A stretch of 36,913 bases of DNA from positions 1 through 36,913 of the forward strand of contig JABIBQ010000020.1 in assembly GCA_018652685.1 (NCBI GenBank), read 5' to 3'. Both the position numbers and the translations under genes were made by a program. The DNA is from Candidatus Bathyarchaeota archaeon. Lineage in GTDB: Archaea; Thermoproteota; Bathyarchaeia; TCS64. Each line of letters opens with the position of its first letter. Position 1 is the first letter of the stretch. The notes below the pieces were generated by a model. The model ran no database searches and was not told the DNA's origin. It worked only from the letters and a program-made list of their open reading frames with translations. Positions 1 through 36,913 of this stretch are shown in pieces.

Positions 1-83
1 CGAGCTACTGAATCAAGACACTTGTGAAAACTCTCGATGTATTCTTCTGAAATCGGCACAATCCGAACATCTCCCTGACTCAT
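1..83 (-). CDS. GNAT family N-acetyltransferase, N-terminal fragment
   Basis: Only the first 27 codons lie in the window; the gene runs off the left edge. Starting at the ATG whose complement is at 81-83, the product begins MSQGDVRIVPISEEYIESFH and continues with a Cys-Leu-Asp-Ser-Val-Ala-Arg stretch. That layout (beta strand, then a helix with FHxCLDxVAR) is typical of the first strand and helix of GNAT acetyltransferases that acetylate small molecules or protein N-termini with acetyl-CoA. The acetyl-CoA binding part is outside the window. A TATA-like element lies about 40 bases upstream, giving a short leader. The family call rests on a short stretch, so it is moderately sure. Confidence 0.6.
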   Translation of the reverse strand, partial: MSQGDVRIVPISEEYIESFHKCLDSVA

Positions 84-117
84 TTGTGAAAACACCTGCA
101 CTGAATAACGGGGAGTT

Positions 118-128
118 GAGGATAAGAT
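118..128 (-). promoter_or_regulatory. Archaeal TATA box for the left-edge GNAT gene
   Basis: On the minus strand this reads ATCTTATCCTC, close to the TTTTATCC(A/T)C element seen before many genes here. Its centre is about 40 bases from the ATG, which predicts a leader of roughly 14 bases containing a weak CAGGTG ribosome-binding-like stretch. Confidence 0.5.
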
Positions 129-241
129 ATTCGATTATCTACTTTAGTGAAAAAAAGGAATAGAGGTTTAAGCCTCTTTCAACGTAGCTTTGAGATCGCT
201 AACTGAAAAAAGAAAAAAAGTGTCTCCATGAAGAAAAGAGG

Positions 242-379
242 TTAGGCTTTTTCTGGTTCGTAGTACTTGCCCTTGCACCATTTCCACGCTTTTTCAGTGG
301 ACATCCCGGTCTGGAACCGGACGTTGGCTGCCCTGCATAGGTTCTTGGAGTACCGTTTCTCACATTTGTCGCATTTCAA
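242..379 (-). CDS. 45-residue four-cysteine, probably zinc-binding protein
   Basis: A short reading frame begins with TTG 15 bases downstream of the stop of the opine-dehydrogenase-like gene, preceded by a GGGTGA ribosome-binding-like sequence, and ends in TAA. It encodes 45 residues with cysteines at 3, 6, 15 and 35 (CDKC near the N-terminus, then two single Cys), many Lys/Arg and a Trp-Lys-Trp-Cys motif. The spacing Cx2C-x8-C-x19-C resembles a small treble-clef or zinc-ribbon fold. Close same-strand spacing suggests co-transcription with the upstream dehydrogenase. The family is not recognised and no function is claimed. Upstream in-frame codons end at a TAG, so no longer start exists. It could be a fortuitous frame, but the cysteine spacing, composition and operon spacing argue for a real gene. 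Confidence 0.6.
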   Translation of the reverse strand: MKCDKCEKRYSKNLCRAANVRFQTGMSTEKAWKWCKGKYYEPEKA

Positions 380-394
380 CGTTTTTTCACCCTA

Positions 395-1507
395 TTAATC
401 TCTTTTTTGGGGCTTTTCCCCAGTGGTCACGTACTTCAGTATCTCCTTTTGAGTGAGCCCTTCTCGGCCCAGTGTTTTCAGGTTCGCTGAGGGGTTCCCA
501 AGTTTGTCCTCTTTCCAGTAGTCAACGCCCAGCATTGTCTTGAACAGGTCAGTAACTCCTCGGCTTACCGGCGTCGGGACTCCAACGGCCTTGCCGACTT
601 CGGCTATCATGACCGTGCCGTATGGGAGATCCTCCTGGAGGCATCCCAGGTCCATCATGCTCACATCGGGGGCCCACCAGGTGTGGGATGCTAGGGTAGG
701 TTCACCCGGCTTAGTCGGTGGATATGGACAGCGAAGTAACGACTCAAGCCCTAGATGGGCGCAAATTGCCCTCGCTTCATCGCGGATAGCGTACTCCACT
801 TTCTTGGTCAACGGGGTGCCGTGTTTCCCGTAGATGAACACATGTCCCGTGGTGTTCTCGTACTCTACTGCGCTGAGCAGGATGGCGGGAATGTGAGCGT
901 TGATGTTTCCATTGAGGAGGCTGGTCGCTAGTACGTTTGATGCAGGTTTCAGGAACCTATCTCTTGTCGTCATTCCTGGTGATAATGCTTTCAGAACTTT
1001 TCCCGTGTCTGCAGAGGGCATTGCTGCCACATAGTTCCCCAGCTTGTACGCGTGACAATGAACAACATCAGGGCTGTCCCTTTTTACGAAATAGGGTAGG
1101 ATCGCCGATTCCGCAATTATCGCTCCTGGTGCCTTTTCCTTCAATGTCTCGTAGAACCTCAAGGCAAATGCGTATGGCGTCCAACAATGCAATATCTGTC
1201 CCTTCTTCAGGTGGGGAACAGCTTTTTCAACAAAGAGGTCATGGGCAAAGGCGCGGACGTTCATTGTAGCTACCTCAACTCCCTCAAGGGCTTCCTCCAT
1301 GTTGGTGGTCATCATGTTTGGCTCGTAGAACCCCGTGATCTTTCCTGTGATCTCGATGCCTCCACGGTCCACGAAGGGCTGCATACTATCCTCGAACTGT
1401 GGTAACTCGTAGAGGTTCACCTTGAACCCCTGTTCAATAAAGTCCGCTGTCATGCAGGCTCCGCCAGAACCTGCGCCAAGAACCGCGATTGTTGGTTTTC
1501 TATCCAT
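395..1507 (-). CDS. NAD/NADP octopine/nopaline dehydrogenase family protein
   Basis: A 370-residue protein with an N-terminal Rossmann fold (GAGSGG at residues 11-16) and an all-helical C-terminal half, the architecture of the opine dehydrogenase family (Pfam NAD_Gly3P_dh_N plus Octopine_DH). These cytosolic enzymes reductively condense an amino acid with a keto acid using NAD(P)H, or run the reverse oxidation. An Asn-Ile-Asn-Ala-His segment in the middle fits the family's conserved Asn/His region that supplies the catalytic His. Length is normal for the family. The ATG start has TGACTGGGA immediately before it and a TATA-like ACTATAAG about 50 bases upstream. The next gene is a 45-residue Cys protein in the same orientation. 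Substrate cannot be deduced. Confidence 0.85.
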   Translation of the reverse strand: MDRKPTIAVLGAGSGGACMTADFIEQGFKVNLYELPQFEDSMQPFVDRGGIEITGKITGFYEPNMMTTNMEEALEGVEVATMNVRAFAHDLFVEKAVPHLKKGQILHCWTPYAFALRFYETLKEKAPGAIIAESAILPYFVKRDSPDVVHCHAYKLGNYVAAMPSADTGKVLKALSPGMTTRDRFLKPASNVLATSLLNGNINAHIPAILLSAVEYENTTGHVFIYGKHGTPLTKKVEYAIRDEARAICAHLGLESLLRCPYPPTKPGEPTLASHTWWAPDVSMMDLGCLQEDLPYGTVMIAEVGKAVGVPTPVSRGVTDLFKTMLGVDYWKEDKLGNPSANLKTLGREGLTQKEILKYVTTGEKPQKRD

Positions 1508-1806
1508 TCCCAGTCACTCTTGGTAGTCGTTTGATTACTGTTTTAGCTTTTTTCTTATAGTTTTAGTGTTTTTAATAACCGTCGTATATTTTTCAGGATC
1601 ATCCTGAGAATAATTTTACGCTCATACACTCTTTTCTTCAATTAATGAATAACTCCACGCGCTCGCTTTGAAGTCCAGATAAGGGTCCTCAGAAACACAT
1701 CACAACTCCTCATTATTACGTAATGTTTATAATTAATGTGTTTTCTTTAGTAGTTCACCTAGTCAATATACTGAATTCGTATTTCATGTATTGATTCAGG
1801 AGTGAA
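1508..1806 (+). promoter_or_regulatory. Divergent intergenic region with promoters for both flanking genes
   Basis: About 300 bases separate the divergent dehydrogenase and amidohydrolase genes. Toward the right there is a 10-base palindrome ATTACGTAAT (1715-1724) directly followed by TTTATAAT (1726-1733), a good archaeal TATA box. That places transcription start near 1755 and gives a leader of about 50 bases ending in CAGGAG. Toward the left, a minus-strand ACTATAAG near 1556 fits the dehydrogenase. The palindrome beside the TATA box could be an operator or part of the BRE. No other gene or structured RNA is visible here. Confidence 0.45.
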
Positions 1807-3405
1807 GTGGTAGAAATGTCAACGAAAGCAATAATCTGTGGAAAGCTGATAGACGGAACCGGGAGCCCCTCCCAAACAGGGATGACGATACTCATCGAGG
1901 GAAACAAGATCAAGCAGGTAGGCAAGAAACAGGATATCGCTATCCCTGACCAAATAAAGATCATCGACGCCTCCGACAGGGTAGTGGTACCTGGACTCAT
2001 CGACAGCCACGTCCACTTCCTGGCCACAGGGTACAGGCTGGGGCACTACCAGCTGAGCCACAAGGAATCCATCGAGGACATAGTCACGGGGCTTGGTGGA
2101 TACATTCAGACAAACAATGTCTTGTCAGGCAGTTGGGTGCAGGGGAGGGGATGGGATGACCAGAACCTCAGGGAGAGGAGGTACCCCAACAGGTATGACC
2201 TGGACGCCACTTCCCCCAACAACCCGGTTGCACTGACCCGCGTCTGCGGTCACATGATAATACTCAACTCAAAGGCGCTTGAGGAGTGCAACATCAGTAA
2301 GGACACGCCAAACCCCCACGGTGGAGTCATCGACAAGGACGACCAGGGAGAGCCAACGGGCGTTCTGAGGGACGCAAGAGGGCTCCTGAGGCCACATATT
2401 CCGCCGCCCTCCTACGATGAGTTGCGGCAGGGGCTGCGTGACGCCACTGAACTTGCACACAGCCTAGGGGTTACAACGATCCACGACGCCAGCAGGCCCG
2501 ACGAGACTCTACCTCACCTCTCAACAAAGCCGTACAGGGACGCCCACGACGAGGGCGATCTGAATATAAGGTGCCACATCATGACTGGGTACCCCCATTC
2601 GATGAGCGGGGACGAGTTTCTGAGCTTCGGCACGCTAAAGATTGGAATCGACGGCTCCATGGGCGCGCAGACAGCACTTCTCTTTGATCCTTACGACAAT
2701 GACCCAGAGACTACTGGGGTTTACGTTGGCAACGTTGAAAGGGACATCAATTGGGTGCAAGAGGCACATACAAAGAAAGGAATTGTGGCGATTCACGCCA
2801 TCGGTGACCGTGCCATAAACGAGGCACTCAATACCATCGAGAGCGCCCTTGAGGACGGGCCGGGAGACGACCACCGCTACAGGATCGAGCACTATGAGTA
2901 CCCAACAGACGAAGACATCCAGCGTTCACTTGAGATGGGCATCGTGGCATCCATGCAGCCCAATTTCGTGGGAGAATGGGCATGGCCAGGAGGTATGTAC
3001 GATATCAGGCTGGGACAGGAAAGGCTCAGCCGTTCAAACCCGTTCAGGCAGCTACTTGACCTGGGTTTCCACATCCCGTTCGGCTCAGACGGTATGCCGT
3101 TCCACCCAGTCTACGGAATCTGGTCAGCCGTGAACCACCCAATAACGGACCACAGGATAACCGTGGAGGAGGCTGTGATGTGCTTCACGTACGAAGGGGC
3201 ACACGCATCACGCGAGGAGGACATCAAGGGCACCATTGAGCCCGGAAACCTAGCCGACATCGCCATCCTGTCAACGGACATCACGAGCCCGGAGTTCCAG
3301 TTGAGCACGACGGACAGCTCGATAATTGAAGGGGTAAAACGTGAGCTAAAGCAAACACAGGTCTACATGACTATCCAGAACGGCGAGATCGTCCACCAAG
3401 CCTAG
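1807..3405 (+). CDS. YtcJ-like metal-dependent amidohydrolase
   Basis: A 532-residue member of the Amidohydro_3 (YtcJ-like) group of the amidohydrolase superfamily. The N-terminal beta-sandwich part leads into PGLIDSHVHF (HxH metal site at residues 68-70). Later come the HAIGDRA histidine, the RIEH histidine and a GSDG aspartate, the full set of metal ligands and catalytic Asp. Such cytosolic enzymes hydrolyse amide or ester bonds of N-acylated or N-formylated small molecules; the substrate is not predictable. GTG at 1807 follows GGAG by four bases. An in-frame ATG at 1816, with more comfortable spacing, is an equally good start and would remove three residues. A second, more divergent paralogue lies at 19607-21160. 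Confidence 0.9.
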   Translation: MVEMSTKAIICGKLIDGTGSPSQTGMTILIEGNKIKQVGKKQDIAIPDQIKIIDASDRVVVPGLIDSHVHFLATGYRLGHYQLSHKESIEDIVTGLGGYIQTNNVLSGSWVQGRGWDDQNLRERRYPNRYDLDATSPNNPVALTRVCGHMIILNSKALEECNISKDTPNPHGGVIDKDDQGEPTGVLRDARGLLRPHIPPPSYDELRQGLRDATELAHSLGVTTIHDASRPDETLPHLSTKPYRDAHDEGDLNIRCHIMTGYPHSMSGDEFLSFGTLKIGIDGSMGAQTALLFDPYDNDPETTGVYVGNVERDINWVQEAHTKKGIVAIHAIGDRAINEALNTIESALEDGPGDDHRYRIEHYEYPTDEDIQRSLEMGIVASMQPNFVGEWAWPGGMYDIRLGQERLSRSNPFRQLLDLGFHIPFGSDGMPFHPVYGIWSAVNHPITDHRITVEEAVMCFTYEGAHASREEDIKGTIEPGNLADIAILSTDITSPEFQLSTTDSSIIEGVKRELKQTQVYMTIQNGEIVHQA

Positions 3406-3438
3406 TGCTACCCTTCCCGACCTACATGCAGGTCTTTT

Positions 3439-3647
3439 TTACCAAATAGGTTTCCAGGAAATACTCTTTTTCTGAAGCAGCAAGAGCAACACCACACCGG
3501 AGATAACGGAGAGAAACGGGACCCCCACAGGATACCGCCTGCTTCGTCATTTGGCTTCTCGTCGCCATACGAGGCCCAGCTGCCCCACCCGTGGCATTGG
3601 ATGCTAATGAGTGTCAAGTAGGTTCGGAGTGTCTCTAGGTCAGCCAT
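3439..3647 (-). pseudogene. Small single-membrane-span protein gene broken by a one-base shift
   Basis: An ATG at 3645-3647 lies 27 bases from the centre of a TATA box. It opens a frame starting MADLETLRTYLTLISIQCHG that runs into a Gly-Trp/Asp-Glu rich stretch. In that frame the end is Cys/Arg-rich and unconvincing. One base over, after the GGGGG run, the sequence reads GVPFLSVISGVVLLLLLQKK, an obvious membrane span with a positive stop-transfer flank, ending at TAA 3439-3441. Adding one G would join them into a tail-anchored protein of about 69 residues. The gap may be a real deletion, a homopolymer sequencing error or a programmed -1 shift. The family is unknown. Confidence 0.45.
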
Positions 3648-3667
3648 AACTAGAGTTACGGTGATGT

Positions 3668-3679
3668 GAGGATACAATT
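3668..3679 (-). promoter_or_regulatory. TATA box for the broken small membrane-protein gene
   Basis: The minus strand reads AATTGTATCCTC, centred 27 bases before the ATG at 3647, the spacing expected for a leaderless archaeal transcript. It closely resembles the TTTTATCC(A/T)C boxes of other genes in the window. Confidence 0.5.
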
Positions 3680-3841
3680 ATGGTCCCACACACATTGGGC
3701 TATAATGGGGGCATTCTGGGGCTGGAAAAGTCGTATAACACCTGTTTAAAGACTGAATGAATAGGGACTACTACTCTATAGATAGGAATAGAGGGAATAA
3801 CGAATCTTGTGGGTTCCAATTTAGACGCGCTATGCTGCATT

Positions 3842-3851
3842 CCATATAAGA
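3842..3851 (+). promoter_or_regulatory. TATA box giving a leaderless transcript for the ICMT-like gene
   Basis: CCATATAAGA is centred 25 bases upstream of the GTG at 3871, which predicts transcription starting at or beside the start codon. The stretch 3680-3841 between the two divergent promoters shows no further gene. Confidence 0.5.
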
Positions 3852-3870
3852 GTACCCACTTTGTATTCTC

Positions 3871-4368
3871 GTGAAGTCAAATCTCAAGGCAAATCTGAGT
3901 GAAGATCTGTTTCTCATTCCTTATCTTGTCACAGTTTTCTTCATTTTTACGGCCTCGATTTATGAATACGTAATCTTCCGAGGTATGTCATTGCGATTTG
4001 ATGCTTTTTTTTTCTCGGGTTTTATTCTTGTTTTGGCTGGATCGGTCCTAAGGTACCTGTCAAGACGTGCCCTCGTCAATGCAGGGATGAGAACGCGTGA
4101 TACTCCTTTCCTACAAAAAGGCCATGAACTAGTTACAGCTGGAGTTTATGGCGTCATCAGGCATCCACTGTACTTGGGGGAGATGTTACGCAACATTGGC
4201 GTTCCATTGTTATTGAAAAGCATGTATGGTGGATTCCTTGTCCCTGTCGGCATCATATTGTTGTTCTATAGGATCGAGGCCGAAGAAAAACATCTCATCA
4301 GGAGCTATGGTCAAGAATACATGAAGTATATGGAAGGGACATGGAAACTGGTTCCTGGATTTATTTGA
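3871..4368 (+). CDS. Isoprenylcysteine carboxyl methyltransferase-like membrane methyltransferase
   Basis: A 165-residue integral membrane protein with several hydrophobic helices. Its C-terminal half carries the family signature GVIRHPLYLGEMLRNIG followed by a hydrophobic pair and the RIEAEEKHLIRSYGQEYMKY segment. This is the ICMT/PEMT-like fold (Pfam PF04140/PF04191), in which the RHPxY region and the Glu-rich helix bind S-adenosylmethionine. Archaeal and bacterial members have mostly unknown acceptors, so the substrate (lipid, thiol or protein cysteine) is open. The GTG start is supported by a TATA box 25 bases away. Base composition is A+T richer than the flanking amidohydrolase. It converges with the next gene, and the two stop codons abut inside the palindrome TGATCA. 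Confidence 0.8.
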   Translation: MKSNLKANLSEDLFLIPYLVTVFFIFTASIYEYVIFRGMSLRFDAFFFSGFILVLAGSVLRYLSRRALVNAGMRTRDTPFLQKGHELVTAGVYGVIRHPLYLGEMLRNIGVPLLLKSMYGGFLVPVGIILLFYRIEAEEKHLIRSYGQEYMKYMEGTWKLVPGFI

Positions 4369-5034
4369 TCAGGGACAGCAGCATCCAATAATAGAATCAA
4401 AAAACATTTCCTCAAGCGTCCTACGTGTCAATGACCCTTTGCTTCCATAATCCCTCTCACCCAGTACTGGATCAACAAGTTTCCTGAACCGTGTGGTACA
4501 ATGCTCTTGGATTCGGGTTCTATCCTCTGCGCTCTCGTGTATTAATGGGTTATATGCACCATTGACCATATCTCGGTCAAAGTCTCTAACCATGTCGTCT
4601 ACAATGATGGCGCCAACCATTTTCGTGCCAATATCTCTAAGCATCTTGCGCTGTATATCCGTTCCACCGATGGACTCAAAAATATCTCCACCAAGACCTG
4701 AGATACTCTCAATGTAAGACTCTGCAGCTGTATCTTCTTCCTCGAGATGTGATGTCTCTGTGTTGACGTTTTTGAGGATCTGTTTAATTTCAACGGGTAA
4801 AGCCCTGGAACTAAAAAGCATCAGTAATCTCGCTTTTGCCTTTGCCAGAGTCCCTTCGTCTCTCAGGATGTCAGCATAGTTGATGATGTTAAACGCGTTC
4901 AAGATTGTTCTTGATCCTTTCGCTGCTTGTGCTTTACTGTACCCGACTGTGGACAATATATTTCTTAATGGGGTGCACCCAATGCACAAGTGATTCGAAG
5001 GAACATATCCGTACGATTTAAAGACACAATTCAT
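4369..5034 (-). CDS. Hypothetical all-helical protein, resembles DUF5685 family
   Basis: A 221-residue, apparently all-helical soluble protein. An N-terminal Cys pair (CIGC near residue 19) and the C-terminal GCCCP cluster could bind metal or form disulfides. In the second half VDDMVRDFDRDMVNGAYNPL resembles the Asp-rich, NP-ending helix motif remembered from DUF5685 proteins (D-A/D-x-x-x-D-x3-G-x-YNPL). The family link comes from memory of that motif and is moderate at best. The Asp-rich helix also recalls isoprenoid synthase folds, but no DDxxD pair is complete. The ATG is about 44 bases from a TATTTATCC box. The gene converges with the ICMT-like gene with no spacing. No function is assigned. 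Confidence 0.7.
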   Translation of the reverse strand: MNCVFKSYGYVPSNHLCIGCTPLRNILSTVGYSKAQAAKGSRTILNAFNIINYADILRDEGTLAKAKARLLMLFSSRALPVEIKQILKNVNTETSHLEEEDTAAESYIESISGLGGDIFESIGGTDIQRKMLRDIGTKMVGAIIVDDMVRDFDRDMVNGAYNPLIHESAEDRTRIQEHCTTRFRKLVDPVLGERDYGSKGSLTRRTLEEMFFDSIIGCCCP

Positions 5035-5070
5035 TCAATAACACCGATTCTACCTTCGATAAGTGTTACT

Positions 5071-5084
5071 GGAGGATAAATAAT
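5071..5084 (-). promoter_or_regulatory. TATA box for the DUF5685-like gene
   Basis: The minus strand reads ATTATTTATCCTCC, centred about 44 bases before the ATG at 5034, implying a leader of around 17 bases. It sits about 25 bases from a 35-base element repeated at 8330-8364. Confidence 0.45.
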
Positions 5085-5104
5085 TTATCATGAGACGCGT
5101 GCGC

Positions 5105-5139
5105 CGGTTACTCGGTGACACCCCAGAGAATTAGGGATA
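5105..5139. repeat. Copy 1 of a 35-base imperfect repeat (other copy 8330-8364)
   Basis: Begins CGGTTACTCGGTGAC and ends GGATA; 27 of 35 positions match the copy at 8330-8364. Both copies lie shortly upstream of a minus-strand TATA box, so a shared regulatory role is possible. The rest of 5140-5321 holds no gene I can support. Confidence 0.35.
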
Positions 5140-5321
5140 CAAGACCCAAAAACTCTTCTAACTCACTCTGAAACACTTATCGCGCGCAGTTATTCTGCTT
5201 CGTACGGACGCGCGAAAGTCAATCCACGCTTTGGCTCAGCTCTTTCCCAGTAGTACTCGAAAAGATCGTTACACCACTTGAGAGCCCTATCGTCTTTTTA
5301 TGTAAAACCGAGCGTGCAAAC

Positions 5322-5480
5322 GTGAAAGACACAATCGCCGAGTTAGAACGTAATAATACGGCATTACAATCCACCTTGGACTTGTCTGAGAACCTAGTAT
5401 ACTTCTCCCTTGGAATGGTAATTGATACAGTCATCATAGAAATTGGAATAACATACAAGAGGGGATTTTCGACCACGTGA
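5322..5480 (+). pseudogene. Small ORF or 3' remnant: coiled coil plus membrane span
   Basis: From GTG 5322 to TGA 5478 the plus strand encodes 52 residues. They start with an alternating polar helix rich in Glu, Asn, Thr and Leu (AELERNNTALQSTLDLSENL), followed by a hydrophobic segment and a basic tail (YKRGFSTT). This is how many exported archaeal proteins end: a short coiled coil, then a C-terminal membrane anchor. The frame stays open a long way upstream with no convincing start codon or promoter, which suggests the surviving 3' end of a larger decayed gene. A genuine small tail-anchored protein is the alternative. The remainder of the gap from 5035 to 5544 is promoter and repeat material. 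Confidence 0.35.
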
Positions 5481-5544
5481 TTTGAGGAGGGAAGAGTCTA
5501 AACAAATAATAGGGAACCCATAGATTACTGGTTGAAGTGTTTTC

Positions 5545-6708
5545 TTGGCGGACAAGTCTCTAAACGCGTTCAGGGTTCTACTGCTCAGCGTCTTCATGGC
5601 AATGGTCGGGCTTGGCATCATCTCACCAATCATGCCCAACTATGCAAGTGACTTGGGCGCATCAGGTATCTATATCGGACTCATCTACTCCAGCTTCTCG
5701 CTGTCGAGGGCAGCGCTGCAGACCCCAATAGGCAGGCTCGCCGACACGTTCAGCAAGAAGAAGATTATCGTGGCCGGACTCGTCATGTACGCGGTCATCA
5801 GCGTGGTCTACACCTATGTCACGTCCCCTGAGATGCTCATCGTGGTGCGGTTCTTCCACGGGGTAGGTTCATCAATGATGATGCCCGTTGCCATGGCCTA
5901 CGCCATGAACCTGACTCCTAAGGGCGAGGAGGGAAAGTACATGGGGTACCTGAACACGGCCCTCTTCTCGGGGTTCGGCGCCGGCCCGTTCATAGGTGGG
6001 TACATCTACGAGAACTATAACACGAATATGGTCTTCAACACCATGACGGTGCTAGTCCTGTTCAGCCTAACTCTTACAATCCTGCTAGTTCCCGATGAGG
6101 AGTCCCTGGGCATGAAGCGTAGGAAGGAACCCGTGCCTATCAGGGTAATCCTGGCCAACAGGACCCTCACTAGCATACTCATCTACAGAGCGGTAAACGC
6201 CCTTGGGAGGGGCACCATCATGAGCTTCCTTCCACTGTACGTCGTCCAGATCCTGGGCCTGTCCAGTACCTATATCGGAGTCATCCTCTCCACCGGCATC
6301 TTCCTGAACGCATTCCTCCAGACACCCATGGGGATACTGGCCGATAGGGTGAACAAGAAAGCCTTGCTCATCGGCGGTGGCCTGCTCTCGGCTGTTGGCT
6401 ACGTCTACCTTGTTCAGACAGGGACAATCACTGAGATATTTGTCGCCAGGATGGTCGTGTCAATGGGCAGCGCGCTGGCGATGCCGGCGGTGACGGCCAT
6501 CATCGCAAAGGAGGGCAGGGAGTTGGGATCAGGATCAACAGTGGGCGTGTTCAACACTGCCATGAGCATCGGTCAGATCATCGGTCCCATATTCTCAGGT
6601 TTCCTCTTGGACGCCTACGGCATGGGCTCTGTATTCTACTTCTCAGGATTTATCAGCGTTCTCAGCGTGGTCTCGCTTTGGATTATGTCCCGGGATATAG
6701 GCATGTAG
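5545..6708 (+). CDS. Major facilitator superfamily transporter
   Basis: A 387-residue polytopic membrane protein with about 12 predicted helices. The N-terminal half carries the MFS loop 2-3 motif (GRLADTFSKKK) after helix 2, and the second half repeats it as GILADRVNKKALL, the internal pseudo-symmetry expected of MFS. It moves a small molecule across the cytoplasmic membrane using an ion gradient. Overall look (GxISPIMPNYA in helix 1) is that of drug/metabolite exporters of the DHA1 type, but the substrate cannot be told. The start is TTG at 5545; no nearby ATG or GTG is in frame and no strong ribosome-binding site is adjacent, so the exact start is uncertain. A second MFS gene lies at 28603-29796. 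Confidence 0.88.
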   Translation: MADKSLNAFRVLLLSVFMAMVGLGIISPIMPNYASDLGASGIYIGLIYSSFSLSRAALQTPIGRLADTFSKKKIIVAGLVMYAVISVVYTYVTSPEMLIVVRFFHGVGSSMMMPVAMAYAMNLTPKGEEGKYMGYLNTALFSGFGAGPFIGGYIYENYNTNMVFNTMTVLVLFSLTLTILLVPDEESLGMKRRKEPVPIRVILANRTLTSILIYRAVNALGRGTIMSFLPLYVVQILGLSSTYIGVILSTGIFLNAFLQTPMGILADRVNKKALLIGGGLLSAVGYVYLVQTGTITEIFVARMVVSMGSALAMPAVTAIIAKEGRELGSGSTVGVFNTAMSIGQIIGPIFSGFLLDAYGMGSVFYFSGFISVLSVVSLWIMSRDIGM

Positions 6709-6733
6709 CAGAAAAAGTCTGACCCAAACGATA

Positions 6734-6858
6734 TTATCCACATAATAAATGGAAAAAATCTTTGAGTGCCCTCTCTATCCAGTCCAGCACCTTTTTGAAG
6801 ATGCTTACTGGTTGGGAAGGTCCGCACAACTCTCGGAAATCAATTTCTCATCTACCAT
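6734..6858 (-). pseudogene. Possible small protein gene split by a one-base shift
   Basis: The minus strand has a consensus TATA box (TTTTTATCCAC, 6890-6900) and an ATG at 6856-6858 starting MVDEKLISESCADLPNQ, then stop. One base over, the sequence continues as SIFKKVLDWIERALKDFF and HLLCG before TAA 6734-6736, a clean amphipathic helix. One extra C in the CCC run would fuse these into about 41 residues. It may be a decayed gene or a homopolymer error in the assembly. This resembles the situation at 3439-3647. The family is unknown. Confidence 0.35.
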
Positions 6859-6889
6859 TAATAACTACATCAATGACTCGTTGAAAACA

Positions 6890-6900
6890 GTGGATAAAAA
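6890..6900 (-). promoter_or_regulatory. TATA box pointing into the 6734-6858 small frame
   Basis: The minus strand reads TTTTTATCCAC, the window's consensus. It lies just beyond the 3' end of the DUF169 gene on the same strand, where nothing but the small frame could use it; centre to ATG is about 37 bases. Confidence 0.4.
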
Positions 6901-6905
6901 TAGGG

Positions 6906-7643
6906 TTAGAGCCGTTTCTTGATCGCGTCCCAGGTCGGGGTGATGAGGAAACTCTCCTCCATGTTCTCGACCATCTGAGTGAACATTATCATCGGCACGG
7001 CAAACGTCAACGTATCGCGTTCCACGTAGGGGCGAGCGGATGGATCGAACATCCCGAAAACACAGTGGGGGTGCTCTTTTTCTCCCTCAAGGACGGGGTA
7101 CATGACGATTGATGAACAACCGGAACCAAACGGCGCGGTGACGCCCTGATACATCAGGTCATAGTTAGCAAGCGTGAACAGGCCAGAGATAACGTCGGGC
7201 TTGGCAAAGAAAATCACGGCCTCGGGCTCATCTTCCTCATCAATGTGATCCCATCGCTTGAATACAATCTGGCTACCCGATGCGAGGTATGGAGGAGAGT
7301 CCTTTAACCAGTTCTTTACCAGCTCAGGGGACTGCTTGTACCGTTCCCCTTCCATCACGTTGGGGATCCCGCAAGAGAGGAAATACTCAAAGTTTTCAGT
7401 TATTTCCGGGTTGAAGCCCGCGTATCTCTTACCACCTGGACACCCAACCGAGTGCGTGTTGAACCTCAATGACGTGCCTTTCCTGACCCTGTTTAAGCAC
7501 GCTATCAGGCAGAAGCTTGATTTTTTCGGATCATTTTCTTCGACTGTCTTTTTGTCGGTGTAGTAAAGGATGACAGGCAAATCTGCACCGTCAAAATATC
7601 GTTTCCAGAGCATTAGGAACTTTTCTTTTAATGAAACATCCAT
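6906..7643 (-). CDS. DUF169 family protein
   Basis: A 245-residue cytosolic protein of the DUF169 family (Pfam PF02596, COG2043), widespread in archaea and anaerobic bacteria with no established biochemistry. Family features visible are the DLPVILYY strand near residue 25, a Cys-containing helix (SSFCLIACLNRVRKG), the VGCPGGKRYAGF turn and, later, GSGCSS, so four or more cysteines are placed as if for a metal or cluster. Length is normal. Its promoter overlaps the stop codon of the upstream GNAT gene and is nearly identical to the one before the SMP-30 gene at 25508. A second DUF169 gene lies at 27600-28541. Function is not assigned. Confidence 0.85.
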   Translation of the reverse strand: MDVSLKEKFLMLWKRYFDGADLPVILYYTDKKTVEENDPKKSSFCLIACLNRVRKGTSLRFNTHSVGCPGGKRYAGFNPEITENFEYFLSCGIPNVMEGERYKQSPELVKNWLKDSPPYLASGSQIVFKRWDHIDEEDEPEAVIFFAKPDVISGLFTLANYDLMYQGVTAPFGSGCSSIVMYPVLEGEKEHPHCVFGMFDPSARPYVERDTLTFAVPMIMFTQMVENMEESFLITPTWDAIKKRL

Positions 7644-7687
7644 CGTAAATCAACTCTCATGGATTCTTGATTAGGATTAGGGCGAAT

Positions 7688-7708
7688 TGTGGATAAAATT
7701 ATGGATTA
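7688..7708 (-). promoter_or_regulatory. Promoter (BRE plus TATA) of the DUF169 gene
   Basis: The minus strand contains AATCCATAATTTTATCCACA. The element is 20 of 21 bases identical to that at 25535-25555. The TATA centre is about 52 bases before the ATG at 7643, so the mRNA should have a leader of about 25 bases. The outer three bases are also the TAA stop of the GNAT gene at 7706-7708. Confidence 0.55.
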
Positions 7709-8272
7709 TTTGGCGAGTATTATTCCCATGTTGTAGGAATTTCCGTATTTTCCTAGTGTATGGTTCCAATGATCCATTCTTACCAAACCCTCTTTCTCAA
7801 AACCAAACTTCTCATAGAGATGAATTGCACGAGAATTATGAGTCACAACGCTCAACTCAACCTTCTTCAAACCAAGACCCTTCGCTATCTCCAACATATA
7901 TTCAGTAAGAATGTGCCCCAATCCCTTGTTCTGATAACTATCACGCACGGATATTCCAAAGGTAGCTTTATGCTTGTAGATCTCTTCACTCTGGAAGACT
8001 AAAACAGCTGAGGTTACCATCTTGCTTCCTTCGTCTGTTTCCACGAAACCGAGTATAGGTAGTGACTTGTCAAAATCGATGTCCTTAAACCAACCTTCAA
8101 CCCTTTCTCGTGAAACTCCTTGAGGGAGAAAAGTAAGAGACTCATCTGAAAGGGAGCTGAACATCTCCCATGAAGGTTCAAGATCAGAATCAATCTCTGG
8201 TCGTAGTGTGACCTCGATGCCATCTTTCAGATTTATTTTTTTAGGTTTCATCCAGAATGGTTCAGTACTCAT
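7706..8272 (-). CDS. GNAT family N-acetyltransferase (RimJ/RimL-like)
   Basis: A 188-residue GNAT acetyltransferase. The N-terminal KDGIEVTLRPEIDSD strand is followed by the fold core. VRDSYQNKGLGHILTEYML contains the Q/R-x-x-G-x-G/A acetyl-CoA pyrophosphate loop (here QNKGLG), and VVTHNSRAIHLYEKFGFEKEG is the classic motif B helix-strand. It transfers acetyl from acetyl-CoA to an amine of a small molecule, antibiotic or protein N-terminus; the acceptor is not predictable. The ATG start is 26 bases from a TATA box, indicating a leaderless mRNA. The gene is A+T richer than its neighbours. It lies directly upstream of, and in the same direction as, the DUF169 gene, but that gene has its own promoter. 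Confidence 0.88.
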   Translation of the reverse strand: MSTEPFWMKPKKINLKDGIEVTLRPEIDSDLEPSWEMFSSLSDESLTFLPQGVSRERVEGWFKDIDFDKSLPILGFVETDEGSKMVTSAVLVFQSEEIYKHKATFGISVRDSYQNKGLGHILTEYMLEIAKGLGLKKVELSVVTHNSRAIHLYEKFGFEKEGLVRMDHWNHTLGKYGNSYNMGIILAK

Positions 8273-8291
8273 AGAATAAGGTTAACTGGAA

Positions 8292-8304
8292 GTGAGGATA
8301 AAAT
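8292..8304 (-). promoter_or_regulatory. TATA box, leaderless start of the GNAT gene
   Basis: The minus strand reads ATTTTATCCTCAC, centred 26 bases before the ATG at 8272. Confidence 0.55.
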
Positions 8305-8329
8305 CATCGATAAAATCAAGAGATATAAT

Positions 8330-8364
8330 CGGTTACTTGGTGACTCACCACAAAATATTGGATA
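8330..8364. repeat. Copy 2 of a 35-base imperfect repeat (other copy 5105-5139)
   Basis: Begins CGGTTACTTGGTGAC and ends GGATA. It sits about 30 bases outside the minus-strand TATA box at 8292-8304, the same relative place as copy 1 beside the DUF5685-like promoter, and in the leader region of the plus-strand PLP-enzyme gene. Confidence 0.35.
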
Positions 8365-8406
8365 TCTAAACAGGAGATCAGTGACTGTAATCATAGTCTG
8401 GAGAAC

Positions 8407-9549
8407 ATGGCAAGTTTTTTGAAGTTAAAAACAAACTCATCGATGATATCAATGGATCACCTTGCACCTTACAGCATCGGAATGGATGTATCGGAGATCG
8501 AGACTCCAGCCCTGCTGCTTGACCTGGACATAATGGAGAAGAACATCTCAGAGATGGCGAAGTACTTCAACTCAAGACCAGCGGGAATTAGACCCCACAT
8601 CAAGAATCACATGAGCCCCCTCATAGCCCACAAGCAGATGGACGCCGGAGCGGTTGGTGTATGCTGCCAGACCGTGGCTGAAGCGGAGATTATGGCATAC
8701 TCGGGGATCAAGGATGTCCTCATCGCCAACGAGGTGATCGGTGGGTCTAAGATTGAAAGACTCCTGGATCTGACGAGGCACACTCATTTGATGGTGGCGG
8801 TGGACCACCCGTCGAACGTGAGGGAGCTGTCGAAAGCCGCTTCAAAGAAGAAACTATCAATAGATGTCCTAATCGACCTCGATACGGGGTACGGCAGGTG
8901 CGGAATACAGCCGGGAGACCCCGCGTTGAAGCTATCACAGCTGATCGTGGACTCGCCTGGGCTGGACTTCAAGGGAATTAACGGGTACACCCCCGCTTCT
9001 TTTACCGAGGACCAGGACGTAAAACGCGCTGAACAAGAGAAAAAGCTCAAGGTGGACATTGACACCCGTGACCTATTGATAAAAAACGGGATCGAGGTGG
9101 AGATGTTGAGTGCAGGGTGCACGCGAGACTTTTTCATATCGGCCGATTACCCGGGGATCACCGAGGTTCAGCCTGGCACATACATCTACATGGACATCGG
9201 GCACAGGGAACTGATAGGCACGACCCCCGTTGACCTGGACTACGCCATGACAGTGCTGACATCGGTGATCAGCACGCCGGTTGATGACAGGGTAGTCGTT
9301 GACGCCGGCAGCAAGGCGATACTAAAGATCGATTCCAGGCCAAAGGACCTCAATGGGTACGAGCTATATTCTCTATCAGCAGAGCACGGTAAGCTCAGGG
9401 TGAATGAACCTGAACAAAAGTTGGTCATTGGAGACCAGATCGAGCTGATCCCGAGCTACGGTGACGGGACAGTGAACCGGTGGAGCCGGTACCTGGGGGT
9501 CAGGGACGGTAAACTGGAGACGGTGATACCTATCTACCACCCCTACTGA
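8407..9549 (+). CDS. Fold-III PLP enzyme, D-threonine aldolase/D-serine dehydratase-like
   Basis: A 380-residue protein with an N-terminal alanine-racemase-like TIM barrel and a C-terminal beta domain, the layout of the D-threonine aldolase/DSD1 family. ETPALLLDLD opens the barrel, and Lys66 in RPHIKNH is the expected PLP Schiff-base lysine. The C-terminal domain has SAEHGKL and then PSYGDGTVN. In characterised family members the last motif has a His before the Cys/Asp and helps hold the active-site divalent metal. Here that His is Tyr (residue 351) while Asp353 remains, so the metal site may be altered. It probably cleaves or dehydrates a D-hydroxy-amino acid, but substrate is uncertain. The next gene, sulfatase-like, follows by 63 bases in the same direction. 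A later start at Met16 (ATG 8452) is possible. Confidence 0.82.
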   Translation: MASFLKLKTNSSMISMDHLAPYSIGMDVSEIETPALLLDLDIMEKNISEMAKYFNSRPAGIRPHIKNHMSPLIAHKQMDAGAVGVCCQTVAEAEIMAYSGIKDVLIANEVIGGSKIERLLDLTRHTHLMVAVDHPSNVRELSKAASKKKLSIDVLIDLDTGYGRCGIQPGDPALKLSQLIVDSPGLDFKGINGYTPASFTEDQDVKRAEQEKKLKVDIDTRDLLIKNGIEVEMLSAGCTRDFFISADYPGITEVQPGTYIYMDIGHRELIGTTPVDLDYAMTVLTSVISTPVDDRVVVDAGSKAILKIDSRPKDLNGYELYSLSAEHGKLRVNEPEQKLVIGDQIELIPSYGDGTVNRWSRYLGVRDGKLETVIPIYHPY

Positions 9550-9612
9550 GCGAGGGGCGCCACCAACCGTGGCTCCCTAAAATATCAAATACGCTAGGGA
9601 ACACTACACATT

Positions 9613-11052
9613 ATGCTAAACGTAGTTCTCATCATGCTGGACAGCCTGAGGAGGGACCATGTCGGTTGTTATGGAAACGACTGGATCAAAACTGAAAACA
9701 TTGATGCTCTGGCCAAGGAAGGGGTTCGCTTCACCAACGCCTATCCTGAGGCTCTCCCCACTATTCCCGTCAGGAGGGCAATGAGCACGGGGATGAGGAC
9801 GTTCCCATGCAGGGACTATGTCCTAGCTAAGGGGGACACAGTTATGATCCCGGGTTGGCAGCCAATACCAGAGGAGCAGCCAACCATGGCGGAAATATTC
9901 CGCCACCACGGGTACAATACTGCGCTGATTGCGTCAACCCCACACATATTCAAGCCGTCAATGAACTTCCACAGGGGCTTCACCACATGGGAGTGGATCA
10001 GGGGACAGGAGGCAGACAGGTATCACTTGCCCTTTGAAGGCGATATCGAGGACCCGTCCAACTTGCCCAACGATCTGTCATACGGGTGTGTCGGCCACTC
10101 ACTGCGTCACTGCCTGGCAAATATGCAGGACTGGGAGGAGGAGAAGGACTGGTTCCCCGCCCAATCAATAGGCGCCTCGGCTAGTTGGCTAGACAAGAAC
10201 GCAAAGGACGGTCCGTTCCTCCTCGTCATCGACGAGTTCGACCCCCATGAACCGTGGAACGCACCCAAGGACATCCTAGAGCAATACATGGACACAGAGG
10301 CATACGAGGGAAGAAAGGTAATCAACACGACCGGAGGTCCTTACGAGTTCAAGGAGGGAGAGCTGGAGTATACCTTCGCACAGTACGCAGGCGAGGTCTC
10401 CCTGTGTGACAAATACGTGGGTGTGCTCATGGACAAGCTGAGGGAGCTGGATGTGCTGGACAATACCATCGTGATGCTAGTCTCAGACCACGGCCACAAC
10501 ATCATGGAACACGGCATCATCCACAAGTTGCCCGACCACATGTACCCCGAGCTCATGGACCTGGTCTACATTATACGACATCCAGGTAAACTGGAGGCTG
10601 ACACCGAGTGTGACGCGTTTGTGGCTCACCATGATATCCCGGTCACTCTCATGAGCATGGCGGGGATCACACTGCCACCAAAGATCGACGGTGAGAACGT
10701 CTGGAAATGGGTCACCAAGGAGGCACCGCAGACAAGGGAATATGCAACATGCATCTTTTACCCCTGGCTATGGGTTCAGAACGATAAATACGCGTACCTT
10801 ACGGACCTGGACGGTACAGAGGAGCGGCTTTACGACAGGGAGAAGGACCCATTGCAGATGGACAACATCGCCGCTGAGAACAAGGAGATATGTGAGGAAC
10901 TGAAGAAAGTCCTCTGGGCTGAAATGGAAAACGACCCTCCCAATTATGATATCGTCAGGCGGGGCCATGAGTGGTACGAATACCCTGACCTCCACGATCC
11001 ACGCTCCCAGATTTCCGAGAATCTGAGGAAGGAGTTCATCAAGGACAGGTGA
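9613..11052 (+). CDS. Sulfatase-fold hydrolase with threonine nucleophile
   Basis: A 479-residue alkaline-phosphatase-superfamily enzyme (Pfam Sulfatase). NVVLIMLDSLRRDHVGCYGN gives the N-terminal metal-binding Asp, VSDHGHNIMEHG the C-terminal Asp-His metal pair, and NDPPNYD lies near the C-terminus. The nucleophile position reads TIPVR (residues 50-54) where true sulfatases have C/S-x-P-x-R. Thr cannot be matured to formylglycine, so the enzyme more likely acts on phosphoester or phosphonate substrates or as a transferase, as with Thr-nucleophile relatives such as LtaS. There is no signal peptide, so it is cytosolic. It follows the PLP-enzyme gene by 63 bases with a weak AAATATC TATA-like element between. 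Catalytic class is inferred from the residue only. Confidence 0.87.
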   Translation: MLNVVLIMLDSLRRDHVGCYGNDWIKTENIDALAKEGVRFTNAYPEALPTIPVRRAMSTGMRTFPCRDYVLAKGDTVMIPGWQPIPEEQPTMAEIFRHHGYNTALIASTPHIFKPSMNFHRGFTTWEWIRGQEADRYHLPFEGDIEDPSNLPNDLSYGCVGHSLRHCLANMQDWEEEKDWFPAQSIGASASWLDKNAKDGPFLLVIDEFDPHEPWNAPKDILEQYMDTEAYEGRKVINTTGGPYEFKEGELEYTFAQYAGEVSLCDKYVGVLMDKLRELDVLDNTIVMLVSDHGHNIMEHGIIHKLPDHMYPELMDLVYIIRHPGKLEADTECDAFVAHHDIPVTLMSMAGITLPPKIDGENVWKWVTKEAPQTREYATCIFYPWLWVQNDKYAYLTDLDGTEERLYDREKDPLQMDNIAAENKEICEELKKVLWAEMENDPPNYDIVRRGHEWYEYPDLHDPRSQISENLRKEFIKDR

Positions 11053-11071
11053 CTCGAAATCTCCTCCACCT

Positions 11072-11092
11072 TTTGGAAACTGGTTTCATATA
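11072..11092 (+). promoter_or_regulatory. Promoter element copy 1 of the surface-module genes
   Basis: Contains GGAAACTGGTTTCATATA. It matches 19 of 21 bases of the element at 12291-12311. The CATATA end serves as the TATA box, and GAAACTGGTTTC is itself a 12-base inverted repeat (GAAAC/GTTTC around TG). It lies about 40 bases before the first gene of the module and is a good operator candidate for the HTH regulator encoded at 11762. Confidence 0.55.
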
Positions 11093-11129
11093 TTCAGCAT
11101 ATTAACTAGTTCAACGCATACTTTGCCTA

Positions 11130-11765
11130 GTGGACACCATGGGGTTGGAGATTAAGAACAGGGCAATGTTGATCCTGTTCCTGCTAATAGTGGGCACGCT
11201 TCTTGCCTCCGTTGCCTCGAGGTACATCACACGGGATGAGCCGATTAAGCACTCGGTGTCAACCGGGAAGGTGGGGTCCAACGCCGATGGCACGGTGTGG
11301 GTCACAGAGTTCGAGAACCAGCGGGTCATCTTTAACTACACTCTACCAGAGGGTGCCGTTCACAGCAGGTTCCTGGAGTACTCGTCTTGCTCCATTGTGG
11401 CCGTGCCCTCTTACTCGCAGGGGTTTGAACTGGAAAGAACGGAGAATGCCTATTACAACGTCTATATCCCTGAGATGGACGCATCGGTCCCGTTATCAGA
11501 GCTATACGAGTACGCCGAGTCATTTGACAAGACGATCCTGATCGAGGGATACTGGATGCTCGACATCGCGATAAACGATGTCAGGGTGCTCTCCAAGATA
11601 CACGACGTTCCATTCGGGATAAACGGAATCATAACCGATATCCACAAGAACAGAACCACCAGCATTTTGGGCTTCATCTTGACCGTGGAGGGCAAGCACT
11701 ACAGGGTCATGATTGAGCCAAAGTGGAAAATGGTCAAGTTAATTGAGGAAATCAGTTTCAAGTGA
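11130..11765 (+). CDS. Exported single-pass membrane protein, unknown family
   Basis: A 211-residue protein with a short N-terminus, one hydrophobic helix (MLILFLLIVGTLLASVA, about residues 13-30) and a soluble domain of about 180 residues predicted outside the cell. The domain is beta-rich by eye, with no catalytic motif. The family is not recognised. GTG at 11130 is taken as start, but ATG at 11139 is an equally reasonable choice and would remove three residues. Its stop codon overlaps the start of the tethered HTH regulator (GTGA), a translational-coupling arrangement. This suggests the two proteins act together, perhaps as ligand-sensing and DNA-binding partners. That role is inference from organisation only. 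Confidence 0.75.
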   Translation: MDTMGLEIKNRAMLILFLLIVGTLLASVASRYITRDEPIKHSVSTGKVGSNADGTVWVTEFENQRVIFNYTLPEGAVHSRFLEYSSCSIVAVPSYSQGFELERTENAYYNVYIPEMDASVPLSELYEYAESFDKTILIEGYWMLDIAINDVRVLSKIHDVPFGINGIITDIHKNRTTSILGFILTVEGKHYRVMIEPKWKMVKLIEEISFK

Positions 11766-12289
11766 GGGGAAATGTTGGACTTGGGGGGATACTATTGAGG
11801 AGGTTCAGCCTAAGGGGAAGGTCGCTCTTGGTGGCCTGTGTCTTCTTTGTATCCATATTCGTTATCGTATTGAAATTGATGAACCCAACTGAGGTTCACA
11901 TCTTCCTAGAGGGGGAGGAGACGGTGATAAGCCAAGTCATGAGGAACTATACGTTATTCGATGTAGGGTTACTGATAGGGTCAGCCCTCTTCGCAGGGAT
12001 CTGCGGCACGTTTCTCCTATTCTACGACAGGACCGATGTTCCCACAGGTGAATTGGCGTTCGAGAATAAACGCGTCATGTGGGAAAAGGTCATGCCCATA
12101 CTGAAGGACGATGAACAGAAGGTGTTCAGGGCCGTCCTCGACTCAGATGGGATCATCGCCCAGAGCGAGCTCAGTGAGTTAACAGGGGTTTCGAAGTCAA
12201 ACGTGAGTCGTGCCCTTGACCTCCTTGAGAGCAGGGGCTACGTGGAGCGCCGCAGGCGGGGCATGGGCAACATCATCGTCCTGAAATAG
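11762..12289 (+). CDS. Membrane-tethered winged-helix transcription regulator
   Basis: A 175-residue protein with two hydrophobic helices (about residues 22-40 and 68-90) enclosing a short outside loop of about 25 residues. A linker and a C-terminal cytoplasmic winged helix follow: SQSELSELTGVSKSNVSRAL-type helix-turn-helix (here IIAQSELSELTGVSKSNVSR), then LLESRGYVERRRRGMGNIIV as the wing. This is the arrangement of archaeal membrane-bound MarR/ArsR-like regulators. It should bind DNA from the membrane and may sense an outside signal with its coupled partner at 11130. The GTG start overlaps the upstream stop; a TTG at 11795 is a later alternative. A repeated promoter element precedes both this operon and the next gene, a candidate target. 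Confidence 0.85.
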   Translation: MRGNVGLGGILLRRFSLRGRSLLVACVFFVSIFVIVLKLMNPTEVHIFLEGEETVISQVMRNYTLFDVGLLIGSALFAGICGTFLLFYDRTDVPTGELAFENKRVMWEKVMPILKDDEQKVFRAVLDSDGIIAQSELSELTGVSKSNVSRALDLLESRGYVERRRRGMGNIIVLK

Positions 12290-12290
12290 C

Positions 12291-12311
12291 TTTGGCAACT
12301 GGTTTCACATA
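12291..12311 (+). promoter_or_regulatory. Promoter element copy 2, before the acetyltransferase gene
   Basis: Contains GGCAACTGGTTTCACATA, 19 of 21 bases identical to the element at 11072-11092, and begins directly after the stop codon of the HTH regulator. A TATA-like CACATAC follows, so the acetyltransferase and propeller genes can be transcribed separately from the regulator pair but under the same control. Confidence 0.55.
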
Positions 12312-12361
12312 CATGAGTAATATGCTTTCCAGCCACCCTTCAGACGAAAACTGGAAGGGTT

Positions 12362-13495
12362 ATGATGGAAGAGAAAATATTCAACGGGAACGGAAGGCAG
12401 AGCTTCATAGACTTTGCACGTGGGTTTGTCATGATAGTAATGGCTTGGGACCACGTCTCAAGCTTCTGGAATCAGCTACACCATGGGGGAGAGGGCGTAC
12501 TCGGGCAGGCACCGCCATTTACAAGCCTGGTATGGTTCCTGGAACGGTTCGTCAGTCACTGGAGCGCACCTACATTCATTTTCCTGGCCGGTACAGTGCT
12601 TGCCCTGAGCACTGCAAGAAGGCTTGAGAAGGGGGTTTCACAGAAGGACATCACGGTTCACATTATCGTGCGTGGGCTAGCGTTGCTCCTAATTGAAGCG
12701 GTTCTGATATCACCAGCTTTTGATTTACCAGTCTACTACTTCGGGGTAATCGCCTGTATCGGTGTGTGCTTCATAATATTCAGTGTCATCAGGCAAACGC
12801 CGAGTAAAATATTACTCTTTGTGAGCCTGTTCATCGTGGTAAACCACGGTTTCTTGAACCTGGACTGGATTCCCACGGCCACCATCGCTGGAAGATACCT
12901 CAGAGTAATCCTACACGAGCCTAACTTCAACTCCTGGCCATTCGTCGGACTCTACCCTATCATCCCGTGGATCGGCGTAATGGGACTAGGTTGGAGCTTC
13001 GGGGAAGCGATAAGAACTTTAAACGTACCATTCTCCAAGATCCGGAAAACAATCCTTCTTACAGGTGTCTCATCAATCGCCCTGTTCTTCGTTGTCAGGA
13101 GTCTGAACAGCTTCGGAAACCTGCTCACGAGGAGGGGAAACACGGTCATCGACTGGCTGTACGTATCGAAATACCCCCCGAGTGTGGCATTCCTTCTCTG
13201 GGGGCTGGGGGGCATGTGTGTGTTCATGGCAATCGGATTATGGATACAGGAGAAAGGCGTTAGAAATCCCCTGTCGGATGCCATAACCGATATTGGAAAG
13301 ACGCCCCTGTTCTTCTACATAGCCCATCTGTGGCTCTTCAGACTACGCCTCCCTTACACAGATGCACCATTCTATCTAGAGATGTGGCAGACCTTCATTT
13401 TCTGGGTTGTTGGCAATATCGTGCTGTGGCAGCTATGTAAACAGTACCTCAGTCTGAAACAGGCGCACCCGGACTCGTTGCTGAGGTACATATAG
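12362..13495 (+). CDS. DUF1624/HGSNAT-like membrane acetyltransferase
   Basis: A 377-residue protein with about ten membrane helices. The first reads QSFIDFARGFVMIVMAWDHV. This Asp/His-containing helix is the hallmark of the DUF1624 (HGSNAT catalytic, PF07786) family, whose human member moves acetyl from cytosolic acetyl-CoA to glucosamine ends on the other side of the membrane. The His in WDHV is the likely catalytic residue. Here the acceptor may be an extracellular sugar or lipid. ATG 12362 follows GGAAGGGTT, a good ribosome-binding site; a second ATG is at 12365. The stop abuts the start of the SBBP gene, so the two are co-transcribed. A link to surface glycan modification is inferred from family and neighbour. 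Confidence 0.82.
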   Translation: MMEEKIFNGNGRQSFIDFARGFVMIVMAWDHVSSFWNQLHHGGEGVLGQAPPFTSLVWFLERFVSHWSAPTFIFLAGTVLALSTARRLEKGVSQKDITVHIIVRGLALLLIEAVLISPAFDLPVYYFGVIACIGVCFIIFSVIRQTPSKILLFVSLFIVVNHGFLNLDWIPTATIAGRYLRVILHEPNFNSWPFVGLYPIIPWIGVMGLGWSFGEAIRTLNVPFSKIRKTILLTGVSSIALFFVVRSLNSFGNLLTRRGNTVIDWLYVSKYPPSVAFLLWGLGGMCVFMAIGLWIQEKGVRNPLSDAITDIGKTPLFFYIAHLWLFRLRLPYTDAPFYLEMWQTFIFWVVGNIVLWQLCKQYLSLKQAHPDSLLRYI

Positions 13496-15109
13496 GTGAT
13501 ATTAATGAACAAGAAATCAAACACTTTGACGCGACTCGTATCGGTCGTAATACTCATAGTCTCCATTATGGGAACGATTACCCCCGTTACCGCCACGGGT
13601 GAAGAATTCATTTATGGAACGTTCTTCGGGGGATCACGCAAGGACCAGATACGCGACATAGCCCTCGACTCCAACGGAAACATCATCATAGTAGGCGGGA
13701 CATTCTCCGAGGATCTCCCGGTCTTGGACGCGGCCCAGGAGGTATACGGGGGAGGCGCGTTCCCCTCAACGGTTGAATGGTTCAGACTAATGGGGGAAGG
13801 ATTCGTCGCCAAGTTCTCGCCTGAGTATGAATTACTATGGGCTACGTACCTCGGTGGTTCTGAGATGGACCTCGCGTATCACGTAGTGGTTGATTCAGGA
13901 GACAACATCCTTGTTTTCGGTCAGACAATATCCAGCGATTTCCCTGTCACCGATGTGTCAACATCAACGGACCGCGAGAACGGAGACAGTTTCATTGTTC
14001 GTTACACACCAGACGGGGAGATACTTGAATCCACGTTCTACGAGGTCGATGAGGTATCATTAATCCAGTACGTTGAACAGGACCCTGATGGGAACCTTGT
14101 GCTTGTTGGACAAACCAATTCTGAGGATTACGTTTGCACAGACGACGCACTCCAGGCGAGCCTTGGAGGGGAAGACGACGGTTTCATCAGGGTCCTCACC
14201 GAGGACTTTGGGACGTTAATCTACTCTACATATCTTGGTGGTAGTGGATCTGACTTTATCAACAAAGCATTTGTTGACTCCAGCGGGGGAATCTACGTAA
14301 GCGGCTCGACCCAGAGCGATGATTTTCCCGTATCAGAGGACGCGTTCAGGCCGGAATACATAGGAGACCCGTTTGACGACTTCGTTGCCAAATTGAGCTC
14401 TGGAGGGGAATACGAGTATGGAACCTATTTTGGTGGAACGGAATTAGACGACATCTTCGGGTTAACCGCTGACGCGGAGGGAAACGCAATTGCAGTAGGC
14501 AGAACATGGTCACCCGACTTTATAGTAACTGAAGATGCCCTTCAACCAGAGTATAGCGGCGTTGAGGTTGATGGTTTCATTACCCAGTTTGACGCCCAAG
14601 GTACAAGGCTGTTATACTCAACTTTCTACGGACTAGACGACTGGGACTCCCTTCTTCAGATAGACCTTGACGAGGAAGGCAGAATGTTTATCACCGGGTT
14701 CGTAGGCTCCGGTGGATTCGAGACCGTCAACCCATTCCAAGCCGACCACTTGGGGTGGACGGACATGTATGTGATGATAATGGACCAGGATATCGAGCTA
14801 GCATCCTATCTTGGAGGGTACGGCTCTGACCACCCGTTCGCCCAGGTGCTGAGCGACGGAAAAATCTTCATCGTCGGTTCCTCACAATCACCCACGTTCC
14901 CCGTCTCCGAGAGCGCGTATCAGGAAGGATTCCACGGAGAGGAGGACGGCATAATCTGGGTGCTAGACTACGAGGGATACTTGGGCGGGGACCACGCGGT
15001 TGAGTCACCGGGGCCGGATTACAGGCCATACATCTCGTACGGGGTGGTCCTTGGGGCAATCGCTGCTTGGTTAATATTGACGAGGAGCTCGTTCAGTAAC
15101 CACAACTGA
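13496..15109 (+). CDS. Cell-surface SBBP-repeat beta-propeller protein
   Basis: A 537-residue exported protein. An N-terminal hydrophobic signal segment (about residues 14-30, ending near TPVTATG) is followed by seven repeats of about 60-65 residues of the SBBP type: YxTYxGGSxxDxxxxIAxDxxGN, then VxGxTxSxDFPVTxxA. Then comes a short linker and a C-terminal membrane anchor (SYGVVLGAIAAWLILTRSSF). Seven repeats fit a seven-bladed beta-propeller displayed on the cell surface. Repeats 3 and 6 have lost the GGS turn. The first codon is GTG directly after the previous stop; an in-frame ATG at 13505 (MNKKSN) is the more natural signal-peptide start. Ligand unknown. The acetyltransferase upstream could modify its glycans, but nothing in the sequence shows this. 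Confidence 0.88.
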   Translation: MILMNKKSNTLTRLVSVVILIVSIMGTITPVTATGEEFIYGTFFGGSRKDQIRDIALDSNGNIIIVGGTFSEDLPVLDAAQEVYGGGAFPSTVEWFRLMGEGFVAKFSPEYELLWATYLGGSEMDLAYHVVVDSGDNILVFGQTISSDFPVTDVSTSTDRENGDSFIVRYTPDGEILESTFYEVDEVSLIQYVEQDPDGNLVLVGQTNSEDYVCTDDALQASLGGEDDGFIRVLTEDFGTLIYSTYLGGSGSDFINKAFVDSSGGIYVSGSTQSDDFPVSEDAFRPEYIGDPFDDFVAKLSSGGEYEYGTYFGGTELDDIFGLTADAEGNAIAVGRTWSPDFIVTEDALQPEYSGVEVDGFITQFDAQGTRLLYSTFYGLDDWDSLLQIDLDEEGRMFITGFVGSGGFETVNPFQADHLGWTDMYVMIMDQDIELASYLGGYGSDHPFAQVLSDGKIFIVGSSQSPTFPVSESAYQEGFHGEEDGIIWVLDYEGYLGGDHAVESPGPDYRPYISYGVVLGAIAAWLILTRSSFSNHN

Positions 15110-15212
15110 CCCCGTTTCCCACCCAAATAATATTTTTTCCAGAATAAACGGCCCACTGATATCAATAAAATATGACCCATCTGGTTAAATCAACGGCGGC
15201 TACTGGTGAGGC

Positions 15213-15629
15213 ATGAAATTCAACAAGCTCATCCCGGAGCTGTCCGTGACGGATATCCAGAAAAGCCTGCCCTTTTACACGGATATCATCGGGTTCACCG
15301 TCGAGTACTCACGGCCCGAGAAAAAGTTCTACTTCCTCTCACTTGAGGGCTCCCAGCTAATGGTGGAGGAGGTCAACAATCACTGGTGGACCGGGGACCT
15401 TAAGCACCCCCTGGGTAGGGGGTTGAACTTCCAGATAGAGGTGGGCGACGTATCGGCCATCATCGGGCGGCTTGAAGAGGCAGGTATCGCATTGTTCCGC
15501 CCCCTCAAGGAGAGTTGGTACAGGGGGGACGACGTCGAGTTCGGCCAACTGGAGTTCCTGGTGCAGGACCCCGACGGGTACTTGCTGAGGTTCATCCAGG
15601 ACATCGGCGAGAGAAAACTGCAAGCCTGA
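15213..15629 (+). CDS. VOC (glyoxalase/bleomycin-resistance) family protein
   Basis: A 138-residue protein with the paired beta-alpha-beta-beta-beta units of the vicinal oxygen chelate fold. It opens with ELSVTDIQKSLPFYTDIIGF and closes with EFLVQDPDGYLLRFIQDIGE, whose DPDG turn and C-terminal acidic strand are typical. It resembles bleomycin-resistance-type and bacterial VOC dioxygenase-like members that bind or modify small molecules, with or without metal. Only some of the four usual metal ligand positions carry His/Glu, so a binding rather than enzymatic role is possible. ATG 15213 has GGTGAGGC before it. It is a single gene converging on the AAA+/M41 gene. Confidence 0.82.
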   Translation: MKFNKLIPELSVTDIQKSLPFYTDIIGFTVEYSRPEKKFYFLSLEGSQLMVEEVNNHWWTGDLKHPLGRGLNFQIEVGDVSAIIGRLEEAGIALFRPLKESWYRGDDVEFGQLEFLVQDPDGYLLRFIQDIGERKLQA

Positions 15630-15762
15630 GTTCAAACAAGAATCTCCAAGTATCTCTTTATCCACTCGGACAACCACGATAACGCGCGCGGTTCAATGTG
15701 CTTTTTTGATGCGTTTTTGAGACCAGAGATACCGATTAGGTTGGTGTGGAAGTCCATTTATG

Positions 15763-17214
15763 CTAGACTGGATATTCCAGCTTTCTCAGGGCCTCACACA
15801 TCACGTCGTAGTACTTGCCCTGCTCCACACCTAGCTCTTTGAGGACGTCAAGTATCTCGCTCCTCACCATGATTTCCTTCGTCACGAGGTGTTTCTCGGT
15901 GAACTCCACAACCTGGTCGTGGTACTCGGTGATTATCTCCCTGGCGATCTCAAGGGCTGCGTCCTTGATCTTCTTGACCTCCTCCTCGATCTCAACTCTG
16001 TTCTCGTCGCTGAACAGCCCCTTTGAAAGGTATGTCTCGTCCTCACCCATACTCATCTTCACCAGCGGGTTCTTCAGCGCGTATAGACTCAGTGCGCTCT
16101 TTGATGAGCCGGTGAGGTCGCCCATGCGTCCCTCCTCCTTGCTCTTCTCAAGCTCCTGGTAGACAGCAGTACTGCCCATGGCAGTGATGACGTTTGCGAA
16201 ATGATATTTGGCAGATGAAGGTGGTATGGAATCGGAGTGCTTGTGAAAGTTCCTCCCGTACGAGCCGTCCGCAGACGGGGTGATTGTGACAAGAATGGGC
16301 TCAAGGCCCACCGCGTACGCTGGCAGTGTGTGTCCGCCGAATTCGTGATAAGCCACGTTAGTCTTCTTCTCTGGGGTCAACGATGTATCTGACGGCGGCC
16401 CCTGAAGGTACCGGATGATCTGGCGCACCAGCATCTTGTTAGTGAGCTCTCCGTTGATGTCGGCCTTGTAGCTAGCTTTTGAGACGATCTCCTCGATCTT
16501 CCCCGAGACTACACCCTCCATTAGGAATGACAGGGTCTCTACATCGATTGTACTTGGGTCATGCTCGAACTTTTCTAGGTAGTAGTTAAACAGCGCCTTC
16601 CTACTCTCGTCCTCTGGGCTGGGGAACCGCAGGTGCCGTGAGAACCGACGCGCGATCTGCCTGTCGATGTGCCAGATCACAGTGGCCGATGTGACTATTA
16701 TGTGGACGGGATTGGCGTAGTACTGAAGGCCGTCCAGCTGTCTCCTGAACTCGGACAGCATTGGCCGGGTCTGCTGATGATTGTTATCGTACTCTCCTCC
16801 CCTGTGCCTTGAGCCAAGCAGTTGCCTGGCGTCGTCGTACACAATGAGCAACGGCTTCTTCTCGGCCATCTTCCTGCACGAGTCGAAGAACTCTCGAATG
16901 TCTTTGGGGTCGATGACCGCCTTCTCGTGCATCAGGCTGCCGTCCACCGGGTAGTAGCCCTTCTTCTTGGCCTCGTTGACGACACAATGCAGGGCATGGG
17001 TCTTGCCTGCCCCGGTCCTGCCCAGGAATAGGGAGCCGCTCTCTGAGGATATCAGCATGCGCTTGATCTCGTCCTTGCCCTCCGCCGTTATTTTTGACAG
17101 GTATTCAAGGTACTCTACGATTTCGCGCAGCTCGTCTTGTATTAGTGGGAAACCGATGAAATCATCGGAAAGGGATATGTCCCTTGGGTTGAAAGGCTTA
17201 AGCTTCACAGCCAC
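15763..17214 (-). CDS. Soluble AAA+ ATPase fused to FtsH-like M41 peptidase domain, HEFGGH zinc motif
   Basis: A 483-residue protein joining an AAA+ domain to a peptidase M41 domain, the order found in FtsH but without FtsH's N-terminal membrane helices. Walker A is GRTGAGKT (65-72) and Walker B is LLIVYDD (122-128, Asp-Asp instead of Asp-Glu). A second-region-of-homology segment holds Arg residues at 185-193, and FtsH's usual aromatic pore loop is not recognisable. From about residue 286 it follows M41: VAYHEFGGH, ITPSADGSYGRNF, and Asp366 at the third-ligand position. The zinc motif has one extra residue: HEFGGH (290-295, bases 16330-16347) instead of HExxH. DPP III (family M49) uses the similar HELLGH, so activity is possible. 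It starts with GTG; a TATA-like element is at 17229. Confidence 0.85.
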   Translation of the reverse strand: MAVKLKPFNPRDISLSDDFIGFPLIQDELREIVEYLEYLSKITAEGKDEIKRMLISSESGSLFLGRTGAGKTHALHCVVNEAKKKGYYPVDGSLMHEKAVIDPKDIREFFDSCRKMAEKKPLLIVYDDARQLLGSRHRGGEYDNNHQQTRPMLSEFRRQLDGLQYYANPVHIIVTSATVIWHIDRQIARRFSRHLRFPSPEDESRKALFNYYLEKFEHDPSTIDVETLSFLMEGVVSGKIEEIVSKASYKADINGELTNKMLVRQIIRYLQGPPSDTSLTPEKKTNVAYHEFGGHTLPAYAVGLEPILVTITPSADGSYGRNFHKHSDSIPPSSAKYHFANVITAMGSTAVYQELEKSKEEGRMGDLTGSSKSALSLYALKNPLVKMSMGEDETYLSKGLFSDENRVEIEEEVKKIKDAALEIAREIITEYHDQVVEFTEKHLVTKEIMVRSEILDVLKELGVEQGKYYDVMCEALRKLEYPV

Positions 17215-17228
17215 ATGAGTGAGAACCG

Positions 17229-17241
17229 CAGATAAAAAACC
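17229..17241 (-). promoter_or_regulatory. TATA-like element before the AAA+/M41 gene
   Basis: The minus strand reads GGTTTTTTATCTG about 21 bases before the GTG start. It is somewhat close for a leaderless start but is the only candidate in the 88-base gap behind the M20 gene. Confidence 0.35.
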
Positions 17242-17302
17242 AACCCTATCTTGAAACGATCAGGATGAGTGTGTGTGGAAGAAAGAAGAAAATGGATTTT
17301 GG

Positions 17303-18739
17303 TCATCCTTGAAGAGACTTGGCCATCTCCCTTGCCTTCTCTAGAGGTGGCTCAACGGAGGGGTCTTTATCGTACTCTCTTCCCATCAACCGTGTCTCAA
17401 GCTCCTTCTTAGCTTCAACAACGCGGTCGGGGTTCGTGAACAGGTCTAATGCAGCACCAGCCATCGTCTTAGCGGCGAATATCAGGCTCTTGTGACCGAT
17501 GCCCGTGCCGCTGCACGCGACAAACTGCCAGCTATGCCCGGGTGCCCCATTGACGTTGCAGGCTGTCCCGAACTCCATGGTAGGTGTGATCCAACTCACG
17601 TCGCTGACGTCGGTACTGCCCGCGCTGTGAGTGCCATCGTCCCACGGGTCAAGGATATCAGTGATGATATCCTCATCAACGTATTTCTGCCAGTTTGGAA
17701 CCTTGTTTTTCCTCAAACTAGAGATCCGGTTTTCCTTGGGGAAACTAGTTGCGATCTCAGCAGCGAACTCCAACTCATCCTTAGTGTACACAGGCGCTCC
17801 AACCTTCCGCATATTCGAGGTCACTATCTCGCTAAGCACCTTGCTAGGTATTTTATGGACCCCACCCGCGGACATCTCCGCTACTAGCTTAGTGTCCGTC
17901 ATCAATGCCGCGCCTTCTGCGATCTTCATGACTCTCTGTTTGATAGGCTCCAGCATGTCCCGCTCAGGTGCCCTGATATAGTACCAGCTATTGGCATAGT
18001 CAGGGACCACGTTTGGCTGCCCTCCACCAGATTCAATGACATAGTGAATTCTAGCCTCGGGTATTATGTGCTCCCTGAGGTAGTTGACCCCAACGTTCAT
18101 CAACTCAACGGCGTCTAATGCGCTTCTCCCAGCCTCTGGGTTCCCCGCCGCATGGCTTGACTGCCCATGATAGTGGAACCTGGCACCGCTGATTGTGTTG
18201 CTGCTCTTCAGACTGGCAATGTTCATGCTGCTTGGGTGGTGGCTTAACGCGGCGTCAACATCGTCGAAAAGCCCCTTGTGTACAAAGTACCTTTTACCGC
18301 TGTAGTTTTCCTCTGCTGGAGTACCGTAGAACCTGATGGTCCCCTCGATGCCCTCTTGCTCCATGGCATAACCTACAGCGATAGCCGCGGCCAATGCCGT
18401 GGTCCCGTGGATGTTATGGCCACATCCATGGCCCATACCTCCCGCGACCATCGGGTCCTTCCTTGGCACGGGATTGTTGCTGATCTTGGGTAGAGCGTCG
18501 TATTCTCCCATAGTCGCTATGATTGGCTTGCCTTTCCCCTTCTCTGCTAGAATAGCGGTGGGCATTCCCGCCACCCCGTGCTGTACCTTGAACCCGTGTT
18601 TCTTCAAGGTCTCAGCGAGCAGTGCGCTTGATTTGTCCTCGCAGAGACCGTACTCCGCGAACCCCCATATCTTGTCGCTGATCGAGATCAACTGATCTCG
18701 GTTGTCCTCAATCCACTTCCACGATATTTCCTTGACCAT
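17303..18739 (-). CDS. M20 family metallo-amidohydrolase, AbgB-like
   Basis: A 478-residue M20D peptidase-family protein. The catalytic domain contains GHGCGHNIHGTTA (Cys/His metal site), YGTPAEEN with the catalytic Glu pair and LSHHPSS. The inserted dimerisation/lid domain carries a conserved His in YHGQSSHAAGNP, and a C-terminal catalytic half follows with a late GHSWQF His. The wording is closest to AbgB-type aminobenzoyl-glutamate hydrolases, which cut amide bonds of N-acylated amino acids in the cytosol. The metal-site Asp that follows GCGH in many members is Asn here, as in AbgB relatives. ATG 18739 lies about 30 bases from a GTTAAATAG TATA-like box. It is divergent from the creatininase-family gene; both hydrolyse C-N bonds, so a shared role is plausible. 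Confidence 0.88.
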   Translation of the reverse strand: MVKEISWKWIEDNRDQLISISDKIWGFAEYGLCEDKSSALLAETLKKHGFKVQHGVAGMPTAILAEKGKGKPIIATMGEYDALPKISNNPVPRKDPMVAGGMGHGCGHNIHGTTALAAAIAVGYAMEQEGIEGTIRFYGTPAEENYSGKRYFVHKGLFDDVDAALSHHPSSMNIASLKSSNTISGARFHYHGQSSHAAGNPEAGRSALDAVELMNVGVNYLREHIIPEARIHYVIESGGGQPNVVPDYANSWYYIRAPERDMLEPIKQRVMKIAEGAALMTDTKLVAEMSAGGVHKIPSKVLSEIVTSNMRKVGAPVYTKDELEFAAEIATSFPKENRISSLRKNKVPNWQKYVDEDIITDILDPWDDGTHSAGSTDVSDVSWITPTMEFGTACNVNGAPGHSWQFVACSGTGIGHKSLIFAAKTMAGAALDLFTNPDRVVEAKKELETRLMGREYDKDPSVEPPLEKAREMAKSLQG

Positions 18740-18822
18740 TGTTACTCAGTATGAAAACTAATGTTTTTACTATTTAACACACATGCGCAAAGTCAATATC
18801 AGGAAAAACCATTGATAGCCAC

Positions 18823-19566
18823 ATGAGCGAAGAAGTATTGTACGAGAGGCTAACCCCGGAGGTACTTGAAGACAGAAGAAAAAGGACTCCAATCGCGTAC
18901 CTGCCGCTGGGCACACTTGAGTGGCACGGACCCCACCTCCCCCTGGGAAGCGACCACCTCCAGAGCCAGGGATTCTTTATCAAGCTGGCCCAGAGGGTTG
19001 GTGGAGTCGTTCTTCCGCCCCTGTTCCTGGGCCCCGATATCAGAGAGGATATCGATGACAACGAGTACTATGGAATGGATACCCTGCAGAAGGCTTCTCC
19101 CCAGCCGATGCGGCTCAAGGGAAGCGCCTACTGGGTCCCTGACAAACTCTTCGCCAAGATCATCGACGCGGTGCTCAAGCAGGTGCGCAGGGCAGGGTTC
19201 AGGATCGTGGTCGCCCACGGCCACGGACCGTCCAACGATTACATCATTGACAACAAACCGGAGCTTGAGCAGAGACACGGGTTAATTATCTTCACTGTCT
19301 GGCGGGGCAAGGAGGAAAGGGACCCGCCGACAGAATTTCAGCACGACCACGCCGCGGCAAACGAGACATCCATCATGATGAGCCTCCATCCGTCACTGGT
19401 CCATATGGATCAGCTTCCGGAGAACATGCAGGAGAAACCCCTTGCCTTGATAGGAGATGATCCTCGGACACACGCATCAACGGAACATGGGGATAATATC
19501 GTCAATATCCACCTTGACAGGATGGAATCAATACTGCAAGAGGAACTAGCCAGATTATACCCCTGA
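18823..19566 (+). CDS. Creatininase family metal-dependent hydrolase
   Basis: A 247-residue protein of the creatininase family (PF02633). YLPLGTLEWHGPHLPLGSDH supplies the Glu, His and Asp metal ligands. VAHGHGPSND occupies the usual NGHGGN loop, and HDHAAANETSIM supplies the late His/Glu. The family includes creatinine amidohydrolase, the archaeal FAPy deformylase ArfB of riboflavin and F420 synthesis and mycofactocin MftE, all hydrolysing a C-N bond in the cytosol with two metals. This sequence is too general to choose among them; no flavin or mycofactocin genes are beside it. The ATG start has a TATA-like CAATATCAG about 26 bases upstream, so the mRNA may be leaderless. Confidence 0.85.
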   Translation: MSEEVLYERLTPEVLEDRRKRTPIAYLPLGTLEWHGPHLPLGSDHLQSQGFFIKLAQRVGGVVLPPLFLGPDIREDIDDNEYYGMDTLQKASPQPMRLKGSAYWVPDKLFAKIIDAVLKQVRRAGFRIVVAHGHGPSNDYIIDNKPELEQRHGLIIFTVWRGKEERDPPTEFQHDHAAANETSIMMSLHPSLVHMDQLPENMQEKPLALIGDDPRTHASTEHGDNIVNIHLDRMESILQEELARLYP

Positions 19567-19606
19567 ATAGAAGATATTACGGACTAAATCTTTGCACCAA
19601 CAGATC

Positions 19607-21160
19607 TTATTCCTTGGCGTAAACTATCTCGCCACCAATTATCGTCATCTCAACCCGGATATCTTTGATTTGTTCGGGTTCTACAGTCAACGGGTTTTCG
19701 GTCAGGATTGCGAGGTCAGCCAGCTTACCTACTTCCAGCGTGCCTTTGTGGTCCTCCTCGAAACTGGCATACGCACCGTTCACCGTGTGAATCTTGAGGG
19801 ATTCGAGAACTGAAACACTTTCATCTTTATCTATAATTGAGCCATTCTTTGTCCTCCGGATAACTGCGAAAGCCATCCCCAGCAAAGGGGTCGAGTAAGC
19901 CAGCGGTGGTCTAGCCCTCCTTTTTATCGGTACGGTAGGCGAGTCGGAGCCACCGGATACGTTGATTCCCGCCGAGATCATCGAGTTGTAGGCGACCTTC
20001 ATGACATCCTGCGGGTACTTTGGTTCAAGTTTGTACACAATCTCTGGTTGGGCGGCCACAACGAGTCCGATTTTTCTCGCCCGTTCAAGGATATCTTCAT
20101 CGATATTGTCGGCATGTTCTATCCTGTGCCGGTGGTTGTGTCTAGGTGTATCTTCCAGTACCTCCTCCAGGGCTTCAATGGCGTTTCGCGTCTCGTTTAT
20201 GTTCGTCGCGTGTATCGAGAGTTGGAGCCCGGCTTGATGTGACTCCTTCACCCTCGCCCTAAACTCACGTACGGACATCCTGTCATCGGCGAACAACTTG
20301 ACCATGCCCAACTTGAGCAGGTCTTGAATTGGCTCGGTTCCGATCCCTTCTTGGATATAGCGTTCGAGGGGGATGTCCCTGTTCCTGTCGCACCCGAGGT
20401 AGAGCCTGAGCGGGGTCCTGCCACCTCGCACAGCGTTCATGAAGGCGCGGAGGGCGTTTGGTGGGAGCTGGGGGTCATGGATTGAAGTGATCCCGGACTC
20501 CAGGACCTTCTTACTTGCTATCTCGATGGAGTGTTCCAGTTCGGATTCCGGTAGATCAGGGTCAACAGGGTCGAGGGTGGGTACGTTGGCCACTTGATAA
20601 AGTAGTTTCTCGTCTTCTACCCTGATTACCCCGGTGGGTTCGCCCGAGTTGCGAAAAGTATCCATTGTCACGCCCTTTCTAGGGTGCATGTCCACTTTCG
20701 CCATGGATTTGCTGTTTACTATGCACGTCAGGTAGTCCAGGCTCTCCAGGTACACGGGGTTTTCAGGTGAAACCGAGTCCAGTTCCATGATATCAGGCAG
20801 TTCATCCATATGGGTTTCATCGAACCCGTACCCCTTGACCCAGTTTCCCGAGGGAGTATCACGGATTGCTGCTTCCAACCGGGATAGCAGTGACTCCTTG
20901 GTGGTTATTCCACACAGGTCAATGACCTGCATGTCCAAACCCAGGCTGATGAGGTGGATGTGGCTGTCAATGAAGCCCGGGACAGCGGTTTTTCCATGGA
21001 GATCGATGACTTTTGTTTCCTCACCCTGATGTGGTTTGATATCATCGTTTGACCCGACCTGGATAATCTTCCCGTCCTTGACGGCCAAGGCGGAGGCGGT
21101 TGGCGCTTTTTCGTTTAAAGTTAAGAAATTCCCGTTGTATAATATCATGTCAGCCTGCAT
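19607..21160 (-). CDS. YtcJ-like amidohydrolase, divergent paralogue
   Basis: A 517-residue Amidohydro_3 protein, second of its kind in the window. It has the HxH site in FIDSHIHL (residues 67-69), RIEHADNID for the second His, and GGSDSPTVP with the catalytic Asp. The segment that is HAIGDRA in the paralogue at 1807 reads HATNINETR here (His about residue 317), losing the Gly-Asp pair while keeping the His ligand. This suggests a changed substrate pocket. It begins 17 bases after the stop of a VOC gene on the same strand and is probably co-transcribed with it. It is a cytosolic hydrolase; the substrate is unknown. Confidence 0.88.
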   Translation of the reverse strand: MQADMILYNGNFLTLNEKAPTASALAVKDGKIIQVGSNDDIKPHQGEETKVIDLHGKTAVPGFIDSHIHLISLGLDMQVIDLCGITTKESLLSRLEAAIRDTPSGNWVKGYGFDETHMDELPDIMELDSVSPENPVYLESLDYLTCIVNSKSMAKVDMHPRKGVTMDTFRNSGEPTGVIRVEDEKLLYQVANVPTLDPVDPDLPESELEHSIEIASKKVLESGITSIHDPQLPPNALRAFMNAVRGGRTPLRLYLGCDRNRDIPLERYIQEGIGTEPIQDLLKLGMVKLFADDRMSVREFRARVKESHQAGLQLSIHATNINETRNAIEALEEVLEDTPRHNHRHRIEHADNIDEDILERARKIGLVVAAQPEIVYKLEPKYPQDVMKVAYNSMISAGINVSGGSDSPTVPIKRRARPPLAYSTPLLGMAFAVIRRTKNGSIIDKDESVSVLESLKIHTVNGAYASFEEDHKGTLEVGKLADLAILTENPLTVEPEQIKDIRVEMTIIGGEIVYAKE

Positions 21161-21177
21161 TCTAGTTCAAACTCCGG

Positions 21178-21585
21178 TCATCGTTCTATCAAGGACCCTT
21201 CCTTGACGTATTTGTCACGTTCGTCAGGGAACGTGTTAAAGTATATTAAGTTCCCATCGGGGTCAATAATCTCGGCGCTCCACGAGCCGTCGTGTTCAAT
21301 GTGCGCCTGTTTTGAGAAGGTACGGCCCGCATCAACCCCTTCCCTGTAGATGGATTCGATGTCCCCCCCTCGAAAATTTAGGAGGTTGTTATCGATGTGC
21401 CCTTGGAAGAGGCAGAGAACCATGTTGTTGTGCTGGAGTACTGCCCAGTTGTCCTCTCGGTGGTCACCAATTATCCTGAAATTGAGTTTAAGATAGAAAT
21501 CCATTGATTGGGTGAGGTTTTCTACATCAAGACAATGGTGGTACTCGCCGAGATCCAAACCTTTCCTTTCAAATGGCACGGTCAC
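21178..21585 (-). CDS. VOC family protein
   Basis: A 135-residue vicinal oxygen chelate protein: YHHCLDVENLTQSMDFYLKLNF opens the first beta-alpha-beta unit as a CLDV-type glyoxalase-like start, and AEIIDPDGNLIYFNTF closes the second. Lengths and strand order fit a single VOC domain of bleomycin-resistance or glyoxalase-like type acting in the cytosol. The GTG at 21585 is the longest start; a GTG two codons later is possible. A TATA box lies 80 bases upstream and a 20-codon frame (21569-21631) overlaps the start out of frame. It is first gene of a likely operon with the amidohydrolase. The pairing hints that its ligand is related to that enzyme's substrate. Confidence 0.8.
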   Translation of the reverse strand: MTVPFERKGLDLGEYHHCLDVENLTQSMDFYLKLNFRIIGDHREDNWAVLQHNNMVLCLFQGHIDNNLLNFRGGDIESIYREGVDAGRTFSKQAHIEHDGSWSAEIIDPDGNLIYFNTFPDERDKYVKEGSLIER

Positions 21586-21649
21586 TATATCGAAATGATA
21601 GGTAATCTATCTTTCCAAAGCTTTTTGACATGAGTGAGAAGGTCAATTT

Positions 21650-21671
21650 GATATAAAAGTGGATAAAATAG
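21650..21671 (-). promoter_or_regulatory. TATA boxes for the VOC-amidohydrolase operon
   Basis: The minus strand has ATTTTATCCAC (21659-21669) followed at once by CTTTTATATC (21650-21659). The first predicts transcription starting near 21638, just ahead of a small out-of-frame ATG frame, and a leader of about 50 bases before the VOC start. Confidence 0.4.
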
Positions 21672-21761
21672 AATGGACTCGATCTTTGCTAAACGCGTGG
21701 AACATTCTAGGAAAAGAGATATTATAACATGGTTTACCTGAAACTAGAGGAAGGGATGTAG

Positions 21762-22472
21762 ATGGTAGTTCATGTTTCAGAGAAAGACCCACGATTGGAA
21801 GTGGATAATATCACGTACCCCGGAGAGACAGGGGAGATCATGGCACACTTTGCCAAGCCAAAAGGGGATGAAAAGTATCCCGGTGTAATTATTATCCATG
21901 AAAACAGAGGGCTGAACCCACATACAGAGGAAGTGGCAAGGCGTGTGGCACTGAAGGGGTTCCTGGCAATCGCCCCAAACGCACTGTCTCCGGTGGGAGG
22001 TACACCTGAGGATTCCGATGAAGCGAGGACATTGATGGGGGGACTCGATGGCGCGGACACAGTTAGCAACTTTGTGGCCGCTGCAATTTACCTGAAGACG
22101 CACCCCCGGTCCACGGGAAAGGTGGGGGTCACCGGTTTCTGCTGGGGTGGAGGGATGACAAATCAGGTTGCGGTCAACTCCTCGGACGTGCAGGCTGCGG
22201 TTCCGTTCTACGGCAGGCAGCCCGCAGTTGAGGATGTTCCTAAGATCAAGGCATCAATTCTAGCTCAATATGCTGGGGATGATGAGAGGATAAACGCGGG
22301 TATCCCCGGTTACGAGGCTGCGTTAAAGGAGTCAGGTGTTGAGTACGAGGTTCACATGTATGAGGGGGCTAGGCATGCGTTCTTCAACGACACCAGCGAA
22401 CGGTACCACGAGGAAGCTGCAAAGCTGGCATGGAAGAGGACTATTGCATTCTTCAACACAAAACTGAAGTAG
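21762..22472 (+). CDS. Dienelactone hydrolase family alpha/beta hydrolase
   Basis: A 236-residue cytosolic alpha/beta hydrolase of the dienelactone hydrolase family (PF01738). The conserved Glu lies in IIIHENRGL, the nucleophile Cys in VTGFCWGGG, the Asp in AQYAGDDERI and the His in YEGARHAFFND, making a complete Cys-Asp-His triad. It hydrolyses lactone or ester bonds; characterised family members open dienelactones from aromatic degradation, but many members have other substrates. ATG 21762 follows GAGGAAGGGATG, a strong ribosome-binding region, and GATATTATAAC at about 21718 is a TATA candidate. Its end lies four bases from the converging sulfatase-maturase gene. Confidence 0.9.
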   Translation: MVVHVSEKDPRLEVDNITYPGETGEIMAHFAKPKGDEKYPGVIIIHENRGLNPHTEEVARRVALKGFLAIAPNALSPVGGTPEDSDEARTLMGGLDGADTVSNFVAAAIYLKTHPRSTGKVGVTGFCWGGGMTNQVAVNSSDVQAAVPFYGRQPAVEDVPKIKASILAQYAGDDERINAGIPGYEAALKESGVEYEVHMYEGARHAFFNDTSERYHEEAAKLAWKRTIAFFNTKLK

Positions 22473-22476
22473 CCCT

Positions 22477-23607
22477 CTATTCTAGTTCCTGACTGCCCCA
22501 TTGGGTGGCAACCTCTTTGATAAAAGGCTGGCAATGCGTGAAGAAGCGTTTGTAACCCGAACACAGGTAGTTGAGTCCGGGTTCCCCATCGGGGGTGTCT
22601 ATGAAGCGGTTCTTCGGGCACTCACCGTTACACATTTCCCTGACCTCGCAATCTCGGCAATATCGGGGTAATGTTGATAGTTTCGCGTCCCCGAATGCCC
22701 TCTGCTCAGGACTCCCCAACAGCTCCACCAAAGAGTCCTCCTTTAGATTCCCTACGAGATGCTCAAGATCCACGAAATGGTCGCAGGAGTATAAGTCCCC
22801 GTTATGTTCTAGCACAGGGATATCTCCACAAGTGGGTCTGAAGATGCAGAGCGAGTGCTCCTGGTTGAATGCCGTCCTGAGGGTTTCCTCGAATATCTGC
22901 ACCTTGACCTCTCCAATATCCTTGGCCACCCATTCATCGAATACGGTGCAGAGGAATTGGCCCCAAGCCTCGGAGGAGACACTGAGATCAGAGCCGGGTT
23001 GCGGGTCTACGCACGGGAGGAACGTGATGTACCGGACGTTTATCTGTTTTAAGAAACGGTATACGGCGAGGGGGTGCTTGACGTTATATGCGTTCACCAC
23101 ACAGAGGATGTCCGTGTAGACCCCGTGCTCCTGGAGGAGACCGTAACCCCTCATGGTCTGCTCAAATGTGGGTCTATGATCCTTTGTTACCCTGAACTGG
23201 TCGTGCATTTCCCTAGGGCCGTCGAGGCTGAGCCCAACTGCGAAGCCTTCCTTGGCGAAGAATCTGCACCAGTCATCGTCCAAGAGCGTTCCGTTTGTCT
23301 GGATACCGTTGATTATCCTCTTATTTGGTGGCTGATGCCTCCTCTGTAGCTCCACTATTCTGCGAAAATACTCGAGCCCGAGGAGGGTTGGCTCACCGCC
23401 GTGCCATGAAAATGTGATGATTTGGTCTGGGGAAGCCTCGATATGCTGCGCGATGTACTCTTCTAGGAGGTTCCCCTGCATCTGGAATGCCTCACCCTCT
23501 GGGTAGAGATGTTCCTTGTCCAGATAGTAGCAGTATCGGCAACCCAGGTTGCAGAGGGAGCCAATGGGTTTGATGAAGACCTGGAATCCTTGAGGAACGG
23601 TAGCCAT
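22477..23607 (-). CDS. Anaerobic sulfatase-maturase, radical SAM/SPASM protein
   Basis: A 376-residue radical SAM enzyme. CNLGCRYC (Cys 19, 23, 26) binds the SAM-cleaving 4Fe-4S cluster; FSWHGGEPTLLG and IQTNGTLLDDDW follow as in the family. The C-terminal SPASM part has cysteines in IFRPTCGD, YSCDHF, YCRDCEVREMCNGECP and LCSGYKRFF for two auxiliary clusters. This is the layout and length of anSME/AslB proteins, which oxidise an active-site Cys or Ser of sulfatases to formylglycine without oxygen. The only sulfatase-fold protein in the window has Thr there, so its client must be elsewhere. Such an enzyme indicates anaerobic life. Peptide-modifying SPASM relatives are the alternative. It follows the M23-like gene by 47 bases and could share its transcript. 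Confidence 0.87.
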   Translation of the reverse strand: MATVPQGFQVFIKPIGSLCNLGCRYCYYLDKEHLYPEGEAFQMQGNLLEEYIAQHIEASPDQIITFSWHGGEPTLLGLEYFRRIVELQRRHQPPNKRIINGIQTNGTLLDDDWCRFFAKEGFAVGLSLDGPREMHDQFRVTKDHRPTFEQTMRGYGLLQEHGVYTDILCVVNAYNVKHPLAVYRFLKQINVRYITFLPCVDPQPGSDLSVSSEAWGQFLCTVFDEWVAKDIGEVKVQIFEETLRTAFNQEHSLCIFRPTCGDIPVLEHNGDLYSCDHFVDLEHLVGNLKEDSLVELLGSPEQRAFGDAKLSTLPRYCRDCEVREMCNGECPKNRFIDTPDGEPGLNYLCSGYKRFFTHCQPFIKEVATQWGSQELE

Positions 23608-23654
23608 TTCATAACCCTAGGCTCATGTTTTTGATTAAATTATGTATTTTGTTT

Positions 23655-24590
23655 CTAGTTCTGCATGGGTGTGTACTTAAAGTCCACGTCGTATTGTTCT
23701 GCTGAAAGCTGATATTCACCGCATGGGAAAGGGTATGCGAGCACACCGATGGGGAAATCTGCGTCGGGGCCGTAACATTTCCAGAAGAAAAACGAACACG
23801 GTTGGACCCAGTGGAGATATTGGTTCCCAAGTCGTACGGTTGGGTTCTTTGATGTGTCAAGAACTTTGAACCGAAAGGGTGCCATTGAGTGGTTACCAAC
23901 ACTGCCGGCGTACCCAATTACATCTCCTCGCTGGACAAGGTGTCCCATGAAAGCGTCGTATACGCGGTTTTTTTCTGTCTCCCTGAACACGATATCGTCC
24001 CGCTCAAAGAACATGTGTCCCAGGGCATGGTCTGTACCCGTCCACTCCTCGACCTCGTAGCTATCTGAGTCCTGCCTGTGTCCAGGTAACAGCGGTGAGG
24101 TGGACAGGTGGTAGACGCAAATGATCATGCCGGGCCACTCGGGGCTCGCGGACTCGAAGGTCAGCTCTAGGTCATTGTAAGGGGACTGAACTTCCCCGTC
24201 TAACCCAGTACGGTACTTTGCATTCCTGTTACTGAACCCGATTAGCACCATGTCAATCGGGGCGAGCACTGGTACCCCGTGGCCGAGCTCGAACTCCATA
24301 CTGGTCTTCTCCGGGTAGGGGGGGCAATCTGTACAGCCACCAGTTTTTGGGCCAAGAGTGATGATGTCTGGGTCTGCACCTGTACCATATAATTCAGTGT
24401 GAGTATTGATGCCCTCCATACTGGGTGGGGGAGAGGTAATGGCGGACGCGCTCGTAACAGGTACCCCTGACATGGGCCGCTGTGCCCTCGTTAGCTGCCA
24501 CAGATCAATTCCAGTATTGAAAAAAAGAAAACCAGCTGCCGTCCCCACAACGAGAGTCGCTACCAGTACAGCTAGTACTTTTTTCCTCAT
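23655..24590 (-). CDS. Exported M23-like (LytM fold) protein, catalytic site degenerate
   Basis: An exported protein of 311 residues from ATG 24590, which has AAGGGA six bases before it; a TTG at 24596 would add two residues. It has an N-terminal membrane anchor or signal (VLAVLVATLVVGTAAGFLFF) and a Thr/Ser/Pro linker. The main domain shows the order of LytM/M23 folds: LGHGVPVLAPIDMVLIGF, later CVYHLS and LVQRGDVIGYAGSVGNHSMA, then FRFKVLD. In active M23 enzymes these positions read G-x-P-V-x-A-x-x-x-G-x-V, H-L-S, G-x-x-I-G-x-x-G-x-T-G and H-L-H. Here the last His pair is FRF, so peptidase activity is unlikely. The fold assignment is by motif order and moderately sure. It may bind a surface polymer. 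Confidence 0.7.
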   Translation of the reverse strand: MRKKVLAVLVATLVVGTAAGFLFFNTGIDLWQLTRAQRPMSGVPVTSASAITSPPPSMEGINTHTELYGTGADPDIITLGPKTGGCTDCPPYPEKTSMEFELGHGVPVLAPIDMVLIGFSNRNAKYRTGLDGEVQSPYNDLELTFESASPEWPGMIICVYHLSTSPLLPGHRQDSDSYEVEEWTGTDHALGHMFFERDDIVFRETEKNRVYDAFMGHLVQRGDVIGYAGSVGNHSMAPFRFKVLDTSKNPTVRLGNQYLHWVQPCSFFFWKCYGPDADFPIGVLAYPFPCGEYQLSAEQYDVDFKYTPMQN

Positions 24591-24668
24591 CCGCAATCCC
24601 TTCTATGGATTATCGTATTTTGAGGATGCACCTTTATGTTTTACGTGCATTAGCACGAGAAAAGAAAA

Positions 24669-25508
24669 TTAGGGCTTAGCCCCGCCTGTCAGCACCTTCA
24701 TACTGTAGAGGCCGGTCCTGGCAGTTATGAACAAAGTCCTGTAGTCGTCCCCTCCCCAGGCTATGTTTGCAGGTATCTCAGGGCACACTATTATACCGAT
24801 CATGATGCCTTCTGGGTTCATGACATGGATACCCCCGGGCCCCGTACAAAACACGTTACCATCCACATCCACCTTCATCCCGTCAGCGGCTCCGGTACCA
24901 TCTACAGCCCCAAGCTCGGCAAACACACGCTTGTTCTCCAGACCACCGGTCACATCATAAGCGTAGACCCGTGCGCTACCTGAGTCAGCGACATACAGTG
25001 TCTTCTCGTCCGGGCTGAATGCCAGACCGTTTGGTAGCGGGATATTGTCGTCGAGCAACGTCAATTCGTTGTCAGTTAACTTGTACACGCCGCAATAGTC
25101 AAGCTCCTTGCCCTCGGTCCTGTCCGGTAGCCCGTACGGTGGGTCTGTGAAATAGATTGATCCGTCAGACTTCACCGCCAAGTCGTTGGGGCTGTTGAGC
25201 CGTTTCCCCTCGTACTGGTCGGCGAGAACGGTCTTTGAGCCATCATCCTCCAGTCGCGTTAACCGCCTGTCGTGCTCACAGAGGAGCAGCCTGCCCTGCC
25301 TGTCGAGGGATAGACCGTTGCTGTGGCCGCTGGGCTTGAGAAACACCTTCGCTGCTCCATCGTACTTGTAGATGGTATCCGCTGGAATGTCTGAGAATAA
25401 CAGATAACCATCGACCCAGACAGGCCCCTCCGTGAACTGGAAGCCCTCAGCCAGCTTCTCCACCTTGTTTTCTCCGATAATATCTTTCAGATAAATGCTT
25501 CCAGTCAT
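24669..25508 (-). CDS. SMP-30/gluconolactonase family lactonase
   Basis: A 279-residue six-bladed beta-propeller of the SMP-30/gluconolactonase/LRE family. The calcium or zinc site residues are all visible: Glu in TEGPVWVDG, Asn in LNSPNDLAV, Asn in PLPNGLAFS and Asp in YVADSGSARV. It should hydrolyse a sugar or other lactone; it has no signal peptide, so it is cytosolic. Its promoter is 20 of 21 bases identical to that of the DUF169 gene at 6906-7643, which suggests similar expression. The ATG lies 33 bases from the TATA centre. Substrate is not determinable. Confidence 0.9.
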   Translation of the reverse strand: MTGSIYLKDIIGENKVEKLAEGFQFTEGPVWVDGYLLFSDIPADTIYKYDGAAKVFLKPSGHSNGLSLDRQGRLLLCEHDRRLTRLEDDGSKTVLADQYEGKRLNSPNDLAVKSDGSIYFTDPPYGLPDRTEGKELDYCGVYKLTDNELTLLDDNIPLPNGLAFSPDEKTLYVADSGSARVYAYDVTGGLENKRVFAELGAVDGTGAADGMKVDVDGNVFCTGPGGIHVMNPEGIMIGIIVCPEIPANIAWGGDDYRTLFITARTGLYSMKVLTGGAKP

Positions 25509-25534
25509 CTCAATCCTGATACACTGGGGGTAAA

Positions 25535-25555
25535 TGTGGATAAAAGTATGGATTA
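25535..25555 (-). promoter_or_regulatory. Promoter (BRE plus TATA) of the SMP-30 gene
   Basis: The minus strand contains AATCCATACTTTTATCCACA; only one base differs from the DUF169 promoter at 7688-7708. The TATA centre is 33 bases before the ATG, so the leader is a few bases at most. Confidence 0.55.
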
Positions 25556-25599
25556 GGGCTAACCAATAACCTCAACAACTCGGATTGCATGTATTACCC

Positions 25600-25749
25600 A
25601 TGAAGTTTGATTTCGAGTACTGGTCCAGCCTTGACTCGCGGTACATCATCCTAACAATCGAGGCGGGGTCCAAGGCAGATGCGGTTAAGGAGTTCAAGAA
25701 CATGCATCCGCATAAAAAACACAGGCTCCTGGACCCTCTGGATGATTAA
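25600..25749 (+). CDS. Hypothetical 49-residue protein
   Basis: A short frame from ATG to TAA encoding 49 residues. It begins MKFDFEYWSSLDSRYIILTI and continues with an Ala/Lys helix (KADAVKEFKNMHPHKKH) and ends LLDPLDD. The strand-then-helix pattern and well-mixed composition look like a real small soluble protein, and codon use matches the neighbouring G+C-rich genes. It lies alone between the SMP-30 promoter and a convergent small gene. No ribosome-binding site is evident, so it may be leaderless, but no clear TATA box is seen. The family is not recognised. Confidence 0.6.
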   Translation: MKFDFEYWSSLDSRYIILTIEAGSKADAVKEFKNMHPHKKHRLLDPLDD

Positions 25750-25778
25750 ACATCATACAACTTATCTTGAGAGACACT

Positions 25779-25979
25779 CTACTGGTGCGCAAGAGTTTCT
25801 GATAGGTCATTGAATATCTCAAGAACCAGCTCCATCTGTTTCAGATACTGGTTGGTCGTGAGTAACTCATATTTGTAGACCTCGGAGACACTTCTAGTCA
25901 ACTCCTGGATCTTGCCTTCAATATTCGTTGTTGTTCCGTGAACCTCTTTTCCCTCATGGCAGACTTGTTGAACCATCAT
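25779..25979 (-). CDS. Hypothetical 66-residue coiled-coil protein
   Basis: A 66-residue, almost entirely helical protein with heptad-like Leu/Ile/Val spacing from about residue 20 to 60 (KIQELTRSVSEVYKYELL, then QYLKQMELVLEIF). It is probably a small coiled-coil or dimerising protein. The ATG at 25979 (a second Met follows) is 27 bases or so from a CCGCATATA element, whose complement TATATGCGG is a TATA candidate, consistent with a leaderless mRNA. No family is recognised. It is divergent from the FtsX-type permease gene. Confidence 0.6.
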   Translation of the reverse strand: MMVQQVCHEGKEVHGTTTNIEGKIQELTRSVSEVYKYELLTTNQYLKQMELVLEIFNDLSETLAHQ

Positions 25980-26005
25980 GTTTTATCATGATTTGCATCG
26001 AATTT

Positions 26006-26014
26006 CCGCATATA
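26006..26014 (-). promoter_or_regulatory. TATA box for the coiled-coil gene
   Basis: TATATGCGG on the minus strand, about 30 bases before the ATG. The same nine bases occur on the plus strand at 26230-26238 beside the permease start. Confidence 0.4.
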
Positions 26015-26171
26015 AGAGCGACTCAACTGCCCTGATTATATCAGTCAATCATCAAAGATACTCACAAAACGTGAGTACGTCATATCTACACAGATTCGGT
26101 AAATATGATTCAGGTTCTTTAGTGTACCCAGTTTCCCCGTAACAAGGGTAGATGGAAAACAGGCTCGCACA

Positions 26172-26225
26172 CGTTTAAATACGGTAGCCCCGTAGCAAGT
26201 GCCCTAGGGCATAGTAGAGTGCTAC
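26172..26225 (+). promoter_or_regulatory. Promoter and nested palindromic operator of the permease gene
   Basis: CGTTTAAATAC (26172-26182) is a TATA candidate predicting transcription from about 26203. Exactly there lies a perfect 12-base palindrome TGCCCTAGGGCA (26200-26211), enclosed by a second inverted pair GTAGCA (26192-26197) and TGCTAC (26220-26225). A palindrome over the start point suits repressor binding; as RNA the outer arms could also form a stem. Confidence 0.5.
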
Positions 26226-26253
26226 CTAGTATATGCGGTTAAAATGTGGTAAA

Positions 26254-27462
26254 ATGAACATTCAAGACATTGCACTCATTTCGTTCGGTGGGATTAGGGA
26301 TAGAAAGTTCAGGTTCGCGCTGAACCTCCTAGGAATTCTAATCGGGTGCGCCGCGGTTACGGGGCTCATCAGTGTCACCCAAGGTATGAACACGGAGATC
26401 AACAGCCAGCTAAACATCCTTGGAGCCAACTCGATAAACATCATCCCCACAACGGGGGATGACAACTCAATAGCGGCTGGCCCTCAGAGCATGATGATCC
26501 CCATTTTCCTATCGTGGAGGGATATCGACGCCATTGAGGCGGTCCTGGAGATCGACATGGTAGCACCGATTCAGAACAACTTCTGCTCATACACTATTAC
26601 CGGTGATAAACGCATAACCAACATAATGGGCATGGGGACGAACATCTTCGACATTAACCCCAGTTTCGAGATCAGCGAGGGCAGGGCGTTCACGCGGAGC
26701 GATAAAGCCGTCGCCATCATCGGGGCGGACGTAGCCCACCCGGATAATGTGGCCGAGCCGATCCTGGGTGTGGGCGATAGGCTCAAGATAATCCCACTTG
26801 GCACAGATGAACCAAAAGAACTCACAGTACGAATAATCGGGATAACAAAGGATAACGGCATGTCCATGAGCATGAGCCCTGACAGTATGATCATGATTCC
26901 CCTAAGGACATCTGAAACACTCTTCGAGAATCAGGGCAACTACGACATGGCCCTGGCATCGATACCTGACATGGATGATATTGAGACGGTCACGGCCCAG
27001 ATCGAGGACAAGATTGAGGACGTCAAGGTAATCTCAGCTGACTCGGCCAGGGAGATGATAGGGGACGTCACTGGAACCATCGAGGCGGTCCTTGGTGGTA
27101 TCGCGGCGATCAGCCTGGTGGTGGCGGGCGTGGGCATAGTCAACACGATGACGGTAAGCGTCAGCGAGCGCACGAAAGAGATCGGAACCTTGAAGGCAAT
27201 TGGTGCCCAGAACCTCGATGTTTTATTCATATTCCTCGCCGAGGCCGGTTACACCGGGCTGGCAGGGGGTTTTCTCGGGGGAGCGTTCGGGTTTATACTT
27301 GGCATTGTCATCGGGGGCTTTGTTGGACTCCCAGTGGACTTGAATTATAACCTCTGGGGGATGGTTATTCTATTCGCGGTTACAACATCAATTCTAGCGG
27401 GGGCGTGGCCTGCATGGAGCGCAGCCAATATGAACCCCGTTGAGGCTCTCAGGCACGAGTAA
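26254..27462 (+). CDS. FtsX/MacB-type ABC transporter permease
   Basis: A permease of about 402 residues with the MacB/FtsX layout. Helix 1 (FALNLLGILIGCAAVTGLIS) precedes a large extracytoplasmic MacB_PCD-like domain of about 230 residues (residues ~40-270). Three C-terminal helices form the FtsX domain (VVAGVGIVNTMTVSVSERTKEIGTLKAIGA is the signature region). It couples ATP hydrolysis by a separate MacB/LolD-like ATPase to moving substrate or force at the membrane surface. No ATPase gene is in the window. ATG 26254 is preferred because the upstream in-frame ATG at 26233 falls inside a TATATGCGG element. A nested palindrome upstream points to regulated expression. Confidence 0.87.
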   Translation: MNIQDIALISFGGIRDRKFRFALNLLGILIGCAAVTGLISVTQGMNTEINSQLNILGANSINIIPTTGDDNSIAAGPQSMMIPIFLSWRDIDAIEAVLEIDMVAPIQNNFCSYTITGDKRITNIMGMGTNIFDINPSFEISEGRAFTRSDKAVAIIGADVAHPDNVAEPILGVGDRLKIIPLGTDEPKELTVRIIGITKDNGMSMSMSPDSMIMIPLRTSETLFENQGNYDMALASIPDMDDIETVTAQIEDKIEDVKVISADSAREMIGDVTGTIEAVLGGIAAISLVVAGVGIVNTMTVSVSERTKEIGTLKAIGAQNLDVLFIFLAEAGYTGLAGGFLGGAFGFILGIVIGGFVGLPVDLNYNLWGMVILFAVTTSILAGAWPAWSAANMNPVEALRHE

Positions 27463-27568
27463 CCTTCCCAGTGAAGCCCATGTGGTAGATGACGCAGCCA
27501 GATATGGTTGAATAATAGAGGGATTGATTGCCACATAAAGTGAAGCCTTCACCTGGACGAGACTGCAA

Positions 27569-27580
27569 ATATTTTATCCC
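27569..27580 (+). promoter_or_regulatory. TATA box, leaderless start of the second DUF169 gene
   Basis: ATATTTTATCCC is centred 25 bases before the ATG at 27600, a plus-strand version of the TTTTATCC box used by many minus-strand genes here. Confidence 0.55.
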
Positions 27581-27599
27581 AAGAGAGACATGATCAACC

Positions 27600-28541
27600 A
27601 TGTCAGACTACGACTGGAGCGTATACGACAGGGACTGGGGCGATTGGCACCCCAAGAGGCAGGGGGATCACCTGATTGAAGAGCTCAAGCTTCACGGCGA
27701 CCCCATCGCCCTCGCCTGGTTCCCCCACAATTCCCTACCCTCAAAGCTTGAAACCCATATCTACAAGGGCGAACTCAAGATGGTTCACTGCCAGTTCATG
27801 CAACGGGCCCGGTTCAGGGGAGAGACCTACATCCTAGAGGAGGATAAGAGCAACCCAGGACCCCCGGTCTGCAACGGCGACGCCTACACCGGGCTATGCG
27901 AGGTGAACCCACGCCTCGGTCCCGGTCTTGTCCATAGTCGCACCGACCCCTCAGCAGGAGTTAGCACACGCCTCGGCATCTTCGGCTCCCCCGCCGCGAG
28001 CCGCCGGAGCCTCATCAACCACTACCACATCGTCCCCCAGGATATCCAGTACCTCGCCATTGCCCCCCTCAGCAACTGTCCCTTTGACCCCGATGTCGTT
28101 ACTATCGTATGCGACCCACGTCAGGCCACCATGGCTCTCCGGGCGCTACAATACCACAGCGGACTAGCAGCCATCGGTGAGACGGGACCCGGCACATGCA
28201 GCAGCAGTTGGGTCGCCACCCTCCTAACGGGGGAGCCACGGTACTCACTGGGCTGCCACGGAGTTTTCGGCACCATGGGCATCGACCCAACAGAGGTCTG
28301 TGTCTCCATACCAGGGGAGCAGGTACCAACAATGTGTGCCGTCCTGGAGACTTGGCGCGAGAAGGGGAAGCAAATGTTCACCGAGGAGCCACCAAACGAG
28401 GAGCGGGACTTCATCCACGCACCTTACGAAGGGCCATATAGGGCCCACGCCCGAATCCAGCACGAGAGGGGCGAAGAAAAACCGGAACCGGAAGGTGAGA
28501 GATACATCCCCTGGGCTGAACGGAGAAAGAAGAAGAACTGA
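27600..28541 (+). CDS. DUF169 family protein
   Basis: A 313-residue DUF169 (PF02596) protein, longer than its paralogue at 6906-7643. DPIALAWF is the N-terminal strand. MVHCQFMQRARFRGETYIL stands where the paralogue has its first Cys helix. CNGDAYTGLCEVNPRLGPG follows, then LSNCPFDPDVVTIVCDP and GTCSSSWVATLL, so at least six cysteines lie at family positions and may hold metal or a cluster. The C-terminal tail is highly charged (Glu/Lys/Arg rich). The family has no known reaction. The start is supported by a TATA box at the leaderless distance. It is a single gene, converging on an MFS gene. Confidence 0.83.
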   Translation: MSDYDWSVYDRDWGDWHPKRQGDHLIEELKLHGDPIALAWFPHNSLPSKLETHIYKGELKMVHCQFMQRARFRGETYILEEDKSNPGPPVCNGDAYTGLCEVNPRLGPGLVHSRTDPSAGVSTRLGIFGSPAASRRSLINHYHIVPQDIQYLAIAPLSNCPFDPDVVTIVCDPRQATMALRALQYHSGLAAIGETGPGTCSSSWVATLLTGEPRYSLGCHGVFGTMGIDPTEVCVSIPGEQVPTMCAVLETWREKGKQMFTEEPPNEERDFIHAPYEGPYRAHARIQHERGEEKPEPEGERYIPWAERRKKKN

Positions 28542-28602
28542 GCCCCTGGAGCACAATGAAGGGAGGTCCACTCCCACGTTTTCTGGTAAAAACACGAAAA
28601 AA

Positions 28603-29796
28603 CTACACTGATTTCTTAGCAGCGTCAACGGGTTTGCGTGAGGCTAGGATATAGACAAGTATCAGACCGAGAAGCGTTATTACTGATGAGAACTTGAGGG
28701 CCCCCTGGGCTCCGTAGGTCTCAGCGATAAAACCCAGGATCAGCGGGTTGATGATCCCACTGAGGTTTCCAAACATACTGTATACAGCCATAGCCGTGCC
28801 CCTGTTGTCCTCCTCCGAGTTGCCCGCGACGTAGACGTTCCCGCTGGTCAGGTATACACCGTACGCGATTCCCTGCAACCCCATGAGCACGCTTACCAGA
28901 ACCAGCCCTGTTGAGGCTGAGACGCTGAATATGGTCAGGGATGAGACGAGAAGCCCAGCCACCATGAGGACGAGGGCACTGACATGTTTAGTAAAAGCCC
29001 CTACTGGGAGCCGAACGCCGGTGCTTGCCAACCCCCTTGCCGTGAACGCCGTGCCTATCTGGGACTCATCAAACCCTATGCCCGCCCCGTAAACGGGGAA
29101 GAAAAGGGTCACTGCGTTATACATCAACGAGTTGAGGAAGTTTGCCACGCCACCCGAGAATATTTTCGGGTCCCTTATGCTGCCAAAGAATGAGGTAGGG
29201 GCATCCTTCTTGCCCGATGGCTTGGATTTGGTTTCGTCCACGAAGTACAGCAATAATAGGCTGATAACACCGAACACAGAGCTGATCATAAAGGCGAAAC
29301 TGGAGCCATAGAGCTTGGTCGTGAACCCACCTATCAGCGGGCCAACCGTGAACCCTATCCCCATGGACGTCATGTAAAGCCCCTGCGCAGTGTTCCTGGT
29401 CTCTGGGTCCGATGATTCAGTCATTAATAAAAACCCGTTTCCAAACGTTAACCCGAGGGCCAACCCTAGAATCATCCTGATGGGGTAGATGCTGACTGGC
29501 GATGACGCCAACGTGTAGGTGAGTGGGACTAGTATCATCAACACCAGACCAGGCATCATCATCTTTTTTCTCCCATACCTGTCAGAGAGCCTGCCGAGTG
29601 GAAAACTGAACAGGAGCATGGTTAACGCCGAGGCCGAGCCGTAACTGCCTAACATGCTTAAACTAGCCCCTATGTCCTGAGCGAAGCCAGGAAAGATGGG
29701 GATCACAGTGCTGTGGCTGGCGTCTGCAAAAAAGATGGCCAGACTGATGAGCGCTATCTTCTTGGTTAATCTAGTCCTGTTTGATGTTGGCTCCAT
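28603..29796 (-). CDS. Major facilitator superfamily transporter
   Basis: A 397-residue protein with about 12 membrane helices. Loop 2-3 carries PLGRLSDRYGRKKMMMPGL, a textbook MFS motif A (G-x-L-x-D-x-x-G-R-K), and PLIGGFTTKLYG in helix 5 is motif C-like, typical of exporters. The segment after helix 6 is a short charged loop (DETKSKPSGKKDA). It is likely a proton-coupled efflux or uptake system of unknown substrate. It is only partly similar to the MFS at 5545-6708, which has a weaker motif A. ATG 29796 is the natural start. It is divergent from the malate/lactate dehydrogenase-like gene with 90-200 bases between. Confidence 0.9.
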   Translation of the reverse strand: MEPTSNRTRLTKKIALISLAIFFADASHSTVIPIFPGFAQDIGASLSMLGSYGSASALTMLLFSFPLGRLSDRYGRKKMMMPGLVLMILVPLTYTLASSPVSIYPIRMILGLALGLTFGNGFLLMTESSDPETRNTAQGLYMTSMGIGFTVGPLIGGFTTKLYGSSFAFMISSVFGVISLLLLYFVDETKSKPSGKKDAPTSFFGSIRDPKIFSGGVANFLNSLMYNAVTLFFPVYGAGIGFDESQIGTAFTARGLASTGVRLPVGAFTKHVSALVLMVAGLLVSSLTIFSVSASTGLVLVSVLMGLQGIAYGVYLTSGNVYVAGNSEEDNRGTAMAVYSMFGNLSGIINPLILGFIAETYGAQGALKFSSVITLLGLILVYILASRKPVDAAKKSV

Positions 29797-29997
29797 TCAG
29801 TCTCTGAAGGAGTTATGAGATATTAAATGCGCGGGCTTGCATTTTGACTACCCCTTTTATTCATTCCAGAGCTCGCGCGTTGAAAGATGACACAGTCAAC
29901 TGTGGCTTTTCATAGGCACTTGGGACTGCTTGATGATTCGAGTTCCGGGCATAAAAAAAGTATAAAATTAGCGCCTCCACTTGATTGGAAGAGTTTC

Positions 29998-31035
29998 ATG
30001 ATCACTTCAAAAATACAAGTTGATGACCTGGAGTCCCTGATGGTTAAGATGCTGCGAAAAGTGGATGTCACGCCCGCTAACGCAAGGGATATCGCATGGG
30101 TTTTCAAGACTATGACCCTTCGTGGGGTCGGGCATCATGATATAGGTAGTTTTCCGGGAATCATTAGGAATCTTCGAGACGGGGTTTTCAACCCAAGGCC
30201 AAAAATAAAGACCGTTGTATCAAAGCAGGCCACTGCCGTTATGGACGCGGATAACGCTCCTGGCACACTGGCAGCCTTCCGTATGACAGAGAAGGCCATC
30301 CTGAAGGCTCGCAAATATGGGATCGGAATCGTGACCATGAGGAATAGCAACCATTTCCTTGGTTCTGCAGCCTATAATCTTCTTGCCGCTGAGCAGGATA
30401 TGATCGGAATAACAATGAGTAATACTCTGGCGAGCATGGCGGCGCATGGGTCTAAAGATAAGGCGATCGGAAACAACCCGTGGGGCTTTGCCGCTAAAAC
30501 CGGGGCAGAGTTCCCGATAATGCTGGATATTGCAAACGCCTACGCATCATTCGGTAAACTGTTTGATTACATGAACAACAACTGGGATATTCCAAGGGAA
30601 TGGGGATTGGATGAACTCGGTGAGAACACGAGTGACCCGTCAAGAGTGCTGAGAGGAGGCGTTTCCCTGCCCATGGCCGGGCATAAGGGTTTTGGCCTAG
30701 CGATAATGGTGGAATTATTGACCTCCATCTTGGCCGGCGGTGCCATCACTGAAAATGTCAGGATGAACTCCCTGGAGGGTAACGGCCATTCCCAGGCATC
30801 CATTGTTATCAACATCAACCATTTCCTGCCGGTGGCAACCTTCGAGGACCGCACAAAGGAAATGGTTGAACTATTGCATAATCACGAACCCCTAGACTCG
30901 GAGAAACCAGTTTTGCTTCCAGGGGAGCGATCCTACACGAGCAGAAAAAAGCTAGCTGATGAAGGAATAGTTCTGAACCAAAAAACGGTTGACGAGCTAA
31001 CCCAATTGTTGGATGAGTTGAATATTAGAACCTGA
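29998..31035 (+). CDS. Malate/L-lactate dehydrogenase (LDH2/MDH2) family oxidoreductase
   Basis: A protein of 345 residues from ATG 29998, of the LDH2/MDH2 family (PF02615), NAD(P)-dependent 2-hydroxyacid dehydrogenases such as archaeal malate dehydrogenase, ureidoglycolate and delta-1-piperideine reductases. RGVGHHDIGSFPG, MRNSNHFLGSAAY (catalytic His), IGNNPWGFA and LPMAGHKGFGLAIMVELL are the family blocks in order. Usual length is 330-360. The frame stays open 37 codons further to an ATG at 29887 with its own TTTTATTC box, but a TATAAAATTA box at 29961-29970 and a GGAAGAG ribosome-binding stretch favour 29998, where family homology begins. The substrate 2-hydroxy acid or imine is open; given its neighbours, an amino-acid-derived imine is conceivable. 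Confidence 0.87.
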   Translation: MITSKIQVDDLESLMVKMLRKVDVTPANARDIAWVFKTMTLRGVGHHDIGSFPGIIRNLRDGVFNPRPKIKTVVSKQATAVMDADNAPGTLAAFRMTEKAILKARKYGIGIVTMRNSNHFLGSAAYNLLAAEQDMIGITMSNTLASMAAHGSKDKAIGNNPWGFAAKTGAEFPIMLDIANAYASFGKLFDYMNNNWDIPREWGLDELGENTSDPSRVLRGGVSLPMAGHKGFGLAIMVELLTSILAGGAITENVRMNSLEGNGHSQASIVININHFLPVATFEDRTKEMVELLHNHEPLDSEKPVLLPGERSYTSRKKLADEGIVLNQKTVDELTQLLDELNIRT

Positions 31036-31253
31036 AGCAACTCATTTAATTCCTCTCTTCACCTTGCACGTGGAATATGGGATTTTCATAACCGAAGACT
31101 TTTATCGTCATACTGCGAAGCAGAGTAGAACCACATTAGAAGGTTTGAGCGTGTATCTATTGGACTCCTAAAAAGCCTCAAGAAGGCAAATCAGAACCAA
31201 GACCTAGATGGTCACACAATTTTCAGAAAACATAACCAGCAATTGACCCAGGT

Positions 31254-31285
31254 ATGTCAAAGTCCAGGAGGTGAAAACCCTGACA
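31254..31285 (+). promoter_or_regulatory. Shine-Dalgarno and tiny upstream frame before the SHMT gene
   Basis: AGGAGGTGA (31266-31274) is a full anti-16S complement, 11 bases before ATG 31286. The in-frame GTG at 31271 lies inside it and so cannot be the start. A six-codon frame ATG...TGA (31254-31274) ends in the same sequence. TTTTATCG near 31101 is a distant TATA candidate; the 31036-31253 leader holds nothing else I can identify. Confidence 0.5.
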
Positions 31286-32632
31286 ATGCGTGACCTCCTG
31301 GAAACCGACCCATGGATCTACAACCAGATCCTGGATGAGACTACCAGGCAGCGGACAGGCCTTGAGCTTGTACCGTCTGAGAACTATGTCTCAAAGGCAG
31401 TAATGCAGGCAATGGGCTCACCCCTAACCAACAAGTACAGCGAGGGCTACCCGGGGAAACGATACTACGGCGGGCAAGAGTATGTCGATAACATCGAGCT
31501 CCTCGCCATCAAACGGGCGAGGGAGCTGTTCGGGGCAGAGCACGTCAACGTGCAGCCTTACTCAGGATCTCCGGCCAACCACGCGGTCTTCTTCGCCCTC
31601 ATGACCCTTGGAGAGAAGTTTATGGGAATGGACCTGGGCTGTGGGGGGCACCTGACACATGGAAGCAAGGTGAACTTCTCAGGGAAACACTACGACGTGG
31701 CCAGCTACAGGGTGGACAGGGAGACGGGACTCATTGACATGGACGAGGTCAGAAAGATCGCGTTGAGGGAGAGACCTAAAGTCATCATCTCAAGCCTGAC
31801 GTCGTACCCGAGGAGGCTTGATTTCCAGGCATTCCAGGAGGTCTGCGAGGAGGTTGACGCCTACCATTTGGCAGACATCAGCCACATAGCTGGATTGATT
31901 GTGGGAGGAGTACACGAGTCGCCCTTCCCCTATGTTGACGTTGTAACCACAACAACTCACAAGACACTCAGAGGTCCTCGTGGTGCACTGATCATGAGTA
32001 GGACAGAGAACAGGCTGCACGATGAACACTTCAGGGGTTCAAAGAAGAACCTGGCACAGCTCATTGATTCAGCTGTCTTTCCCGGCCTCCAGGGAGGTCC
32101 CCACGTACACATGATTGCGGCGAAGGCCGTGGCACTGAGGGAAGCTGCCCGACCTGAGTTCAAGGGGTACGCCCGCCAGGTGGTGAGGAACGCAAGGGCA
32201 TTGGCGGACGAATTGATGGCCCAGGGCCTGAAATTGGTGACGGATGGCACTGATAACCACTTGATGGTCATCGATCTGAGACCCCTCGGGTACGGCGGGA
32301 AAGGGAAATATGTCCAGAACGCCCTCGACGTTGCGGGGATTACCGTGAACAAGAACGCCGTGCCGTACGATGACGCCAGCCCGTTTAATCCCTCGGGCAT
32401 CAGGCTCGGGACTCCGGCTTTGACCACTCAAGGGATGAAGGAGAATGAGATGGAAAAGATCGGGGAGTGGCTTGGGAACGCGGTTAAGAATTATCACGAC
32501 GTCGGGTTACTCAAGAAAATGAGGCAAGAGGTCACCAAGCTCGCGTCCGAGTTCCCTCTCTACCCCGAGTATGAGGTGTTGAGGGATCCGTATCAAGTAC
32601 AGAATCCCATTCACGAGCTAGTAAAGAGGTGA
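31286..32632 (+). CDS. glyA: Serine hydroxymethyltransferase
   Basis: A 448-residue (from ATG 31286) fold-I PLP enzyme that interconverts serine and glycine with a one-carbon carrier (tetrahydrofolate or tetrahydromethanopterin). LELVPSENYVSKAV, NKYSEGYPGKRYYGG, ADISHIAGLIVGG and the PLP lysine in TTTTHKTLRGPRG are the classic SHMT blocks, followed by FPGLQGGPH and SGIRLGTPALT. Length is slightly above the usual bacterial 415-430. The GTG 15 bases earlier is inside the Shine-Dalgarno sequence. It is cytosolic and housekeeping, giving the region its core metabolism. Glycine/serine use fits the amino-acid theme of the window. Confidence 0.96.
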   Translation: MRDLLETDPWIYNQILDETTRQRTGLELVPSENYVSKAVMQAMGSPLTNKYSEGYPGKRYYGGQEYVDNIELLAIKRARELFGAEHVNVQPYSGSPANHAVFFALMTLGEKFMGMDLGCGGHLTHGSKVNFSGKHYDVASYRVDRETGLIDMDEVRKIALRERPKVIISSLTSYPRRLDFQAFQEVCEEVDAYHLADISHIAGLIVGGVHESPFPYVDVVTTTTHKTLRGPRGALIMSRTENRLHDEHFRGSKKNLAQLIDSAVFPGLQGGPHVHMIAAKAVALREAARPEFKGYARQVVRNARALADELMAQGLKLVTDGTDNHLMVIDLRPLGYGGKGKYVQNALDVAGITVNKNAVPYDDASPFNPSGIRLGTPALTTQGMKENEMEKIGEWLGNAVKNYHDVGLLKKMRQEVTKLASEFPLYPEYEVLRDPYQVQNPIHELVKR

Positions 32633-32659
32633 AAAGAGAATTCGAACTCTACTGTCTGT

Positions 32660-32671
32660 GGTGATATCACC
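32660..32671. promoter_or_regulatory. 12-base perfect palindrome upstream of an exported-protein gene
   Basis: GGTGATATCACC, about 22 bases before the TATA box at 32694. The position fits an operator or upstream activator site. It could equally belong to the 3' region of the SHMT gene. Confidence 0.3.
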
Positions 32672-32693
32672 ATATACTTTTTCAAATCGATGA

Positions 32694-32702
32694 TTTTATC
32701 TC
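32694..32702 (+). promoter_or_regulatory. TATA box selecting the ATG at 32723
   Basis: TTTTATCTC centred 25 bases before ATG 32723, the leaderless distance. It lies inside the longer possible frame from ATG 32690, which argues against that start. Confidence 0.45.
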
Positions 32703-32722
32703 GAATACGCTGTCTTATTCAG

Positions 32723-33361
32723 ATGTTGTTAACGCGAAGAACTGTTATTGCATTACTTTCCGTATCATTACTGACTATAATTTACGCCTACAGCGGTGAA
32801 CCAAACACAACTATTCAGGTGGACAACCCTCCGACCATAACCGGTGTCCACATCGAGAAAACCCACCGTGACCCATCTCGCATCAGAGCAAGCTACACGT
32901 TTTATCTGGATTTTTTCGTCGAGGCAACTGATGATAATCTCATCTCCCAGGTTCTCGCGAACATCACTCATCCGGATGGGACCCAAACCGTGTTGGACAT
33001 GCCTGAAGCATCTGGAATATATGTGGACACAATCCAGGCAAGAGAGGAGGGAAACTACAGTTTGCAGTTCATCGCAGTCGATAACAGTAACCAGAAAACG
33101 GTCTCAGAGACGACTTGGACTATTAGCTACAGTACGTATGCAAAGTATCTGCAATGCTATCTTGCTAAGGGGTGGAACCAGGATTTCCTAGTTACAGTAT
33201 ACCAGTTAGACAAAAGAACTGTTGAATCCCTGTACGGTACACCCAGCCTGGATACCTACCTTGAGTTAATCGATGAGATCGGGGTCGAAGAGAGCATGGG
33301 CGTTGAAACAGTCTGGGAGCTCGGGAACAAATCCTTGGCACTGGGATACCCTCCAGATTAG
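32723..33361 (+). CDS. Exported or membrane-anchored protein with Ig-like domain, unknown
   Basis: A 212-residue protein with an N-terminal signal/anchor (RRTVIALLSVSLLTIIYAYS). An Ig-like beta domain of about 110 residues follows (IQVDNPPTITGV to TTWTISYST), with the ATDDNLISQVLANITHPDG pattern common in archaeal exported beta-sandwich proteins. A helical C-terminal part rich in Tyr, Leu and Glu (VYQLDKRTVESLYGTPSLD) follows. It is probably outside the cell, tethered by the N-terminus. The start at 32723 is chosen from its TATA box; the ATG at 32690 would add 11 residues in front of the signal. No catalytic motif and no family identified. Confidence 0.7.
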   Translation: MLLTRRTVIALLSVSLLTIIYAYSGEPNTTIQVDNPPTITGVHIEKTHRDPSRIRASYTFYLDFFVEATDDNLISQVLANITHPDGTQTVLDMPEASGIYVDTIQAREEGNYSLQFIAVDNSNQKTVSETTWTISYSTYAKYLQCYLAKGWNQDFLVTVYQLDKRTVESLYGTPSLDTYLELIDEIGVEESMGVETVWELGNKSLALGYPPD

Positions 33362-33570
33362 ACATATCTAATTCATAGAGTTGTATTCAAAACCATGCGT
33401 GTGCGAAGGAAAAAATAGATGTCTTCTGCGAGGACTTGATGAAACAGAACTCTTGTCAAGTTTATACAGTAGCTACTACAAGGTCGAATAACCCAGTATG
33501 GTAGCTTTTGATTATCGGGATAAGAACCCAGAATAGTAAAAGTACCTCCCAGTTCAACATTTTCAAATAA

Positions 33571-35661
33571 TTAAGTAATTTTTGTTACTTGGCATAGTTG
33601 AGATTTGAAAGCTGGGAACCCAGATATGGGATCAAGGTACTTATCATCACTTAGGTTGTTTGCGTTTGCCTTGTCTGGCCAGTGATGGGGCATCTGAACC
33701 ACTCCCTTCATCATTGTTGGAGTTACCATAGCGGTGATTATCACCTCTCCTCTTGGGGAAGTCACTGAAACTTTGTCCCCATCATTGATACTCCTTAACT
33801 TGGCGTCTTCTGGGTTTATCTCAAGAAGAGGCTCGGGCATCATTTTTCGTAGGCTTTTGATATTTCGGTGCTGGCTGTGTGTGAAGTTTATCCTTCTTGC
33901 ACCAGAAGTGAAAACAAGTGGATATTCTTTGAACAAATCAGGGGAACTAATTGGACTTTCAACCGGTTCCCTATAAACGGGTAACGGTTCGTACCCATTC
34001 TCTGCAAGTATTGAGGACACCATCTCGACCTTGCCTGATGGGGTTTGGAAACCGTTCTCCTCATAGTATTTTGTTGACCTCTTCGCTACTGGTAGAGTTA
34101 TCCCCTCGGGGCTCTCCCTGAGCATTGACACATTTAGCCCAGATGGTTCAAGAATATCGTTGAAGCACCTGTCTATATCGCCATACCAGTATTGGTCCTG
34201 GAATCCAAGGCGTTTCGCCAGTTCAGCGTATATCTTCCATTCATGCCAAGTCTCCCCAACTGGGTCTATAGCTGGCTCGATAAGCTTGATCTGTCCTCCC
34301 GACTTGTACAGCAGGATTGGGCGTTCAAGCCAGCTGGATATTGGTAGAACTATATCAGATATTCTTGTGGCTGGAGTCTGGAAGAAATCTATGTCAACGA
34401 TGAGGTCAAGTTTTTTCATCGTTTTAACAAAGTTATTCTGGTTGGCGAAGAACTGCACGTTTAACCCTGCGCCAATCAGCGCCTTGATGGGGTATGGTTT
34501 ACCTGTATTGATCTGCTTCACGAGGGCGTTAGATTGCGTCTGCTTGAACATGCCGATGAAGAGGGGAAACTCCTCTGATCCTAATCCAGGACCCATCTCA
34601 GACATCTTGTCTTTCATGGAAATATCCTTGCCTGGAGCGCGACCGATTACCTGCCGATTCCCACCAGGGACCTCAATGCTTCCAGTTAGCGCGGTTAATA
34701 GATAGATCGCCCTCGTGTTCTGGACACCGTTTAGGTGATGTATGGTCGCTGCAGGGCTTGTGTGTATTTTTCCTGGAGTGTTTGATGCAAACATTCTGGC
34801 AGCTTCAATTATTAAGTTGGAGGGGACCCATGTTATTTCCTCGACTTGTTCAAGTGAGTACTCTTGCACGTATTCCCGTAGTTCATTGAAACCGGTGGTC
34901 CAGTTCTCAACGAATTCTTTATCGTATAACTCCTCGTTGATTATCACGTTCATCATCCCAAGGGCGAGTGCCCCATCCGTACCTGGACGTAACTGGAGGT
35001 GGATGTCAGCCATCGATGCTATCCTTGTCTCCCTTGGATCTACAACTATGAGTTTCATGCCCCTCGCTATGGCATCGATATGGTCCTGCCAGAAGTGTGG
35101 TGAGGATTGTCTGATGGAGCTACTCCATATTATCTTGCTTTTTGTCTCGGGTGAGACAGAACGGGATTCTGGTAGGAAGTACCCGTAATCTTCTCCGAAG
35201 TTTAGGGAGGCTGCCAGCCAGCTTGCAGAGAAGCAGCTGCTTGTCTCTGTGCAGTAGTTAGGTGAGCCGTATAGGTAGGTGAGGCGACGGAAGTAGGGTC
35301 TGGGCTCCTGCGTGTACGCGATATAGAATGCCGTGGCTTTGGCGCCGTACTTGGATTTTAACTCTGTCAACTTATCAGCTATCGTGTCCAAGGCTTCGTC
35401 CCAGGAAATCTTCTTGAAGATGCCTTCACCTCGTTCACCAACTCGTTTCAACGGATGGATAATTCTTTCCGGGTTGTACACGAACTCAAGCTGGGCTTTC
35501 CATCTTGGACAGAGATTCTTGATCTTCTTGTCCAGCATCTCTATTTTTACTGCTTTACCGTTCTTTACATGGACCTTGGTCGGACAGTACATGTCACACA
35601 TGTAGCACGCGCCGTGAGTGATTTTCTCTGAATCAGAATCTATCTTATTTTCAACTTGCAT
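33571..35661 (-). CDS. Molybdopterin (Mo/W-bisMGD) oxidoreductase, catalytic subunit
   Basis: About 696 residues of the DMSO-reductase superfamily. The N-terminus has CYMCDMYC and a later Cys in NLCPRW, the Cx2Cx3C...C 4Fe-4S site. Then the Molybdopterin domain (ISWDEALDTIADKL; PRETRIASMADIHLQLRPGTDGALALGMM) and a C-terminal molybdopterin dinucleotide-binding barrel (FTSGARRINFTHSQHRN; GDKVSVTSPRGE). Cys in TETSSCFSASW sits where the Mo/W-ligating Cys is expected, as in the acetylene hydratase/thiosulfate reductase branch. There is no Tat signal, so it is cytosolic. No electron-transfer or membrane subunit gene is beside it, which fits a hydratase, transhydroxylase or lone formate-type enzyme. 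ATG 35661 follows AAGGTG by six bases; the GTG at 35670 overlaps that site. Confidence 0.9.
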   Translation of the reverse strand: MQVENKIDSDSEKITHGACYMCDMYCPTKVHVKNGKAVKIEMLDKKIKNLCPRWKAQLEFVYNPERIIHPLKRVGERGEGIFKKISWDEALDTIADKLTELKSKYGAKATAFYIAYTQEPRPYFRRLTYLYGSPNYCTETSSCFSASWLAASLNFGEDYGYFLPESRSVSPETKSKIIWSSSIRQSSPHFWQDHIDAIARGMKLIVVDPRETRIASMADIHLQLRPGTDGALALGMMNVIINEELYDKEFVENWTTGFNELREYVQEYSLEQVEEITWVPSNLIIEAARMFASNTPGKIHTSPAATIHHLNGVQNTRAIYLLTALTGSIEVPGGNRQVIGRAPGKDISMKDKMSEMGPGLGSEEFPLFIGMFKQTQSNALVKQINTGKPYPIKALIGAGLNVQFFANQNNFVKTMKKLDLIVDIDFFQTPATRISDIVLPISSWLERPILLYKSGGQIKLIEPAIDPVGETWHEWKIYAELAKRLGFQDQYWYGDIDRCFNDILEPSGLNVSMLRESPEGITLPVAKRSTKYYEENGFQTPSGKVEMVSSILAENGYEPLPVYREPVESPISSPDLFKEYPLVFTSGARRINFTHSQHRNIKSLRKMMPEPLLEINPEDAKLRSINDGDKVSVTSPRGEVIITAMVTPTMMKGVVQMPHHWPDKANANNLSDDKYLDPISGFPAFKSQLCQVTKIT

Positions 35662-35829
35662 GACATACACCTTGCAATATGACCACTTTTGTTAGGGTCG
35701 AATGATTCCCATGACCCATTTTCAATAGTAACATTGCCACAATAGTATTAATAATCTATCAAAATAGTTAAAATTCTTTCCAGTCCACCAAAAAGTTAAT
35801 TCTAACAAGTTTTAAATGCAATTTATAGA

Positions 35830-35852
35830 TGCGGGGGGAGAGATTCGAACCT
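35830..35852 (-). repeat. tRNA 3'-end-like sequence, copy 1
   Basis: The minus strand reads AGGTTCGAATCTCTCCCCCC then GCA, the T-loop and acceptor end of a tRNA gene. The TTCGAAT loop is perfect, but the T-stem scarcely pairs and no matching 5' acceptor GCGGGG is present to the right, so no complete tRNA can be folded. It matches 20 of 23 bases at 36746-36768. It may be a tRNA-gene remnant or attachment site. 35671-35829 is an A+T-rich promoter region with no gene. Confidence 0.5.
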
Positions 35853-35945
35853 AAAAGGGCCTTGCTGTCCATGGTAGATGGACCAATTTGACGGTCCCAT
35901 ATAGATTTAGATAAGGCGATGGGAGAATAAAACATTGAATTAGGA

Positions 35946-36665
35946 TTATTTTGTTAGTATTGTGATGTACATTCCTTGTTCTGAGTAATAATTCTTTGAC
36001 ACTTTCCAACCAGTAGGAGCAACAATTTCTTCCAGTAACTCCTGATCCATGAGAAAAAGATCAAACCACTCTCCCACTTTGCCCTGAAACCCAATTCTTA
36101 CCTTAACTAACCCAATTGGAAGGCCTTTTTTTCGATTCCTCTCATAATAAGCCAGATGCTCTGGATTTGTTGTGCCTGATGGGTCCCTTGCCTCGCCAAT
36201 AATTATCCCATCAGAGGTCGTAATATCATAAATCTTTGACAAATATGACCGCATAACCGCCATATTTCCAAGTCCAAGATTCTGACCTAGCATTAATACG
36301 GTATCAAATGAGTTATCTGGGAAATCTAGCTTATGTAAATTCATCAACATACATTTCTTTACACCTCGAAGTCTCGCTACTTCTAGAGATAGTTGCGAGG
36401 TGTCTATGCCAGTTACGTCATGTCCTTTATTTTGGAGATAGAGGGTGTGTCTTCCTGCTCCTAGTCCGATGTCTAGAATTTTGCCTTTTACTTCCTTGAT
36501 TGCGTCTTGTTCATTTTTTTGCCATTCTTCGTAGGCTCGGAAATAGTAATGAGCGTCAGCTGATTCCTGTATTAATCCATCATCTCTTTCCAGATTGTGA
36601 TTTGATGGCTCTCCTTTGTAGTATGCCATGTAAATCTCTCCGAATGCATCTATTATTTCAGCCAT
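35946..36665 (-). CDS. Class I SAM-dependent methyltransferase
   Basis: A 239-residue Rossmann-fold methyltransferase. KILDIGLGAGRHTLYLQNKG is motif I (GxGxG), VTGIDTSQLSLEVAR is motif II with the ribose-binding Asp, and FPDNSFDTVLML is motif IV. The C-terminal part (LFLMDQELLEEIVAPTGWKV) is a typical methyltransferase cap ending. The methyl acceptor is unknown. A TATA box 27 bases upstream of the ATG indicates a leaderless mRNA. The gene is clearly A+T richer than the central genes and is bracketed by two tRNA-3'-end-like repeats (35830, 36746), which fits an inserted cassette. A role in small-molecule or RNA modification cannot be separated from sequence alone. Confidence 0.85.
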   Translation of the reverse strand: MAEIIDAFGEIYMAYYKGEPSNHNLERDDGLIQESADAHYYFRAYEEWQKNEQDAIKEVKGKILDIGLGAGRHTLYLQNKGHDVTGIDTSQLSLEVARLRGVKKCMLMNLHKLDFPDNSFDTVLMLGQNLGLGNMAVMRSYLSKIYDITTSDGIIIGEARDPSGTTNPEHLAYYERNRKKGLPIGLVKVRIGFQGKVGEWFDLFLMDQELLEEIVAPTGWKVSKNYYSEQGMYITILTK

Positions 36666-36685
36666 ACCTATGAGTTATCGGGAAC

Positions 36686-36699
36686 TGAGGATAAAATGT
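36686..36699 (-). promoter_or_regulatory. TATA box, leaderless start of the methyltransferase gene
   Basis: The minus strand reads ACATTTTATCCTCA, centred 27 bases before the ATG at 36665. Confidence 0.55.
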
Positions 36700-36745
36700 T
36701 GGATAGAGTCAGGTTCAGGCTCGATGTCTAGGGAGGATGAATAGG

Positions 36746-36768
36746 TGCGGGGGGAGGGATACGAACCC
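36746..36768 (-). repeat. tRNA 3'-end-like sequence, copy 2
   Basis: The minus strand reads GGGTTCGTATCCCTCCCCCC then GCA. It has a short GGG/CCC T-stem but a TTCGTAT loop in place of TTCGAAT. Further 5' on the same strand lies CAACTGTAAA, similar to a tRNA-Tyr(GTA) anticodon loop, but no acceptor partner is found. It is treated as a degenerate tRNA or attachment-site remnant. Confidence 0.5.
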
Positions 36769-36913
36769 GTTCATACTAGTACAATAGAGATGTTTTACAG
36801 TTGTTTTTACCAGTTTGACCCGTTCGTTCATTTTCATCGTGTTGAGTATGTTCATTATGTTGGTTTTGCTGATTGGAGAAAGAACGGGTTTAATGATGTC
36901 AAACATATTTCTA

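Follow-up and report, generated by a model that had tools for sequence, protein, structure and literature searches.

We analyzed a stretch of 36,913 nucleotides of DNA (the window; contig JABIBQ010000020.1) from a Candidatus Bathyarchaeota archaeon and found a gene whose product, judged from its sequence, is a real, conserved variant of the M41 AAA+ proteases and probably works in an M41-like manner. The best reading, to which we give a probability of about 0.6, is that this protein belongs to a distinct archaeal subfamily of M41 AAA+ metalloproteases, which would work in the cytosol with a zinc site of the HExxxH type. The gene (15763..17214, minus strand, as are all features given below) is an intact open reading frame with a GTG start codon, and its homologues start at an equivalent position. 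It encodes a soluble protein of 483 aa and was the sole M41 match within its own genome in the profile search.

The protein begins directly at an AAA module and has no N-terminal substrate domain. The AAA+ module (residues ~17-262; 16429..17166) was assigned from the match to Pfam AAA (PF00004, 5.8e-13), the AlphaFold2 model and Foldseek matches to FtsH-type proteases, and the M41-type protease domain (residues 273-483; 15766..16398) from the Pfam M41 match and PDB sequence matches to FtsH. Pfam Peptidase_M41 matched the protein at 6.9e-9 and 36.3 bits, above the cut-off of 29.9. The M41 profile score is marginal in the subfamily: four members were scored, and besides the window protein one sister member exceeded the cut-off (35.4), while two stayed under it (27.0 and 20.8). 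The top PDB sequence matches were FtsH structures over the full length (E about 5e-19 to 3e-17). The NCBIfam FtsH model TIGR01241 covered residues 20-453 with 77.7 bits against a cut-off of 600, so that the protein does not qualify as an equivalog. No transmembrane helix was found in nine members, in which the maximal 19-residue hydropathy was 1.0-1.4.

The zinc motif HEFGGH (residues 290-295) is encoded at 16330..16347, where the minus-strand codons read CAC GAA TTC GGC GGA CAC. The motif takes the form HE[FSA]GGH in all nine full-length members including the window copy, which come from three Bathyarchaeia families. The motif is one residue shorter, HExGH, in each of the nine FtsH sequences used for comparison. 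The extra glycine is encoded by differing synonymous codons across the members. A sequencing error or a sporadic glycine codon found no support, and its presence in all nine members together with the differing codons leaves this explanation practically no probability. The initial annotation had read HEFGGH in place of HExxH, which the bases confirmed, and had named close relatives with HExGH as the finding that would speak against it; with HExGGH in nine of nine full-length relatives, its proposal stood. Two other points that it had made were also borne out, namely the lack of membrane helices, as seen in the hydropathy of the nine members, and an M41 domain with a third-ligand Asp, which was found in GRMxDL within a domain scoring above the Pfam cut-off.

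We compared the remaining parts of the putative active site among the members. The proposed third zinc ligand, D366 (16117..16119), lies in the sequence EEGRxxDL, which corresponds to GAxxD of FtsH, and is invariant in the nine members and four FtsH sequences. The substrate-edge strand EPILVTITP (residues 305-313; 16276..16302) is invariant at eight of its nine positions, position 312 being T or E. None of the nine members deviates at H290, E291, G293, G294, H295 or D366, or in the part EPILVTI of the edge strand. As 38% of the columns in the M41 domain are invariant, the chance that the four catalytic positions are all invariant is ~0.02, a figure that assumes independent positions and gives modest support. 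The dN/dS values of the M41 part were 0.035-0.22 in pairs with measurable dS, and those of the AAA part were in a similar range; by this sequence measure, the M41 part is under strong purifying selection. The placing of the invariant blocks in the alignment (the zinc helix, the edge strand EPILVTI and EEGRxxDL) is as expected around an M41 active site.

An AlphaFold2 model built from 11 sequences had a mean pLDDT of 81 and a pTM of 0.64. When the whole chain was compared with the PDB using Foldseek, it matched FtsH, AFG3L2 and Yme1 (E 3e-18 to 3e-14, TM up to 0.73), and the Ycf2-FtsHi complex was also high among the matches. The modeled protein is therefore similar in fold to the cytosolic part of FtsH-type AAA+-M41 proteases. 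In the model, the zinc helix spans residues 281-295, breaks at 296 and continues at 297-301. A bacterial FtsH modeled by the same procedure as a control had an unbroken helix (253-272) through HEAGH; this control was the weaker of the two models (pLDDT 76), and the modeling program places no zinc. The predicted break immediately after H295 would fit a local distortion or bulge of the kind needed to accommodate the extra residue.

We examined the AAA+ module in an alignment of the nine members with four FtsH sequences. Walker A (GRTGAGKT, with the pattern GxTGxGKT; residues 65-72; 16999..17022), Walker B (LIVYDD, residues 123-128; 16831..16848) and the SRH arginines (RRFSR, residues 189-193; 16636..16650) are present, and K71, T72, D127, R189, R190 and R193 are invariant, as expected of an AAA+ ATPase. 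Positions 99-102, 128 and 178 differ from FtsH in all nine members. Where FtsH has its pore loop 1 (residues 95-102; 16909..16932), the sequence is M-[HL]-x-K-x-x-x-x; the pore-loop aromatic is absent from nine of nine members, and a variable stretch replaces FVG. The catalytic Glu of FtsH Walker B is Asp in all nine, giving D127-D128, and the sensor-1 position 178, which is N in FtsH, is T, E or A. The DD Walker B and the lack of the usual FtsH pore loop, both of which had been noticed in the window copy at the outset, are thus features of the subfamily. Judged from the alignment, these departures at three functional positions weaken the case for FtsH-style threading.

Among known systems, FtsH and the m-AAA and i-AAA proteases (MEROPS M41; TIGR01241, PF01434) are similar to the Bathyarchaeia protein over the entire cytosolic length, with AAA+ followed by M41, and share HE, the third-ligand Asp (GAxxD), the edge strand and the SRH arginines. 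In contrast to FtsH, the Bathyarchaeia protein has no transmembrane segments, has HExGGH for HExGH and a DD Walker B, lacks the pore-loop aromatic and the sensor-1 Asn, and is only 21-24% identical to the four aligned FtsH sequences. As it lacks several of the FtsH features tested, it is outside FtsH proper. The AAA module scores at least as well with archaeal CdvC/Vps4-like ATPases (NF041006, 72.6 bits), and taken alone it scored 42-60 bits against CdvC/Vps4-like proteins and 16-39 against FtsH; these ATPases, however, have no M41 domain.

Six-residue zinc motifs are found in other metallopeptidases. Dipeptidyl peptidase III (DPP III, MEROPS M49) has an HExxxH motif in which Gly precedes the second His, and HE[FSA]GGH fits its family motif HEXXGH. 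In rat DPP III, whose motif is HELLGH, H450, H455 and E508 are required for zinc and activity, and the helix turn in the motif is wider (PMC3268031). DPP III enzymes with HEISH and HEXXGH share one zinc site architecture (PMC5805324), so that the precedent drawn from this family in the initial annotation is sound. DPP III differs in that its third ligand is Glu in EECRAE and in being an exopeptidase without an ATPase, and no M49 match appeared in the listed matches to Pfam, NCBIfam and PDB sequences or in the fold matches listed; the likeness is confined to the motif. HExxxH also occurs in a tubulin metallocarboxypeptidase, TMCP1 (KIAA0895L), with demonstrated activity (PMC10499314), but this enzyme is eukaryotic, has an EEG third-ligand motif and lacks an AAA+ module.

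We searched for the gene in other genomes. It is carried by 10 of 257 Bathyarchaeia genomes, one copy being a fragment. A search of 60 related genomes found six further full-length copies and one C-terminal fragment, all of the same family, and an M41-domain alignment searched against all 257 genomes in the class added two more distant members (G579 and G491) from two other families, with 57% identity and HEFGGH. The full-length members are 57-90% identical to the window copy. The carriers are Candidatus Bathyarchaeota assemblies, including one single-contig genome (G010; CP070784, L037). In 398 Thermoproteota genomes, Pfam M41 matches occurred in three, namely the window genome, L040 and, below threshold, L041; by our reading, the L041 match sits inside a V-ATPase gene cluster. 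Pfam M41 matched none of 224 Asgard-phylum genomes, and a count over 228 genomes of that phylum also found none with the domain. The only Asgard candidate (L038:60-463), a MAG contig in which the first 82 residues are joined to unrelated sequence, was rejected as probably chimeric. No viral contig encodes the HExGGH family, and a phage or plasmid origin was rejected, as the matches examined at full length were ordinary FtsH with HExGH, none having HExxxH. One contig labelled Acinetobacter phage (L059; CAKLQH020000021.1) has adjacent ftsJ, ftsH and folP and resembles a bacterial chromosome.

According to a review, FtsH is absent in archaea, whose only ATP-dependent proteases are the proteasome and LonB (PMC4343526). 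This and our Thermoproteota and Asgard counts agree with the earlier remark that archaea generally lack FtsH. Genes of the proteasome family and a match to Lon_C are also present in the window genome. In the literature accessible to us, we found no paper on an archaeal or Bathyarchaeota FtsH and no description of the present variant. The match in L040 (L040:397-1956; G389:C4) is from another Thermoproteota family and is a distant soluble AAA+/M41 protein with 21% identity; it has lost both the zinc motif and the third ligand, making it an archaeal M41 pseudoprotease, and among the 81 genomes in its class only one has it at full length.

From the sequences and the known enzymes compared above, an active cytosolic zinc protease is more likely than a pseudoprotease. 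H290, H295 and D366 would together hold one zinc ion, with the zinc helix bulging by one residue at Gly-Gly as in the HEXXGH motif of DPP III, and E291 would activate water. K71 and T72 would bind ATP, and R189, R190 and R193 would come from the neighboring subunit. With no pore-loop aromatic, no sensor-1 Asn and no Walker B Glu, FtsH-style vigorous threading is not expected; in its place, ATP binding may build and gate the ring, which would admit substrates that are probably unfolded or specific soluble proteins or peptides.

In a variant of this explanation, the protein is a zinc peptidase whose AAA+ module is only an ATP-binding platform for assembly, that is, an oligomeric peptidase. The changes of the pore loop, sensor 1 and Walker B (E to D) and the lack of an N-terminal substrate domain speak for it, as does the role of the FVG phenylalanine, missing here, as the residue with which FtsH grips its substrate (PMC9020784). 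However, Walker A and the SRH arginines are invariant in the nine members, so that the use of nucleotide across subunits seems to be kept. Moreover, a DD Walker B is known in active STAND-type NTPases. We regard the variant as possible, with odds clearly below even.

Somewhat less probable still is a pseudoprotease, in which the second His no longer faces the metal because of the added residue and the protein acts as an ATP-dependent chaperone, scaffold or regulator. One residue added to a regular helix shifts the second His by ~100 degrees, the AAA+ motor is altered, and the loss of the zinc motif and third ligand in L040 indicates that inactivation occurs in such proteins. Chloroplast FtsHi proteins resemble FtsH in their AAA+/M41 layout but have an altered zinc motif; although HEXXH is missing, these M41 pseudoproteases are retained and important in plants (PMC8197885, PMC9020784). 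The Bathyarchaeia protein, in contrast to FtsHi, keeps all metal-site residues; H290, E291, H295 and D366 are invariant in nine members at 57-90% identity, whereas L040 lost its metal residues. The Bathyarchaeia members are also under strong purifying selection. This conservation could serve metal binding without proteolysis, but a pseudo-site has no obvious reason to retain the general-base Glu. As this Glu and the Asp ligand are kept, the simplest reading would be a working zinc site with a Gly-Gly bulge.

FtsH is typical of bacteria, and several of the assemblies are contaminated by some percent, so we also considered recent horizontal transfer of a bacterial FtsH or bacterial contamination. 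The nine related Bathyarchaeia copies, however, come from separate assemblies including the single-contig genome, and their identity to FtsH is low. A tree of the AAA domain united the nine in a single supported group (98/97) on a long stem outside bacterial FtsH, and we consider transfer or contamination very improbable. Together with the glycine kept in all nine members, this group supports the distinct M41 subfamily that had been proposed. In AU tests of where the group attaches, p was 0.37 for CdvC-like and 0.07 for FtsH, and neither placement was decided. The group may be a deep M41 branch or may have arisen by fusion of another AAA+ module with an M41 domain.

At about even odds from the sequences, this is the first M41 lineage with an obligate HExxGH site, and a soluble archaeal AAA+ metalloprotease without the pore-loop grip. 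If so, the proteasome and LonB would not be the only kinds of ATP-linked protease in archaea, and a metalloprotease family other than M49 would have independently fixed the pentapeptide-to-hexapeptide switch known in M49. The statement that FtsH is absent in archaea, taken in its plain form, is contradicted by the conserved AAA+/M41 protein of Bathyarchaeia. HExGGH is also a natural variant in which one can examine, in a second protein family, how the zinc helix takes up one more residue and whether it then stays catalytic, and the protein bears on which AAA+ parts an M41 protease can dispense with.

Apart from those shared with a copy from the same genus (L032), the carriers have no common neighboring genes, so the gene yields no operon clue. 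A defence context was rejected, because the PADLOC matches were incomplete, for the most part weak, and fell mainly on the AAA part (e.g., IetA). The region 17303-21585 of the window contains catabolic genes that are missing beside the copies of the other carriers. An M20-family peptidase gene lies upstream on the same strand and is followed by genes for a creatininase-like amidohydrolase and a further amidohydrolase-like protein. At 13496-15109, the window encodes a protein of beta-propeller repeats (SBBP) that is probably exposed on the cell surface; its N-terminus has a signal-like segment and its C-terminus a hydrophobic one.
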